Assembly (NCBI GenBank): GCA_019359315.1
Contig: JAHHHO010000004.1
Location: 62,001 to 126,000, forward strand
Length of the DNA: 64,000 nucleotides
Direction: 5' to 3'
Source: Myxacorys californica WJT36-NPBG1
GTDB lineage: Bacteria; Cyanobacteriota; Cyanobacteriia; Leptolyngbyales; Leptolyngbyaceae
The notes beneath the pieces are model-generated. The model saw nothing but the letters and a program-made list of their open reading frames with translations, was not told the origin of the DNA and did not search any database. Shown here in pieces: positions 1-64,000 of this stretch; positions within the stretch are counted from its first letter, which is position 1, and every line of letters starts with the position of its first letter. The position numbers and the translations under genes are program-made.

Positions 1-34
1 GCTGTGATCACAAGATGCATCTAAAGGGATTATT

Positions 35-940
35 GTGAACGCTAGAAGATTCAGTTCTCGTAAAAAAACACTTCAAACGCTCATCGCCTTTGGGATAGTC
101 ATCATTGTAATATTAGTCGCGATCGACAATTGGCTGCCCTACTCACTCCTCAGCCATTACAAACGCCCGGTTGCTTTTCAGCCTCAAATTCTAAGGCAAT
201 ATGGTGCGATCGCAGAAAACATACAGTTCTCTATTGCAGATGGAACTCAAGTTTCTGGATGGTGGATTCCAGCAAAAACCAGATCTTTAGAACCTCCTAT
301 TACGTTGATCTTGCTTCACGGACTCGGTGGCACTCGGCAAGACTTGTTAGAGTTTGCGCTTCCGCTCTGGAAAAAAGGTATGAGTCTAGCCGCAATCGAC
401 TTGCGAGGACACGGAAACAGTAGTGGTGAATTTTTCACCTACGGCTTTCACGAATGGAAGGAAGTCAGTGGACTAATTGATAATTTGCAGCAGCGAGGAG
501 TCAAACGTATGTCTGTGCTCGGTATTTCGGCAGGCGGAGTAGTTGGCATATCCGCTGCGGCTCGTGACACCCGCATTCACTCTCTTGTCACCATTGGTGC
601 ATTTGCCGATCTTGACCAAATGATTACCCGACGATCACCCTGGTTGCCAGCGCTTTGGCGCGATCGCGCCAAAGCGAACGCAGAACAAATGGGGCAGTTT
701 CTGATCAAAGACGTATCTGCGATCGCTAACGTGCAAAAAATAACTTGTCCTATTCTCATCGCCCACGGAACCGCAGACGACTACATTCTTTTTGAAGATG
801 GGCAGTCGCTCCACCATTCTGCACCTGAGCCTAAAATGTTCTATGCAATCCAGTCTGCCAATCACGCCAACATGCTTTGGAAAGAAAAACAGAAACTTCA
901 AATACAGATTTTTAACTTCATTCAAACCAACACTAAATAA
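35..940 (+). CDS. alpha/beta hydrolase, membrane-anchored
   Basis: This 301-residue protein starts at GTG. A hydrophobic segment at about residues 15-35 looks like a signal anchor, putting the hydrolase domain outside the cytoplasmic membrane. The alpha/beta-hydrolase fold is shown by an oxyanion-type HGLGG motif near residue 95, the nucleophile elbow GISAGG near residue 163, an acid in GTADDY near residue 246 and a histidine in SANHANM near residue 278. These fit the serine aminopeptidase S33/YqkD-like group, but the substrate cannot be told from sequence. It stands alone upstream of ureC with about 217 bp between them, so co-transcription is possible but not shown. Confidence 0.85.
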   Translation: MNARRFSSRKKTLQTLIAFGIVIIVILVAIDNWLPYSLLSHYKRPVAFQPQILRQYGAIAENIQFSIADGTQVSGWWIPAKTRSLEPPITLILLHGLGGTRQDLLEFALPLWKKGMSLAAIDLRGHGNSSGEFFTYGFHEWKEVSGLIDNLQQRGVKRMSVLGISAGGVVGISAAARDTRIHSLVTIGAFADLDQMITRRSPWLPALWRDRAKANAEQMGQFLIKDVSAIANVQKITCPILIAHGTADDYILFEDGQSLHHSAPEPKMFYAIQSANHANMLWKEKQKLQIQIFNFIQTNTK

Positions 941-1157
941 GATACAGAATCAAATACGCAGTAAAGTAGCGTCGTCCGGTGACCACGCGATGGTGCGCTA
1001 AGTGCCGAGCACAATTTCATACGAACCGCGTCTCATCTCAACCCAATCACATCACCATCACACAGTAGAGAACTAATCGCGCTCAGCGCGCCTCTGGAAT
1101 CGTGCCTTTGGAACACGTATGGTAAATTCGGATTAAATAGTCTCCAGAGGACTCCCC

Positions 1158-2867
1158 ATGAGTTACCGCATGAATCGCCGCGCCTACGCTGAAACGTTTG
1201 GTCCGACTGTAGGCGATCGCGTCCGATTAGCCGATACGGAACTGATCATCGAAGTCGAACAGGACTACACCACCTATGGTGAAGAAGTCAAATTTGGCGG
1301 CGGCAAGGTGATTCGCGATGGCATGGGACAATCTCCCATCACAAATGAAGATGGAGCCGTCGATGCCGTGATTACCAATGCGCTGATCCTCGATTGGTGG
1401 GGCGTGGTCAAAGCAGATATCGGCATTAAAGACGGTAAGATTGCGGCGATCGGCAAAGCCGGAAATCCTTACATTCAAGATAATGTCACCATTATCATTG
1501 GGCCTGGAACCGAGGCGATCGCAGGCGAAGGTATGATCCTCACCGCTGGCGGCATTGATACACACATTCACTTTATTTGTCCGCAGCAAATCGAAGTTGC
1601 GATCGCTTCGGGCATCACGACCATGATCGGCGGCGGAACTGGGCCTGCGGCAGGCACAAACGCTACGACTTGCACCCCTGGGCCTTGGAATATTTACCGA
1701 ATGCTGCAAGCTGCCGATGCCTTCCCAATGAACATTGGATTTTTGGGCAAAGGCAACGCGAGCCAACCCGCCGCTCTCGAAGAACAAATTAAAGCAGGCG
1801 TAATGGGCTTGAAGCTCCATGAAGATTGGGGCACGACACCCGCTGCGATCGATACTTGTTTAACCGTCGCCGATGAGTACGATGTGCAAGTCGCAATTCA
1901 CACCGACACCTTAAATGAAGCCGGATTTGTGGAAGATACGATCGCAGCATTTAAACATCGCGTCATTCACACGTATCACACTGAAGGCGCAGGCGGCGGA
2001 CACGCGCCCGACATCATTAAAGTTTGTGGTGAATCTAATGTTCTACCCTCCTCAACGAATCCCACCCGTCCTTACACACTCAATACATTAGACGAACACC
2101 TTGACATGCTAATGGTGTGTCACCATCTCGATCCCAGCATTCCTGAAGACGTTGCCTTTGCAGAATCTCGGATCAGACGAGAAACGATCGCAGCAGAAGA
2201 TATTCTGCATGATATGGGTGCGTTTAGTATGATATCGTCTGACTCCCAAGCAATGGGACGGATTGGAGAAGTAATCATCCGCACGTGGCAAACGGGACAC
2301 AAAATGAAAGTTCAACGTGGCGCGTTAGCGGGAGATACATCACGCCACGACAATCACAGAGCGAAACGCTATATCGCAAAATATACGATCAATCCTGCTA
2401 TCGCTCATGGCATCGCTCAGTATGTCGGGTCGGTTGAACCTGGCAAAATTGCAGATTTATGCTTGTGGCGTCCGGCGATGTTTGGCGTTAAACCAGAAAT
2501 GGTGATCAAAGGGGGAATGATTGCGTGGTCACAAATGGGAGACGCAAATGCAAGTATTCCTACACCACAACCCATTCATATGAGACCGATGTTTGGCAGT
2601 TTTGGAGGCGCGATCGCATCCACGTCCTTCACCTTCATCTCTCAAACCGCTCTTAAAAAGGGCATCCCTGATAAACTCAATTTGCAAAAAACAGCCCTTG
2701 CGGTTTCTGGCATTCGCACACTGAGCAAGCGCGATATGAAACTCAATGACGCTATGCCTCAGATGGAAGTCGATCCTGAAACCTACGAAGTCCGCGCTGA
2801 CGGAGAACTGCTCACCTGCGAACCTGCAACTGTCCTGCCAATGGCGCAGCGATACTTTTTGTTTTAA
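1158..2867 (+). CDS. ureC: urease subunit alpha
   Basis: This is the catalytic subunit of urease, which hydrolyses urea to ammonia and carbamate with a di-nickel centre. The 569-residue length is normal for UreC. Expected active-site signatures are visible: HIHF (metal-binding histidines), GLKLHEDWG (the lysine that becomes carbamylated), [12 protein letters not shown], the flap motif MVCHHL, and [10 protein letters not shown] purine-rich ribosome site (AGAGGA) lies about 8 bases before the ATG. No ureA, ureB or accessory ureDEFG gene adjoins it, so the urease genes are scattered here, as happens in cyanobacteria. I saw no GTA-N8-TAC NtcA site in the gap upstream. Confidence 0.98.
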
Positions 2868-2942
2868 GTCGTTCCTTTTTTATGGCATCACCAATTTTTC
2901 TGCTACAGCGTCAACTTCTTGCGTGAAGGGCTCGCTAATCCG

Positions 2943-3698
2943 CTACTTTGCTAATTGTCCGAGAACGGTAATATAGCGGTCAATGTAGTGATCCTTAAAC
3001 CGTTGACTGATGAAGTTGAGACTGAACCGTTTCCCAATCCGGATTTCCTTGTCCACAGCACGATATCCCTGCCACCACCGCGGCAACTCCGGTACCAGAT
3101 CCATGCCATGAACCACTCGGTAACTGTTGGGAACCCGTTGGTTATAGGACTCTTGGAATCCATCATTCCCCACTTTCGGTGCGCCGTAGGTATACGCTTC
3201 GATGGTTAACTGATCGGAAAAATTGTATTGAATATCCACGGCACATAAGGTTGCTAATGCACCGCCCAAACTGTGTCCGGTTGCAACCACACTTGATACC
3301 CCACTACTTTTAATGTAATCGTGAATTTGACTTCGCACGGCAAAGTAAGCAGCGACAAACCCTCGGTGTATGAGTGCTCCCGAGCTGTTAGAGCCAGCAT
3401 AGGGATACGTTTTTTCCTGGGGTTCAACAATCAAGTCACGGATGACCTTTTGGTCAAACTGGGCACGCTCCAAGGTGGTGTTAAAATCAGTTTCCCAATC
3501 CTCGGACGATTCACTGCCTCGAAAAACAATGGTCGCAGCCGTCCCTTCTGGTAAAACAGCGCACTGAGTATCCGTTTTCGGGTCACTAATCAGGAGCGGT
3601 TTGACGGTGATGCCATCAAACTGGACGATGTCAAAGTTCTCATAAACCTTTTGGCAAAAAACGGCGTATTTTACGGCTTTTGCATAATCGATGGACAT
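2943..3698 (-). CDS. lipase family protein (class 3 lipase)
   Basis: A 251-residue alpha/beta hydrolase of the fungal-type class 3 lipase family, likely acting on acylglycerols or related esters. The nucleophile motif GHSLGG lies near residue 147, followed by an aspartate in VHGMDLVPELP and a C-terminal histidine in FKDHYIDRY. I chose the start at 3698 (MSIDYAK) because AGGGGG sits about 6 bases upstream; an in-frame ATG six codons earlier has no such site. No signal peptide is evident. A small ORF with its own strong ribosome site overlaps the first 28 bases, suggesting translational coupling. It converges with ureC. Confidence 0.9.
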   Translation of the reverse strand: MSIDYAKAVKYAVFCQKVYENFDIVQFDGITVKPLLISDPKTDTQCAVLPEGTAATIVFRGSESSEDWETDFNTTLERAQFDQKVIRDLIVEPQEKTYPYAGSNSSGALIHRGFVAAYFAVRSQIHDYIKSSGVSSVVATGHSLGGALATLCAVDIQYNFSDQLTIEAYTYGAPKVGNDGFQESYNQRVPNSYRVVHGMDLVPELPRWWQGYRAVDKEIRIGKRFSLNFISQRFKDHYIDRYITVLGQLAK

Positions 3699-3877
3699 AG
3701 TAACCCCCTGTAGCAATTCAGTTGTTGGTCAGTACTGATTACCATGAAGACTAAGCGATCTCCAGAAAGTCTTCTTAAATCTCTACCTTGGCTCAGACCT
3801 TGCACCACTCTCAGTAAATAATTGCTAAAGGAGCACCAATCTGGAAGAAACAGCGTAGAAATACTTTGAGTTGACAT
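3671..3877 (-). CDS. possible small protein overlapping the lipase start
   Basis: A 68-codon ORF whose ATG is preceded by AGGAGA at ideal spacing, ending 28 bases inside the lipase gene in another frame. The protein begins MSTQSISTLFLPDWCSFSNY and I do not recognise it. It could be a short coupled leader cistron of the lipase, or the decayed end of an older gene given the broken sequence just upstream. The ribosome site is the only real support. Confidence 0.35.
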   Translation of the reverse strand: MSTQSISTLFLPDWCSFSNYLLRVVQGLSQGRDLRRLSGDRLVFMVISTDQQLNCYRGLLCPSIMQKP

Positions 3878-4012
3878 GAATTTCTCCTGATAAATTTTGA
3901 TAGCACTGGACTTGTAGCATGGGCGAAAATGCACTTAAGCCAAACTTATGAATTCTCCTGCTCAGGTTCCTTAAAGTTGCTTTTAGTGCAAAAGCGACGG
4001 GAGCACCTCTTA

Positions 4013-4042
4013 GAATTCATGGACAACGAATTCATGGACAAC
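4013..4042. repeat. 15-bp perfect tandem duplication
   Basis: GAATTCATGGACAAC occurs twice head to tail, at 4013-4027 and 4028-4042. The unit is a multiple of three and lies in a decayed non-coding patch. Confidence 0.9.
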
Positions 4043-4121
4043 GGCGTTGTTGGATAAAAAGGCGGATGGATTGACGTGGTAGGTTTTATTGACCACAACA
4101 AAATCACCGTATGAAACGCCA

Positions 4122-4257
4122 GGCAGGGTTGTTTCATTGTCACGGGAAATATCTGGAAGCCCCAAGTCCTCGTTTGCAAGGTTCAAAAAATTCGAGCACG
4201 CCCAACGAGAGAACCAAACGTCCAGATTTCTATTTTTGACAATGAAACAGCCCTGCC
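4122..4257. repeat. 21-bp near-perfect inverted repeat, 94-bp spacer
   Basis: The arms at 4122-4142 and 4237-4257 are inverted copies matching at 20 of 21 positions (GGCAGGGTTGTTTCATTGTC against the complement of the right arm, which has C in place of one T). Some pairing continues inward (ATCTGGA). No direct repeats flank the outer ends, so this is not clearly a transposable element. The right arm lies within a gene remnant, so a small inverted duplication is an alternative explanation. Confidence 0.7.
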
Positions 4258-4368
4258 TCTATTAGCCAAGGTGGGATTGGCTAGACGAATGACTGTCATT
4301 CTCGTTCCAACGCTAAGCCCAAAGTATCTGAATAGTTGTTCAGCAACCCAAATATCTGTGCAAGTTGT
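4183..4368 (-). pseudogene. gene remnant, possibly N-terminal part of a DUF4336-type protein
   Basis: Read on the minus strand, an ORF without a start codon runs from a stop at 4369-4371 to a stop at 4183-4185. It encodes DIWVAEQLFRYFGLSVGTRM followed by TVIRLANPTLANRGRAVSL. The block FGLSVGTRMTVIRL resembles the N-terminus of DUF4336 proteins as I remember them; no search was possible. The frame is cut on both sides. A second plausible fragment, in another minus-strand frame, follows at about 4001-4182 (SRDNETTLPGVSYGDFVVVN) and remains unidentified. Confidence 0.4.
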
Positions 4369-4734
4369 CTAAGTATCATCAATTGCAAATCGCCGTCTTG
4401 CTCACCTTACCTCACCTCGTCTCACCCTCCCCAGTAGCCGAATGATTCGATTGGGCGGATCCCTACAGTTTCCGCTATGAGAGGTTACCTGCCAAGAAAT
4501 CCTAATCCAAGAATTATTCTGGTGGAACAATTTGTTAAGATAGTTAAATATTTCTGAAGTTCCGCCAGCATTACCGTTTAGTGGCACGTTCTCACAGAAC
4601 TCTTACTCCTCCACTAGACATTCTTTCGTTAGACACTTTAAAGTACCGGATGCTAATGGGAGTATCTAGACAGACCTGAGAAACTACTAGCAGAAGAACC
4701 ACATCTGCCGACCCCCTGAACGATCCGAAACTCA
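4369..4734. other. gap without recognisable gene
   Basis: I see no convincing coding sequence, repeat or hairpin here. It presumably includes the upstream region of the desaturase/dehydrogenase gene and debris of the neighbouring remnant. Confidence 0.6.
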
Positions 4735-5934
4735 ATGGACTTCAATTTGCTACCGACTCACCTCCTGATCCAACTGATGCTGGGACTGGTTTCCATCATC
4801 TTTGCCGATCTCGTGCGAGATCTTTATCACCTCGCAGGGCACTACTGGCAGCCGTTACAGAAATTCCATACTCTGCATCACAAAGCCTATCGCCCTGATT
4901 TAACCATCACGAGTCTAGAAACCTATCAGAAAGCGCAATGGTACAACGATGTACCAGAAGATCTGTTCATGGTTGGGACAACGGCTGTATTGGCATACCT
5001 GAGCCAAAGTTATGGAATGTGGCTGGGTTGTCTCTATTCGATCAGTTTTTTGATTCCTGCGATCGCGCGATCGCAAGGATTTTGGCTTCAAACCGATCTC
5101 ACCCACAAACCGGGCGCTCTCGTTGAAATTCCATCTCATTGGCGCGTCAATCGCACTTACCACTGGCGACACCATTTCGATCAGGGTAATGCCTACTTTT
5201 GTAGCAACGTGACGCTACTGGATAAAGTAATCGGAACCAGCTTGTCCTTGAAGGGGAAGGTCGTTGCAATTACGGGAGCTTCGGGCACGTTGGGACAAGC
5301 ATTAACGGAAGAACTGTCGCTTCAAGGGGCAAAAGTGGTGGCTTTGACCACTAATACGCAAGCAGAGTTTAAGCCAGGAATTGAGGTGATGCACTGGCAG
5401 TTAGGATCTGAGACAGATTTAAAGAACCGCTTGCAGGGCGTTGACATTCTAATCCTAAATCACGGCGTCAATGTATATGGAGATCGTTCCTTCGCTGCGA
5501 TACAAAAGTCTTATGAAGTGAACACGTTTTCTACTTTGAAATTAGCCGAACTATTTCTAGAAACCGTCACAAAATCTTCTCACAAAGCCCTTAAAGAACT
5601 CTGGATTAACACCTCAGAAGCAGAAGTAAGTCCCGCTTTGAGTCCGCTTTACGAGTTGTCTAAGCGAACGTTGGGAGATTTAATTACGCTCCGCCGCCTT
5701 GATGCTCCCTGTATTATTCGTAAATTAGTGTTAGGCCCCTTTAAAAGCGACCTAAATCCCTATGGTGTGATGTCGTCTAAATGGATCGCTTGGGCAATCG
5801 TAGCTCTAGCAAAACGAGATTTTCGGAATATTATTGTGACGGTTAATCCGATCACTTACGTTGCTTTTCCTGTTAAAGAGATTCTTCAGTCTCTCTATTT
5901 CCGCTTGTGTACGTCTGGGAAAGGTGAGCGTTGA
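4735..5934 (+). CDS. bifunctional sterol desaturase / short-chain dehydrogenase
   Basis: This 399-residue fusion is characteristic of cyanobacteria. The N-terminal half (about residues 1-165) is a membrane fatty-acid-hydroxylase/sterol-desaturase-like domain with histidine clusters HLAGH, FHTLHH and YHWRHHFD that could bind a di-iron centre. The C-terminal half (about 175-390) is a Rossmann-fold short-chain dehydrogenase with GASGTLGQ for cofactor binding, LNHG, and the YELSK catalytic YxxxK motif. The natural substrate is not known to me. It stands alone, with no operon partner. Confidence 0.85.
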   Translation: MDFNLLPTHLLIQLMLGLVSIIFADLVRDLYHLAGHYWQPLQKFHTLHHKAYRPDLTITSLETYQKAQWYNDVPEDLFMVGTTAVLAYLSQSYGMWLGCLYSISFLIPAIARSQGFWLQTDLTHKPGALVEIPSHWRVNRTYHWRHHFDQGNAYFCSNVTLLDKVIGTSLSLKGKVVAITGASGTLGQALTEELSLQGAKVVALTTNTQAEFKPGIEVMHWQLGSETDLKNRLQGVDILILNHGVNVYGDRSFAAIQKSYEVNTFSTLKLAELFLETVTKSSHKALKELWINTSEAEVSPALSPLYELSKRTLGDLITLRRLDAPCIIRKLVLGPFKSDLNPYGVMSSKWIAWAIVALAKRDFRNIIVTVNPITYVAFPVKEILQSLYFRLCTSGKGER

Positions 5935-5988
5935 GCTCGCGGCAAAAGTTAGCCTTCGAGAATTCCCTAAATGCTAAGTTGCGTTATC

Positions 5989-6195
5989 TCAGAACTTGCA
6001 CCATTCCTGATAAGCCTTGCCGGGTAATGACTTGAAAACAATCTCCAAATGATATCGCGCAGCAATGTCGGCAGTTCTTCGCAGGTGTCGGAGGAAGCTG
6101 ATTGACTGGGCACGGTAGATGTTAACGCAGGTCAGGCGGTGGTTGCCCGAACGCGCGATTGTCCTCTCAGCGGAATGGAGGAGTATTCTTGACTC
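5989..6195 (-). pseudogene. unidentified truncated coding remnant
   Basis: The gap before dnaX contains a minus-strand frame of about 68 codons with no start codon, ending in TGA at 5989-5991. It reads VNIYRAQSISFLRHLRRTAD then IAARYHLEIVF and KAYQEWCKF. The composition looks like real protein, and a transposase or helicase tail is possible, but I cannot name the family. It may be a chance open frame. Confidence 0.3.
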
Positions 6196-6281
6196 TTACA
6201 TCCTGAGCAAACCCAATTCTCCCCACCGTTTTGCCAATCCCCTGATAGGATCAATCAGTCCCACTCCGATGATTGATTGCC

Positions 6282-8306
6282 GTGACGTACATTCCGCTCC
6301 ACCACAAATATCGTCCCCAAACCTTCACTCAACTCGTCGGACAAGACGCGATCGCAACCACGCTCTCAAATGCGCTGCTGCAAAACCGGATTGCGCCTGC
6401 CTATCTCTTCACAGGCGCACGCGGAACGGGTAAAACATCGAGCGCACGGATTTTTGCTAAATCGCTGAACTGCTTGGCATCCGACGCACCCACCGATCAG
6501 CCCTGCGGCGTGTGTGAAACCTGCCGCGCGATCGCCAATGGTTCAGCGTTAGATGTGATTGAAATTGACGCTGCGAGTAACACCGGGGTAGACAACATTC
6601 GCGAATTGATTGAGCGTGCTCAATTTGCCCCAGTTCAATGTCGTTACAAAGCGTATGTGATTGATGAAGTCCACATGCTTTCCAATGCCGCCTTCAATGC
6701 GTTGCTCAAAACGTTAGAAGAACCACCCGATCGCGTGGTCTTTATTCTTGCCACAACCGATCCTCAACGTGTTCTTCCAACCATCATTTCACGCTGTCAA
6801 CGATTTGATTTTCGACGCATTCCATTAGGGCCCATGGTGAAACATTTAAGCGCGATCGCACAGAAAGAAAGTATTTCCATCACCAAAGAAGCCTTACAGT
6901 TAATCGCGCAAATCTCCCAAGGCGGATTGCGCGACGCCGAGAGTTTGCTCGACCAACTGAGTTTGCTCATTGGAGAGATTACCTCAGAACGGGTGTGGGA
7001 CTTAGTTGGCGCAGTGCCAGAACGGGATTTGATGACCTTAGTCGAAGCGATCGCCTCCGATAATCCAGAAACCGTTCTCGACACGACCCGAAAATTAATG
7101 GATCGCGGACGAGAGCCGTTGATCGTATTGCAAAATTTAGCGAGCTTCTACCGAGATTTATTGATCGCGAAGACGGCCCGCGATCGTGGCGATTTAGTCG
7201 CGCTCACGCCGCCGACTTGGCAGCACCTCTGCGACTTCGCCAAAAATCTCAACATCAGCACCATTCTGGTCGGACAAAAGCATCTCAAAGATAGCGAGGT
7301 GCAATTAAAGAACACCACTCAACCGCGTTTATGGTTAGAAGTGACTTTATTAGGATTGTTACCCTCAGCCAGCAGCATCCAACCGACTATCAATGTGAGT
7401 CCTTCACTAAAAGCTCCACCCAAAGCTCAGGTTGAATCGACAGAACCGGCAATCTTTGGGAGCTTGGCAGAGCCAAACGCGGCATCAACGCCTACTCCAA
7501 CATCAGACGCGCTTCTAAGCCCCACAACTTCCAGTCCCACAACTTCCAGTCCCACAACTTCCAGTCCCATAACGTCCAATGGCTCATCGGCGGCTCCCGA
7601 CGCCGCGCCCGCTCCTGCTGAGGAGGGTGTTCAACGTCAAGATGCAACATCCGCTCAACAAGATTTAGCAGAACTTTGGCAACGAGTCCTTTCAAACTTA
7701 CAGCCGCTTGGAATTCAAGCTCTGCTGAGCCAGCAGGGAAACTTGCTCTCCTTTGATGGTCAAACCGCTCAAGTTAGCATCAAAGAAAAGCTGTTTAATA
7801 TCGCTCAAGGACGAGTAGCTAACATTAAAGCTGCATTTTTAAAGACGTTAGGCATCGAGATTAAATTAAGTCTTGTTGTTGCAAATGCTGCTCTGACCGA
7901 GCAAAGCAACGCCCATTCTGACATGAGTGGCAATGATGTCAAGCCGCTCAGCACAGAACGAAGTTTTGAAGACGTGTCATCCGACTCAACCCGCTTAGAT
8001 TCAACAGATGCTGTTGCCACTTCTCTGGCACAGCCTGATCCAGAGCTTGCGATCGCCGACCCACCTCCAGACGCTCTTTTGCCAACCTTTGACGCGCCTC
8101 CAGCCTACTATGATGATTGGGAAGATGAAGCCGCCAGAGCTGCCCTAAATCTTGCAGATGCGTTTAATGGGGCAGTTGTAGATCTCGACAATCCTTCGCT
8201 TGAACTGCCGAGCCTATCGATTGAAGAACAAGTATCCTCTCTAGATGAGGCGGCTCTAGATGAGTTGGAAGACAATGAAGATGAAGATCAAGATGTGGAC
8301 TTTTGA
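6282..8306 (+). CDS. dnaX: DNA polymerase III subunit gamma/tau
   Basis: The clamp-loader ATPase subunit that loads the sliding clamp at the replication fork. I place the start at GTG 6282 (MTYIPLHHKYRPQTF), because family members begin just before HHKYRP; a TTG three codons earlier is also possible. The AAA+ P-loop GARGTGKTS is at residues 45-53, followed by a zinc-binding cysteine cluster (CGVCETC), DEVHML, and the sensor ATTDPQRVLPTI. The long C-terminal part is low-complexity Ser/Pro/Thr then very acidic. There is no intein. I saw no obvious slippery sequence for the shorter gamma form. Confidence 0.97.
   Translation: MTYIPLHHKYRPQTFTQLVGQDAIATTLSNALLQNRIAPAYLFTGARGTGKTSSARIFAKSLNCLASDAPTDQPCGVCETCRAIANGSALDVIEIDAASNTGVDNIRELIERAQFAPVQCRYKAYVIDEVHMLSNAAFNALLKTLEEPPDRVVFILATTDPQRVLPTIISRCQRFDFRRIPLGPMVKHLSAIAQKESISITKEALQLIAQISQGGLRDAESLLDQLSLLIGEITSERVWDLVGAVPERDLMTLVEAIASDNPETVLDTTRKLMDRGREPLIVLQNLASFYRDLLIAKTARDRGDLVALTPPTWQHLCDFAKNLNISTILVGQKHLKDSEVQLKNTTQPRLWLEVTLLGLLPSASSIQPTINVSPSLKAPPKAQVESTEPAIFGSLAEPNAASTPTPTSDALLSPTTSSPTTSSPTTSSPITSNGSSAAPDAAPAPAEEGVQRQDATSAQQDLAELWQRVLSNLQPLGIQALLSQQGNLLSFDGQTAQVSIKEKLFNIAQGRVANIKAAFLKTLGIEIKLSLVVANAALTEQSNAHSDMSGNDVKPLSTERSFEDVSSDSTRLDSTDAVATSLAQPDPELAIADPPPDALLPTFDAPPAYYDDWEDEAARAALNLADAFNGAVVDLDNPSLELPSLSIEEQVSSLDEAALDELEDNEDEDQDVDF
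7521..7580 (+). repeat. 15-bp tandem repeat inside dnaX
   Basis: Three perfect copies of CCCACAACTTCCAGT (7521-7565) are followed by a degenerate fourth (7566-7580). They encode an in-frame SPTTS linker repeat in the variable region of the tau part. Confidence 0.9.
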
Positions 8307-8447
8307 TCCCATGATCACAGCATTTCGATCACACTAGAGTTGTCTGGAAATAAGATAAAAAACCTTGAAAGCTTTATCCAACAAGCATTTCAGCCGATTT
8401 TAAGAAAAATCGCTGTAACCTTTGCACAGTAGAACTTTCAACCACTT

Positions 8448-8675
8448 CTCTCGTTATTACCCGACAAGTCCATTCCCGATGCGGATCAGATTGTCAGTCA
8501 GACCTACATGACCCGAGCAGAAGGTGAAAATCCTCAGCTAGGGCATGATCTAGCGCGATTGCATCGCAAAACCTTGTGTTATTCCAAGTCCGAAGAAAGG
8601 CTGAGACACGCCATTCGCTTGCTATTCACTATCTCAAATTCTCGCATGTTCCTGTCCCTGCTTCATTCATCCCGC
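8448..8675 (+). pseudogene. IS1-family transposase remnant, C-terminal, frameshifted
   Basis: The frame reads LPDKSIPDADQIVSQTYMTR, then HDLARLHRKTLCYSKSEERL, matching the well-known C-terminal block of IS1-type transposases (LARLHRKTLCYSKS). After IRLL the frame changes near 8625; the next frame continues HYLKFSHVPVPASF, the usual end of the protein. The N-terminal half is absent. The copy is therefore 5'-truncated and frameshifted and should be inactive. Confidence 0.75.
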
Positions 8676-8687
8676 TATTCAGCAACG

Positions 8688-8888
8688 TCGGAATATCTTC
8701 CAGGGGTTGCTCGTTGGTTGCTTCACTGTTGCGATCTCGGTGAGACATTTGATTTTCTCACTTGGTTTGAATTTGCACCGGAGCACACCACGACTTTTGA
8801 TGAATTACTGCTGCGGATGCGCACAAGCAAAGAGTGGGAGTATGTGGAGCACGAAGTCGAGGTTTGCCGTCAGGCAACAGGGCAATAA
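8688..8888 (+). pseudogene. fragment of a conserved-looking protein, C-terminal end
   Basis: The same frame as the 5' part of the IS1 remnant continues through protein-like sequence: ARWLLHCCDLGETFDFLTWF, then EFAPEHTTTFDELLLRMR and EWEYVEHEVEV before a stop. This looks like the tail of an unrelated gene joined by chance to the transposase debris. The FDFLTWFEFAP pattern weakly recalls chlorite-dismutase-like proteins, but I cannot confirm that. Confidence 0.35.
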
Positions 8889-8936
8889 CCTGATGCTCCC
8901 TTAACTGGAATAGGACAACAACAAGCGATCGCATGA

Positions 8937-9164
8937 TTGAACTTAAAACCGATGATGGGATTCGGGCCGTTGAACAAGGCGAGATGAACCTTGAGCGGCA
9001 TCGAAGCAATGAATATGATTCGCAAAGGGCAAGTGAATTGGATTGATAAAGGAAACGAGATTGAGTATAGATCGTTTATCGCTATAAACAATTCGCTGCA
9101 CAACCACAGACTTTATGCAAAGGAAATTGTCAAACCCTTGCATAAAGCCAAGCGAAATCAGTAG
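8937..9164 (+). pseudogene. IS6-family transposase remnant, C-terminal, with internal stop
   Basis: The frame reads LNLKPMMGFGPLNKAR, stop (TGA), then TLSGIEAMNMIRKGQVNWID and onward to TAG at 9162-9164. The block (RTL)xGIEAMNMIRKGQ is the typical C-terminal signature of IS6/IS26-type transposases. Everything upstream is too degraded to follow (EQDNNKRSHD is visible in another frame). It is an inactive relic next to the IS1 relic. Confidence 0.7.
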
Positions 9165-9235
9165 TTAGACTTATCCCCTCACTCTACTAGCTTTTGCTTC
9201 CTAGCTCTAAGTTGGCACAAAGAGGTAGAAGGAAA

Positions 9236-11083
9236 TTAGAAGGTGAAAGTGGTTCTCAGCGTACCGATCAGAACATTATCATTTCTATTATCTTGACCAG
9301 GATTGACGATATAGATCACGCCTGGTGTAACCGAAATGTTGTCGTTCAGTTGGTACTTGTAGAAGCCTTCAAAGTGGAGTGGAACGCTATTTCTGACAGC
9401 ATCACCCAGGTATGGCTCAGCACCTGCGATAAAGCCAAGCAGGTTGCCCTTCTTACCAAAATCAGGAAGCGCAAGACCCGCGCCGTAAGTCCAAATGTCT
9501 TGTGAACCGCGACCGTCTCCAATGAAGTTAGCGTTGACATAAGAACCAAAGCCGTTGAGTACCAAATTTCGGCTCAGTCTAAACGAAACTTCCGCGCCGT
9601 AAGCATTGACGTTTGCTGGAGCAATGCCGCCTGCTCCGTTGATGCCTTGATTGGCAAGTAACGTTCCTAATAGACCCGTACCGCCACTTCCCGCGTCAAA
9701 AATTGCAGAGCGACGGTAAGCATTCATGTAGGTCAGACCAACGCTCAAGGCTTCACTTGGCTTGAAATTTACCTGAGCCAACGCAGAATAGCTGCCATTG
9801 AACAAACCGTTCTTGTCTGTAGGACTGTTAGCACCCGGAGAAACAACACTCGTTGCACCAGAGTTATCTGCCAAATACCCTGCGCTGATGGTGAAAGCAG
9901 GAGTCGGTTGGAAGTTCACACCAATACCAGAACCGCCACCAATGAAGTAAATCGGGTTGCGCTCAGCAAACAACGAGAGCGGGCCTGTCGCACCTGTACC
10001 CGAATCGAGAGCAGGGTTGCTGGTCGGCGCGTAGTCGGAGTGAAGTCCTCCGATGGCTGGAATGTAAAATCTCGCCTTGTCGCTGAGATTGAAGGAGTAA
10101 GACACCCGATCGATATTCACCTGGTTGTTGCCTGTACTCCGAAAGTTGAAGGTCTGAAGACCCTCAGCGTTTGTGCCACCGGGTTGGGTGGGGTTCGTCA
10201 GCGTAAACGCATCGGCATTTCCAGCCGTTAGACGAGTAACCAAAAGGTCTGAACCCGTGAAGCTGGTGTTGAGCGCCAGACGAATTCTATTTTGGAGAAC
10301 GGTGTTGTTTCCGCCCGTTTCATCAACCCCAAATTCATCTGTCACGGCAAAGACTGCTTCACCCGCTAACTTGGTTGTGGTGGAAAACTGTTGCTTCTCT
10401 AGCGTCGTCGTCCGAGCTTCTAGGGAATCGACGCGACCGCGTAAGGTTGCTAGTTCAGCTGCAAATTCTTCTTGTAGTTTCTGCAGGGTTGCGAGGTCTT
10501 CCTTTTTCACCAGGTCAGCCGTTGATGCTGCAATCAGTTCATTCACGCGATCGAGACACGCATTCAACCCTGCCGCAAACTCATAACGAGTTAGGGCACG
10601 ATTGCCTCGGTACGTCCGGTCAGGATAACCTGCAATACAGCCGTAGCGCTCGACAAGCGATTGCAGAGCTTGGAACGCCCAATCGGTGGGACGAACGTCA
10701 GAAAGCTGAGAAACAGAAGTGACTTGTCCGGCGGCAGTGGCGTCGATCTGATTAATCGAGGTCGTGTCAGAACTGGGTGCAGCAGCGGGCGTTTCTACAG
10801 AAACCTGCGCGACTTGAAGAGGTGTAGCAACCTTCAGTTGAGGTTGCAGTTGAGGTTGCACCATTGCAGCAGGTGCGATTTCAGCAGGAGCAGTTTTAAC
10901 AGGCGCAATTTCAGCAGATAGAGCAGATGCTGAAATATTTGACTGCTTCTCAGTCACGATCGCAGAAGCTTGCTGAGCAGTTCCTGCGAAGCTGCGCTCT
11001 GCACTCATCGCAGCAGAAGCAGCCAAGGTTACACCTAGAACAACCGGACTAACTAGCAATGAGTTCAGTAACACTTTTAACAT
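9236..11083 (-). CDS. SLH-domain outer membrane porin (OprB family, iron-uptake porin type)
   Basis: An outer-membrane channel protein of the cyanobacterial SLH-OprB group, which anchors to peptidoglycan and forms a beta-barrel. The start at 11083 gives a signal peptide (MLKVLLNSLLVSPVVLG...) and has GAGGAAA 9 bases upstream; an earlier in-frame start would add 18 residues before the signal. Order: signal peptide, Ala/Pro-rich linker, SLH domain (DWAFQALQSLVERYGCIAGY near residues 130-180), coiled coil (LQEEFAAELATLRGRVDSLE), then an OprB barrel to the C-terminal phenylalanine (TTFTF). Iron transport is the annotation of close relatives; the substrate is inferred. Confidence 0.93.
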   Translation of the reverse strand: MLKVLLNSLLVSPVVLGVTLAASAAMSAERSFAGTAQQASAIVTEKQSNISASALSAEIAPVKTAPAEIAPAAMVQPQLQPQLKVATPLQVAQVSVETPAAAPSSDTTSINQIDATAAGQVTSVSQLSDVRPTDWAFQALQSLVERYGCIAGYPDRTYRGNRALTRYEFAAGLNACLDRVNELIAASTADLVKKEDLATLQKLQEEFAAELATLRGRVDSLEARTTTLEKQQFSTTTKLAGEAVFAVTDEFGVDETGGNNTVLQNRIRLALNTSFTGSDLLVTRLTAGNADAFTLTNPTQPGGTNAEGLQTFNFRSTGNNQVNIDRVSYSFNLSDKARFYIPAIGGLHSDYAPTSNPALDSGTGATGPLSLFAERNPIYFIGGGSGIGVNFQPTPAFTISAGYLADNSGATSVVSPGANSPTDKNGLFNGSYSALAQVNFKPSEALSVGLTYMNAYRRSAIFDAGSGGTGLLGTLLANQGINGAGGIAPANVNAYGAEVSFRLSRNLVLNGFGSYVNANFIGDGRGSQDIWTYGAGLALPDFGKKGNLLGFIAGAEPYLGDAVRNSVPLHFEGFYKYQLNDNISVTPGVIYIVNPGQDNRNDNVLIGTLRTTFTF

Positions 11084-11361
11084 TTGGGGTTTCCTCACAC
11101 TTACACACACTTGACACACTTGAAAGCTGCTGCACAACCACAGAGTGTTTATCTGTTTAACTTTTACTCAGTTTTGCTGAAACAAGAAAGCACTCTTGTG
11201 GCAGAGTAAAATCTGGCTATATCTCTGAAAATCTGCCCTAAATAAGCAGTGCCATTTAACACAGCATTAAGTTCTTAGTTCAGAACAATGCTCCATTTTT
11301 TGAAGAAAGTCGAGTTCTAGCGAGCCGCACTCACAATTTCTAGCCCGGAGCATTGCTGCAA

Positions 11362-11472
11362 CTACATGCCTAGCTTGAGCCAGAAGAGCCTTTCAGTCTG
11401 CCACATGCTTACTTCAAAGGAGACTATGATGCAGAGAGCAGTGATTAAAAAGATTAGGCTATAGCGTTTCAT
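11362..11472 (-). CDS. possible small membrane protein, 36 residues
   Basis: In the 530-bp gap between the porin and the NicO transporter, a 37-codon ORF starts with ATG at 11472, preceded by GAGGA at good spacing. The product begins MKRYSLIFLITALCIIVSFE, one hydrophobic helix after a basic N-terminus, then WQTERLFWLKLGM. This is the layout of a single-pass small membrane protein. I do not recognise the family. Support is the ribosome site plus the membrane-helix composition. Confidence 0.45.
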   Translation of the reverse strand: MKRYSLIFLITALCIIVSFEVSMWQTERLFWLKLGM

Positions 11473-11612
11473 AATTTTCCTCAAACAGTAATTCATTGAA
11501 ATGCTGATCTTGAAAGCTCAAGTCTGGTGATTGCTATTACAAACATGTGGTATTTCATTAGAACTTAGTGTTGAAACTAGTCTCAACACGCTAATGCTCA
11601 CAATGCTAATGC

Positions 11613-13238
11613 TCACAATGTATGAGTGAACAACGCCTTCGTTGTAATACCTAGACCAATTAGAGTAATCAACAAGGCGCTTGCGGCTGGAAACAATTTG
11701 CTGTTAGGCAACTTGAGCGGAAGTTGCTCAAACCAGTCCCTGGCGTAGACCAATATCAATCCAATCCCGGTGAGTACGCCCGCTAGACCTAGGCTGAAAG
11801 CAGACACGAGCGCGAGTCCAAAGCCAATCCGACCTAGCGCGATCGCGCTCAGCAACACTACTAATGCTGAGGGACAAGGCAATATTCCTCCTGAAATTCC
11901 TAAAGCTAGAATGCTAGACCAAGTAATGGCAGAACCATCAGCACCGGGCGGCAGGTGGGAATGCGCCTTGTGCCCATGAGTATGAATATGTTCACTATGA
12001 TCATGGGTGTGATGAGCAGGATGACTGTGTTCACCATGATGGCTATGCTCACCGTGATCATGGGTGTGATGAGCGTGATGAGTGGCTACGTGTTCATGAT
12101 GGTGATGGACAGGGCTAAGCTCACCGTGGGAATAGGCAAGGTTGGTGTAGCCCTGTCTCCACGTCCAGTTCCGAAAGAGTTGAGAACCACGTAAATGATT
12201 CATCAATAGGTTCAGCCCGATTCCCGTCATCAGCACGCCAGAAAGTCCGCTCAGCCAAGGGTACAGTTGCTCCGTCAAAATGAACCGAGACGTGCCAAGC
12301 ATCAACAGTCCCAGTGCAAAGATGCCTGCGGTATGGGTCAGCGTTACGGTTAGCCCCAGCAAAAGGGCATGTTGAGCTTTACCACGAGACCCCACCAAAT
12401 AAGCACCGACTATAGTTTTGCCATGTCCTGGCGATAGAGCGTGCAGCCCACCCCAGACAAAGGCGATCGCTAACGCTACCAGAACTGTGAAAACATTATG
12501 TTCTTCTAACGTGATCAACCGGGTGAACGCATCATTGCTTCTGCCCGCTAAAGCTTGATCGGAGCGATCAGATGGTGTCGGCATTGGTGCAATCGGTTGA
12601 GCGAAGGATAATGGATTGATCTCAAACGAAGTTTGGCGCTGATTTAGGGGACTACTGAGGAGATCGGTGGGGTAATCTGTCAAGCGATTTGTGATGCTCG
12701 AAGCTGTGACATTGCCCTGGAGAGAAACACCTTCTGCGGCTGTTACCGTAATCTCACGCCAGCCTAAGCGCTGCGGGTAGAAATTATCTTCAAACTCAAC
12801 CCGTTGAGTCGTGCTGACCGCAGTTGCCGATCCAATCGCGCCCTGAAAACCGCAGGTAAGGCGCAGAGTCGCTAATCCTCCGACCCCAGGAGGAAACTCA
12901 ACGATCGTACTGTTGAGCGAAAGCGCCAAAGGCTGCTGGTTGACCTGCAACGCCAAATGAGATTGAACCTCATGACATTTATCAGCCGGGTAGTTAACCG
13001 TCTCAGCAGAGTCAGCTTTGCGGTTGTGATTGGTATCGATTTGATTGATTTCTTGAAAAGCTGGAATTTCAGCCATATCTAGAACATAATCGATCGCTAC
13101 TTCATCTTGCGCGACTTGTACTCCTGCATAGTGATTGATGGTGAAATTGCCGAGGGGATGGGCATCCGCGACAGGCATCCATAGAAACACCGCCGCGATC
13201 GCGGCGATCCAGGTTGAGCAAGGCAGCAGGGTTCTCAT
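11613..13238 (-). CDS. NicO-type nickel/cobalt transporter with periplasmic domain and His-rich loop
   Basis: A 541-residue membrane protein of the NicO/RcnA superfamily. It begins with a signal peptide and an extracytoplasmic domain of about 220 residues (HPLGNFTINHYAGV...), as in related proteins fused to DUF1007-like domains. The membrane part shows SPGHGKTIVGAYLVGSRGK and the second-half motif GGILPCPSALVVLLSA. Between them, about residues 376-426, lies a cytoplasmic or periplasmic loop with roughly 26 histidines in 51 residues, a likely metal buffer. Its ATG overlaps the stop of the TPR gene by 4 bases, so it is the last gene of the DUF4331-TPR-NicO operon. Import versus export cannot be decided. 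Confidence 0.88.
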   Translation of the reverse strand: MRTLLPCSTWIAAIAAVFLWMPVADAHPLGNFTINHYAGVQVAQDEVAIDYVLDMAEIPAFQEINQIDTNHNRKADSAETVNYPADKCHEVQSHLALQVNQQPLALSLNSTIVEFPPGVGGLATLRLTCGFQGAIGSATAVSTTQRVEFEDNFYPQRLGWREITVTAAEGVSLQGNVTASSITNRLTDYPTDLLSSPLNQRQTSFEINPLSFAQPIAPMPTPSDRSDQALAGRSNDAFTRLITLEEHNVFTVLVALAIAFVWGGLHALSPGHGKTIVGAYLVGSRGKAQHALLLGLTVTLTHTAGIFALGLLMLGTSRFILTEQLYPWLSGLSGVLMTGIGLNLLMNHLRGSQLFRNWTWRQGYTNLAYSHGELSPVHHHHEHVATHHAHHTHDHGEHSHHGEHSHPAHHTHDHSEHIHTHGHKAHSHLPPGADGSAITWSSILALGISGGILPCPSALVVLLSAIALGRIGFGLALVSAFSLGLAGVLTGIGLILVYARDWFEQLPLKLPNSKLFPAASALLITLIGLGITTKALFTHTL

Positions 13239-14626
13239 AACAGATTTCTCAGAATCAAGGGTGAGTGGGAGTTCGCTTGCTGAGCATCACCATGAGTTGT
13301 CAGGTCAGCCAAAACCTGGTGAGCCTCTGTGGCGTATTTGTGATGAAACTGAGGATTCAGACTCAAGGCTTGCTGAAGATGTTGGGTTGCTCCAACGCGA
13401 TCGCCGCAATGCAGCGCAATCATACCGGCATGAAACTGCAACAGGGGGTCTTCTGTGCCATAACGGGTTGCCTGTTGCGCGGCTTGTTGAGCAATTTGCC
13501 ATTGCCCATTAGCCGCTGCCGCCCATGCCAACGTATCTTCAGCATAAATGTCATCTCGCACAGATACCTCCCGCTGAGCAATGTCTAACGCCTCTGGTAA
13601 ATGGATGTTGTGTTCAATGTAGTAGACCGCCAAAGCGCGATCGTAAATTCCTTGAACCCGACTTAGGTGTGCTACGACATCGATCAATGCTTCCGTTGCT
13701 GTTGCGCCCTGTGGATCGCCCAATGTACGTTGAGCGTCCGCTTTGTAGCCCAAGGTTTCAACCAAAGGCAACCGTTCTAGCCCCTGGTTTGCCGCTTCTA
13801 AAGACATTTGCCAGCGATGCTGCGCCGCGTATAGACGAGCCAACCCCGTAAACGCCGCAATATCCTCTGGAAACAGATCAAGCGCTTCCCGATATCGCCG
13901 CTCTGCTAGAGACAGATCGCCAGACAGAAAGGCTAGATCGCCAGACCGCACATGAAACCAGGCGCGGGTTTCTGCTGGGTTCGTGTAGAACGCATCCATC
14001 TGCTGCATGGTTGAATCCATCAGTTGCCGTGCTGCCGCCAAGCTGTGGGTTAGCTCCAGGTAACGAGCAGCAACAGCGCTATGACCTGATTCTGACTCGT
14101 CGGTTAGGGTCTGCAATAGCTGCTGAGCAGCGTTATAGTCGCCCAGTTCCATTTGAATGGAGGCTTTTAGCGAGACAAGGTTGGCGTTGTTAGGAGCAAG
14201 TTGCTCAGCGCTAATCGCGACTTGCAACGCTTCCCTAAATCGGTGCTGCGATAGCAACGCTGAAGCCAGCAGCATCGAAGCGGCTACATTTTGGCGCGGT
14301 TGGATTGCCAGCGATCGCCGCGCCGCTTGTTCGGCTCGCAACAGATCGTCTACATCTGCCCGTTCACGAAAGCGCCTCAGATATTGAGCCGCCAGCAACC
14401 GTAGGAGCAGAAAAGAGTCAGGAGACTGACGCACTTGCTCCTCATAGGTGCTGATGATCTCAGAACGCTGGAGGTAGTCCGGGAAGACTTGTTCTGAAGC
14501 TTCTACCTCCGGTTGAATAGCCGGAAGTAGTTCCTTGCCAGTCCCTAACGCCAGCATAGAAGGCTGTCCTAGTAGTAAAAGCAGGCTGACTAGTACCACT
14601 AACAGCCTCAGCGATCGTCGAGCCAT
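13235..14626 (-). CDS. tetratricopeptide repeat protein, exported
   Basis: A 463-residue protein with an N-terminal signal or anchor sequence (RSLRLLVVLVSLLLLLGQPSM) followed by many TPR helices such as AEQAARRSLAIQPRQNVAAS and RRYREALDLFPEDIAAFTGL. TPRs usually scaffold protein complexes; no catalytic domain is visible. It sits 5 bases after the DUF4331 gene and overlaps the NicO gene by 4 bases, so the three are almost certainly co-transcribed and translationally coupled. Its role is probably as periplasmic partner of the other two products, which is inference. Confidence 0.85.
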   Translation of the reverse strand: MARRSLRLLVVLVSLLLLLGQPSMLALGTGKELLPAIQPEVEASEQVFPDYLQRSEIISTYEEQVRQSPDSFLLLRLLAAQYLRRFRERADVDDLLRAEQAARRSLAIQPRQNVAASMLLASALLSQHRFREALQVAISAEQLAPNNANLVSLKASIQMELGDYNAAQQLLQTLTDESESGHSAVAARYLELTHSLAAARQLMDSTMQQMDAFYTNPAETRAWFHVRSGDLAFLSGDLSLAERRYREALDLFPEDIAAFTGLARLYAAQHRWQMSLEAANQGLERLPLVETLGYKADAQRTLGDPQGATATEALIDVVAHLSRVQGIYDRALAVYYIEHNIHLPEALDIAQREVSVRDDIYAEDTLAWAAAANGQWQIAQQAAQQATRYGTEDPLLQFHAGMIALHCGDRVGATQHLQQALSLNPQFHHKYATEAHQVLADLTTHGDAQQANSHSPLILRNLL

Positions 14627-14631
14627 ATTGC

Positions 14632-15897
14632 CTAAAGAGGATTACCGAGATAGGGGAACGTAGGTAGGAAGTTGGCAGGATTAGGACCAACATTGTCACT
14701 CGTCAGGCTAGGAATTGCACCTTCAGTAATGTTGGTAACTGCACTGCCGAAGACAACAGAAGCAGTGACATCAATCACGTCATCTGTTGGTCTTCTGCCA
14801 CCGAAGTTTCCAGCTAACTGAGTGCCAAAGTAGGAACCGCCTTGCTTAGAAAGGTCAGCTTGAATCACATCGGGGATCGCGACTGAGATGACAGCATCAG
14901 CAATTCCTTGGGGTCGCCCGATCGTTTGAACAAAGGAGCGAATGAAGTTGGATTGATTGGGAGCATCTTCTGTCGGAGTCTTGATATTGCTCTCATTGTG
15001 AGCGTTAAAGTCCATAAAGAGCTCATTCAGGGCTGGAACCGCTAACCGCTCAATTTGAACAAAGGCTCCAGTTCTGCGTCTCGGGTCGGCAACGCTGGTC
15101 GTCATCCAAACCCCAATCTTGCCAGTGCCCAGTTGTTCTCTAGGTAGCTCGATCACGATCGAGTGGACGTTAAAGGGAGCTAGCGTATCTTGTGCTTCAC
15201 CAGGAGGCCGGAAGGACGTAACCGTTAGGGGCGGGCTTGGATTCGGCTGCATCAGGTAGTTGCGGTCTGGAAGAATTTTGAAGAACTGCTCCAAATCGAA
15301 AAAGAAGGGGTCTTTCCGCGTTCCCACGAAGACGGTAGAACCTCCAGGACCTGCGAATACCTCGTTGATCCGACCCTGACGTCTAGCACCAAGCAATGTT
15401 GAGACGGTTCCAATTCGTTCTGGGCGATCGGGTCCAAACACCGAGACGGTTTGATTGGGTCCTCGATCGTTCACCTTGACTTGGATCACCCGGTCTTCAA
15501 TCCCGTCACCCGTATTATCAATTTTGAACTGGTAGAGAACACTGGGGTCGAAGGGTCTGTTCTCGCCCCGAGCGATCAACGGATCAAAATTCATCGACAG
15601 AACCACCTTGCTCGGATCTGGACTTTCAAATACGAATAGGTCGGTCAGATCGGCGGCGGTTCGTTGAGTCGCTAAAAAGGTCGTGTCTTGGTGATCAGAG
15701 GCTCTAGCTGGAAGCGCGGCATAGAGAACAACGGTTAGCAAGACGACAACAGAAATTCCAGCTGTCCTGAGCCAAGGTCTAATACCCTGCTGAAATAGCT
15801 GCTTGATAGGAGAAAGCACTTGCTCGACACACCTTCTAATGAAACTTCTACCTATATTCAGTAGGGCGTGAGCAACGCTCTGAACACTAATTCTCAT
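14632..15897 (-). CDS. DUF4331 domain-containing exported protein
   Basis: First gene of a three-gene operon. The 421-residue product has a long N-terminal region with a transmembrane or signal segment (AGISVVVLLTVVLYAALPAR) and then starts the mature domain with ASDHQDT. DUF4331 proteins share this SDHxDTxxxxTxRxADLTDLFVF opening. Their biochemical function is unknown to me. A GGAAGGA ribosome site precedes the ATG. Linkage to a TPR protein and a NicO transporter suggests involvement in metal handling in the periplasm. Confidence 0.88.
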   Translation of the reverse strand: MRISVQSVAHALLNIGRSFIRRCVEQVLSPIKQLFQQGIRPWLRTAGISVVVLLTVVLYAALPARASDHQDTTFLATQRTAADLTDLFVFESPDPSKVVLSMNFDPLIARGENRPFDPSVLYQFKIDNTGDGIEDRVIQVKVNDRGPNQTVSVFGPDRPERIGTVSTLLGARRQGRINEVFAGPGGSTVFVGTRKDPFFFDLEQFFKILPDRNYLMQPNPSPPLTVTSFRPPGEAQDTLAPFNVHSIVIELPREQLGTGKIGVWMTTSVADPRRRTGAFVQIERLAVPALNELFMDFNAHNESNIKTPTEDAPNQSNFIRSFVQTIGRPQGIADAVISVAIPDVIQADLSKQGGSYFGTQLAGNFGGRRPTDDVIDVTASVVFGSAVTNITEGAIPSLTSDNVGPNPANFLPTFPYLGNPL

Positions 15898-15964
15898 GAT
15901 TCCTTCCTTGCGGTTTTTCGTCCTAATCGGGGGCTTTGAACTAGTAGGTTGGATCTACTTCTTC

Positions 15965-16000
15965 AAAAAAAGACTGGGGCTGCTTCAAGTCAAGCCCAGT
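15965..16000 (-). terminator. terminator-like hairpin in the leader of the DUF4331 operon
   Basis: On the minus strand, ACTGGGCT and AGCCCCAGT pair (one bulged base) around an 11-base loop, followed directly by seven T residues (A-tract at 15965-15971 on the plus strand). It lies about 70 bases before the DUF4331 ATG and points toward the gene. It could end a short upstream transcript or act as an attenuator of the operon. Confidence 0.5.
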
Positions 16001-16009
16001 TTGTAGGGT

Positions 16010-16060
16010 TTACTGCTCAATCACAAAAATGGCGATCGCGGTTTGCGAATACCTAGCCAT
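16010..16060 (-). CDS. possible 16-residue leader peptide
   Basis: A minimal ORF, MARYSQTAIAIFVIEQ, ends 9 bases before the terminator-like hairpin in front of the DUF4331 operon. A short ORF followed at once by an intrinsic terminator is the classic arrangement of translational attenuation, but no ribosome site is visible and the ORF may be chance. Confidence 0.2.
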   Translation of the reverse strand: MARYSQTAIAIFVIEQ

Positions 16061-16202
16061 GTTGACTTTTGAAAACTGTTGATCATTGATCGCTCATCTT
16101 CAACCGCTTCACTGGTTTAGGGACTCCGCATGGCTGAGTGAAAACACTCATGTAGATAATACGGAGATGGATCTAGATCGGATTCCTGAAGACGCAAAAT
16201 AA

Positions 16203-16239
16203 AAAGCTAAAGCCCAGATCGTGTCTTTAGGGCTGCTTT
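16203..16239 (-). terminator. second hairpin with T-rich tail upstream of the DUF4331 operon
   Basis: AAAGC and AGCCC pair with GGGCT and GCTTT, giving ten base pairs with a 3-base bulge. On the minus strand it is followed by TTTTTATTTT. It may end a short minus-strand transcript, or simply be a structured element in this 476-bp divergent gap. I recognise no known riboswitch motif here. Confidence 0.35.
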
Positions 16240-16373
16240 GTGGTTTAGTTTTATCGTGCTAAATTCTACAAGGCTTACAGCTTTCAACTAGCTCAAATCG
16301 CGCAGTTTGCTATTTGTTGGTAGAACGGTCAAGCATGTCTGAAAACAGAGTTTATCGATAGAGCTACAAAAAG

Positions 16374-18440
16374 ATGCATCGTTCAATTGGCCAAGCGTTA
16401 ATGGGAGTTAGCGCTTTTGTAGCGTTGACACAGGCTACTGTGGCGACTGAGACTAGAACAGCAATTACAGGGATTCAGCTTCAAGCCGCTGAAACGGGCC
16501 TAGAAGTCACGTTTGAGATTCAAGGTGATCCTCAGCTTCAGCGATCGAGTGTGAGCCGTGAGAATACTCTCACCATGAATTTCGTGAATACGCAGCTTCG
16601 TCTGCCCCAAGGCAATGCGTTGCGTCAAGAGAATCCCACGCCTGAAATTGCTTCAATCGTTGTGGCTCAATTTGAGCCAAATCATGTTTCAGTCATTGTT
16701 AACGGTACGACTGCTTTACCCGTTGAGCGAGTTGTTCGGCAGGATAGTAAAAGCGTTACTTTAGGCTTTGCATCTAAGTTAAAGCAACAGGCTTTGTCAA
16801 AGCGACAGGCTGTTGTGTCAAGTCCTAATAAGGCTCCCGATCGCACCGTTGGGCAGTCTCCCCAAGGCGCGATCGCAAGTCCTCCTAATGCCTCAACACC
16901 GTCTGCCACTCCCAGCATTCAATCATCCTCTGCGAGTCCTGTTACGCCATCCGGAGCGCCATCCGACGCTGCTCCGTTGCCTTCCACGCCTCAAGAAACA
17001 GCTTCTCTGGAAGTAGACGCTAATTTCTCAGATGTCTACCTGGATAATGCTCAAACTCAACTCATGAGAACCTATCAGCTTAATCAGGTAAAAGCAACTT
17101 CTGATTCGGTTGTCACTCAAAACCTAACAAGTTTGGCCGAAACTGGGGGAACCGTCAGTGGCTCTAGTACGGGTAGCAGTTTCGGCACAAACTCAGGCGT
17201 GTTCAATGGATATGATGTCAGAGCGTCCGCCGCAACTGCACAAACCTCGATTAAACGGGCAACAACAACTGCAGAAAACGTTCGATATCAAGGAGCAAAA
17301 GAATTTTTAGAACTGTTTGGAGCGAATGGTGGCGTAACCACTAAACCAACAAGTACGTTTAATCCTGCTCCAACAAGTACGTTTAATCCTGCTCCAACAA
17401 GTACGTTTAATTCTGCTGCTAGCCAGTTTCCAGGCTCTCCATCTTCAACTGGTTTTCCTCAAACTGTGCAGCCCGATTTCTCTAGGTCACCCTCCAAAGC
17501 TAGCTCTAGCCTACTGAGTGGATTAGAGGTCATCGCCGAACCTCGCACCAATACACTGACGTTAATCGGCTCTCGACGCTTAGTTGAGATTGCCACGCTG
17601 AAGCTAAAGCAGCTAGATGTGTTGACAAAGCAAGTTGCAATCAATATCAAAATCATTGATGTTGATCTCATCAAAGGGAGTAGCTCTAATGCAGATTTGC
17701 AGTATCAAGCCAGTAAAACGATTGGTTTGGGGTTTGATACCGCAGGCTCGTTCTTTGCCAACATCGGCAGAACGGCTACGGGCGCGGGTGCGGCTGTCCC
17801 CCTAGCTCGCAACTTTTTACTGAACTTGCTCGCTTCAATTCAAAATCAGTCCGCGAAGATTTTGACGAATCCCACGCTAGTTGTACAGGAAGGAAGTTCA
17901 GCGCAAGTTAATCTGACTCAGGAAATCTTTTCAGGATTTGAAACGATTGAAGATACTCGATTTCTGGGTACCACGGGTACGGTCACGCCACTGAGACGCC
18001 GTCCCATTATTCGACCCGCAGGTGTCATTGTAAACGTCACTGTCGATCGCATTGATCCACAGGGATATGTGACGCTCAATATCTCGCCCGAAATTAGTGC
18101 TCCTTCGGGTGCTGTTTTTGAAGATCAAGGCTCGCAAGCTAGGCTGCTGCTACAACGCCGTCTAGAAACGGGTCGCATCCGATTGCAAGATGCCCAGACT
18201 TTAATTCTGACAGGCATCATTCAAGATCAAATCCAGTCAAATGTGACAAAGGTGCCTATCTTGGGGGATATTCCCTTGCTGGGTCGGTTATTTCAACGCC
18301 GCACGACAGCTAAAGAGCGCCGGGAAGTTGTCATCTTGGTGACACCGGAGATTCTAAAGGATGGCAGTCCTTCACCCTTTGGCGTCAACTACAAGCCTAG
18401 CTCCGAAATTCAAAAGCTTCTGAAACAGCAAGATCGGTAG
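16374..18440 (+). CDS. secretin family protein with AMIN domain (PilQ-like)
   Basis: A 688-residue outer-membrane secretin. The N-terminal signal region is followed by an AMIN domain (about 30-130) that binds peptidoglycan, a low-complexity Pro/Ser linker, a secretin N-type subdomain (VIAEPRTNTLTLIGSRRLVE, near residues 385-405), then the secretin pore domain with VPILGDIPLLGRLF and the C-terminal VTPEIL. In cyanobacteria such proteins form the type IV pilus pore. No pilMNO genes adjoin it, so it may be a stand-alone paralogue rather than PilQ itself. Confidence 0.88.
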   Translation: MHRSIGQALMGVSAFVALTQATVATETRTAITGIQLQAAETGLEVTFEIQGDPQLQRSSVSRENTLTMNFVNTQLRLPQGNALRQENPTPEIASIVVAQFEPNHVSVIVNGTTALPVERVVRQDSKSVTLGFASKLKQQALSKRQAVVSSPNKAPDRTVGQSPQGAIASPPNASTPSATPSIQSSSASPVTPSGAPSDAAPLPSTPQETASLEVDANFSDVYLDNAQTQLMRTYQLNQVKATSDSVVTQNLTSLAETGGTVSGSSTGSSFGTNSGVFNGYDVRASAATAQTSIKRATTTAENVRYQGAKEFLELFGANGGVTTKPTSTFNPAPTSTFNPAPTSTFNSAASQFPGSPSSTGFPQTVQPDFSRSPSKASSSLLSGLEVIAEPRTNTLTLIGSRRLVEIATLKLKQLDVLTKQVAINIKIIDVDLIKGSSSNADLQYQASKTIGLGFDTAGSFFANIGRTATGAGAAVPLARNFLLNLLASIQNQSAKILTNPTLVVQEGSSAQVNLTQEIFSGFETIEDTRFLGTTGTVTPLRRRPIIRPAGVIVNVTVDRIDPQGYVTLNISPEISAPSGAVFEDQGSQARLLLQRRLETGRIRLQDAQTLILTGIIQDQIQSNVTKVPILGDIPLLGRLFQRRTTAKERREVVILVTPEILKDGSPSPFGVNYKPSSEIQKLLKQQDR
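17346..17417 (+). repeat. 24-bp tandem repeat, three copies, inside the secretin gene
   Basis: Units at 17346-17369, 17370-17393 and 17394-17417 (one mismatch in the last) encode PTSTFNPA three times in the linker before the secretin subdomain. The period keeps frame. Confidence 0.9.
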
Positions 18441-19285
18441 TGTTCTGATGAGTTAGCTTCGCATCTCTGAAGGGTGCGCGATTTGGAAGAGAGGATGGCA
18501 GAGCGAGGAGTAAAAGTAGCATCCTCGAAACTTTACAACGCCAAATCGCTAAAAAGCCAAGCCTAATCGGCTTCGATGACGTTGAACATTCTTTCGGGAG
18601 CAGCTGAAGCATTGATGCGATCGCGCGATCGTATTCAAAATCTTTTGACTGGATCATAAGGATCACAAGATAGGAACGAAGAAGCACAAGGTGGGAACAA
18701 GGAAACGAGTGATGTAACAAAGGATCGAGAAATGAGATGAAGCGATCGTACTCCTGTAGCGGAAAAAACATTTGCATCAATTCCCGTCCAATTAGATGCC
18801 GGCAACGTAATGTTGAACCAATGGGGCCTGTCGCTCAAGACGATGGAGGTGTTACAGAATGATTGTGCTGGATACCCACATTAGATTCTGTGGGTGGATA
18901 GTGATGCTCAGCACAAACCCTAATTTCAAAGCGCGAAACATTTCGCTCAAAGTAGAGAATCTGCGGTAAAAAAGGTTGGAGTGTCAAATTAGACATTACC
19001 CCTTAGACCTTTCACTTATGCCCTTGGCACCTAAATCACCTCCCTCCACGAATAAAAAGTCCTGGGAACAAAGCCACACAACCTCAGTCGGATTACCAAG
19101 TGGTTAATCAACATGCCATTGAAACCGAACGATAAAGTCGAACAAAATTTATAGTTAGATCCCTACTTCTACTGAGCTGGCGAGCATTGCTCAAAACGAC
19201 CTTTTGCGATTGGCGTTGCCAAGCTCCAAAAGATCGCAAAATACGTATGGCTCATACTCTCTCAATACTTTACGGAGTCTTTTCC
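18441..19285. other. 845-bp gap with no supported gene
   Basis: Open frames here lack ribosome sites and protein-like composition. One small hairpin is visible at 18874-18896 (ACCCACA paired with TGTGGGT). Otherwise I see nothing that can be named; it should hold the promoter of the SLH gene. Confidence 0.6.
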
Positions 19286-20569
19286 ATGTCTAACGTTCGT
19301 CATCTGTCATCAAGTGCGCTACTGCTGGTACTGGGTATGACCGCAAGCACCGTTGTACCGATGGTCACCTCGGCTCCAGCCTCCGCCGCCAATTTCACCG
19401 ATGCCCGCTCTCACTGGGCTAGACCCTTCATCGAAACGCTGGCTGAAAAACAGATTATCGCTGGCTTTCCCGATGGCACGTTCAAACCCGATGCTCCAGT
19501 CACCCGCGCCCAGTTTGCCGCGATCGTCAAAAACGCCTTTACCGGCAACCAAGTCCGCGTTGCACGTGGATTTGGCGATGTTCCCGCTAAATACTGGGCA
19601 ACTTCAGCGATCAACAAAGCCTACGAGACAGGTTTCATGAGCGGTTATCCGGGCGGCACCTTTAAACCAGAACAGCAAATTCCAAAAGTACAGGTGCTCG
19701 TCTCGCTGTCGAGCGGCTTAAACTACACGCCTAAAGGCGTCGCGACAACAACCCTGGCTGCCTTTAGAGATAGTGGGGAAATTCCTGACTATGCTAAAAC
19801 TGGCGTTGCGGCTGCGGCAGAACGCAATGTAGTCGTCAACTACCCCAATGTCAGCTTCCTCAATCCCAACGAAACTGCAACTCGTGCTGATGTCGCGGCT
19901 TATATTCATCAGGCATTGGTCAATCAAGGAAAACTCTCGCCGATCGCCACAAGCGAAGGTGCCAACACCTACATTGCCAAAATAACCGCGACACCCGCAA
20001 CGGGCAGCACCCCAACTCCGACGACTTCTCCAGTCTCCACCGATCCTCGCTATAAAGTGGCTCAAGGAACGGCTGTTAACATTCGCTATCTCGGTTCCAA
20101 CAAAATTGTGGTCACTCCTGGCGAAACCATCAACAACCTTAACTTGCGGGTTGTAGATGACATTAAAAATGCTCAAGGTGCGGTTGTCATTCCGAGAGAC
20201 AGCGAGATTGTGGGTCAACTGATTCCGGTCAGCAGCAACTCTCAGGTTTTGGGAACCCAGTTTATTGCTCAACAAGTCACCATTGGCACTCGCTCCTATC
20301 CCTTGAGTGCGCGATCGCAAGTAGTCAACGGGCAACGGGTAGACCAAAACACCAATCCTGGAACGCTAAAAGATGCTGTTACCTCGGCGGCAACCAACGC
20401 GGCACTAGCCGTCCTTTTGGGACAAAAAGTGGATGTGGGTAGCATTCTTACAGGTGCAACAGGTGGGCAGGCTACTAATCCGACTCAGACGCCTGATAAT
20501 TTGATTGTGATTAATCCTTCAACTGATCTACGGCTCACCCTAAGTTCCGATTTTTACGCCACTCCTTAA
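19286..20569 (+). CDS. S-layer homology domain protein, exported
   Basis: I place the start at 19286 (MSNVRHLSSSALLLVLGMTA), which gives a clean signal peptide ending APASAA and has GGAG upstream. The protein then carries three SLH modules: FTDARSHWARPFIETLAEKQ with AGFPDGTFKPDAPVTRAQFA, a second with FGDVPAKYWATSAI, and a third with FRDSGEIPDYAKTGVAAAAE. SLH domains bind cell-wall polymers. The C-terminal 190 residues resemble a beta-rich domain unknown to me (VVIPRDSEIVGQLIPV). A role in anchoring at the envelope is likely. Confidence 0.88.
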   Translation: MSNVRHLSSSALLLVLGMTASTVVPMVTSAPASAANFTDARSHWARPFIETLAEKQIIAGFPDGTFKPDAPVTRAQFAAIVKNAFTGNQVRVARGFGDVPAKYWATSAINKAYETGFMSGYPGGTFKPEQQIPKVQVLVSLSSGLNYTPKGVATTTLAAFRDSGEIPDYAKTGVAAAAERNVVVNYPNVSFLNPNETATRADVAAYIHQALVNQGKLSPIATSEGANTYIAKITATPATGSTPTPTTSPVSTDPRYKVAQGTAVNIRYLGSNKIVVTPGETINNLNLRVVDDIKNAQGAVVIPRDSEIVGQLIPVSSNSQVLGTQFIAQQVTIGTRSYPLSARSQVVNGQRVDQNTNPGTLKDAVTSAATNAALAVLLGQKVDVGSILTGATGGQATNPTQTPDNLIVINPSTDLRLTLSSDFYATP

Positions 20570-20595
20570 CTGGATTAGGCTCATAGATCCTATTG

Positions 20596-20633
20596 TTGCG
20601 CTAATTGCAATCTCAAGACCGCAATTAGCGCAA
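20596..20633 (+). terminator. 13-bp perfect hairpin after the SLH gene
   Basis: TTGCGCTAATTGC pairs perfectly with GCAATTAGCGCAA around a 12-base loop, 27 bases after the SLH stop codon. There is no T-tract, so it could stabilise the mRNA end rather than terminate. A second 10-bp hairpin (ATTGCAAGCT, 20658-20667 with 20688-20697) follows. Confidence 0.5.
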
Positions 20634-20773
20634 AGCCTAACTCCAGAAGGCAAATACATTGCAAGCTTGATTGCTCATGGCTGATTCAGCTTGCAATCTG
20701 TTAACAATTTCTCGTCAGTCCGTATTAGCTAAACGATTCTATGTATCTCTAGAATATAGTTTCTGGAGTGGAT

Positions 20774-21688
20774 ATGAAACGGTTCTCTGTTTGCGGTTCT
20801 GAAGTTTCGCGTTGTGCTAATCGCTGTAGCGTTAGCATTCGTGCTTCTGTGTTTTTTGTGACCGGATTGCTACTTACGGTTCAGGCTGCATCTGCAACCC
20901 CGCGCCTCAATGCTGTAGGAGATTACGTCGATGCGCCGCCTCGCCAAGCGGGAGCGGGCTACCAGAAGTGGAGAGTGGTAGACGCAGATCCCAAAGGATT
21001 AAACTGTCGCATGGCGTCGGAGTTTCGCCCCGTTGCTTTGGATGGTGCGAATGCACCGACTGCTTTGTATGAGAACAATCGGCACAACATTTCTCAGTGG
21101 TCGGTTGTTTTTTCGTTTGCCAAGGGGCAGGAATTGAGGGCTGTCACTGGAAACTGGGGGGCTCAACAGATCATGCTGCGCGATCGCGACGGGAATTCCT
21201 GGTTAGGAGTGCACACGAATGCACAACGTGGTGACTGTTTTGTGCGAGCAAATCGTCGATTTGTTGAGCCAATCGTTTCGGGTGCTGCAAGTTTGAAGCC
21301 TGGAAACTATTTTGCTCAGGGGAGTATGTTTGCGCGATCGCGGCGGGCGGTGGCCGCTCGGAGCGGACGGACATGTCTCATGAGTGTGGACGGTCCCCCG
21401 ACGCCCTATCAAGGCAATCTCGCCATTACAGTCAGTAGTCTATCGGTTCGCGATGGCAAGCTTTATCGGGATTCAACTAATGAGGCGCTAGACGTTGGGC
21501 AAGGTGGAACGTCGTTTAATGAGAGCAGCCGAGGAGGACAATGGCAGCTTCAAGGGGAGACATCTTGGAAGAATGCGCCCACTCAGGAGAGCCAAGCGAT
21601 CGAGGAATGTCTTGCAAGTCGGCAGCCTTATGTCCGCAAGATGCAGGGTCAGTTTATTCCGGGGCAACCCTTTCCCAAATCACGGTAG
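20774..21688 (+). CDS. exported protein of unknown function
   Basis: The ATG at 20774 has GGAG 6 bases upstream; an in-frame GTG two codons earlier is less likely. The 304-residue product has a signal peptide (ASVFFVTGLLLTVQAASA). The mature part has two similar halves that each may bind a ligand or wall component (KGLNCRMASEF... and RTCLMSVDGPPTPYQGNL). Four cysteines could form disulphides. I recognise no named family. Confidence 0.7.
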   Translation: MKRFSVCGSEVSRCANRCSVSIRASVFFVTGLLLTVQAASATPRLNAVGDYVDAPPRQAGAGYQKWRVVDADPKGLNCRMASEFRPVALDGANAPTALYENNRHNISQWSVVFSFAKGQELRAVTGNWGAQQIMLRDRDGNSWLGVHTNAQRGDCFVRANRRFVEPIVSGAASLKPGNYFAQGSMFARSRRAVAARSGRTCLMSVDGPPTPYQGNLAITVSSLSVRDGKLYRDSTNEALDVGQGGTSFNESSRGGQWQLQGETSWKNAPTQESQAIEECLASRQPYVRKMQGQFIPGQPFPKSR

Positions 21689-21863
21689 TACGGCAATAGC
21701 TTAGGAATTCTCGTTGCACTGACCAAATCTGTGGATCTGCTGCGATCGCGGCTAATTTTGCCAAGCGATCGCCCTCCTCGAAACGCGATCGCAGCAGTAT
21801 ACTGAGGGCAATCCGATGAGCCACCATCGGCGATCGCGAGAATGAATACCAACAGTCTTAAAC

Positions 21864-22802
21864 ATGGGATCACCTTCCTCTCCTTACCAAGTCTTAGGCA
21901 TCGATTTAGGAGGAACGGCGATTAAGCTAGGACGCTTTACCCAAGACGGAACCTGTCTACAATCGCTGATCGTTGCGACGCCACAACCCGCGACTCCAGA
22001 AGCTGTATTAGCCGTATTGGTAGATGCGATCGCGCAACTTGATCCTGACGCTGGCGCGATCGCCATTGGTGTCGGAATGCCTGGGCCTGCGGATGCTTCC
22101 GGTCGCATTGCCAGAGTTGCGATTAATCTGCCCGGTTGGATCGACGTTCCGCTCTCCGACTGGCTTGAAGAGAAGACCGGGCGACCCACTGCGATCGCAA
22201 ACGATGCCAACTGTGCCGCCCTTGGAGAAGCTTGGCTCGGCGCAGGGCGATCGTATCAAAATATGATTCTGCTAACGCTCGGAACAGGTGTCGGCGGCGG
22301 AATTATTCTCAATGGTGAACTCTTTGTCGGGCACGATGGTGCAGCAGGCGAACTAGGATTAATCACCGTAAATCCTGACGGTGAAACCTGCAACAGTGGC
22401 AATCGCGGTTCATTAGAGCAACATGTTTCAGCGTCCGCCATTCGGCGGCGTACCGGACAAGAACCAGAGGAACTCAGTCGTTTAGCAGAAGCAGGCGATC
22501 CGACAGCCTTGGAATTTTGGAAGACCTATGGGCGCGATTTAGGTGTTGGGTTGACGAGCTTAATTTATGTATTGACACCCGAAGCGATCGTACTGGGCGG
22601 CGGGGTAAGCGGCAGCGCCCAGTTTTTCTTTCCGTCAGCTTGGGCAGAAATCGAACAGCGCGTGCATCCGAGTTCTCGATGGGGGTTGAAATTGATTCGG
22701 GCAGAATTAGGAAATCGAGCAGGAATGGTGGGAGCCGCGAAACTCGCAATTAGCGCAGAGCGCAACTCTGTAGGAACCGCGAAAATGAAGCATGAAGGAT
22801 GA
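21864..22802 (+). CDS. ROK family sugar kinase (glucokinase-like)
   Basis: A cytosolic 312-residue ROK kinase that would phosphorylate a hexose with ATP. The N-terminal phosphate loop GIDLGGTAIKLG, GMPGPAD, the catalytic segment NDANCAALGE and the second phosphate motif TLGTGVGGGI are present. The usual ROK zinc motif CxCGxxGCxE is altered to CNSGNRGSLEQ, keeping only the first cysteine, so zinc binding is doubtful, as in some ROK subgroups. A 10-bp inverted repeat (AAGGATGAGG) overlaps its stop codon and recurs inverted just before the pyrG end. Confidence 0.9.
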   Translation: MGSPSSPYQVLGIDLGGTAIKLGRFTQDGTCLQSLIVATPQPATPEAVLAVLVDAIAQLDPDAGAIAIGVGMPGPADASGRIARVAINLPGWIDVPLSDWLEEKTGRPTAIANDANCAALGEAWLGAGRSYQNMILLTLGTGVGGGIILNGELFVGHDGAAGELGLITVNPDGETCNSGNRGSLEQHVSASAIRRRTGQEPEELSRLAEAGDPTALEFWKTYGRDLGVGLTSLIYVLTPEAIVLGGGVSGSAQFFFPSAWAEIEQRVHPSSRWGLKLIRAELGNRAGMVGAAKLAISAERNSVGTAKMKHEG

Positions 22803-22923
22803 GGCATGAAACAACATGTATGACTTCATCTCTTGCTGGTACAGCTTGCCGTCAGCAATGCTAATGCTTCACCTTCCCTGGCGAAGCGCTACCACAGGCG
22901 TTCCTCTCTCATCCCTCATCCTT
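22795..22923. repeat. 10-bp inverted repeat bracketing the ROK-pyrG gap
   Basis: AAGGATGAGG at 22795-22804 faces CCTCATCCTT at 22914-22923 across 109 bases, between two convergent genes. The interior contains GCGAAGCGCTACCACAGGCG, a type of sequence often dispersed in cyanobacterial genomes. It might be a small dispersed repeat, but the arms are short. Confidence 0.4.
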
Positions 22924-24645
<1,722 letters not shown>

Positions 24646-24752
24646 TTAGGCGAAAGCTGTGGGCAATTTGGCTATCCTGTGTACCCTTAAGAAATGCGCC
24701 TAAGGGTTGATCTGGTGTTAAAAAATACAATAGGCAAGCGGCGAGCGGCGGT

Positions 24753-25154
24753 ATGACTTTAGAACCTCAATTTATCCATCGGCTCTTGGTAAACGACGAT
24801 CGCGGTCGGCGGGAGTTTACCCTAACGGAATCCATGTATCTAATTGGGCGGGATTCAAGATGCGACATTTGCCTATTTTCACAGTTTGTTTCTCGTCGTC
24901 ATGCCACCATCATTCAGCTTCCTAGAGAAGATGGAAGTTACTTTTATCGAATTGTAGATGGCACGCTGAAGGGACGTTCGAGTGCCAACGGCCTGCTAAT
25001 TGGCGGACGGAAACTAAAATCTCACGAATTGCAAAGTTCGGATGAAATTGTGTTTGGTCCAGAAGTGAAGGCGACCTATTACCAACTTAATTTTGAGGGC
25101 GGCTTAGTCAGCGATCTTAGCGTAAGAGATACGGTCATTCCAGATCATCTGTAA
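24753..25154 (+). CDS. FHA domain protein
   Basis: A 133-residue single-domain protein. The forkhead-associated fold, which binds phosphothreonine peptides, is seen in YLIGRDSRCDICLFSQFVSR followed by RHATI, and later SSANGLLIGG. It should read out Ser/Thr kinase signalling; two such kinases lie about 14 kb away, but no link is shown. It is divergent from pyrG. Confidence 0.92.
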   Translation: MTLEPQFIHRLLVNDDRGRREFTLTESMYLIGRDSRCDICLFSQFVSRRHATIIQLPREDGSYFYRIVDGTLKGRSSANGLLIGGRKLKSHELQSSDEIVFGPEVKATYYQLNFEGGLVSDLSVRDTVIPDHL

Positions 25155-25267
25155 AATTACACCTAGATATTTATTTGTTCAATTCAATACTAACCAACTA
25201 AGCGTTTTTAGCGAGGGTGAGTAGTAGGATACTTGGTGGAGTGCGATCCTTTGGTGCTTGGCAGAGC

Positions 25268-25528
25268 CAATCGCGCCTCAGGGGGTGACAACGAGCCTGT
25301 AATCACTGCCACAGCCCAGTTACAGCCGTTCTGCTCCCGATAAAAAGTGGTATTGCTTTTGCCATTCATAGAACATTTGCCCTAATCCAGGGATGACAGA
25401 ATGCTTAATCCAAGCGGCAGCTTCTATCCTTTCATAGTAATAAAATCAGATTCTTTTTGCTGCTCAATGCCTAGATCTCTTTCTGCACAAACGCTTCAAG
25501 GTCGTTGTCACCCCCTGAACAATCGCGC
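25268..25528. mobile_element. 243-bp non-autonomous element (MITE-like) with 18-bp TIRs and 9-bp target duplication
   Basis: The terminal inverted repeats are CTCAGGGGGTGACAACGA at 25277-25294 and its complement at 25502-25519 (one mismatch, at the outermost base). CAATCGCGC flanks both ends directly, at 25268-25276 and 25520-25528. The interior, read on the minus strand, keeps a protein-like stretch (EAAAWIKHSVIPGLGQMFYE, WQKQYHFLSGAERL, stop) that may be the end of the parent transposase. A 9-bp duplication suits IS4-type elements, but the family is not established. Confidence 0.7.
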
Positions 25529-25682
25529 TCTATCAAACGGTACAATCCAGCGTAGGATGAACAACACAGATTATTAATTTGCTAAAAAATGGGCAAATAG
25601 AACTCAGTCTCATAAGGCTGAGTTAGGACACTGCTGCCTTTGGGTCTGGTAAGTACATCGCCATGGTTCAGCTTCAACAGCG

Positions 25683-25716
25683 TTACTTCAACGGCTTTAT
25701 TACTTCAACGGCTTTA
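25683..25716. repeat. 17-bp perfect tandem duplication upstream of the amidase
   Basis: TTACTTCAACGGCTTTA is repeated exactly, 25683-25699 and 25700-25716, in the leader of the amidase gene. Confidence 0.9.
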
Positions 25717-25771
25717 TTGTAAAACTGTCTTACTCTCGTGTTACTTTATCTCTACTTCGTTGCGTTTTGGC

Positions 25772-27547
25772 ATGAAAAGAGTTTTAGGTTCTGTGTTGTT
25801 GGCGATCGCAATGACTGTGATCATCGTGACTTCGGCGGGAGCAAATCAGTCGCTCAACATTGTTTATCCACCCAAGGATCATCAGACGACAGCGAAGCAA
25901 ATCTTTCTGATTGGAACGGCTCCGATCAAGGGCGAGGTTTCGGTCAATGGTAAGGTGATTTCTCGCAGTCAAGCGGGGCATTTTGCGCCGAGTTTTCCGC
26001 TCGTGCTAGGAGACAACCCGTTTACTGTGCGCTACGGAGAGCAAGCCGTTGAGCTAAAAGTGACGCGCACTTCAACAGAGCCGCCTGCACCTCAAGGGGC
26101 AACATTTGGTCAAGATTCTCTAACGCCTGCTGTGGATATCACTCGAGCGCCCGGAGAACTGATTTGCTTTAGCGCGATCGCACCTCCCAATGCGTTAGTT
26201 TCGGTCAAACTGCGCGATCGCATCATTCCGCTTCAGCGTCAAACGGCGATCGCAAATCTCCCGGCTAACTCTGGCGTTCTCACTGGATTAACCCAACCGA
26301 CGACGACCAAAGATTCCGGGCAGTATGCAGGCTGTACGACGGCCCAGACCGCAGGCGAGTTGGGTCAACCGCAGTATCTTCTCAATCTGAATGGAGCAAG
26401 TTTTGCCCAAGCTGCTCCTGGAAAGATCACCATTCTTGCGCCCACACAGCTAGACATTGTAGAGGTGACGGCAGACCCAGGAACAGCACGAACGGGAGCA
26501 AGCACCGATTATTCGCGCCTTACCCCGCTACCCAAGGGAACTCGCGCCACTGTAACGGGTCGAGAGGGAGAGTGGCTACGGTTAGACTATGGCGGCTGGA
26601 TCAAAGCGAGTGAGACGAAAGCTGTCCCTAGCTCGGTTCCGGTTAAGTCGCTCATCCGGGGCATTACGTCGCGGGTCGTTGGAGCCTGGACAGAAGTTCT
26701 ATTCCCGCTTCAAACCGCGGTTCCGGTATCCGTTCAGCAGGAAGATAAAGTCTTTAATCTCACGCTTTACAACACAACAGCGCAAACTGATACGATTCGA
26801 TTAGCGAATGAGCCGGTGATTACTAGATTAGACTGGCAACAAGCAGAGCCAAATAAAGTCGATTATCGTATTCGCTTAAAACCCAATCAACAGTGGGGAT
26901 ATAAACTTCGTTACCAAGGAACAACGCTAATTCTGTCGCTAAAGCATCCACCGCCGCAGCGCCGAGCGAATGTTCGCAGCACGTCTGCGCTCAAAGGCAT
27001 CAAGATTGTGCTTGACCCTGGACATGGCGGCCCCGAAGATCAAGGGTCGAGAGGCCCAACGGGCTACCCAGAAAAAGATGTAACCCTGTTGACGAGTCAG
27101 TTATTACGTCAAGAACTGGTGAAACGAGGAGCAACGGTCGTCATGACTCGCACCGCCGATGTTGACTTAGATTTGCCGCCGCGTTTAGCCACGATCGCGA
27201 AAGTAGAACCCGCGATCGCGCTCAGTCTTCACTACAATGCGCTCCCAGATGATGGCGATGCGATTAGAACTAAAGGGGTTTCGGCGTTCTGGTATCAAAC
27301 TCAATCGCAAAGTTTGGCAGAATTCTTGCACAACTATTTGGTCAAGACCCTTAACCGTCCATCTTATGGCGTGTTCTGGAACAATCTAGCGCTGACCCGT
27401 CCAACCGTAACGCCATCGGTGCTGCTGGAGTTAGGATTTATGATCAATCCTGATGAGTTTGAGTGGATTCGCGATCGCAAGGAGCAAGAAAAGCTAGCGA
27501 TCGCGTTGGCAGATGGGGTCACTGAATGGTTTATGCAAACTCAATAG
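25772..27547 (+). CDS. N-acetylmuramoyl-L-alanine amidase (Amidase_3 family)
   Basis: A periplasmic peptidoglycan hydrolase that cleaves the bond between muramic acid and the stem peptide. Starting at 25772 (MKRVLGSVLLAIAMTVIIVT) gives a proper signal peptide; the open frame extends 44 codons further upstream without support. The N-terminal 390 residues contain a beta-rich region and an SH3-like segment. The catalytic domain begins near residue 410 with IVLDPGHGGPEDQGSRG (zinc histidine), then the zinc glutamate in YPEKDV, SLHYNA (zinc histidine), and VLLELGFMINPDE with the catalytic glutamate. Confidence 0.95.
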   Translation: MKRVLGSVLLAIAMTVIIVTSAGANQSLNIVYPPKDHQTTAKQIFLIGTAPIKGEVSVNGKVISRSQAGHFAPSFPLVLGDNPFTVRYGEQAVELKVTRTSTEPPAPQGATFGQDSLTPAVDITRAPGELICFSAIAPPNALVSVKLRDRIIPLQRQTAIANLPANSGVLTGLTQPTTTKDSGQYAGCTTAQTAGELGQPQYLLNLNGASFAQAAPGKITILAPTQLDIVEVTADPGTARTGASTDYSRLTPLPKGTRATVTGREGEWLRLDYGGWIKASETKAVPSSVPVKSLIRGITSRVVGAWTEVLFPLQTAVPVSVQQEDKVFNLTLYNTTAQTDTIRLANEPVITRLDWQQAEPNKVDYRIRLKPNQQWGYKLRYQGTTLILSLKHPPPQRRANVRSTSALKGIKIVLDPGHGGPEDQGSRGPTGYPEKDVTLLTSQLLRQELVKRGATVVMTRTADVDLDLPPRLATIAKVEPAIALSLHYNALPDDGDAIRTKGVSAFWYQTQSQSLAEFLHNYLVKTLNRPSYGVFWNNLALTRPTVTPSVLLELGFMINPDEFEWIRDRKEQEKLAIALADGVTEWFMQTQ

Positions 27548-27562
27548 GCGGCAACGGTTCCT

Positions 27563-28606
27563 CTAACGCAAAAACTTTCGAGAATTCAGCGCTCCAATTT
27601 GTGTAATTAAGAACTCTCGATCTTCTGTTGCATTCAGCGATCGCGCAATCTCTAACGCTTGCTCATAGTAGTTTTTTGCGCCCAGCATGTCGCCTTTCTG
27701 ACGGTGATATTGCGCGATCGCTTTGAGAGACGTTAGCACCTGCATCGAATCATTGTCTGTGCTGGCGAGTGCCAATCGTTCGTTGAGGGCAGCCGTTAAA
27801 TTAGAATCCTGCCCTAGTCCTCGATAGGAGGCAATCATCCCATCTAATGCTCGAAACTGAGTGGGACGATTTGAGCCTTGCTGCCCTAAGAACAAGGCTT
27901 GACGATGGGCAATGTAAGCCGCGCGGTAATCTGCGATTGCTTGGTAAGCATCCCCTAAATTACTCAGCGTATTCGCTTCCCCGATCAGATCTTTGGACTG
28001 CCCGCGAAATGTTCTCGCTTGCTCTAGCTGCCCAATCGCCTGTTGATACTGACCTTGCAGATAAGACACCAAGCCAAGATTGCTTAACGAGATGCCTTGT
28101 CCGACGGTGTGCCGAATCTGCTGAGAAACGTTCAGCGCTTCCGCAAACGTCTTCTGGGCTTCGAGCAGGCTGCGACGCTGTAGCAAAATCGTGCCAATGT
28201 TGTTCAGAGCGTAGATTTGACCTTGGACATCTTGGTTGTCCCGCGCGATCGCCAGTCTGCGCCGAAAGGCATCATCCGCGTTGGCTAACTGTCCGACCCT
28301 GGCATAGGTATAGCCCAATAGGTCATAGACGCGCCCTTGAGCCTCTACATCTCCAATCCGATGATAGAGTGCGATCGCCCGTTGCCAGGATGCGATCGCA
28401 CTGTTCGCCTGGCCAATTTGTTGCTGTTGAGTGCCGAGTTGCACCTCGCGATCGGCTTCACTTTGGAGGGTTCTTTGCGCTCCCTTGGAATCTGAATTCA
28501 GTTGTTGAGTCAGATCGGCTGCCCGGCTCGGAAGCCCGATTGCACCTGCTAAAACAGAAGCGGAAACCAGTCCCACTGCAAATCGAGCCATCCTTGCCAT
28601 AGTCAA
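27563..28606 (-). CDS. tetratricopeptide repeat protein, exported
   Basis: A 347-residue protein with a signal peptide (ARFAVGLVSASVLAGAIGLP) and then about six TPR or Tpr-12-type repeats (e.g. YDLLGYTYARVGQLANADDA, YALNNIGTILLQRRSLLEAQ). It starts 9 bases after the end of the sigma-like gene and shares its direction, so the two probably form an operon. It likely scaffolds or senses in the periplasm. No enzymatic motif is visible. Confidence 0.85.
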   Translation of the reverse strand: MTMARMARFAVGLVSASVLAGAIGLPSRAADLTQQLNSDSKGAQRTLQSEADREVQLGTQQQQIGQANSAIASWQRAIALYHRIGDVEAQGRVYDLLGYTYARVGQLANADDAFRRRLAIARDNQDVQGQIYALNNIGTILLQRRSLLEAQKTFAEALNVSQQIRHTVGQGISLSNLGLVSYLQGQYQQAIGQLEQARTFRGQSKDLIGEANTLSNLGDAYQAIADYRAAYIAHRQALFLGQQGSNRPTQFRALDGMIASYRGLGQDSNLTAALNERLALASTDNDSMQVLTSLKAIAQYHRQKGDMLGAKNYYEQALEIARSLNATEDREFLITQIGALNSRKFLR

Positions 28607-28615
28607 CCTCCACCA

Positions 28616-29311
28616 TTAGAAAAATTCGAGTTCTTTTAAGCTGTCTTCCAGCGCATTCGACCCATTGAATGGTCGATCAAACTGCACGGGTTCTTGCTTA
28701 GAGTGCCCACACATGTAAATCTCTCTAATGTCATCCGGTAGATTGTTTTCCAACAGGCGATAGCCTTCCTGCAAATGTCTCTTTACCTCTTCTGGTGGAA
28801 CGTCCTCTCCTTCGGCTTGTAGGTAAGCCGAAATCCGAGTTTCGCTCCAGTGAAATGTCTGCGCCATCAGTACCATCAGTCGGGTCGCGGCAGGCAGTTG
28901 AGCCAAGGCGCGATCAAGATAACACCAGAACGGCGGAGATGCCGCTTTTAAGTTGTAATGAATTTCTTCAACTGGAGGCAGTTCCGCATCATTGATTCCA
29001 GAGGCCGTCACAGCCAACAGCCAGCCCTGAAATGTGCCTCCACCATCACTAAAGGCACGGAGATCAACGCCGACTAATTCGTGAAATACATGCCGCCAAA
29101 TCAGTGCGAACAAGTAATCTGCTTGAACAGGTGATTTAGCCGCGTGCTGAATCAATGTATACACCATTGGGCTGTAGCGGCAGAACAAGGCTACAAAGTA
29201 TTGCCCAGCGTCAGGATAACGCTGATATAGCGTTAAAAGCTCTTGGTCGTTGTAGTGAAATAGGGACTTAATGATCGGATGATCAGCTTCTGGAAAGGTT
29301 GGAATGGGCAC
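28616..29311 (-). CDS. sigma-70-like protein (divergent ECF type)
   Basis: A 231-residue protein that resembles an ECF sigma factor. The region-2-like part is YNDQELLTLYQRYPDAGQYF with ALFCRYSPMVYTLI; a region-4-like part is LAQLPAATRLMVLMAQTFHW with SETRISAYL. It is divergent, so DNA binding is not assured. The following TPR gene, in the same direction, could encode a partner or regulator; that is inference. A TATATA stretch just upstream may be part of its promoter. Confidence 0.6.
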   Translation of the reverse strand: MPIPTFPEADHPIIKSLFHYNDQELLTLYQRYPDAGQYFVALFCRYSPMVYTLIQHAAKSPVQADYLFALIWRHVFHELVGVDLRAFSDGGGTFQGWLLAVTASGINDAELPPVEEIHYNLKAASPPFWCYLDRALAQLPAATRLMVLMAQTFHWSETRISAYLQAEGEDVPPEEVKRHLQEGYRLLENNLPDDIREIYMCGHSKQEPVQFDRPFNGSNALEDSLKELEFF

Positions 29312-29651
29312 AGCTTTATCTCAGAAGAACTAGGAAATGTCACTTACTATATAACAGTGACTTTTGGCAAATGGCTCAAGTTTCTTGACCAAGATAAAGA
29401 AATAGAGACATACAGCGGGAGAAAGTGAGGAATGAGAGGGATCTGAGCCTTGCTTTTAAGTTTTTTAGCCGCTTCAGTTTCCTCACTTTATAAACTTTCT
29501 TATCTTTTTGAAGACTCTGCCTGCTTCAATGCTCTACCCTCCAAATCTTACGGATCTGCTTTTTCCCCCTTGTTAGAATGAAGTAGCTTCGCAATACTAG
29601 TAGCTAAGCTGTAGATCCGTTTGTAAGCCTCTCGCGCCAGTAACTTAATTT
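29312..29651. other. divergent 340-bp gap
   Basis: This separates the sigma-like operon from the VOC gene and should hold both promoters. TATATAACAG lies near 29350 for the minus-strand operon. I see no other structure. Confidence 0.5.
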
Positions 29652-30173
29652 ATGATGGACACTTTATTTTCTACGCAAGGCATCATGGTTATGCTCCTTG
29701 GTGCGTACGCCGTTGCGATGTGGATGTTTCTGACCAGTGCGCCTAAAGTTCACACAGTTATGGTGTCAGACGTAGAAGGGGCACGGGACTTTTATGAAGG
29801 CATGTTGAGTCTGCCAGTTGCTGAGATTCCGCTTCACTATTACTACAACTATGAGCAATCTCTAGGAACGGCTGGAATTGACCCAATGTATCTTTCTAGC
29901 AGCATAGGTAGCACAACGGCTCGTGGAAATGGTAACGATGGACTGTGGTATCAGCTCAAGAAAAATACTCAACTTCACGTGATTTCGGGCGCGAGTTTGG
30001 GTGAAAAAGAGCGCGATCGCCATGTTTGCTTCGATCGCGATTGTCTCGATCAAATTCTGCTAAGAGTTCAAACGCGCGGCTTGAAGCATAAAATTCGCCG
30101 CGAGAAACCACTTAATTTTCTAGTTAAAGACTATGCGGGACGGGTAATTGAGCTTGCAGAAGTTGCCAACTAA
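29652..30173 (+). CDS. VOC/glyoxalase-like domain protein
   Basis: A 173-residue protein with one N-terminal membrane helix (GIMVMLLGAYAVAMWMFL) and a vicinal-oxygen-chelate fold: APKVHTVMVSDVEGARDFYE, LHVISGASLGEKERDRHVCF and VKDYAGRVIELAE. The first and last strands match glyoxalase-type folds, and the membrane anchor is unusual. The substrate is unknown. A strong terminator follows 28 bases after its stop. Confidence 0.8.
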   Translation: MMDTLFSTQGIMVMLLGAYAVAMWMFLTSAPKVHTVMVSDVEGARDFYEGMLSLPVAEIPLHYYYNYEQSLGTAGIDPMYLSSSIGSTTARGNGNDGLWYQLKKNTQLHVISGASLGEKERDRHVCFDRDCLDQILLRVQTRGLKHKIRREKPLNFLVKDYAGRVIELAEVAN

Positions 30174-30201
30174 AAACTCTGTTGATAACCATTATTTAGA
30201 T

Positions 30202-30229
30202 GGAGCAAACTTCAGTTTGCTCCTTTTTT
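30202..30229 (+). terminator. intrinsic terminator after the VOC gene
   Basis: GGAGCAAAC pairs perfectly with GTTTGCTCC around a TTCA loop, followed by TTTTTT. Confidence 0.92.
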
Positions 30230-30476
30230 ATTGCCTAATATTTCTCAAGTTTGATTACTCATTTAAAGAAGAACATTCTCCTACCGAAGCTAGAGTGACG
30301 TCGCCATGCCCACGCTAGCAATACTCACAAAAATCCGCCCCATAGGAGCGGAGGAGTTATGGTGATTTGACTCTAGGACACATCGATATTGTGTCGAAAA
30401 ACTAGGTTTAAAACTGTATAAAGCGTTGCTTAAGAAATAGTATTTCACCTTTTTAGAAAATTCATAGTCAAAACTG

Positions 30477-31412
30477 TCACAGCGTTTTCATTGCTTCTAA
30501 AACTTGTAATGACACAAAAGGAAGGATTGCTTCATTGGTGCTGTGCGGTTTTCCTTCCATAAAAATGATAAGTAGATAAGGTCGCACATCGGGAAACTCG
30601 ACATAAACTGCGTCGTGCCGAACTTGGCTTGTGAGTCCGGCTTTTGACCACACTCCAGCCTGTGGCGGCACGCCTGCACCGATAAATCCAGTCACTTGAT
30701 TTTCAGGGTCGGCGTCGAGGTCGGCAGGGTTAAGCGATCGCTGAATCAAGGTCATCATTTGACGCGATCGCTCTGGAGTCACAGCGACTCCGCCTACAAT
30801 GCTGTGCAATAATCGCGCTGCTGCATTGGTGGTCAGCATGTTGCGATTCTCAAAATTCTCGCCGTAGAACGCTCGTTCTCGCCCGTAGGGTCCATCACAC
30901 CACGTTTTCTGGTTAATGTTTACCGTTGCCAGTTCGTCCCAGCCCAATGACTGAAAATATCGATTCACAATATTGCGCTGCGATTTCCAGGTTTCAAACG
31001 GCGCATCTGGGATTTCAGGTCCTCCGGTGGTTCCGGTTAGCACATCAACGACGTAACCTGTGGCATCGTTGCTAGAGTCTACAATCATGTCTCGGAGTGC
31101 CCGATCGAGTTCTGCCGAGGCAGGAATCATGCCGCGCTCCAGCCATTCGTGCGCAGCCAACAGATAAAACAACTTCACGACACTCGCCGGATAAACGTTT
31201 TCTACGCCCCGGTAAGCATAGCCGCGTACGGGCCGCTGCCAAAAATCTTCTGGAGCAATCGCGCCTCCCGTATTCACAAACACAGGGGGATCGTAGACAA
31301 TCCATGTCATTGCCAGTTGGTTGCGTGCGAGTCCCGAAAATTCGGCAAACGTCGAGTCGAGGATGCGATCGCCTAAGGATTCGAGTTGAGTGTCTTTGTG
31401 GAAGAAAGTCAT
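30477..31412 (-). CDS. serine hydrolase (class A beta-lactamase-like fold)
   Basis: A 311-residue member of the penicillin-binding/beta-lactamase superfamily. The SxxK motif is SVVK near residue 80 (YPASVVKLFYLLAA), and the SxN motif is SSN near 113 (DSSNDATGYV). The third, KTG-type motif appears as SKAGL (WSKAGLTSQVRHDAVY). There is no signal peptide, so it may act in the cytoplasm or be an esterase rather than a lactamase. It is divergent from the NlpC/P60 gene. Confidence 0.85.
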   Translation of the reverse strand: MTFFHKDTQLESLGDRILDSTFAEFSGLARNQLAMTWIVYDPPVFVNTGGAIAPEDFWQRPVRGYAYRGVENVYPASVVKLFYLLAAHEWLERGMIPASAELDRALRDMIVDSSNDATGYVVDVLTGTTGGPEIPDAPFETWKSQRNIVNRYFQSLGWDELATVNINQKTWCDGPYGRERAFYGENFENRNMLTTNAAARLLHSIVGGVAVTPERSRQMMTLIQRSLNPADLDADPENQVTGFIGAGVPPQAGVWSKAGLTSQVRHDAVYVEFPDVRPYLLIIFMEGKPHSTNEAILPFVSLQVLEAMKTL

Positions 31413-31477
31413 GGCGGGAATGGGGTATCGAGGGTAGGGTATGGGAAAAAACCATGTAACCTATACCCTGTATCCTG

Positions 31478-31507
31478 TTTCAGTCATCTCAATTTCAGTC
31501 ATCTCAA
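31478..31507. repeat. 15-bp perfect tandem duplication at the NlpC/P60 start
   Basis: TTTCAGTCATCTCAA occurs twice, at 31478-31492 and 31493-31507; the last base is the A of the likely start codon. Confidence 0.85.
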
Positions 31508-32184
31508 TGCAGTATCTCACCAAAGCCAACTTAAATCTCTACAACTCCCCGCAACTGAGCGAACTTGCAACTCAAGCTGCCGTTGGCAGATACCTTAAAA
31601 TTCTAACCTCCACCTCTTTGATTCACGTTCGGCTTTGCGAGGACGACTATGCAGGATGGCTTGATCCAAAGGATTTACAGCATTTAGAGGAAGTGAGTGA
31701 GGCTTATGTTGCTCCAGTTTTAACCGAGCGTGAGATTCGCGATCGCATTGAGGGCGCGATCGCGTTTACCCACGCGGCTATGTCTGTGCCAAATCAGTAT
31801 CTCTGGGGCGGAACGGTTGCTCCCAATTACGATTGCTCTGGACTAATGCAAGCGGCGTTTGCGTCTGTTGGCATTCGCCTACCGCGAGATGCGTATCAAC
31901 AAGAAGCCTTCGTCAAACCGATTGAACAGGATGATTTAATAGCGGGAGATTTAGTCTTTTTTGGATCGCCTGAAAAAGCAAAGCACGTGGGATTGTATTT
32001 AGGCGATAACCGATACATTCACAGTTCTGGGAAAGACATTGGACTGAATGGAATTGGCATTAGTGAGCTGTCGCTTGAGTGCGATGATGTCAGTCGCAAC
32101 TACTATCTTCAGTGGCGCGGTGCGGGGCGAGTTGTAGAAAGCTATCAGCCTAATGGTTCTGAAGCAAATGATAAATTGGGATAG
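31507..32184 (+). CDS. NlpC/P60 family peptidase (C40), with N-terminal SH3-like domain
   Basis: A cell-wall endopeptidase of the gamma-D-glutamyl-diamino-acid type; close relatives from Anabaena and Nostoc have known structures. The start MQYLTKANLNLYNS at 31507 is preferred; longer starts add non-conserved residues. The N-terminal SH3-like half (about 1-80) precedes the NlpC/P60 domain with catalytic cysteine in YDCSGLMQ, a histidine in KHVGLYLG and a third catalytic residue in RYIHSSG. No signal peptide is visible, so it is probably cytoplasmic or exported non-classically and may recycle murein peptides. Confidence 0.92.
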   Translation: MQYLTKANLNLYNSPQLSELATQAAVGRYLKILTSTSLIHVRLCEDDYAGWLDPKDLQHLEEVSEAYVAPVLTEREIRDRIEGAIAFTHAAMSVPNQYLWGGTVAPNYDCSGLMQAAFASVGIRLPRDAYQQEAFVKPIEQDDLIAGDLVFFGSPEKAKHVGLYLGDNRYIHSSGKDIGLNGIGISELSLECDDVSRNYYLQWRGAGRVVESYQPNGSEANDKLG

Positions 32185-32216
32185 GCAAGGACACCACTGG
32201 AAGCGAGGCTAACGTT

Positions 32217-32807
32217 ATGACACAGTTAATTGGTCAAACGGGCGACCAGCATACGATTCATCACGATCGATCGTGGGAACAGTTTAAGCTGATTCAAAAA
32301 GGCTTTGAAGGTTCTCCAGGAGTTCGCTTATTCTTCTATAGCGGCACAATTGAGATTCTCACGCCTGGATCAGAACACGAATTTTTTAAAGGCATTATTG
32401 GGATGCTGATCGAAATCTTCTTTCTTGAAAAAGAGATTGAATTTGCCCCCACTGGCGCAGTCACTCAGGAAAAAGAAGGTATCGCGTCAGCGCAAGCAGA
32501 TGAGTCTTACTGTATTGGAAGTTTGAAACCTATTCCTGATTTTTCGATTGAGGTTGTGTTTACCAGTGGAGGAGTCAGTAAGCTGGAGCGCTATAGATTA
32601 TTAGAGGTTCCTGAAGTTTGGTTCTGGGAAGATGGGCTATTCAGCGTGTACCGCTTACGTCGGGATGCTTACGAGCGAATCGATGGCAGCGAAGTTCCTG
32701 AACTAGCAGACCTTGACTTTGAGTTGCTCGCCCGATGTGTCTTAATTGCTCAAACCTCTAGACTTGCTGCCGCTCAAGAGTTTCGCAGGGCAATTCAAAG
32801 CAAGTAA
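32217..32807 (+). CDS. Uma2 family endonuclease (DUF820)
   Basis: A 196-residue member of the large cyanobacterial Uma2 family with a PD-(D/E)XK nuclease fold. The core signature IPDFSIEVVF lies near residue 105, followed by KLERYRLLEVPEVWFWEDGL. These genes are abundant and scattered in cyanobacteria; their role is not settled. It starts 32 bases after the NlpC/P60 gene on the same strand, but a functional link is not implied. Confidence 0.9.
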   Translation: MTQLIGQTGDQHTIHHDRSWEQFKLIQKGFEGSPGVRLFFYSGTIEILTPGSEHEFFKGIIGMLIEIFFLEKEIEFAPTGAVTQEKEGIASAQADESYCIGSLKPIPDFSIEVVFTSGGVSKLERYRLLEVPEVWFWEDGLFSVYRLRRDAYERIDGSEVPELADLDFELLARCVLIAQTSRLAAAQEFRRAIQSK

Positions 32808-32884
32808 CCAATTCAGGTTACTGATAGAGTAATCTGAACTGTGATTCTTTATCTCACCTTTGCGATCGCAAGCCCATCATCTAC

Positions 32885-33904
32885 ATGAATCCTTCTCTTC
32901 TTCAAAGCGGTGTGCCGTCCTCTACTCTCCAACTCGATCTCTCTGTGGTTGTGCCGATCTACAACGAGGTAGAGAGCATTCCGAGTTTGCTCGACGCGAT
33001 CGCGACTAGCCTCTCTGCACACAACTTGAGCTACGAAATCATCTGTGTCGATGATGGGTCAAAGGATGGCTCAGATGCGTTGTTGAAGCGAGAAGCGATC
33101 GCGCGCACCGATCTAAAAGCGGTGATTTTACGCCGTAATTATGGACAAACGCCAGCGATGGCAGCCGGATTTAGTCAGGCGAGAGGAAAGGTGATCGTGA
33201 CGCTAGACGGAGATTTGCAGAACGATCCGAGCGATATTCCGATGCTGCTAGAAAGATTAGAAGATGGCTACGACTTGGTAAGCGGTTGGCGGAAGAATCG
33301 ACAGGATGCGGCTGTTACGAGGGTAATCCCTTCAAAAATTGCAAATTGGCTGATCGGGCAAGTGACCGGAGTGCAGCTACACGATTACGGCTGTTCGCTC
33401 AAAGCGTATCGCTCTGAACTGGTGGCGGATATGAATCTGTACGGCGAGTTGCATCGCTTTTTGCCTGCTCTGGCGTTTATTGAGGGTGCAAGAATTACTG
33501 AAGTGCCCGTGAAGCATCATTCTCGTCGCTTTGGTCAGAGCAAATATGGACTCGATCGCACCTTCCGGGTGGTGATGGATTTGCTCACTGTGTCGTTTAT
33601 GCGGAAGTTCCTGACTCGCCCGATGCATGTGTTTGGCTTGTTTGGGGTGGTGTCGCTGTTGACCGGAAGTGCGATCGCGCTCTATCTCGCAATCCTCAAA
33701 CTTGGGTTTGGGGAAAGCATCGGTCAGCGTCCGTTGTTGATTTTGGCGGTTGTTTTGTTCCTCGCTGGACTCAATCTATTTAGTTTTGGATTGGTGGCCG
33801 AGATTTCGATGCGGACGTATCACGAGTCCCAAGGACGCCCGATTTACCGAATTAGAGAAGTCGTTGGACGAACAGAGGGCGTTCCTAAGGAGTCGCGCTT
33901 ATAG
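32885..33904 (+). CDS. family 2 glycosyltransferase (polyprenyl-phosphate type)
   Basis: A 339-residue membrane glycosyltransferase of the dolichol-phosphate-mannose-synthase/GtrB type, which moves sugar from a nucleotide donor to a lipid phosphate at the inner membrane. The GT-A domain shows VVVPIYNEVESIP, CVDDGSKDGS and the metal-binding TLDGDLQNDP; YGCSLKAYR follows. Two C-terminal helices (VFGLFGVVSLLTGSAIALYL and LLILAVVLFLAGLNLFSFGL) complete the layout of the family. Confidence 0.93.
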   Translation: MNPSLLQSGVPSSTLQLDLSVVVPIYNEVESIPSLLDAIATSLSAHNLSYEIICVDDGSKDGSDALLKREAIARTDLKAVILRRNYGQTPAMAAGFSQARGKVIVTLDGDLQNDPSDIPMLLERLEDGYDLVSGWRKNRQDAAVTRVIPSKIANWLIGQVTGVQLHDYGCSLKAYRSELVADMNLYGELHRFLPALAFIEGARITEVPVKHHSRRFGQSKYGLDRTFRVVMDLLTVSFMRKFLTRPMHVFGLFGVVSLLTGSAIALYLAILKLGFGESIGQRPLLILAVVLFLAGLNLFSFGLVAEISMRTYHESQGRPIYRIREVVGRTEGVPKESRL

Positions 33905-33909
33905 ATTCG

Positions 33910-34380
33910 CTATTCTCCTTTCCATGCCGCGATCAAGTCGTCGATCGTGGTTCCGAGAATGCGCGACAAGGGAGAAAGTTGATAGCTCTCGATCTCTTCT
34001 CCAGCGTAGATGGCGCGGAGTTCTGGAATGGAGAGGCGATAGGAATCACAGAACTTGGCAAATTCATCATTGTTGAGGTCGAGATTTTGCTGGCGCTGTT
34101 TTAACAGAGAGGCAATCATTGCGGTTCCGGCTAGGGGACGCTCGGCGTTGTTGAGATAGCGCTGTACCATTTCGCTCACATCGGAATTGCCGCCTGTGCG
34201 AGCAATGAGGTCGTAGCAGGCTTGATGCAGTGCTTTTTGCACCCGCTCTAGTTCAGAGAGTTGGTTGACGATGTGTTTGGCATAGTTGGGTTTGCAAAAG
34301 CCTACGGTGGAGCCGTTGTGAGATACGGGAACATAGCTCTCTTGCAAATCGAAGTGCCAGGAAGAAGTGAGTTGCGACAT
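33910..34380 (-). CDS. conserved protein with helix-turn-helix-like C-terminus
   Basis: A 156-residue soluble protein, if started at MSQLTSSWHF (34380); an ATG four codons earlier is also possible. The second half (LNNDEFAKFCDSYRLSIPEL, RAIYAGEEI, SPLSRILGTTIDDLIAAWKG) looks like an XRE-type DNA-binding helix set. I do not recognise the N-terminal domain. Its stop lies 6 bases from the end of the convergent glycosyltransferase gene. Confidence 0.6.
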   Translation of the reverse strand: MSQLTSSWHFDLQESYVPVSHNGSTVGFCKPNYAKHIVNQLSELERVQKALHQACYDLIARTGGNSDVSEMVQRYLNNAERPLAGTAMIASLLKQRQQNLDLNNDEFAKFCDSYRLSIPELRAIYAGEEIESYQLSPLSRILGTTIDDLIAAWKGE

Positions 34381-34510
34381 AGGGATGGGCAAAACGTAGA
34401 ATGCGTTTTTTCAGAGTGCCCTGTGGTGTGTAGTGGATTTACAGCGATCGCGCGATTACTGCAAAGCAACTTCGATTGGGTTGCGGAAGTGTGCTTGTTG
34501 ATGGTGGCAA

Positions 34511-35086
34511 TCAACGATTGAGTTTATCGGTTTTCCAGCGTTTGGGATTGGTTTGAATGTATTGGCGGATGCGATCGAAGGCGGCGGGGTCTCGAATGAT
34601 GTGGTCGTGAAATCGGGGTTGCCATGCGAATTCAGGTAGGGTTTTACAGATTTCAAATTTGCACCGTCCTTTGTACCAACGAATGATTTTTGATATGGAA
34701 TCGTCGGACAACATTGGGTTGTGGTTGGCGGTTACGCCGCCGGAATGATGGGTATTGTGGTTTGTCGTTGTCGTCGTAGAGACGCGATTAATCGCGTCTC
34801 TACCGTTGTCGGGTAACCGATCGATGATCAAAATCCCATGGATATGGTTAGGCATGACGATGAATGCGTTTAATTGAACGTGGGGAAACCGATCGGGAAT
34901 TTTCCACCACAATTTTTGGGCAATTTCACCCGCGATCGACAAATTCATGATTCCATTCTGAATATTGCCAAAAAAATGCTGCCGATTCTGGGTGCAAATG
35001 GTGATGAAATATGCGCCATTTCCGGCGTAATCCCATCCAGGTTTGCGGGCTGATTCAATCCGGTATTTGTTTTTGTATAGGGTCAT
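34511..35086 (-). CDS. REP-associated tyrosine transposase (RAYT, Y1/HUH type)
   Basis: A 191-residue single-strand DNA transposase-like protein. The start at 35086 (MTLYKNKYRIESARKPGWDY) is preferred over one 9 codons upstream. Key residues: the HUH metal site in VMPNHIHGIL, and the catalytic tyrosine in IRQYIQTNPKRW. RAYTs act on REP palindromes rather than carry insertion-sequence ends. An unusual feature is a 28-bp perfect palindrome inside the gene, encoding the extra segment RDAINRVSTTTT. No terminal repeats flank the gene. Confidence 0.88.
   Translation of the reverse strand: MTLYKNKYRIESARKPGWDYAGNGAYFITICTQNRQHFFGNIQNGIMNLSIAGEIAQKLWWKIPDRFPHVQLNAFIVMPNHIHGILIIDRLPDNGRDAINRVSTTTTTNHNTHHSGGVTANHNPMLSDDSISKIIRWYKGRCKFEICKTLPEFAWQPRFHDHIIRDPAAFDRIRQYIQTNPKRWKTDKLNR
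34776..34803. repeat. 28-bp perfect palindrome (REP-like) inside the RAYT gene
   Basis: GTAGAGACGCGATT is followed immediately by its exact reverse complement. The half AATCGCGTCTCT recurs at 63690-63701 near the end of the window within a second imperfect copy. The sequence encodes the in-frame peptide DAINRVST of the transposase. Confidence 0.9.
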
Positions 35087-35201
35087 GGTTGTTTCCCGTT
35101 GGCAAATTACCAATGACCCTAAAATGCCCGCAAAAAATGATGCGATCGCACCGCATCAATCGACGATCGCATCGTTCAATTTAGACCAAATCCCACGATC
35201 T

Positions 35202-35453
35202 CTACCGTTGATCCTGTGTACGTTTTTCAATCTCTAATATGGGCAACAACAACGTCTCTTCAATTTCCTGCCGCACGTTGCGACTGACATAACAATCGCT
35301 GTTTAGACAATCAACTAGCAGCTTATTGGCATCGTAATACTGTTGCAAAAGGCCTTTTTGTTCTTTGCTAAATTGCCAGTCGTGCCCAATGTTGCGATGC
35401 TCGATCGTAGCTTTCCTGAGTTGTTCAGTCCAAGCTTGACCATTCGCTGTCCA
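35202..35453 (-). pseudogene. detached C-terminal tail of the NACHT protein
   Basis: In the same frame, directly after the amber codon that ends the NACHT gene, a further 83 codons run to TAG at 35202-35204 with coherent protein sequence: WTANGQAWTEQLRKATIEHR, NIGHDWQFSKEQKGLLQQYY, DANKLLVDCL, then QEIEETLLLPILEIEKR. The lack of any start codon near the junction and the continuous frame show that this was once part of the upstream gene. A single TGG-to-TAG change would explain the break. Confidence 0.75.
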
Positions 35454-37490
35454 CTATTGCTCGAAGGTTCTTCTATTCTGAGATTTCTCTAATAGTTGAT
35501 CTTTCAATCTTTGTAGCTTGCGTTTAAGTCCAGGATCACGAGTAAGATCTGGATTGAGGGCATTGAGGATGGGAGTATCATCGATATCGAAGTCGAGAGT
35601 GAGGGCAAGAACGAAATCAAGAAAGAGGTCGGAATTGACAGAAAAGGCAACGGTATCGAGATCGTCATTGACAACGATTTGATGTCCCTTAAAGATGAGA
35701 ATGGGGCCGAGGATGAAGTTGAAAGCGAGGGCAAGATAGAACACTCGAATTTCCGCTGATTTGTAAGTAGCCTCAACCGACTGCGACTTTTCCTGCACCC
35801 AAACCATGAGTTGCTGAAGCTTCTCATCTCCTGCCAAAATCTGTTTCATCTGATCCGTCTTAGCCTTCATTAACAGCAACAAATGATCAGATTTCGGCGT
35901 GATATTTGCGGTTAATAGAAAGACTTCACGCCATCGCTTCTCTGTCAGGTGTTCGACTAACCTTGCATAATCAGCTTCGTTAACAATCTGCTTTGCTGTG
36001 AAGTACTCTTGAAACGTTAAATGTGAGAACGAATAGATTCCTCTTGCCCGTTCGACTAATAGCCCATGCTGTGCCGCAATCGATTTCAAAGCCGCTTCAC
36101 TGTCGAGCTGTAAGGTTTTTGGATCAGTTCTGGCATCAGGCAAGTTGATAATGTAATTAGCAATGTGTTGTTCAACAGCTCTCTGTTTGAAAAAATAATC
36201 TTTCTGCTCAAAAGTTTTGAGGGCAAGCTGGCTCAGAAGATCCTCTTTACGATTAATCGATAGCTTTTCATAGAACTGATCGCGCTGAATTTCGCGGCTT
36301 GCATCCCACTTACTTAATAAAACTCGCAAGCCGCGCTCATAGAGTTCTGCCCGATTTCTCGGAAACTCTAGCGACTCCTCACACTCTAAACACAGCAATG
36401 TCAGCAATAGCGGGTTACTTGCCAGTTCTTTAATCGGTTTATTTTTGTCTAATTTTTCAATGAGCCGCTCTGCAAACTCTTCTCCTTTCTTTAGATCTTT
36501 GCATCGAAACCAATTGTTAATAAAGGTTGAAATCTGTTCATTATCGAAATCTGCCACTTCCACTTCGGTAAAGCGTTCAAAGACATATTCCTTGGCGACA
36601 ACGCGGCACGTGATCACAAAATGGTTGTTTGCATATTGATTTGAAAAGTCTCGAATTTCTCGCAACACTCGCCCTGTATCTTCTTCTCGGACTTCATCCA
36701 GTCCATCTAACAGGACAAACGCTCTACCCTGCTGGATCACGTCTTGAATTTGGCTTTTGGTTGCGTTGTTCGTAATCTTTTCTCGAATGTAATCTAAAAA
36801 ATCCGGTTGGTTTTTCGTTTCCGCGAAATCCTTGAGTGTGATGAAGAGGGGAACACGATCGCCTAAAAAATGCCCTTCAATACACTGCATCCCCAAATAC
36901 TTGAGAAACGTTGTCTTCCCTGCCCCTGGCTTCCCCAACACCATTAATTTATTGTGCCGTTTGACCGCTTCAATTCCGGCAATTCGCTCTTCTCTAACTC
37001 GACTCAATCCAAATCGATCGAACTCTTCTAAGTCTGCATTCTGCAACAGTTGAGCAAGTTCTCTGCGATCGCGAGCTGTAATCTTTTCCAAGATATTGAC
37101 ATTGGTATAGATGCCTTGCTCTCCGGTTAGCTTGATCGGTTGCGTCATGTCTAGCACTCGCATCGTACCGCAGCGCTCTTTAACTAAAGGTGTGGTTTGT
37201 TCACGGATGGCTTGAACTGTATCAGCGATCGCGTCTGATGTTACATCTTCGGCAATGTTGTCCTCTACTTCTCGCTGTGTAATTTCTTCCCAGTTCAAAT
37301 CCAGCGCAGTGCAAATCTCAATAAAGTTATTGCGATTAATGGGCTTTCCCGCAAAGAAGTTACCAATCGGTTGACGAGTCTTTAGATCAATTGCTTGGGC
37401 TAAGCCTTCTTGTGTCCAACCCTGACTGTTGTAAGCTTTGCGAGCTTTTTTGATTCCTTCTGCGGAAGCTTGTAGCGATCGACCTGCCAT
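35454..37490 (-). CDS. NACHT-domain STAND NTPase with N-terminal HTH, ended early by an amber codon
   Basis: This gene encodes 678 residues from ATG 37490 (MAGRSLQASAEGI) to TAG 35454-35456. The N-terminus is a helix-turn-helix-like domain (GWTQEGLAQAIDL, RQPIGNFFAGKPI). The NACHT ATPase has Walker A GKPGAGKTT at residues 186-194 and Walker B FVLLDGLDEV at 258-267, followed by helical regions. Proteins of this class act as nucleotide switches, and some bacterial NACHT proteins defend against phage. The frame continues for 83 coherent codons beyond the stop, so the present product is probably truncated. Confidence 0.85.
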   Translation of the reverse strand: MAGRSLQASAEGIKKARKAYNSQGWTQEGLAQAIDLKTRQPIGNFFAGKPINRNNFIEICTALDLNWEEITQREVEDNIAEDVTSDAIADTVQAIREQTTPLVKERCGTMRVLDMTQPIKLTGEQGIYTNVNILEKITARDRRELAQLLQNADLEEFDRFGLSRVREERIAGIEAVKRHNKLMVLGKPGAGKTTFLKYLGMQCIEGHFLGDRVPLFITLKDFAETKNQPDFLDYIREKITNNATKSQIQDVIQQGRAFVLLDGLDEVREEDTGRVLREIRDFSNQYANNHFVITCRVVAKEYVFERFTEVEVADFDNEQISTFINNWFRCKDLKKGEEFAERLIEKLDKNKPIKELASNPLLLTLLCLECEESLEFPRNRAELYERGLRVLLSKWDASREIQRDQFYEKLSINRKEDLLSQLALKTFEQKDYFFKQRAVEQHIANYIINLPDARTDPKTLQLDSEAALKSIAAQHGLLVERARGIYSFSHLTFQEYFTAKQIVNEADYARLVEHLTEKRWREVFLLTANITPKSDHLLLLMKAKTDQMKQILAGDEKLQQLMVWVQEKSQSVEATYKSAEIRVFYLALAFNFILGPILIFKGHQIVVNDDLDTVAFSVNSDLFLDFVLALTLDFDIDDTPILNALNPDLTRDPGLKRKLQRLKDQLLEKSQNRRTFEQ

Positions 37491-37635
37491 GACCATAACC
37501 GTAAAAAGCTTTGTTAGTCTTTTAACCGATTTCACGCAATTCATGCAAATCATGCACGAAGTAAGCAGTTAGGTGAGCCAGCTTTCACACATGAGCTTGA
37601 GAAATTGAGGATGTAGTAAATGGAGATACATCCTA

Positions 37636-37800
37636 ATGTCTAACGCAACCACTCAGACCCGTACTGAAATCCCTGTTGCAACCACACAACCGCAACCGAT
37701 GCAAGGCGACTCAACCGCAACGATCATCATTGCGATCGCCAGCCTCATTCAAACAACGCTGATTGCAACAGCAGTGCTAGTCAAAGCCACTAAACGATAA
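37636..37800 (+). CDS. possible small single-pass membrane protein, 54 residues
   Basis: A 54-residue ORF (begins MSNATTQTRTEIPVATTQ) ends in TAA at 37800. After a Thr/Gln-rich soluble N-terminus comes one hydrophobic helix at about residues 28-49 (TATIIIAIASLIQTTLIATA) and a basic tail KATKR, so the N-terminus probably faces out. GGAG lies about 10 bases before the ATG, slightly far. It is divergent from the NACHT gene across 145 bp and could share its control region. I know no family for it. Confidence 0.5.
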   Translation: MSNATTQTRTEIPVATTQPQPMQGDSTATIIIAIASLIQTTLIATAVLVKATKR

Positions 37801-37888
37801 CTTGAGCTTTAGGCATGATCGCTCCACCCACTCTGGAGAGCGGTCATTTTCTGAAGTTTCGCCACCAACCCCTAACTTTTGCTCTTCA

Positions 37889-38143
37889 ATGTTAAACATT
37901 CGTCGTTGAAGGTCTGAGCATCAAGCGTGAATGTTTAAGCTTCATCGCTGATGTTCAGAGGTTCAAGCGCGAAAGTCTAAGCTTCACCGTTGAAAGTCTG
38001 AACATCAAGCGTGAAGGTCTGAACATCAAGCGCGAATGTTTGAGGTTCATCGTTGAATGTTTAAGCTTCATCGTTGATGTTCAGAGGCTCAAGCGTGAAA
38101 GTCTAAGGTTCGTCGTTGAATGTTTGAGCTTCAACGACGAACC
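37889..38143. repeat. 21-bp degenerate tandem repeat array, eleven full units
   Basis: From 37906 to 38136 the sequence divides into eleven 21-bp units of the form TTGAATGTTTAAGCTTCATC plus one base, with variants such as GTGAAGGTCTGAACATCAAG. Units differ at several positions but keep the period exactly; a partial unit precedes them. The array ends in a perfect 13-bp inverted repeat, GGTTCGTCGTTGA (38107-38119) with its complement at 38131-38143. There are no unique spacers, so it is not CRISPR. Confidence 0.88.
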
Positions 38144-38180
38144 CCGCTCGTTCCTTCACCAACCTTTCATCTCAGCCAAC

Positions 38181-38918
38181 TTACTCCACCACATCAAACA
38201 GAACCGTCGTGAGATAGCGCTCTGCCCACTCCTCACCAAACGCCTTCTCCAGCACCCGCCGCGTCTTGTCATTCAACTGCTGTTGAGCGCAGTAATAGCG
38301 CTGCCCCGCCAAAATCTCATCCCGGCGTTCCGGCGTCGGAGCCGTCGCAATCGCCCGTTGACAATGCACCTCCAAATACTGAGTCACCCGTGACAAAAAC
38401 GCCGTTTCCTCCTCTGGATTCGTCGGACGCACCAGCAGACAGAAATTCGAGAAAATATCGCCCCATTCTGGAACCGGGCGCTGTTGAGAAAACTCCACCG
38501 TTGGCAATGCACTTAGACTGGCTTGATATTCCACAGACAGCGATCGCGCCTCATTTGTAGGCGACAGATCCACGATCGCCATACTAATCGCCTGTCCGCG
38601 ACCCCCGACCAAATCTGTCCCAAACATCGGTAACGCATACTCCGGACGGGGAAACATAACGCAATGCAGAATATCCAACATTGTCCCCACTTTCGCAAGC
38701 TCCAAATGCAGCTTGCGAAACTGAGGAGCTTCATAGCACGCGTTCTCAATGGTCAACTTTTCGCCTTCCATCCGTCCTTCGACATAGCCCAAATCCTCTG
38801 GTAATCGGTACGGAGACAGATCTAGATAACGCTGCCATGTGGATTCGATCGCGTTCGCTAAATTTCGGATTAAGGGATGCTGCTGTTCACGAATAGACGA
38901 GGCTGAGAGGGAAGACAT
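38181..38918 (-). CDS. pcyA: phycocyanobilin:ferredoxin oxidoreductase
   Basis: This enzyme reduces biliverdin IXalpha by four electrons, from ferredoxin, to phycocyanobilin, the chromophore of phycobilisomes and of phytochromes. The 245-residue length is normal. The conserved block FRKLHLELAKVGTMLDILHC contains the catalytic glutamate (Glu73) and histidine (His85), and PMFGTDLVGGRG contains the catalytic aspartate (Asp102), in the spacing known for PcyA. It is divergent from a kinase gene across about 60 bp and monocistronic. Confidence 0.98.
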   Translation of the reverse strand: MSSLSASSIREQQHPLIRNLANAIESTWQRYLDLSPYRLPEDLGYVEGRMEGEKLTIENACYEAPQFRKLHLELAKVGTMLDILHCVMFPRPEYALPMFGTDLVGGRGQAISMAIVDLSPTNEARSLSVEYQASLSALPTVEFSQQRPVPEWGDIFSNFCLLVRPTNPEEETAFLSRVTQYLEVHCQRAIATAPTPERRDEILAGQRYYCAQQQLNDKTRRVLEKAFGEEWAERYLTTVLFDVVE

Positions 38919-38977
38919 AGGAAAGGGATAAACAAGGTTTGTTTCAGGATATCAGTTTGAAGGTTGTGACAGAGGTT

Positions 38978-39832
38978 ATGGCGACTGTAAAGAGTAGACT
39001 GGGACAAACAATTGTGGGTCAAGTATTAAGCGATCGCTACATCATTGAACGAGAACTGGGTCAACAAGCGAGTCGATCGACCCTGCTTGCTAAAGATCTT
39101 CAGTCCAATCAACAGGTGGTCATTAAGCTTCTATCCGTCGATGAGAAGGTGCGACAGGACGATTTGAACCTGTTTGAGCAGGAGGCAGAAATTCTCAAGT
39201 CCCTGTCTCATCCTTGCATTCCAACCTACTTAGACTATTTTCAGCAGGCTTCTTCGAGTGGGCGATCGCTGGCATTGGTGCAGAGCTATGTAAATGGTCG
39301 ATCGCTCGAAGACTGCTTTACCGCCAAACGCAACTTTACTGAGGCAGAAGCCAAGCAAATTGCAAAGTCAATCTTATACATTCTGATTTATTTGCAGAGC
39401 CGCCGTCCCGCGATCGTGCATCGGGATATCAAGCCCAGCAGCATTATCCTTGCTAATAAAAAAGTCCATTTAGTCGATTTTGGCTCGGTCAGAACGCTGT
39501 TTAATCAGCACAACGGAATTGCCTTTACACTCCTCAGCCCGCACGATTACTCACCCCCAGAACAGTCAAGTGGACAGGCATTAACGGCATCCGATTTGTA
39601 TAGTTTGGGGCTGACCATCATTGCGATCGTCACGGGCAAACGCCCCTTTCAATTACCGCACAAAGACCACCGCATCGATTTTGAACAACTCAATTGTGAA
39701 CCGTGGTCTAACCTCACTCCAGAATTTGCAGATTGGCTCATGTGGATGACAGAAATTGATCTAGAGAACCGCTTGAAATCTGCAATGCAAGCGCTGCAAG
39801 CTTTGGATGCGGCTCAAGTGAGAAGGGCATAG
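38978..39832 (+). CDS. Ser/Thr protein kinase (minimal domain)
   Basis: A 284-residue protein that is little more than a kinase domain; the start at 38978 (MATVKSRLGQTIVGQVL) has AGAGG close upstream. The ATP lysine is in VVIKLL, the catalytic loop is VHRDIKPSSI and the metal motif is VDFGSV. The activation segment reads HDYSPPEQSSG instead of the more usual GTxGYMPPEQ. No sensor or membrane domain follows. It stands 40 bp before a second kinase gene, so the two may be co-transcribed and arose by duplication. Confidence 0.9.
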   Translation: MATVKSRLGQTIVGQVLSDRYIIERELGQQASRSTLLAKDLQSNQQVVIKLLSVDEKVRQDDLNLFEQEAEILKSLSHPCIPTYLDYFQQASSSGRSLALVQSYVNGRSLEDCFTAKRNFTEAEAKQIAKSILYILIYLQSRRPAIVHRDIKPSSIILANKKVHLVDFGSVRTLFNQHNGIAFTLLSPHDYSPPEQSSGQALTASDLYSLGLTIIAIVTGKRPFQLPHKDHRIDFEQLNCEPWSNLTPEFADWLMWMTEIDLENRLKSAMQALQALDAAQVRRA

Positions 39833-39872
39833 GATAGAGGCAGCGATCGAGAATGCATTTCAGACAACGCTT

Positions 39873-41273
39873 ATGTATCTCCTAGCAAATCGGTATCAGC
39901 TTGAACGGCAACTGGGCAAGAAAGCAGGCCGACAGACGTTTCTCGCCCGAGATACTCAGACCGACACTCTTGTGGTGATCAAACTGCTCCTGTTTGGCAG
40001 TGATTTTGAGTGGGATGACCTCAAACTATTTGAGCGTGAAGCCGCAACGCTACAAGGACTGTCTCATGCGGCGATTCCAAGCTATCTAGATTATTTCGAG
40101 GTGGATGAACCCGCTCGTAAAGGGTTTGCCCTCGTTCAAACCTATATTGATGCTCTGTCGCTAGAACAACACCTAAAAGCCGGACGCACCTTTAGCAAAA
40201 CAGATGTTCAGCAGCTTGCTCAAGACTTATTGGAGATCCTGACCTATTTACACCAGCGTCAACCGTCTGTCATTCATCGCGATATCAAACCGAGTAACAT
40301 TTTGCTGGGAAACCGTTCTGGGAATAGTCCCGGTCAGGTTTATCTGGTTGATTTTGGGTCTGTGCAAAACTGCGTTGCTAAAGAAGGCGGCACAAGGACG
40401 ATCGTTGGAACCTATGGTTACATGCCACCCGAGCAGTTTGGCGGACGGGTTGCTCCGGCGTCTGACCTGTATGGTTTGGGGACAACGCTCATCTACCTTG
40501 CAACGGGGCAACACCCGGCTGACCTGCCGCAAGATGACTTGCGCATTGAGTTTGAATCGTTGGTGAGCCTCCGTCCAGCACTGGTGAAGTGGCTGAGACA
40601 GATGACAGAACCAAGCCTAAAGAAGCGATTTCGCACCGCCCAAGAAGCACTCAATGCGCTCCAAGCTCCGCAAGTTTCATCAGTTACGGTTCAACAAATT
40701 GCGGTTCGACAGCCCGTAGGCAGCAAGATTCGTCTCACTCAAACCAGCCGAGCCTTTGAAGTTCTGATTCCGCCGAGCGGGCTTCATGTTGCAGGATTCT
40801 TCATGGCTCCCTTTGCGATCGCGTGGAATTCCTTTATTTTCTTTTGGTCGCTGTTTGCCCTCCAGATTCCATTTCCATTGAATATTCCATTTCTGCTGTT
40901 TTCCCTTCCGTTCTGGAGCGTTGGCATCACGATGGCGTTTGGCGTTTTGTTTCCGATGTTTGGCTCGATGCGCCTAAAAATTGATGCTGAAAAGATTTCA
41001 CAAACCTGGGAAATGTTTGGATTTGAGTACTCGCGTCCGCGTCCAGATCCACGTCAAAGTATCTATAAGCTCGTCTACATTCCCAGGCATTCGGTCAAAG
41101 ATTCGGATGGCGATCGCGTCCAAAAGCCTGCCGTGCTTGAAATTCGTACCAACTGGAAAGAGTTTCGACTGACGGCAACCAAGGAAGGACTTGGAATTAC
41201 AAGTGAAGCCGAACTGGAATGGGTCGCAAACGAGTTGAGCCAGTGGCTAAACATGCCGATTGAGCGAGGATAG
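39873..41273 (+). CDS. Ser/Thr protein kinase with C-terminal membrane and PH-like region
   Basis: A 466-residue protein. The kinase domain (about 1-265) has VVIKLL, IHRDIKPSNILLG, VDFGSVQ and the activation segment GTYGYMPPEQFGG. Residues about 300-350 form two hydrophobic helices (FFMAPFAIAWNSFIFFWSLF and INIPF-like LLFSLPFWSVGITMAFGVLF), and the rest is a beta-rich soluble tail (LKIDAEKISQTWEMFGFE). This layout recurs in cyanobacteria. It could sense an envelope condition. Confidence 0.9.
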   Translation: MYLLANRYQLERQLGKKAGRQTFLARDTQTDTLVVIKLLLFGSDFEWDDLKLFEREAATLQGLSHAAIPSYLDYFEVDEPARKGFALVQTYIDALSLEQHLKAGRTFSKTDVQQLAQDLLEILTYLHQRQPSVIHRDIKPSNILLGNRSGNSPGQVYLVDFGSVQNCVAKEGGTRTIVGTYGYMPPEQFGGRVAPASDLYGLGTTLIYLATGQHPADLPQDDLRIEFESLVSLRPALVKWLRQMTEPSLKKRFRTAQEALNALQAPQVSSVTVQQIAVRQPVGSKIRLTQTSRAFEVLIPPSGLHVAGFFMAPFAIAWNSFIFFWSLFALQIPFPLNIPFLLFSLPFWSVGITMAFGVLFPMFGSMRLKIDAEKISQTWEMFGFEYSRPRPDPRQSIYKLVYIPRHSVKDSDGDRVQKPAVLEIRTNWKEFRLTATKEGLGITSEAELEWVANELSQWLNMPIERG

Positions 41274-41301
41274 TGTGTTCCCGTCCCTTCGCCCCTTAGA
41301 A

Positions 41302-41341
41302 TGGAGACGACTAACTGGAGACGACACTAACTGGAGACGAC
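41302..41341. repeat. three copies of TGGAGACGAC leading up to the tatA start
   Basis: Copies at 41302-41311, 41316-41325 and 41332-41341 each contain a GGAG ribosome-binding core. Only the last is correctly placed for the tatA ATG, 7 bases away. They look like slippage copies of the ribosome site. Confidence 0.8.
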
Positions 41342-41342
41342 T

Positions 41343-41516
41343 ATGTTTAACCTGGGCTGGACTGAAGTGGTCATTGTCGGTGTCGTTGCAATTCTGATTT
41401 TTGGTCCAAAGAAGATTCCAGAGTTAGGTGGCGCGTTTGGGAAGACGTTGCGGAGTTTTAAGGAGGGAATCACGAAGTCAGGGGGTGACGAGGACGATCA
41501 TGCCTCTGACGAATAG
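41343..41516 (+). CDS. tatA: twin-arginine translocase TatA/E-type subunit
   Basis: A 57-residue protein too short to be obvious as an open frame but clear by pattern: MFNLGWTEVVIVGVVAILIF with GPKKIPELGGAFGKTLRSFK and an acidic tail. It has the TatA layout: one membrane helix, the FGPKKxPELG hinge, an amphipathic helix. TatA forms the pore that moves folded proteins with twin-arginine signals across thylakoid or plasma membranes. It converges with cphA. Confidence 0.95.
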   Translation: MFNLGWTEVVIVGVVAILIFGPKKIPELGGAFGKTLRSFKEGITKSGGDEDDHASDE

Positions 41517-41600
41517 GGAAATAGCAGCCAACAATAGGCGGAGCCAATGATTGATCTGTGAATGCCCTCGATCATCGGCTCCATCTGCGTAATTCTCCAA

Positions 41601-44318
41601 TTAGACACCTGAATGAGTTGAGACAGCCTCTTTAGACTGAATCGCCTCTGAGGCAACGATCGCTCTCCTCTCTGCTCCGCTTGATTCAACAGACGCGATC
41701 ACCTGAACTGGATTGCGCTCCTCAATCAATTGAATCGCGCGATTGACGCTTTCAGGTAGAATCACGACGAGACTTCCAGGGGACGCACTATCTAACGCAG
41801 TATGAACGGCAGTCGTCTCATCTAAGATGACATCGTGCTGAGCGTTGGCGTTGGCTTGAGTGATACCGAGCTGAATCCAGTTTGCCGCATCGCCGCGATC
41901 GCGCCCCCGCGTGTCGTCGTCTTCTTTGATGATGATGCGATCGAAGATGCCTGCCGAAAGCCGTCCCAGCATCACTAGATCCTCGTTGCGGCGATCACCC
42001 GGACTGCCAATTACCCCAATGCGTTCACCCGTCGTCCAATTTCGCACAAATCCACCGAGTGCCTCATAGCTGTGGACATTGTGAGCATAATCAACCAAGG
42101 CATGGAACCGTCCTAAATCAAATAGATTCATTCGTCCAGGAGTCTGCTTGGTGGAGGCCTGGAACGTCACGAGCGCCGCTCGAATGTCTTCGATCCGCAC
42201 GCCTTGAGCGAAGGCCGCTAAGCTTGCTGCTAATGCATTCGCAATCATAAAGGGCGCTCGTCCACCTAAGGTTAAGGGGACATTGACCGCTTGCTCAATC
42301 CGGAGCGTCCAGTCGCCTTTGAGGATGGATAGATACCCGTTTTCATAGACCGCCGCCAGTCCACCGCGTTGAGAATGAGCGCGAATCAGCTCATTCTCAG
42401 GATTCATGGAGAAATAAGTGACTTGAGCAGAAGTGCGTTCTGCCATCGCTGAAACTAACGGATCGTCAGCATTTAATACCGCATATCCATTGGGCATTGT
42501 GGTTTCTGCAATCACGCCCTTCACTTTCGCCATTGCCTCAATGCTGTTGATATCTCCCAAGCCCAAGTGATCGGCAGCGACGTTGAGGACAACGCCCACA
42601 TCACACTGATTGAAGGCTAAGCCCGATCGCAGAATTCCGCCTCTTGCACTTTCTAAGACCGCAACTTCGACGGTCGGATCTTGCAAAATCAGTTGGGCGC
42701 TCTGAGGCCCGGTGTTGTCTCCCGGTTCAACCAGGTACTCCCCAATATACGTTCCGTCGGTGGTCGTATATCCAACGATCTGGTTCGTTTGCTTGAAAAT
42801 GTGGGCGATCAGGCGCGTGGTAGTGGTTTTACCGTTCGTTCCCGTAATCGCAATGATTGGCACACGACTAGGTGTTCCAGGAGGGAACAGCATGTCGATG
42901 ACGGGTTCTGCAACGTTGCGAGGAATGCCTTCACTGGGACAAACGTGCATCCGGAACCCAGGCGCGGCATTGACTTCAACAATCACCGCATCGACATCGC
43001 GCAAGGGCCGGGAAATATCGGAGGTGACAATATCAATTCCCGCAATGTCTAATCCGATGATTTTAACGACCCGTTGAGCTAACCAGGCATTTTCAGGGTG
43101 AATATCATCGGTGCGATCGATGGCGATTCCTCCTGTACTCAAATTGGCCGTTGATCGCAGATAAAATACTTCTCCCGGCTCTAATACGGTGTCGAGCGTG
43201 TAGCCTTTTTGATCGAGCAACTCCCACGAGGTGCGATCGACCTCAATTTTGGTCAGCACATTGTCGTGTCCTGTCCCTCGACGCGGATCGCGGTTGGTTT
43301 CCTCGATCAACTCTGAAATTGTAGAATGCCCGTTCCCGACTACATGCGCCGGAACCCGTTCTGCCACGGCAACCACTTTGCCATTCACCACCAGAACCCG
43401 GTGATCGCGCCCCTCATAGAACCGCTCGACAATCACTGACTTAGACACCGCTTTTGCCACATCGTACCCTGCTTCCGCTTGTTTCCAACTGGTGATGTTG
43501 ATTGTGATGCCGCGTCCGTGATTGCCGTTGAGTGGTTTGATGACGATTGGATAGCCCCCAACATCTGCGATCGCGTCTTCGAGTTCATCCAAATAGCTCA
43601 CCACCGTTCCCCTAGGAACCGGAACCCCTGCCGCCCGCAGCACTTGCTTTGTCCCTTCTTTATCTGAAGCCAGTTCGACGCCTAAAATGCTGGTATGACC
43701 ACTCAGAGTTGCCTGGATGCGCTTTTGGTGTGCGCCATAGCCGAGTTGGATCATGGCACGAGCGCTGACCTCCATCCAGGGAATGTCTCTTGCCTCTGCT
43801 TCTTTGATCAGCGCTTCAGTACTCGGACCCAAAGCTGCCTCTGCCGCAAGATCTCGCAGATCCTTTAAATCCTGCTCCAATTCTGACTCTGGGTAAGATC
43901 CTTGCTCAATGATGCTCTGGCAAATTCGCACTGCCGCCCGCGCTGCGTACCGCCCCGCTTGCTCATTCTGGTACTCGATCACCACCTGATAGGTGCCAGG
44001 TTCTGCCGTTTCGCGAGTCCGTCCAAACCCAACTTCCATGCCCGCCAGTTCTTGCAGTTCTAAAGCGACATGCTCGACAATATGCCCCATCATGGTTCCG
44101 TTTTGCATGCGACTTAAAAAGCCCCCGCGACACCCAGGAGAGCAGAAATGTTCGACGAGAGACGGCAACGTGCGGACTAATCCCTCATAGAAGCCTGGAA
44201 TTTCGTTAGATGGTATTTCTGCCAGCGTCTCTAAATCGAGGCGCATCACAATCAGTTTGGGACGGCGGATGCTCCAGTAATTGGGGCCACGTAATGTCAG
44301 AATCTTCAGAATCTTCAT
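41601..44318 (-). CDS. cphA: cyanophycin synthetase
   Basis: This 905-residue enzyme polymerises aspartate and arginine into cyanophycin, a nitrogen store, with ATP. It has three parts: an N-terminal domain (about 1-160), an ATP-grasp domain (about 210-470, GYPIVIKPLNGNHGRGITIN), and a Mur-ligase-like domain with P-loop GTNGKTTTTR at residues 493-502. Length and order are canonical. It lies downstream of cphB on the same strand, 450 bp apart, the order seen in many cyanobacteria, though the gap suggests its own promoter. Confidence 0.98.
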   Translation of the reverse strand: MKILKILTLRGPNYWSIRRPKLIVMRLDLETLAEIPSNEIPGFYEGLVRTLPSLVEHFCSPGCRGGFLSRMQNGTMMGHIVEHVALELQELAGMEVGFGRTRETAEPGTYQVVIEYQNEQAGRYAARAAVRICQSIIEQGSYPESELEQDLKDLRDLAAEAALGPSTEALIKEAEARDIPWMEVSARAMIQLGYGAHQKRIQATLSGHTSILGVELASDKEGTKQVLRAAGVPVPRGTVVSYLDELEDAIADVGGYPIVIKPLNGNHGRGITINITSWKQAEAGYDVAKAVSKSVIVERFYEGRDHRVLVVNGKVVAVAERVPAHVVGNGHSTISELIEETNRDPRRGTGHDNVLTKIEVDRTSWELLDQKGYTLDTVLEPGEVFYLRSTANLSTGGIAIDRTDDIHPENAWLAQRVVKIIGLDIAGIDIVTSDISRPLRDVDAVIVEVNAAPGFRMHVCPSEGIPRNVAEPVIDMLFPPGTPSRVPIIAITGTNGKTTTTRLIAHIFKQTNQIVGYTTTDGTYIGEYLVEPGDNTGPQSAQLILQDPTVEVAVLESARGGILRSGLAFNQCDVGVVLNVAADHLGLGDINSIEAMAKVKGVIAETTMPNGYAVLNADDPLVSAMAERTSAQVTYFSMNPENELIRAHSQRGGLAAVYENGYLSILKGDWTLRIEQAVNVPLTLGGRAPFMIANALAASLAAFAQGVRIEDIRAALVTFQASTKQTPGRMNLFDLGRFHALVDYAHNVHSYEALGGFVRNWTTGERIGVIGSPGDRRNEDLVMLGRLSAGIFDRIIIKEDDDTRGRDRGDAANWIQLGITQANANAQHDVILDETTAVHTALDSASPGSLVVILPESVNRAIQLIEERNPVQVIASVESSGAERRAIVASEAIQSKEAVSTHSGV

Positions 44319-44768
44319 ATGAACGACGTAGAGGGGTTACGGACTGGCAGATAGAAGCGGAAATCAATTCGCGATCGCGGAGCGAGCTTCCCTTGGAATC
44401 GCAAAGCGTTGCTGTTGAGTCGTGGCACGCAATCGCCTTTGCCAATCGGGTCAGTTATCCAGTGTGAGCGGTAAGAACCTCATGAAACTGTCCAGGATAA
44501 ACAGTTTGTGCGATAAAGCGTCTCTGCAATTAACGTCAGTCTAGCTTACTAGAGGCTTGAGAACCGGTTGGTCATCAATGCACTATCTCAGGAAATTGCC
44601 TTTGAACACCTTGAACAATTGTCCGAGAGGCAACGAAGCAACATGTTAGTCAGCCTTGACCTAAACAATTAGGCGTTAAGAATGACTATGGTTTGATTCA
44701 GGAATCACTGTGGTTTGATCAGAAATGCTGGTTTGATCAAAGCTGATTGTGCCCTAGTGATCAGCGCT
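44319..44768. other. 450-bp gap between cphB and cphA
   Basis: No gene is supported. TGGTTTGAT recurs three times between about 44692 and 44742, a short imperfect direct repeat. The cphA promoter should be here. Confidence 0.5.
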
Positions 44769-45620
44769 TCAGTGAGTTGGAAGGATCATTTTGCGCTTGC
44801 CTAAGTCAAAGCAGCAACCTGCGTTCAGGATATGGACACGCAAATTGCTAATGCACAACGGATCAGTTCGGTTTACGTCAGCTTGATTGGTATACGTCAT
44901 CTCGCCTGGATCAACAATGGTAACGGCTCCTTTTCCCATCACTTGTAATCTGCCATCGCCTTCAAACACAGCGCAGGTATCTTCATCAATGCCAACGCCC
45001 AAGCGATCGTGGTGTCCAGCGATCGCGCTCATCAGCCGCGCCATCCGATTCCGATTATGAAAATGCTGATCCACAATGACTTCTGGAATAATGCCCAGCC
45101 CCAAAGTCATATCCACCATGGAATGATTTGGCGTTTCCCCGCTCCCGCCGCCTGCGATCATGTGATGTCCCATTACCGCCGCCCCAGCACTGGTTCCCGC
45201 TAAGGTCACTTCCCCCGCTTGAGCGCGCGATCGCAAAATCGTCATCATCGGCGTATCCGCCAAGATCCCGCACAGCCGAATCTGATCACCGCCCGTCATA
45301 AACACACCCGTGCAGTCCGAGACATACTCCTGCAAAATCGGATCACTGCACTGGTTGCGATCGCAGATGTTGAGAACCTCGATCGCTTTTGCGCCCATGG
45401 TTTGGAAAATGCTGCGATAGCGTTCACCAATTAAGGTGGGTTCGCGGGAGGCACACGGTAAGATGGCAATGCGAGCATCTTCGCCACCAGAGCGCCCAAA
45501 AAAGCTATGGAGGATTTCGCAGCCGTGGACTTTATCTTCTGCTCCCCCAATAACCATAATGGCAGTTTGAGTGCGTTGAGGCATCGTTGATTCGAGAGAT
45601 TGCAAGGCTAAATGTAGCAT
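44769..45620 (-). CDS. cphB: cyanophycinase
   Basis: A serine-type exopeptidase of family S51 that degrades cyanophycin to beta-Asp-Arg dipeptides. I start it at 45620 (MLHLALQSLESTMPQRTQ), giving 283 residues; a start at 45584 (MPQRTQTAIMVIGGAEDK) would also fit, while 63 further codons upstream look non-conserved. The nucleophile lies in GTSAGAAVMG, and VIGGAEDK opens the fold. It forms the cyanophycin pair with cphA. Confidence 0.95.
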   Translation of the reverse strand: MLHLALQSLESTMPQRTQTAIMVIGGAEDKVHGCEILHSFFGRSGGEDARIAILPCASREPTLIGERYRSIFQTMGAKAIEVLNICDRNQCSDPILQEYVSDCTGVFMTGGDQIRLCGILADTPMMTILRSRAQAGEVTLAGTSAGAAVMGHHMIAGGGSGETPNHSMVDMTLGLGIIPEVIVDQHFHNRNRMARLMSAIAGHHDRLGVGIDEDTCAVFEGDGRLQVMGKGAVTIVDPGEMTYTNQADVNRTDPLCISNLRVHILNAGCCFDLGKRKMILPTH

Positions 45621-45940
45621 GAGAAAGACTATGGGGTAAGGGTTTGGGGAATTTAAGCCGTTAGGGGACAAGCTGGTTAGATCAGCACCGCTCAATTTTG
45701 TAAGTTTTAATTTTAGAAGGTCAAGTTGAGATGATGAAGATAGGTTAGATACGAAATTGAGCAATAAGCTCACAATCCGTCCTGACTCATTCATTTGCTG
45801 ACGAACCAATCAGCCTTTCTAAGCCATTGGCGCTGATCGATTTTTACTCATGGGTTTCTACTTAAAGGGCTGAACTAACAAAGGGCCGAACTAGCGGCTT
45901 TACTTGGGTTCAGCTCCACGATTCACAAATAACTTTTTTT
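45621..45940. other. divergent gap between cphB and trmD
   Basis: It should contain both promoters. An AAGGGC(T/C)GAACTA motif is repeated at about 45876-45900. I see no clear NtcA site. Confidence 0.45.
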
Positions 45941-46681
45941 ATGCGTTTTGATATTGTCACTCTGTTTCCTGATTTCTTTGGGTCTCCGCTCAGTTCTGGG
46001 TTGCTTGGAAAAGCATTAGCGAAAGGGATTGCAGAGGTTTATCTCACCAATCCACGAGACTTTGCGATCGACAAACATCGTCGGGTAGATGATGAGCCGT
46101 ATGGCGGCGGTGTCGGAATGCTGATGAAGCCTGAACCGATCTTTGCGGCAGTTGAATCTTTGCCTGTTTTGCCCCGTCGAGATGTGATTTTTGTGACGCC
46201 TCAAGGTCAAGCGATGGATCAACCACTGTTGAAAAATTTATCTTTAAACTTTGATCAAATTATCATTATTTGCGGACATTATGAGGGCGTTGATGAACGA
46301 GTCATGCAGCTTGTTACGCGCGAAGTATCGTTGGGCGATTTTGTTTTAACCTGCGGTGAAATTCCGGCTTTAGCCTTATTAAATGGGACGATTCGACTGT
46401 TGCCCGGAACGGTGGGTAAAGAAGAATCGCTCAAAGCAGAAAGCTTTGAAGCAGGCTTGCTCGACTATCCGCAATACACTCGCCCGCCTGTGTTTCGAGA
46501 GTTGGAAGTGCCGCCCGTTTTGCGATCGGGCAATCATGCCGAAATTGATCGCTGGCGCAGGCAGCAGCAGCAAGAGCGCACCCGCGATCGCCGTCCTGAT
46601 CTGTACCAACAGTGGTTGGATCAAGAGAAATTGAAAGACTCAGCTTTAGAGAAATCGCAGAAATGGGAATGCGAAACGTAG
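45941..46681 (+). CDS. trmD: tRNA (guanine37-N1)-methyltransferase
   Basis: A SPOUT-fold enzyme that methylates G37 next to the anticodon with SAM, preventing frameshifts. The protein opens MRFDIVTLFPDFF, contains GGGVGMLMKPEPIF, and the knot motif CGHYEGVDERV, ending the conserved core at LGDFVLTCGEIPAL. The 246-residue length is typical. It is the first gene of a possible plus-strand run with the DUF1517 gene and ispF. Confidence 0.98.
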   Translation: MRFDIVTLFPDFFGSPLSSGLLGKALAKGIAEVYLTNPRDFAIDKHRRVDDEPYGGGVGMLMKPEPIFAAVESLPVLPRRDVIFVTPQGQAMDQPLLKNLSLNFDQIIIICGHYEGVDERVMQLVTREVSLGDFVLTCGEIPALALLNGTIRLLPGTVGKEESLKAESFEAGLLDYPQYTRPPVFRELEVPPVLRSGNHAEIDRWRRQQQQERTRDRRPDLYQQWLDQEKLKDSALEKSQKWECET

Positions 46682-46746
46682 AATGGGGAAGTGTAGTTAC
46701 AAGTCTGTTCATGGCCGACTTCAAGCTTACGGACGATTTTTAAGTT

Positions 46747-47727
46747 ATGTTAAAGCCCTTCTCTCAGCTGCTGAGTGCGACGATCGCGAGCTATTGCCTG
46801 CTCAACTCGTTCAGCATGCCAGTGCCCAGTTCTCTTAAATCCCAAGCGTGGCGCGTTGAGCAAGCCGCCCTTGCCAAAAGCAGTGGAGGACGCAGCCGGG
46901 GTGGATCGTTTAATCGCTCAACGCCCTCCAATAATGGGAGCCAGCGATCGCCAGAAAATTCTCGTGGGTCTGGAGGCGGTTATGGCTATGGCGGTGGTTA
47001 TGGCGGTTATGGTTATGGCGGCGGCTATGGCTATGGAACCTCGGTAGGCGGCGGGTTGTTCGGTTTAATGGCGCTGCTAGCGGTAGGCGGCGTTGGGCTA
47101 GTGGTTTGGTATCTGATCTGGGCCAACAGAGGCAAGCGATCGGCAGGTAGCACTGAGCTAACGAATGACATCGTAACAGTCAGTAAAATTCAGGTGGCTT
47201 TGCTGGCTCAAGGCAAAGCAATTCAGTCCCAGCTTGCCCAAATTGTTGAAACGGCAGATCTAGACACCCCAGAAGGACGGCAGCAGCATGTTCAAGAAGC
47301 CGCTTTAGCGTTGTTGCGAATGCCGGAAAATTGGTCGCATGTGCAGACGGCTTCCGAAACGGTAAAATCGCTGAACGAAGGCGAGAGCTTGTTTGAGAAA
47401 TGGTCGATCATCGAGCGGACTAAATACACCGAAGAAACGCTAACCAACGTTGGTGGTAAGGTCACTCACAAAGACTACACGCTAGAGCCAGACCAAGAGC
47501 CAGCGTCCTACATTGTGGTGACACTACTGGTTGGAACGGCGGACGATAAACCGCTATTTCAAGAGGTGCGAACCACTGAAGCGCTGAAAGAGGTGTTGGC
47601 AAAAATTTCTAGCCTCAGTCCTGACTACCTGATGATTTTTGAACTGCTGTGGACGCCTCAAGCAGAAGGAGACAGTCTGACCTACGATGAATTGCTGACC
47701 GAGTATTCCGATATGCTGCAAATTTGA
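46747..47727 (+). CDS. DUF1517 family membrane protein
   Basis: A 326-residue protein with an N-terminal signal region, a Ser/Gly-rich part containing a Gly-Tyr repeat (GGGYGYGGGYGGYGYGGG, about residues 75-100), one membrane helix (FGLMALLAVGGVGLVVWYLI) and a soluble C-terminal domain (KIQVALLAQGKAIQSQLAQI ...). This matches the plastid- and cyanobacteria-wide DUF1517 family. Its role is unclear to me. Confidence 0.88.
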   Translation: MLKPFSQLLSATIASYCLLNSFSMPVPSSLKSQAWRVEQAALAKSSGGRSRGGSFNRSTPSNNGSQRSPENSRGSGGGYGYGGGYGGYGYGGGYGYGTSVGGGLFGLMALLAVGGVGLVVWYLIWANRGKRSAGSTELTNDIVTVSKIQVALLAQGKAIQSQLAQIVETADLDTPEGRQQHVQEAALALLRMPENWSHVQTASETVKSLNEGESLFEKWSIIERTKYTEETLTNVGGKVTHKDYTLEPDQEPASYIVVTLLVGTADDKPLFQEVRTTEALKEVLAKISSLSPDYLMIFELLWTPQAEGDSLTYDELLTEYSDMLQI

Positions 47728-47795
47728 TCGAGATTTCAAGCAGAGTCGTTACGCGGCATAATCGGTTAGGTGATGCGAGTAATTGATCTAACAGA

Positions 47796-48281
47796 ATGAC
47801 CATCAGAATCGGAAATGGATACGATATTCATCGCCTGGTTGCAGGACGAGATCTCATTCTCGGCGGCATCAAGATCGACCATGAAACGGGATTACTCGGT
47901 CATAGCGACGCTGATGTCCTAACTCACGCCATTATGGATGCGATGCTCGGCGCACTCAGCCTTGGCGATATTGGGCATTACTTCCCACCAACCGATCCAC
48001 AATGGGCTGGAGCAGATAGTGTGAAACTGCTAGAACAGGTTCACCACCTGATCCGCGATCTCGGCTGGCAAATCGTCAATATCGATTCAGTCGTCGTTGC
48101 CGAACGCCCGAAACTTAAACCCCACATTGACGCAATGCGATCGCGCCTCGCCGAAGCATTGCATCTCCCGGCAGATCGAGTAGGCGTTAAAGCAACCACC
48201 AACGAAAAGCTCGATGCTGTGGGCAATGAAGCCGCGATCGCATCATATGCCGTCGTCTTGCTAGAGCCTCTATCCACATGA
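47796..48281 (+). CDS. ispF: 2-C-methyl-D-erythritol 2,4-cyclodiphosphate synthase
   Basis: An enzyme of the MEP pathway for isoprenoids that makes the cyclic diphosphate with release of CMP. The metal site is seen in GNGYDIHRL (Asp, His) and [11 protein letters not shown] (third histidine). The motif [18 protein letters not shown] and the C-terminal [12 protein letters not shown] are conserved. The length of 161 residues is normal. A bidirectional-looking terminator follows it. Confidence 0.98.
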
Positions 48282-48312
48282 AGTATCTCAACTTGCTCTG
48301 GTTAACGCATTG

Positions 48313-48341
48313 AAAAAGGGCAGCCCTCGGCTGCCCTTTTT
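48313..48341. terminator. terminator between ispF and the M48 protease gene
   Basis: AAAAAGGGCAGCC and GGCTGCCCTTTTT pair around CTC. The A and T tracts let it work in both directions between these convergent genes. Confidence 0.92.
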
Positions 48342-48370
48342 GAGTTTAAATCCTACTCGCGATTAGCACA

Positions 48371-49201
48371 TCAGCGTACTGCTGCGCGGTAGGCGCTTGG
48401 ATCAAGACCGTTGCGTCCATTCGTTGGATTCGCACTAATCAATTGCTTGAGGCGCGTAATGCGATCGCTTGTTGCTGGATGATTACTGAGAAACGAGGGC
48501 GATGATCTAGATCTTAAGAGCTTCTGCATGAACGCTACCACTTCAGATTGAGCATAACCCGCTCGGCTAATCGTGCGTAACCCCCGCTGATCCGCGTCGT
48601 ACTCATCGTTTCGGTTATTGGGAAGGTTGACCGCAAGCTGAAGACCCAAATTGACAGCAGTGCTGCGATCAAGTCCTCCGGCGGCCAGCAATCCTCGTTG
48701 AACCGCCGACTTCCGCATCTGAGCGAGGAGATGGCGACCTGTGACATGTCCAATTTCATGCCCAATCACACTCGCTAACTGTGCTTCGTTATCTGCCGCC
48801 TCAATTAAGCCTCGATGCACATACACAAAGCCACCCGTTGTAGCAAACGCATTGACGCTCTTGTCATCGACCACCTGGAACGTAAAGGGGAGATTGGAGC
48901 GATCGCTATAAGTCACAAGGCGTTGCCCAATGTTGTTGACATACTGAGTTAAGTTGCGATCGTTAGAGATGCGAATGCCCTGGCTAGAAAGCCGAGCATT
49001 CATCTGACGCCCAAGATCTACCTCTTGGCTATCCGATAGGCGCGTCAGTTGAACGCCTTGAATAACTTGAATTCCGCCTCGAAGCAAGTCCGCCCATGAA
49101 ATGGCTTGAGCGACGAGGGGTTGTCCGAAGGCAATCGTCAGAACGATAGTCAGCGAGAGGATAGGATAAAGCCATCGATGACGCAAGTGCTGCTTAAACA
49201 T
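48371..49201 (-). CDS. M48 family zinc metallopeptidase, exported
   Basis: A 276-residue BepA/YfgC-like periplasmic protease. A signal peptide (WLYPILSLTIVLTIAFGQPL) is followed by the zinc site GHEIGHVTGRH (HExxH) and a downstream DEYDADQRGLR that supplies the third ligand. Family members quality-control outer-membrane proteins. No TPR tail is present, so this is the short form. Confidence 0.95.
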   Translation of the reverse strand: MFKQHLRHRWLYPILSLTIVLTIAFGQPLVAQAISWADLLRGGIQVIQGVQLTRLSDSQEVDLGRQMNARLSSQGIRISNDRNLTQYVNNIGQRLVTYSDRSNLPFTFQVVDDKSVNAFATTGGFVYVHRGLIEAADNEAQLASVIGHEIGHVTGRHLLAQMRKSAVQRGLLAAGGLDRSTAVNLGLQLAVNLPNNRNDEYDADQRGLRTISRAGYAQSEVVAFMQKLLRSRSSPSFLSNHPATSDRITRLKQLISANPTNGRNGLDPSAYRAAVR

Positions 49202-49459
49202 GATGAAGGTCTGCCACTCAAAAATAGTCAGTTGAGAGAATAGTCAAACTAGAAAGAAGCGTTACTCCTCAGACGGTTTACAACTAGATTTAGTTGCAGA
49301 TGACCGGAAGATTTTACCGAAAAAGGTGAGGAACCTGGGAGATGGCAATCTGCTCTACTCGACATGGTAATCTGTACTGTCACGATCCCGTGGTCTTGAA
49401 TGTGGCAGACTAAATTCTTGCTACTCTAGATTCTTCCTACCAAAGTTGGAACGGTATTT

Positions 49460-49993
49460 ATGGCTATTCTCGATTCTCAAGGTCGGTTGTTTGGTAAGTT
49501 CAGCATTCTAGACGTGGGTGCAGGACTGATTATTCTAATGGTGATTTTCGGGATCTTTTTCTTTCCTGGAAAATCGGGATCGTCGATCGCCAGCAACGCC
49601 GATCGGCTTCCGGTTGAAGTCGATGTTCTAGTGAGAGGGTTAAGTGTTTCTGATCCAAAAAGTTTGATTAAGGAAGGCGCAAAGACCAGCGTGATTGTGC
49701 GAAAGCAGCCAACAGGCGACGCAACCTTGACTGCTATCAAGTACTTGCCCCGAAATATGGCAGTTACGCAGCCGGATGGATCGCTCAAAATTTTGCCTGA
49801 TCCGCGCCCTGAAAGTGCGCTATCTAACGATTTAATTCTCACCCTCAAAAACAATGCTCAAGTTGTGGGCGGAACCCCAATTTTTGGGGGTGAAAAGGTA
49901 AAAGTTGGAACGACACTGGAGCTAGATGGTCCGACCTACAATTTTGCCAGCAGTGTCATTGCCGTTCGGGTTTTGGAAAAGGCTAAATCGTGA
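49460..49993 (+). CDS. DUF4330 domain-containing membrane protein
   Basis: A 177-residue cyanobacterial protein. MAILDSQGRLFGKFSILDVG opens the family pattern, followed by one membrane helix (AGLIILMVIFGIFFF) and an extracytoplasmic beta-rich domain (VEVDVLVRGLSVSDPKSLIK). The function is unknown to me. Confidence 0.88.
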   Translation: MAILDSQGRLFGKFSILDVGAGLIILMVIFGIFFFPGKSGSSIASNADRLPVEVDVLVRGLSVSDPKSLIKEGAKTSVIVRKQPTGDATLTAIKYLPRNMAVTQPDGSLKILPDPRPESALSNDLILTLKNNAQVVGGTPIFGGEKVKVGTTLELDGPTYNFASSVIAVRVLEKAKS

Positions 49994-50154
49994 GCGCAAA
50001 TAGCCTAAGGTGTGTAGGCTCAGCAAAAAGTAGGCTCAGAACGTACCTTGTGCAGCGCCTTTTTTGATTCTGAAGTTCTACAGCGATCGCGATTAGAGCA
50101 GGTATTCTATTATCTGAATATTGTCTTGTATTGTTTTGTCTTCAGGTAAGCACC

Positions 50155-50940
50155 GTGGCACAGGCTTCATCTCAGTGGCGGAATCTGGTCGGTCTACTCC
50201 AAGCAGTTCCTCTGCCGGATATAGGAACAACGCTCAGCAAGCAACCGTGGCGATGGTCGGCTCCGGGAGGATGGCTGCTCGTCACGGGCGGCGCGACCGC
50301 GCTGCTGTTTTGGAATGGCAGGCTTGTCGTTGCTACGGGTGTCGGGGTCGGCATCATGATGCTCGTGTATCTGCTGCAAGACTCTAAATGGCAACCCTGG
50401 AAGGGACTAACGCCGCTTCTAAAAGGTTGGAATCAGTCGTTTGTGATCGCGGCGGCAAGTGGCGGAGCCGCTATGTTTGGCACCTATTTAGCCGTGTCAG
50501 TCTGGCTAGAGGCAGAACACCACTGGATGGCCACAGCAATGATTTTTCAGGGCACAGCAACGATGGGAATGCTTGGTCTGCTGGTGTGGCAGATGGCTGG
50601 GCAAAAGCAGCGTTCTGCCGACTCTAGCTTTGCTCAAACGCTGTCGGATTTATCTCATGATTCACCGCTTAAGCGGTTGATTGCTGTACGCCAGTTAACT
50701 CAACACATCGAGCATCAAGAAACTCGCGCCCAACGCCACCAAACGGCAGACTATCTGCGAGTGATGCTCACTCGCGAAGACGATGCGATCGTTCGGGATG
50801 CCATTTTAGAGGGCTTGCAGCGTTTACAAGAGGGCCGAGGCTTGCCGCCTAGTCAGAGGCAGCCGTTAGAAGTGACGCCCATCAAGGTACGACCGAAACT
50901 GCGTCAGTTGGGTGCGGTAGCTCGTCATCACGCTCCATAA
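50155..50940 (+). CDS. membrane protein with armadillo-like C-terminal region
   Basis: I start it at GTG 50155 (MAQASSQWRNLVGLLQ), the point where the cyanobacterial relatives I remember begin; TTG 50131 is possible. Four hydrophobic segments (WLLVTGGATALLFWNGRLVV to TATMGMLGLLVWQMAG) precede a helical C-terminal domain like an armadillo repeat (SPLKRLIAVRQLTQHIEHQE, EDDAIVRDAILEGLQRLQEG). Length 261 residues. A terminator follows. Confidence 0.75.
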   Translation: MAQASSQWRNLVGLLQAVPLPDIGTTLSKQPWRWSAPGGWLLVTGGATALLFWNGRLVVATGVGVGIMMLVYLLQDSKWQPWKGLTPLLKGWNQSFVIAAASGGAAMFGTYLAVSVWLEAEHHWMATAMIFQGTATMGMLGLLVWQMAGQKQRSADSSFAQTLSDLSHDSPLKRLIAVRQLTQHIEHQETRAQRHQTADYLRVMLTREDDAIVRDAILEGLQRLQEGRGLPPSQRQPLEVTPIKVRPKLRQLGAVARHHAP

Positions 50941-50970
50941 GAAATAGAAAAAATTCCTTTAAACAATCAA

Positions 50971-51001
50971 AGGGGTGTCCAGATAGACACCCCTATTTTT
51001 T
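50971..51001 (+). terminator. intrinsic terminator
   Basis: AGGGGTGTC pairs with GACACCCCT, followed by ATTTTTT, 30 bases after the preceding stop. It also faces the convergent gnd gene. Confidence 0.9.
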
Positions 51002-51091
51002 GCGCGTTCCTAATCTAAATCAGTAAAGTAGCCAGAACGAGATCTGACTGAACTCTGCTCTCATTATGTCCTGATTTCAGAGATTGCCCGT

Positions 51092-52606
51092 TTATTTTGT
51101 TTGCACCTCTTGAATTTCAACTTCTTCACGGGTGGGACGCGGCTGATCGGCTGCCAATTTTTCAGGCGTCGAAACTTTGGTCATCGACTCTTCGTTGAGA
51201 TCTGTCCACTCGGTGTGGAAAACACCGTCTTTGTCAGTGCGGAGGTATGTGTGTGCGCCAAAATAGTCGCGTTGGGCTTGCGTCAGGTTGAGCGGCAAGC
51301 GATCGCGGCGATAGCTATCGAAGTAATCTAGCGAAGCGCTGAAGGCCGGAACAGCGATCCCAGATGTGGCTGCATGAGCAATGATTTGACGCCATGCCAA
51401 TTGGCGATCGAGGATAGTTTGCTTGAATTCGGGCGCAAGCAACAGGTTCGGGAGATCAGGATTCTCGATAAAGGCGCTTTGAATCTTACCCAAAAAGCCA
51501 GCCCGGATAATACAGCCGCCTTTCCAAATACGAGCACATTCGCTCAAGTTCAACTCATAGCCATAGGTCTTGGACGCCTTGCTCAGCAATGCCATTCCTT
51601 GGGCGTAGGAGCAGATTTTAGAGCAATAAAGAGCGTCTCGTACCATGTTGATGAATTCTTTCTTGTCACCACTAAAGGTTGAGCTAGGAGCGCTCAACTG
51701 TTGCGCGGCATCCATGCGCTCTGTTTTGTAAGAGGACATAATGCGCGCATTGACAGCGGCAATAATGGTTGGAATCGGTACGCCTTGTTCTAGCGCATCT
51801 GTCACCGTCCAGCGCCCTGTGCCTTTCTGTCCAGCAGCATCGAGGATCAGCTCAACAAGCGGCATTCCGGTATCGGGATCAATCTTCTTAAAAATGTCTG
51901 CCGTGATTTCGATCAGGTAGGAATTGAGTTCGGAGGTGTTATTCCATTCAGTAAACACATCGTGTAATTCGTTGTGATCGAGTCCTGCGACATTCTTCAG
52001 GAGATCGTAGGCTTCGGCGATCAGTTCCATATCGCCGTACTCAATCCCGTTATGCACCATTTTGACGTAGTGCCCTGCGCCCCCTGGCCCAATATAGGTT
52101 ACGCAAGGGCCATCTTCTACCTGCGCTGCAATCTTGGTGAGAATCGGCTCAAGATAGTCGTAAGCGGACTTTGTGCCTCCTGGCATCAGGCTAGGTCCGT
52201 TGAGTGCACCTTCTTCACCGCCGCTCACTCCCATGCCGATAAAGGTGAATTTGGCAGCTTCAAGCTCATGGGCACGGCGAGCGGTATCACTAAAGAGGGA
52301 GTTACCGCCATCGATCATAATGTCGCCTTCATCAAGAAGCGGCTTGAGCTGTTCAATCACAGCATCTACAGGTGTACCTGCTTTGACCATGATGAGAATT
52401 TTGCGCGGGCGCTCCAACGAAGCAACGAACTCTTCGATTGTGTAGGCTGCCTTTACATTCTTGCCGCCTGCCCGGTTCTCCATGAATGCATCGGTCTTTT
52501 CACGGGAACGATTATATACTGCAACTGGGAACCCGTTGCGCTCGACGTTAAGCGCTAGGTTTTCTCCCATTACGGCTAAACCAATTACGCCAAAGCTCTG
52601 TGTCAT
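51092..52606 (-). CDS. gnd: 6-phosphogluconate dehydrogenase (decarboxylating)
   Basis: The oxidative pentose phosphate enzyme that makes ribulose-5-phosphate, CO2 and NADPH. The Rossmann motif [12 protein letters not shown] opens the protein; [19 protein letters not shown] and [16 protein letters not shown] (with catalytic Lys just before, in VKMVHNG) are present. The 504 residues include about 25 charged C-terminal residues ([16 protein letters not shown]) beyond the usual end. Confidence 0.98.
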
Positions 52607-52867
52607 AAGATTCTCTGCTAACTCTGCGATCGCTGGTGATTCTGAAAGAATCGCTCTGAGCGAGGGTTCTTCTCACGGTAGCTCGATCCCCTAGAAAATA
52701 ACTTGGAAGATTAGATTAAGACTCTAACTTTGGGGAGAAGGATGAAGAAAAAGTTGAAAGGTTTTAGCTCTAAAATTGTTATTTAAATGACAGTAATTTC
52801 AGCGCTCAATGCCCAGTACTGACAGATCAACTTGAATTGCTGACGCTTGAAATGGTTAGATTTTGAT

Positions 52868-53950
52868 CTAGCTCAGTGCCTCTGACAGATAATCTGCCGT
52901 TGCCTCAACAAGCGCGATCGTATCTTCATACAGCATCCGGGTTGGACCTAGCACCCCCACACTGCCTACCGGAACCGACCCGCGATGATACGTCGAGGAA
53001 ATCAGCGTACAGGTGCGAATTGGCTCTAACGGATTCTCAGCGCCAATCCGAATGGAGACTCGTCGGCTCGGCGTATCGGATTCAAGCTGATCAAAAATTA
53101 GCGGAACCAGTTGATGCTGTTCTGCTTCGAGCAGATGCAACAGCGTTTTCACCTGCTCTAGCTCCGAAAATTCGGGTTGTCGTAGCACTTCCGACACGCC
53201 ACTGATGAGTAGTTGCGTTGGCACAGACGAGTGTGCGAACTGTTGCGACAGATCTTTGAGCAGCGAGGTCAAAATGTTGCTGTAACGATCGAACTCTCGC
53301 CCCAACTCACTCCAATCGAGCAGCCTTAGTTCTGCTAGCGATCGCCCGCGGAGTTGATCGTTTAGAAAATTAGACAGAATTTGCAGCTCTCGATCGATGA
53401 GGTCAGCTTCCCAATCGGAGCCGTCTGCGGCTTTTGGCAAGTCTAGTAACACCGACTGCGTTTCATATGTGTTTGTCACCACAATTAGCATGGCTCGCCG
53501 CGAATCAACTTGGACGAGCTGCACGTGACGTAACTGAGTTGAACTGGTAAGCGGCATCGTCATCAGCACAATGTAGCCGCTTAGGGTCGAGAGAATCTGA
53601 GCCGCGCCTTTGAGCAGCGCTTCAAAACTCCACTTCTCCCAATTGAGGCGATCGCTAAACAACTGCTCGATCTGAATTGTCACCTCTGTCGAAGGCTGAA
53701 TCAGCTGATCGACATAGATTCGATACCCAGAATCGGATGGAACCCGGCCTGCCGAAACGTGCGGTTGGTAAAGCAGCCCTGCTTTTTCCAAATTGCCCAT
53801 CGCATTGCGAATCGTCGCTGAACTAACACTTAAGTTATATTCCTTCACCAATGCTTCCGAGCCAACGGGTTCTGCTGTTGCAATGTAGTGTCGTATGGTT
53901 GCCCAAAGAACTTGCTGCTGACGAGCTGTGAGATTAGCCTTTATGGTCAT
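52868..53950 (-). CDS. hrcA: heat-inducible transcription repressor HrcA
   Basis: A repressor that binds the CIRCE operator of groE operons and is tuned by GroEL. The N-terminal winged helix is seen in [20 protein letters not shown] and [20 protein letters not shown], with [15 protein letters not shown] following; the C-terminal half is the dimerisation and GAF-like region. Length 360 is normal. I saw no CIRCE in its own upstream region. Confidence 0.97.
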
Positions 53951-54098
53951 TTTCCAACACCAAGTATTTTTTCAACACACGGTAGGTTGAACACGTTGAA
54001 TAAGGTTTCGATGTTTAAGAAGCCAGCAATCATTAATGAATTGAATATTAAGATAGCAGATTCTTAATTTTATCTTGAAATTTCTAGAGGATGGGACA

Positions 54099-54458
54099 TC
54101 AATACTTTGGCACGCTTGAATCAACTCTGTTTGAGTATTCCGCAATTCCTCCTGCAATATTTTTCACATTCGTAAAGCCCTGTAGGATTAGCCACTGGCA
54201 CATCTGTGCGGAGCGAATGCCGTGATGACACAGCACTAGCGTTTCCTTCTCTGAATCCAGCCGTGCATGAATATCTCCAGACCACTCCTCGTAGTCGCTT
54301 AAAGGAAGGTTCATAAAGCCATTGAGTTGGGCCGTTTCGACTTCCCACGGTTCTCGCACATCTACAAGTTGCACGGGGTTGCCCGGCTCTGCTAACTTTT
54401 GTGCCAATTCTGCGACGGAAATTTGGGGTAAGGGTTGATGGGAGGATTGTTGAGACAT
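54099..54458 (-). CDS. rhodanese-like domain protein
   Basis: A single-domain 119-residue rhodanese. VQLVDVREPWEVETAQL is the first signature and the active-site loop is LCHHGIRSAQMCQWL, with catalytic cysteine. It could carry sulfane sulfur for tRNA or cofactor thiolation; the acceptor is unknown. It lies about 148 bp upstream of hrcA on the same strand. Confidence 0.95.
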   Translation of the reverse strand: MSQQSSHQPLPQISVAELAQKLAEPGNPVQLVDVREPWEVETAQLNGFMNLPLSDYEEWSGDIHARLDSEKETLVLCHHGIRSAQMCQWLILQGFTNVKNIAGGIAEYSNRVDSSVPKY

Positions 54459-54720
54459 TATTCGTACAGGTAATAGATTTGCTTTCAGGGACAGCTTACT
54501 TGATTGGCACGAAGCGCAATTTCAAGGAAATGCTCTGCAAGCTTTAAAGGTTCACACCCTTACTATCGTAACCCCCGCGATCGCTAGAACAGGCATGAGA
54601 AGATTTGCAGATAGATGGCAGGAAAAGCAGCGTCCTGAAATAATGTTTCTAGATGGGTGATGAGTGGATTGGCGTCCACATCCTACATCTGATGCTCCAG
54701 ACCCTCGTTCTCTTGAAACC

Positions 54721-56403
54721 ATGAAGTTCCGTTCGTTCTTAACTGCTCTAGCCGCGATCGCAGGTGTCCTCTTTCTGGTCGGCACTCTCGGCTTTGTTCT
54801 CATTTTTGCCCAAAGCCCGATCAGTTTGTTGCGCGGTAGTCCGATCGAGAGTCCCACGGCAGCCATGTTTATTCCTCGGCAGGCTCCCGTAGTGGCGTCG
54901 CTGCTCGTCAATCCAGATCGCTTAGAAACACTGCGTCAAACCATTGCCAAACCGGGCGATCGCAGGGAAGCACGAGCAGAGTTAGATCAGTTCAAACAAG
55001 GCATTCTAGGAAGTACAGACTTAGACTACAGGCGAGATGTGCAGCCTTGGCTCGGCGATGAAGTAACCGCTGCCATTACTGCCTTGGATGTTGATCGCAA
55101 TGGCGGTAACGGAGAAGAACGCGGATATTTGCTGGCACTCATGACTAAAGATCCACAGCGATCGCGGGAGTTTCTACAACTGTTTTGGCAAAAACGCGCC
55201 CTTGCTGGAACAGACTTAAAGTTTGAAGCGTATCAGGGCACAACGATTATTAGCGGCAAAGTAGAAGGAATTAGCAGCAAAGTAGAAGGCGACGAAACAC
55301 AAAGCTCGGCTCCCAATCCTCTTGCCACGGCGGTTGTTGGAAATCACTATGTCTTATTTGCCAACAGCCCAAAAGTGCTAAAAGATTCTATTAATAATGT
55401 GCAAGCGGCTGAACTAAATTTAGCCAGTTCGGCCGAGTATCAACGGGCAATTGCAACCCTAAAAGAAGGCAGGATTGGACTTGTCTTTCTAAACTTGCCC
55501 CAGATCCAAACCCTGACTGGAAAGGACATTTCTCAAGACGGGAGTCTAGCTATTTCGTTAGGATTAAACCGTCAAGGACTAATTGCCGAAACCGCTCTGC
55601 TTGGGGTATCTGAGACTGCAACTCAACCCAAGCTATCTAAACCTGTTGGAGCTTTGCAATATATCCCTGCAAATAGTCCAATTTCAGCGTCTGGCATTGA
55701 TCTAGACCAGTTCTGGGCAGGGCTTTCTAACACCGCGAAGAACTACGATTTTGTCGCTCAAATGGTTAACCAACCCCTCGAGTCCTTAGAGAAGCAGTGG
55801 AATCTTGATCTAAAGAACGACATCTTTAGCTGGGTAAAAGGAGAGTACGCGCTAGGACTCGTGCCTCAACCTGGGAAAAATCAGCCCTTAGATTGGGTAT
55901 TTGTGGCAGATAAGTCAGATCCTTCAGCACAAGCCGCAATTTCCCATCTCGATGCTGTCGCGCAGGCCCAAGGCATCACTCCAGGTTCGCTTCCGCTTGA
56001 CGATCAAGCCGTTAACGTCTGGACGCGACTGGCAACCGGAACGCCTTCCAAAGGACTTTTTGTAGAGGCACAGGTTGCTGGAGTCCACACATCGGTTGGC
56101 AAGTACGAGGTTTTCGCAACATCTCTCGAAGCGATGAATGCTGTTCTGAATGCTAAGAAGAATGGATTAGCGAATAACCCAAGATTTGAACGCGCGATCG
56201 CGCCCATTCAAACCCCCAACAACGGCTATTTCTACATCGATCGGGACACTGCCCAGCCAGTTCTAAAACGGCAGTTTCCGTTCATTCAGCTAGTCGAATT
56301 AGCCGGACAGCCATTGTTCAATCACTTACGATCGTTGACAATTAGCAACTACGGCAGTGAATCCGGTGTTCAGCGGGGCGGTGCGTTTATACAGTTAGAT
56401 TAA
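54721..56403 (+). CDS. DUF3352 domain-containing membrane protein
   Basis: A 560-residue cyanobacterial protein with one N-terminal membrane helix or signal (FRSFLTALAAIAGVLFLVGT) and a long extracytoplasmic region with AAMFIPRQAPVVASLLVNPD, the typical opening of DUF3352. The start at 54721 is preferred to an upstream GTG at 54664. The function is unknown to me. Confidence 0.88.
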   Translation: MKFRSFLTALAAIAGVLFLVGTLGFVLIFAQSPISLLRGSPIESPTAAMFIPRQAPVVASLLVNPDRLETLRQTIAKPGDRREARAELDQFKQGILGSTDLDYRRDVQPWLGDEVTAAITALDVDRNGGNGEERGYLLALMTKDPQRSREFLQLFWQKRALAGTDLKFEAYQGTTIISGKVEGISSKVEGDETQSSAPNPLATAVVGNHYVLFANSPKVLKDSINNVQAAELNLASSAEYQRAIATLKEGRIGLVFLNLPQIQTLTGKDISQDGSLAISLGLNRQGLIAETALLGVSETATQPKLSKPVGALQYIPANSPISASGIDLDQFWAGLSNTAKNYDFVAQMVNQPLESLEKQWNLDLKNDIFSWVKGEYALGLVPQPGKNQPLDWVFVADKSDPSAQAAISHLDAVAQAQGITPGSLPLDDQAVNVWTRLATGTPSKGLFVEAQVAGVHTSVGKYEVFATSLEAMNAVLNAKKNGLANNPRFERAIAPIQTPNNGYFYIDRDTAQPVLKRQFPFIQLVELAGQPLFNHLRSLTISNYGSESGVQRGGAFIQLD

Positions 56404-56492
56404 GAAAGTTAGAGGTAAGAAGTAGTTGGCAACGGACTTAGTAGCAGAGGATTTTAAACCGCTCGCTATTAAATCCGTTGTCCGCTACAACC

Positions 56493-57155
56493 CTACTGTT
56501 CCAGCTTTTTCAGCGAAATCATAGCGGATTGCGCCACGTTCGTATTGTTATCCTTCTCTAAATACTTCAGCGCCGAAATACTTTTCTCACTTGGCAACTG
56601 TCCTAACGCTTCGGCTAACCGCTGGCGCACGAGCCAGTCTTCAGATTGGGCGAACCGAAGAATTTGATCAACCGCATCCACGGCCTTAATTTCGCCCAGT
56701 GCTGCGATCGCAGCCTGCTGCACTACGATTTCTTCGCTGTCTAACGCTTGCACCAACACATCTCTCGCCTGTGGGTCTTTCAAGTTGCCCAGTGCCACTG
56801 CTGCACTAAAGCGCACCAACCAGTCTGTATCTTCGTAAAAGGCTCTCACCAAGGGCTGAAATGCTCTTCCATCTTCGAGATAGCCCAATGCGCCTGCGGC
56901 ATCTGCACGGATTCCATAGTCTTTTTCGTTGATCAAAAGATCAACCAAGATGTCGTAGCATTCATCGGTTTGTTTGATTCCTAGGGCAAACACTGCCATC
57001 GAGCGAATTTGTAAACTCTCATCGTTAAGAACTTTTTTGATTAGCGGCACAGCATCTTCGGCGGTTGCTTCCCGCAGGTTCGCAAGGGCAACCATGCGAT
57101 CGCGGGTACTCTCGCTGTCCAACTGTGACGAAATCTGCTCTAAGTTAACGCTCAT
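56493..57155 (-). CDS. HEAT-repeat protein
   Basis: A 220-residue all-helical protein of about six HEAT repeats (DRMVALANLREATAEDAVPL, VRFSAAVALGNLKDPQARDV, VQQAAIAALGEIKAVDAVDQ). I start it at ATG 57155 (MSVNLEQISSQ). In cyanobacteria such short HEAT proteins include phycobilin lyase CpcE/F-type and the NblB-like bilisome-degradation factors, so a phycobilisome link is possible but not shown here. It lies upstream of nothing cotranscribed. Confidence 0.8.
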   Translation of the reverse strand: MSVNLEQISSQLDSESTRDRMVALANLREATAEDAVPLIKKVLNDESLQIRSMAVFALGIKQTDECYDILVDLLINEKDYGIRADAAGALGYLEDGRAFQPLVRAFYEDTDWLVRFSAAVALGNLKDPQARDVLVQALDSEEIVVQQAAIAALGEIKAVDAVDQILRFAQSEDWLVRQRLAEALGQLPSEKSISALKYLEKDNNTNVAQSAMISLKKLEQ

Positions 57156-57318
57156 AGTTGTCACAAATCTTTATATCAGTTCCCCTATCGTACAGAATTG
57201 AGGATGATAATACGATCCTCCCAGCGCGCAATTACCGATCCTTGACCGTCTCTGTCAAAGGAAGTACGTTGCTTGAAAATCCTCTGCGTCTATATGACGG
57301 CGCTTATCAGCTCAGAAC

Positions 57319-57933
57319 CTAGCGCGATAGTTCCTTGTAGCGTCGCTGCATGTCTTCAATCGTAAACACCGCTTGAAACGTTAGTCCTTGCTGCTGATAG
57401 AATTCTGCGCCGCCTTGTTGTCGATCGACCAGCGAAATTACTTGATCTACCTGATAGTCCGCCTCGCGTAATCGTTCAACCGCTTTCATCGCCGATTGAC
57501 CGGTCGTCACCACATCTTCTAAGACAACCACCCGACTTCCTTGCGGCAATGTCGGGCCTTCAATGTATGCCTGAGTGCCGTGTCCTTTCGCTTCTTTACG
57601 GACAATCAGGGCCGTGAGTGATCGCGCCTCATATGCCGCCACAACACTCGTGGTGGTGACAATCGGATCGGCTCCGAGCGTTAGCCCAGCAACCGCGATC
57701 GCATCTTCTGGTACAAGCGTTAATAAAATCCGTCCAACGCCTAGAGCGCCTTGAGGATGCAGCGTCACTTGCTTGCCATTGATGTAATAGGTGCTGCGCT
57801 GACCTGACGAGAGCAGAAAGTCTCCTTCTCGATAGGCCACCTCGCAAAACAAATCTAATAGCTTTTCCCGCAGCTCGGCTAAGGGCGCGTGTGCCCAATC
57901 AAACAAAGTTACACCAACATTACTCATATTCAT
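57319..57933 (-). CDS. pyrE: orotate phosphoribosyltransferase
   Basis: This enzyme joins orotate to PRPP in pyrimidine synthesis. The PRPP-binding motif is VVVLEDVVTTGQSAMKAV, and the catalytic loop lysines lie in VRKEAKGHGTQAYIEG. The 204-residue length is normal. GADPIVTTT precedes the loop. A second pyrimidine gene, pyrG, is elsewhere in the window. Confidence 0.97.
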   Translation of the reverse strand: MNMSNVGVTLFDWAHAPLAELREKLLDLFCEVAYREGDFLLSSGQRSTYYINGKQVTLHPQGALGVGRILLTLVPEDAIAVAGLTLGADPIVTTTSVVAAYEARSLTALIVRKEAKGHGTQAYIEGPTLPQGSRVVVLEDVVTTGQSAMKAVERLREADYQVDQVISLVDRQQGGAEFYQQQGLTFQAVFTIEDMQRRYKELSR

Positions 57934-57991
57934 TCTTGGTAGGGCAAACTAAACCTACTACATATCGAGCATTTTAATTGAGGATAACCCT

Positions 57992-58465
57992 ATGGGTATG
58001 AGGATCAAGAGTCTGATTGGCTCGCTAGTTCTAAGCACAGCGTCTACTTTCATGGCGATCGCGGCAGCAGCCCAAGAGCAACGCGCACCCGTATTCAACC
58101 CGCGTGAAGTCATTCCTGACGCGGCAGATAAAGCCTTCTATGGCAGCGACGACACCTTTCCTAACCGAAATTTTGAGCGAGCGGCTGAATCTTTGCTCGG
58201 AGTGACGGGATATCCAGAAAATCTGATTGCCCGCGATGGGGAACGAATTCATCGCCTCTACCGCGATCTCCTCACCCAACAAACGTCAAGCGATCCCCTG
58301 ATTCGTACTGCCGATTTGCCAAATCCTTACAACACTTCTGTTTTGCTGCAACCTAACGTCAGCAACCGTGTCATTGGCAGTGAGTTCATCATCGAACAAC
58401 CTCCTCAAGCCCAGTTCCCGCCTGCACCGCCGATGGGTTCGCCAGCCCTACCCCAAAGATACTAG
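57992..58465 (+). CDS. exported protein of unknown function
   Basis: A 157-residue protein with a signal peptide (KSLIGSLVLSTASTFMAIAA, cleavage near AAAQ) and a soluble domain (VIPDAADKAFYGSDDTFPNR) ending in a Pro-rich tail. A start two codons later (MRIKS) would also fit. I recognise no family. Confidence 0.7.
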   Translation: MGMRIKSLIGSLVLSTASTFMAIAAAAQEQRAPVFNPREVIPDAADKAFYGSDDTFPNRNFERAAESLLGVTGYPENLIARDGERIHRLYRDLLTQQTSSDPLIRTADLPNPYNTSVLLQPNVSNRVIGSEFIIEQPPQAQFPPAPPMGSPALPQRY

Positions 58466-58613
58466 TAGTCTGTCAAATTAAGACAAATCTAAGCGTGATG
58501 GGTTTGGACAGGATGAGCGATGAAAAACTTTAAAACGCTGCTTCATCGCTCATCTCTATCTTGACGCAGCCTTAGGGAGCAAGGACGCGGGGCGTAGAAA
58601 GATGTAGATTTAG

Positions 58614-58686
58614 TCCAGGGTGCAGGAGTTGAACCCGCCTAACGCGAATTATGAGTTCGCTGCCTAAACCGATCGGCCAACCCTGG
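58614..58686 (-). tRNA. tRNA-Met (anticodon CAT)
   Basis: A 73-base cloverleaf: acceptor CCAGGGT with ACCCTGG, D-stem GCC with GGC, anticodon stem GCGAA with TTCGC around the loop CTCATAA (anticodon CAT), and T-arm GCGGG-TTCAACT-CCTGC. It lacks the three G-C pairs of initiator tRNA, so it is probably the elongator; a tRNA-Ile whose CAT is modified to lysidine cannot be excluded. CCA is not encoded. Confidence 0.9.
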
Positions 58687-58890
58687 TCACGTGTTTCCGT
58701 TACACGCAATTCAGCAATATTGTAACTTGAGTTCCTGATTTGATCGCCGATGTGGTGAACTTCGGATATACTGCTACAAATTTTGACCATTGGCTGTCTC
58801 AACGTGCGTTAAAACCTACACTGAAGTTGAGACCTACAATTGCTGATGGAGCTAGCTCTCTCTATAAGTCCCCCATCCCGATCGCGCACC

Positions 58891-59556
58891 ATGAAAAGAA
58901 TTAATTCGACCGTTGCCCTCACATTTGTTTTGTTAGCTCTAATGTTTGGTGCAGGCATTGTGAGTTCTGCCTGGGGTTTTGCGATCGGGCGAGAAGCACT
59001 CAAAGGAATCACGCAACCCGATTCTCGCCCCACTAACAAAGTCAATCGCAAAAATCCGAATGGGCGCGAACAGTTAACCTTTCTCAAAGAAGACGATATT
59101 CTGGCAACGGTGAAGTCGCGCATTGGAGGTACGAGTAAACCCCCGGCAAGTCCAAGTCCGAGCAGCAGTCCGCAGAGTAAGACTGAAACCTCAAAAAATA
59201 ATCAAGTTGCCGCCACCCTTCCCCTATTGGCGCGCGATAAAGATGTGGCGTTAGAAATTACTGGCATCCAACAGCAGAAGGATTCTGTCACGTTAGATGT
59301 CGCCATGAAGAACGACAGTAACCAGGCTATAAGGTTTCTCTACAGCGCATTAAACGTAACAGACGATCGCGGTCGCGCTATTACAGTCGATACAACAGGA
59401 CTGCCAAGCGAGATGCCTGCCAAGAGCGATCGCTACACTGGTACAGTGAATATCTCGGCTGCCCTACTTGCCAACGCTCAAAAACTGTCACTTCAGTTGA
59501 CAGACTATCCGGATCAAAAGCTTCAACTCAAGCTGTCAGAAATTCCGGTGCGCTAA
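58891..59556 (+). CDS. membrane-anchored protein of unknown function
   Basis: A 221-residue protein from ATG 58891 with an N-terminal hydrophobic segment (TVALTFVLLALMFGAGIVSS), a basic then Ser/Pro-rich linker and a C-terminal beta-rich domain (VALEITGIQQQKDSVTLDVA ... LPSEMPAKSDRYTGTVNISA). It may be extracytoplasmic. I do not recognise it. Confidence 0.7.
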   Translation: MKRINSTVALTFVLLALMFGAGIVSSAWGFAIGREALKGITQPDSRPTNKVNRKNPNGREQLTFLKEDDILATVKSRIGGTSKPPASPSPSSSPQSKTETSKNNQVAATLPLLARDKDVALEITGIQQQKDSVTLDVAMKNDSNQAIRFLYSALNVTDDRGRAITVDTTGLPSEMPAKSDRYTGTVNISAALLANAQKLSLQLTDYPDQKLQLKLSEIPVR

Positions 59557-59610
59557 GAGCAGGAACACCCGATCTTGTGCCCCCTTCTTGACTGAGTTTT
59601 CAGTTTCAGC

Positions 59611-61023
59611 ATGTTTGCCCACGTTGCCGCTCCCTTAGAAGCGCCACTTCAGCATCTCAACCTTGCAGAAGCGCTGCTGCGAATTTTGTCTGTGCTGCTG
59701 TTGATTGCAATCAACGCCTTTTTTGTGACCGCTGAATTTTCGATTGTCTCGGTGCGGCGATCGCGGATCAATCAATTAGTCGATGCGGGAGATGTGCAGG
59801 CAAGAACGGTTCAGGACTTGCAGCGGAGTATCGATCGATTGCTGTCTACTACTCAATTGGGCATTACGCTCTCTAGTCTGGCACTCGGCTGGATCGGCGA
59901 AACCACGATGGCGGTACTCGTTAGCAGTTGGATTGCAGACCTGCCACTTTCAGACAGCTTCGTGCAGCCTGCGGCTCATTCGTTGGCAATTCCGGTTGCC
60001 TTTCTCGTGATTGCTTATCTTCAGATTGTGCTAGGAGAACTGTGCCCCAAATCGCTGGCGCTTCTGTACTCTGAAGAGATTGCTCGATTCTTAGGACCGC
60101 TCAGTTTAGCGATCGCCCGCATTTTCAATCCGTTTATCTGGATTCTTAATCAGTCTACTCGGCTGCTTCTCAGACTTTTGGGTGTGCAGTACACCGGGCA
60201 AGGCTGGTATAACCAAGTCACGCCGGAAGAACTGCAGTTGATTATCGCCACCTCGACCGAATCGAGTGGACTCGAAGAAGAAGAGCGAGAACTGCTCAGC
60301 AATGTGTTCGAGTTTGCGGATGTAGCGGTGACAGAAGTGATGGTGCAGCGTCCCAATATGACGACGCTTCCTGTCGATGCCACCGTTCGCAATCTCCTCG
60401 AAGAAGTCGCCCATTCAGGTCATTCTCGCTTTCCCGTGATCGAGGAGTCTGTGGATGATATTTGCGGTTTAATTCACTTCAAGGAACTGGCAGAACCGCT
60501 CGTACAAGGGACGTTAACCCTCGAAAGCCCAATCCAACCCTGGATTCACCCAGCACAATTTGTGCCAGAGTACACGCCTTTGGGAGAGTTGCTGTCATTG
60601 ATGCAGAAATCGCGTCATCACATGGTACTGGTGGTTGATGAGTTTGGCTCCACGGCAGGTTTAGTCACCATTCAAGATCTCATTACTCAAATCATTGGAG
60701 AAACGCCAGAAGCGCAGGAAGGCGAAGAGTTACCCATCCAGCGAATTGATGAAAATACCTTTTTGGTACAGGCTCAAGTCCACTTAGAAGAAGTGAACGA
60801 AGATCTTGATCTCGATTTCCCATTAACTGATGAGTACCAGACGCTAGGCGGCTTTCTACTCTACCAATGGCAGAAAATTCCGACTCACGGTGAGACGCTC
60901 CAGTACGGTAATTATGAGTTCACCGTGATTTCAGCCGAAGGACCGAGACTGCATCAAATCCGAATTCGGCGGCTCGAAACGCCCGCCGAATTATTAAATG
61001 GAGGCAAGTCACCTTTAACCTAG
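59611..61023 (+). CDS. CNNM/HlyC-CorC family transporter-associated protein
   Basis: A 470-residue integral membrane protein. Order: DUF21 membrane domain (about 20-195), two CBS domains (about 240-350, seen in NMTTLPVDATVRNLLEEVAH and GSTAGLVTIQDLITQI), then the CorC_HlyC cytoplasmic domain (about 385-465, with LGGFLLYQWQKIPTHGE). Relatives export or sense magnesium or cobalt. The ion specificity here is not known. Confidence 0.92.
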   Translation: MFAHVAAPLEAPLQHLNLAEALLRILSVLLLIAINAFFVTAEFSIVSVRRSRINQLVDAGDVQARTVQDLQRSIDRLLSTTQLGITLSSLALGWIGETTMAVLVSSWIADLPLSDSFVQPAAHSLAIPVAFLVIAYLQIVLGELCPKSLALLYSEEIARFLGPLSLAIARIFNPFIWILNQSTRLLLRLLGVQYTGQGWYNQVTPEELQLIIATSTESSGLEEEERELLSNVFEFADVAVTEVMVQRPNMTTLPVDATVRNLLEEVAHSGHSRFPVIEESVDDICGLIHFKELAEPLVQGTLTLESPIQPWIHPAQFVPEYTPLGELLSLMQKSRHHMVLVVDEFGSTAGLVTIQDLITQIIGETPEAQEGEELPIQRIDENTFLVQAQVHLEEVNEDLDLDFPLTDEYQTLGGFLLYQWQKIPTHGETLQYGNYEFTVISAEGPRLHQIRIRRLETPAELLNGGKSPLT

Positions 61024-61062
61024 CTTAGTATCCCTTGGCTCGGTATCCCTTGCAAATCAGCC

Positions 61063-61584
61063 TTACCCTGGGTTAACACGCATTAACGGCTGCCCAAATT
61101 CTACGGGATCGCCGTTTTGAACTAGAATTTCCACGACCTCGCCCGACACTTCTGACTCGAGTTCATTCATCAGCTTCATTGCTTCGACGATGCACACTGT
61201 TTGACCTAAGCGGATGCGATCGCCCACTTGCACAAACGGCGGCTCATCAGGCCCTGGCGAACGGTAGAACGTGCCCACCATTGGAGAGGTCACTTCTGCC
61301 AAGCGTCGCTCGTGAGGCGGCGCAAAGGGGGGAGGCTCCATCAGTCTTGGCGCATCTGGAGGCGGCGGTGCCATGGCAGGAGCCGGGTTGAGGTTGACCG
61401 GTGAAGGCACGGTTCCGTTCAGATCCCGTATGGCGCTGCTCGCTTCATGAGCAGCGCCCCGACGCACCGTTAATTCAAAATCGCTGCTCTTTAGAGTCAA
61501 CTCCGAAATATCTGTTTGATTGAGGTCAGCCAATAATTCACGGAGTTCTTTCAAATCCAGTGGCACAGTCTCTATACTCCTCAC
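61063..61584 (-). CDS. accB: biotin carboxyl carrier protein of acetyl-CoA carboxylase
   Basis: The biotin-carrying subunit for malonyl-CoA synthesis. The biotinyl lysine is Lys137 in VEAMKLMNELESE. A Pro/Ala-rich linker (PAPAMAPPPPDAPRL) separates the N-terminal region from the lipoyl-like domain. GTG 61566 (MPLDLKELREL) is an alternative start matching relatives. It follows efp by 47 bases, so the two probably form an operon. Confidence 0.97.
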   Translation of the reverse strand: MRSIETVPLDLKELRELLADLNQTDISELTLKSSDFELTVRRGAAHEASSAIRDLNGTVPSPVNLNPAPAMAPPPPDAPRLMEPPPFAPPHERRLAEVTSPMVGTFYRSPGPDEPPFVQVGDRIRLGQTVCIVEAMKLMNELESEVSGEVVEILVQNGDPVEFGQPLMRVNPG

Positions 61585-61631
61585 GATATATCAGGGGTGA
61601 TAACGTCTATCTACCCTCCGCTGTTTATCCT

Positions 61632-62195
61632 CTAGCTATTCTCTCGTCCCAGATACGTGTCGCTGCGGGTATCAACTTTAATCTTCTCACCTACCGAGAT
61701 AAAAAGTGGAACCATGACCTGTGCCCCCGTTTCTACGATCGCGGGTTTTGTTCCGCCCGTTGCCGTATCGCCTTTTACGCCCGGATCGGCTTGGGTCACT
61801 TCGAGAACGACCGAGTTTGGAAGTTCAACTTCCATCACCTGTTCGCCCCATTTGACGACGTTGACCTCCATGCCTTCTTTGAGATATTTGACGCGATCGC
61901 CGATTTGCGATGCATTCAGCCGACCTTCCTCATAGCTTTCCATGTCCATGAAGACGTAATCATCACCTTCTTTGTAGGTGTGCTGCATCGTACTCTTCTC
62001 TAAATTGGCTTGAGGCACAGTTTCCCCAGCCCGAAACGTTCGTTCAACAACGCTGCCCGACTGCACGTTCTTCAGCTTAGTGCGGACAAACGCCGATCCC
62101 TTACCTGGTTTTACGTGTAAAAATTCGACGACCCGCCAAACCGCTCCATCTAATTCAATGCTGACGCCGGGTCGAAAATCGTTACTAGAGATCAT
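61632..62195 (-). CDS. efp: elongation factor P
   Basis: EF-P rescues ribosomes stalled at consecutive prolines. The start at 62195 ([20 protein letters not shown]) gives the standard 187 residues; upstream extension lacks conservation. The KOW domain tip [11 protein letters not shown] carries the modifiable residue. AccB has a PPPP run in its linker, so it may depend on EF-P. The gene precedes accB. Confidence 0.98.
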
Positions 62196-62510
62196 GAGTC
62201 TGTAATTGTGGGGGAGGACATTCGGCACTTTATTTTACCGCTCTGTGGCTGCTTTTAAATAGGGATGGGGGATGAGGGCAAAGAGTGGAATAAGCCCGCG
62301 ATCGCAAACTTCTGATTTTTACTTGTTCAACTTCATCTCTTCTCATTCCTCTTGGCTACAAAGCGTTGCCGAAGGTGTCCCTCATCTCTATCCTCTCTTC
62401 CCCCTTACATGGCACAATCGAAGCGGGGTTGTTACGCACCGTTTAAGAGCAATGTTATGTGGAATACTGCAAGCCTTTGGAACTTGGGTTTAGCGCTCCG
62501 AAGGAGCTTG

Positions 62511-63626
62511 ATGAAGCCAATCGTTCAGCGATGGTTTGGAAGTCTCAAGCCGCGTGTGTTGGCGTTAGCGCTGGCTTGGAGTGTGACCAGTTGGACGGTG
62601 ATTGGGGAAACGCTTCCCGCGCAGGCCTTGCCGCAAGGAAACGCGATTAAAGATCCCAAAGCGCTATTGCGAAATGCCTTACCCATCGACAACCCTGAAG
62701 TGCGTAAGCTGCAAACTAGTCTTGAAGATATTTCGACCCAGCTGCGGGCAAATCGTCGCTGGGGCGCAGTCACCTCAGATATTAAAACCGCCTCACGGGT
62801 GTTGAATGACCGGTCAACAAAAGTTTTAGCCAGCATTCCAGACAGTCAAAAGGCGGAAGCTGAACAGATTATTGAGCAGCTAAAAGCCAGCGTTACCGAG
62901 CTTCAGACAGCAACGGACGGGAAAGACAAAGAGAAAATCTTGATCACTCGGAGCCAGATGCTCGATCGCGTTAGCGACCTAGAAGCCATGATGGTAAAAG
63001 ACTTTCCGTTTGAAGTTCCCCAAGAGTACAGCAATCTTCCTCAACTCAAGGGGCGCGCTACGGTTGCTGCCAAAACGTCCAAAGGAGATATGACGATCGT
63101 ACTTGATGGCTTTAGCGCTCCGGTCACCGCCGGAAACTTTGTCGATTTAGTCCAACGAGGATTCTACGATGGCTTAGAGTTCACTCGTGCAGAAGATTCG
63201 TATGTCCTGCAAATTGGTGACCCACCCGGACCTGAGATTGGATTTGTTGATCCGAAGACGAAGAAATATCGCGCCGTTCCGATGGAGATTCTTGTCAAAG
63301 GAGAGAAAGAACCCGTCTATGGAACAACATTGGAAGACGCGGGACGCTATCTCGATCAGCCCGTTCTGCCATTTTCGGCTTACGGTGCGTTAGCGCTAGC
63401 GGCTCCTGCCGATAACCCAAATGGGGGTTCGTCTCAGTTCTTCTTCTTTCTATTCGAGCCTGAACTTACTCCGGCAGGCGCAAATTTACTAGACGGACGG
63501 TATTCAATCTTTGGCTTTGTGACGGAAGGTGCAGAGGTTTTGGGCCAGTTGAAAGCGGGAGACAAAATTGAGTCGATGAAAGTTGTAGAGGGTCTAGAAA
63601 ATTTGGTAGAGCCAAGTGTAGCTTAA
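62511..63626 (+). CDS. peptidylprolyl isomerase, cyclophilin type (TLP38-like)
   Basis: An exported or thylakoid-lumen cyclophilin, similar to plant TLP38. The ATG at 62511 has AAGGAG close upstream; the long upstream frame is not conserved. Signal peptide to about residue 40 (PRVLALALAWSVTSWTVIGE), a helical PSII-Q-like part, then the isomerase domain (LDGFSAPVTAGNFVDLVQRG to FGFVTEGAEVLGQLK). Catalysis is uncertain because the classical FHR motif is replaced by EFTRAEDSY. Confidence 0.9.
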   Translation: MKPIVQRWFGSLKPRVLALALAWSVTSWTVIGETLPAQALPQGNAIKDPKALLRNALPIDNPEVRKLQTSLEDISTQLRANRRWGAVTSDIKTASRVLNDRSTKVLASIPDSQKAEAEQIIEQLKASVTELQTATDGKDKEKILITRSQMLDRVSDLEAMMVKDFPFEVPQEYSNLPQLKGRATVAAKTSKGDMTIVLDGFSAPVTAGNFVDLVQRGFYDGLEFTRAEDSYVLQIGDPPGPEIGFVDPKTKKYRAVPMEILVKGEKEPVYGTTLEDAGRYLDQPVLPFSAYGALALAAPADNPNGGSSQFFFFLFEPELTPAGANLLDGRYSIFGFVTEGAEVLGQLKAGDKIESMKVVEGLENLVEPSVA

Positions 63627-63650
63627 CTGAAGAAGACAAGCTGATTTTAT

Positions 63651-63701
63651 AGAGACGTGACCGGTTCCTGCGGAGTTGCGCAAGGCGCTAATCGCGTCTC
63701 T
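63651..63701. repeat. second, imperfect copy of the REP-like element
   Basis: AGAGACG at 63651-63657 pairs with CGTCTCT at 63695-63701, and AATCGCGTCTCT at 63690-63701 matches the palindrome in the RAYT gene. The middle is diverged. TTTTTT follows, so it may also act as a terminator before thiL. Confidence 0.6.
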
Positions 63702-63720
63702 TCTTTTTTGAGGAAACCCG

Positions 63721-64000
63721 ATGGAACTGCGAGTTCAAGATGTTGGCGAACAAGGACTTCTAAAGCGAGTGCAAGCATTTTGTCCGAGTGCAATCGTCGG
63801 TGATGACGCTGCCGTTCTCCCCACTGAACCCGGCAAATCTCTCGTTGTTACCTCCGATGTGTTGGTCGATGGCGTACATTTTAGCGATCGCACGACTCCT
63901 CCAGAATCGGCAGGCTGGAGAGCCGCCGCCGCTAATTTATCTGATCTTGCCGCGATGGGCGCTTCGCCATCGGGGATCACTGTAGGATTAGGACTCCCAG
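63721..64000 (+). CDS. thiL: thiamine-monophosphate kinase, cut by the window end
   Basis: The first 93 residues are visible, from ATG 63721 with GAGGAAA upstream. MELRVQDVGEQGLLKRVQAF, then SAIVGDDAAVL and VTSDVLVDGVHF carry the metal- and ATP-binding aspartates, and AAANLSDLAAMGASP is the family motif. ThiL phosphorylates thiamine monophosphate. The rest lies beyond the window. Confidence 0.95.
   Translation, partial: MELRVQDVGEQGLLKRVQAFCPSAIVGDDAAVLPTEPGKSLVVTSDVLVDGVHFSDRTTPPESAGWRAAAANLSDLAAMGASPSGITVGLGLP

Follow-up and report, generated by a model that had tools for sequence, protein, structure and literature searches.

A protein-coding frame of Myxacorys californica WJT36-NPBG1 is interrupted by an in-frame TAG codon. 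We consider it likely (probability about 0.75) that this stop arose by a nonsense mutation, recent and probably inactivating, of an accessory helix-turn-helix (HTH)–NACHT–NCH2 gene. The gene lies on the minus strand of a 64,000-nucleotide stretch of DNA (contig C95, positions 62001 to 126000, in genome G000), hereafter referred to as the window. It encodes a cyanobacterial STAND receptor-like protein consisting of an HTH, a NACHT NTPase domain, a variable linker and a helical NCH2 domain. The features of the locus, in window coordinates, are as follows.

34444..38180, no strand: 3,737-bp segment missing in the congener G001, where the same flanks are 75 bp apart
34511..35113, minus strand: IS200-like or REP-associated tyrosine transposase-like gene adjoining the NACHT gene (both matches below curated cut-offs)
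35202..35204, minus strand: terminal TAG of the read-through frame (translation)
35205..35453, minus strand: 83-codon tail of conserved, undecayed NCH2 sequence (translation, Pfam, tail profile)
35241..35528, minus strand: NCH2 domain (PF22727), residues 655 to 750, interrupted at residue 679 by the TAG (Pfam)
35454..35456, minus strand: in-frame TAG in place of residue 679, which is Trp in 92 of 106 distinct homologous tails (translation, alignment)
35454..37490, minus strand: truncated NACHT open reading frame (ORF), 678 codons and the TAG (translation; start placed by the aligned Met of L073)
35535..35717, minus strand: linker, residues about 592 to 652, of low model confidence, with variable hexanucleotide repeats in many relatives
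36504..36947, minus strand: NACHT NTPase domain, residues 182 to 329, with P-loop GKPGAGKT and Walker B LLDGLDEV (Pfam)
37284..37454, minus strand: N-terminal HTH, residues 13 to 69, below the Pfam cut-off and helical in the model

Translation of the minus strand across 35202–37490 begins with the ATG at 37490 and continues for 677 further codons to the TAG at 35454–35456, behind which 83 sense codons lead to the terminal TAG; these two are the sole stops in the frame. The 678-residue product ends in ...NRRTFEQ, and the frame downstream of the TAG resumes as WTANGQAWTEQLRKA.... The first-pass annotation had described this ...NRRTFEQ–TAG–83-codon arrangement without its strand, and its coordinates and residues are exact. 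The program-made ORF list starts the gene farther upstream, at the ATG at 37553 (699 amino acids); the Met of the homologue nearest in sequence, L073, is aligned at the ATG at 37490, and we therefore prefer the 678-codon form. The length of the tail alone would occur by chance with a probability of about 0.02, calculated as (61/64)^83. The Pfam NCH2 match spans the TAG with an E value of 7.6e-40, and the residues behind it are colinear with those of homologues, which suggests that the post-stop frame is more than chance. As the tail has no ATG among its 83 codons, reinitiation behind the TAG is unlikely.

The NACHT domain (PF05729) was matched with 53.0 bits against a cut-off of 26.7, and both nucleotide-binding motifs fall in conserved alignment columns, identifying the protein as a NACHT STAND NTPase. 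With the TAG read through, the NCH2 domain (NACHT C-terminal helical domain 2) is complete, matching profile positions 1–96 with 135.4 bits. The normally translated ORF has no complete NCH2 domain, and our self-built NCH2 profile matches it at positions 9–37 only, with 10.4 bits. Compared with intact homologues, the gene thus carries a disabling lesion of the kind expected in a pseudogene: the TAG interrupts NCH2, and the homology continues colinearly behind it. An AlphaFold2 model, built from 46 sequences with the TAG treated as Trp for folding only (pLDDT 77.7, pTM 0.69), places five helices in NCH2 (residues 653–665, 673–699, 709–729, 737–746 and 751–761), and the TAG comes six residues into the second of them. 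On this model, truncation would remove most of helix 2 together with the last three helices. In a Foldseek search of the PDB, the best matches by E value were the animal NLRs NLRC4, NOD2 and NLRP3 (1.0e-11 and weaker), with TM-scores by query length of only 0.33–0.39 among the best 20 rows. A sequence profile search of the PDB gave a weak match to NLRC4 over residues 174–388 (E = 6.7e-7).

The residue expected at the stop was examined in homologues. The protein, its stop masked as X, served as tblastn query against the first 143 loci, 117 of which cover the site; these are redundant, some places having been fetched twice, and 106 distinct tails remained after removal of the redundancy and the window copy. 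At the site of the stop, 92 of these tails have Trp, 14 have another residue and none has a stop, and Trp-Trp occupies the site and the next position in 82. The first-pass annotation had proposed a TGG-to-TAG change and had expected the tail to align with the C termini of homologues; the former agrees with these counts, and the latter was borne out by both Pfam (NCH2) and tblastn. When the window protein, its stop replaced by Trp, is aligned with 45 of the loci, column 679 is Trp in at least 90% of sequences. Ten invariant columns (W687, N700, I701, G702, H703, W705, Y718, N722, I743 and E744) sit behind the TAG, and the window copy therefore retains all of them.

Among 130 non-redundant ORFs, NCH2 is complete in 116, of which 113 end within 13 residues after the domain, in a sample that leans towards complete tails, as 80 genome-contig loci were chosen by peptide patterns that included one taken from the tail. 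An NCH2-less form is therefore no usual variant in this sample. The titles of those 80 loci name 79 cyanobacteria and one Parachlamydia metagenome-assembled genome (L136). The remaining 14 ORFs comprise the window gene, a remnant on contig C47 of the same genome and 12 others. Five of these 12 are rows of other architectures from the genome of the window (L009, L010, L012, L013 and L014, with L010 and L014 overlapping on one contig); four carry a frameshift or stops (L028, L046, L050 and L073); L061 has a frame that runs only to about residue 324, close to the end of a contig; and in L011 and L132 the stretch or contig runs out within the gene. None of the 13 ends at the site of the window stop, and the natural ending at FEQ that the first-pass annotation had named as evidence against a lesion is thus absent from the sample. 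For L103, which has a stop at residue 318, the ORF counted is the portion behind that stop. Altogether, at least six other copies of the family are broken, by frameshifts (L028 and L073) or stops (L046, L050, L103 and the C47 copy). In L073, from Cyanobacteria bacterium FACHB-63, which is 64% identical to the window protein over residues 1–589, the NCH2 tail lies in another frame.

The tail behind the TAG is undecayed. We scored it against a profile from 72 homologues of at least 45% identity, out of 102 having the region, with leave-one-out scoring of the homologues. The window tail scored 150.2, within the homologue range of 70.7–154.5 (median 140.3) and above 66 of the 72, and for NCH2 as a whole the window copy exceeded 65 of the 72 left-out homologues. 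When 2% of the bases of the tail were changed at random in simulation, the median score fell to 141.4, and with 5% it fell to 128.6. Furthermore, a regression on body identity showed the tail to be more conserved than predicted, with a mean residual of +0.09 for the window, and 92 of 96 sequences lower. Both of these tests may favour the window, because the alignments are anchored on its protein and the 72 homologues were picked by identity to it. Measured against sequence divergence, the lesion, if real, would thus appear recent. An undecayed tail is equally compatible with a recent lesion and with maintained readthrough.

That the stop is a sequencing or assembly error, the gene of the living strain being intact, is unlikely. 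The difference concerns a single codon in a frame that is otherwise intact and without decay, and the assembly (5.97 Mb) is a draft in 128 contigs, all of which would fit such an error; against this stand its completeness of 99.98 and contamination of 0.02, and the frequency of lesions in the family, which amounts to several per cent with the six or more other broken copies among the 130 ORFs, although some of these may be errors too. Base errors in assemblies are usually rarer than several per cent. We give somewhat less credence again to the 678-residue protein being a working product, perhaps with altered control now that most of NCH2 is gone. The HTH, the NACHT domain and the helical regions that follow it all precede the TAG, which would suit such a product, but the other ORFs lacking a complete NCH2 are different architectures, broken copies and cut fragments rather than proteins ending here. 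In addition, the best structural matches are NLRs such as the autoinhibited NLRC4, and removal of the C-terminal part of an NLR should lead to misregulation rather than to a useful product.

The translation machinery of the genome offers no sign of amber decoding. Release factor 1 is present (prfA, 514.5 bits), and no CUA anticodon was found among 62 Rfam tRNA matches, obtained from the 150 of 366 first-look candidates scored in the profile scan. ARAGORN named 60 of the 62 in the loci scanned, none of them CUA, and the two on contig C98 without an ARAGORN call read as GUG and GUU from the alignments by eye. The amber-decoding tRNA or loss of release factor 1 that programmed recoding would call for is thus absent from these searches. 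Contig C98 (13.4 kb) also holds, within about 4 kb (C98:2158-6148; L198, G000), an array of 30 tRNA genes called by ARAGORN and two Rfam matches; many of its tRNAs are second copies of anticodons present elsewhere in the genome. Such tRNA arrays are known in cyanobacteria.

We also surveyed interrupted genes by codon-usage score in 1,202,316 bases, about a fifth of the genome, judging same-frame pairs of coding segments by eye. The 1,007 coding-segment stops comprised 415 TAA, 345 TAG and 247 TGA. Of 54 same-frame pairs, 24 follow TAA, 18 TAG and 12 TGA, and most resemble ordinary neighbouring genes. Three look interrupted, two of them by TAG (the window gene and a histidine-kinase fragment on contig C127) and one by TGA (a transposase on C95), so that the window gene and the kinase fragment are the only clear cases among the 18 TAG pairs. 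A few pairs, for example C15:29489 (TAA), C103:9768 (TGA) and C123:16940 (TAG), are ambiguous by eye. With so few interrupted cases, no excess of TAG can be claimed. The histidine-kinase-like fragment (G000:C127:62501-63115; L156), with its in-frame TAG, has 45 matches in the genome. General amber readthrough is therefore unlikely, given the release factor, the tRNAs and the use of TAG as a normal stop with no coding-extension pattern in the fifth of the genome surveyed. Between the possibilities raised in the first-pass annotation, recent inactivation is favoured and readthrough of this general kind is disfavoured.

A second interrupted NCH2 gene occurs in the same genome. NCH2 was found in 215 of 388 genomes in a survey of the class, and among the 150 NCH2 matches listed, two have a stop inside the domain, the window gene and a copy on contig C47; both stops are TAG, both are in this genome and both are preceded by CAA. 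As the window was selected for its stop, only the C47 stop is surprising. The C47 copy (L045, G000:C47:12646-13632) is a 5′-truncated NACHT–NCH2 remnant reading LLQQ-stop-YEANRLLVDCLNSDCYV, with coherent sequence behind its TAG, and lies outside the 54 same-frame pairs described above. It has no match upstream of residue 406, and its TAG falls at about residue 717. Because the position differs and the 5′ part is missing, we rejected it as a second recoding site, and it is more simply explained as a decaying remnant.

These observations bear on two further explanations in which some full-length protein is made. A leaky TAG could yield a little of it and thereby keep the tail under selection, which would account for the undecayed tail and for the CAA-preceded pair of TAGs. 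We regard this as very unlikely: none of the 106 distinct homologous tails has a stop at the site, the C47 copy is a truncated remnant stopped elsewhere, release factor 1 is present and no CUA tRNA was found among the matches, TAG ends 345 of the 1,007 coding segments surveyed with no pattern of coding extensions, and the base after the TAG at 35454–35456 is U. A U after TAG makes an efficient termination context. The more elaborate proposal, which is the least probable of all those considered here, is that amber codons are tolerated in NCH2 genes, with low readthrough giving the full-length receptor and the TAG limiting the dose of a potentially lethal NACHT protein. The paired TAGs in one genome are its main support; if it were true, the undecayed tail and the pair among the 150 matches listed would not be coincidence. 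Under the nonsense-mutation reading, the pair and the TAG of the C127 fragment must be called coincidence, which counts against a chance lesion; we regard the two NCH2 stops as such, with that of C47 explained by free decay.

Among the closest known proteins, the NACHT–NCH2 NTPase (PF05729 and PF22727) of Nostoc sp. N6, encoded on plasmid NZ_CP026686.1, is 53% identical over 95% of the query, and that of Leptolyngbya sp. FACHB-36 (L064) is 59% identical over nearly the full length; the window copy differs from them in its TAG at residue 679. Curated defence models matched the window protein only in part (PDC-S60, 44.8 bits over residues 174–508; EruA, 44.7 bits against a cut-off of 1000), and neither PADLOC nor NCBIfam gave a full-length match to a model of a known anti-phage NACHT system. 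Unlike in the animal NLRs that head the Foldseek matches, no leucine-rich repeat was detected in the Pfam scan of the protein. A literature search on NCH2 with NACHT returned no paper whose title looks related to bacterial NCH2 proteins. Known bacterial NACHT proteins are described as having three parts, an effector at the N terminus, NACHT in the centre and a sensor at the C terminus (PMC12169576). The anti-phage proteins bNACHT25 and bNACHT32 (PMC12169576) share with the window protein the central NACHT module and a helical NCH domain at the C terminus; theirs is NCH1 with an N-terminal PD-(D/E)XK nuclease, whereas the window protein has NCH2 with an HTH. By analogy with such proteins, the window protein may have had a role in phage defence.

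We propose that a single recent nonsense mutation replaced a nearly invariant Trp of NCH2 helix 2 with the TAG; normal translation would then end at residue 678, and most of NCH2 would be lost. By analogy with STAND proteins, NCH2 would be the sensing or autoinhibitory end, and the tripartite layout of bacterial NACHT proteins likewise suggests that truncation removes most of the C-terminal sensing or control domain. The truncated product would then most likely be non-functional, and an autoactive one would probably be selected against. The gene may thus stand at the first step towards a pseudogene.

The gene is part of an accessory segment. Besides the NACHT gene, the 3,737-bp segment holds repeats and the REP-type transposase-like gene, and it is flanked by glycosyltransferase and 160-amino-acid protein genes on one side and by bilin reductase (PF05996) and kinase genes on the other. 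In G001, the single congener seen, the 75 bp between the flanks is unaligned sequence, and no NCH2 match was found in that genome at an E value of 1e-8. In four further relatives, L250 (G006), L255 (G013), L260 (G011) and L264 (G017), the bilin reductase gene lies within about 260 bp of the homologue of the 160-amino-acid gene, an arrangement that makes it more likely that the lineage of the window gained the segment than that G001 lost it. Of the 30 bilin-reductase loci fetched, the 29 other than that of the window had no close NACHT copy within flanks of up to 1.5 kb; at L258, a distant NACHT match (31% identity) lies about 1.1 kb from the bilin reductase gene. Elsewhere in the genome of the window, an intact close relative occupies C10:17950-20490 as an 869-codon frame with Trp at the site, and a diverged relative is found on C127. 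Plasmids carry relatives too, with matches in 114 records, in 26 of which a single place covers 80% or more of the query. Within the segment, a degenerate 21-bp tandem repeat (periods 21/42/63/84) occupies 37899–38133, between the NACHT and bilin reductase genes, and a possible 54-codon small-protein gene with a hydrophobic C-terminal half was noted by eye upstream of the NACHT gene (37636–37800, plus strand).

In many homologues (for example, L122, L143 and L137), the linker between the NACHT part and NCH2 derives from degenerate hexanucleotide repeats encoding alternating (Asp/Ala/Ser)-(Leu/Arg) dipeptides. Lag-6 identity averages 0.46 in the 98 linkers of at least 30 residues, compared with 0.26 in the gene body, and exceeds 0.45 in 42 of the 98; it is 0.41 in the window linker. 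Among pairs of sequences, which are not independent, linker identity is below that of NCH2 at every level of body identity: 0.69 versus 0.81 for pairs above 0.90 (n = 9), 0.30 versus 0.61 at 0.85–0.90 (n = 16), 0.46 versus 0.67 at 0.80–0.85 (n = 22) and 0.40 versus 0.58 at 0.75–0.80 (n = 56). Since a unit of six bases preserves the frame, slippage in these repeats could diversify the receptor.

The stop codon itself looks ordinary, a recent loss-of-function lesion in a known NACHT–NCH2 family, and the variable, repeat-encoded linker of that family is more unusual and may merit more attention. For annotation, the gene is a warning that a standard gene call conceals a broken NCH2 domain. With one stop, no other decay and a segment missing from the congener, it illustrates clearly how cyanobacteria may lose accessory immune-receptor-like genes.
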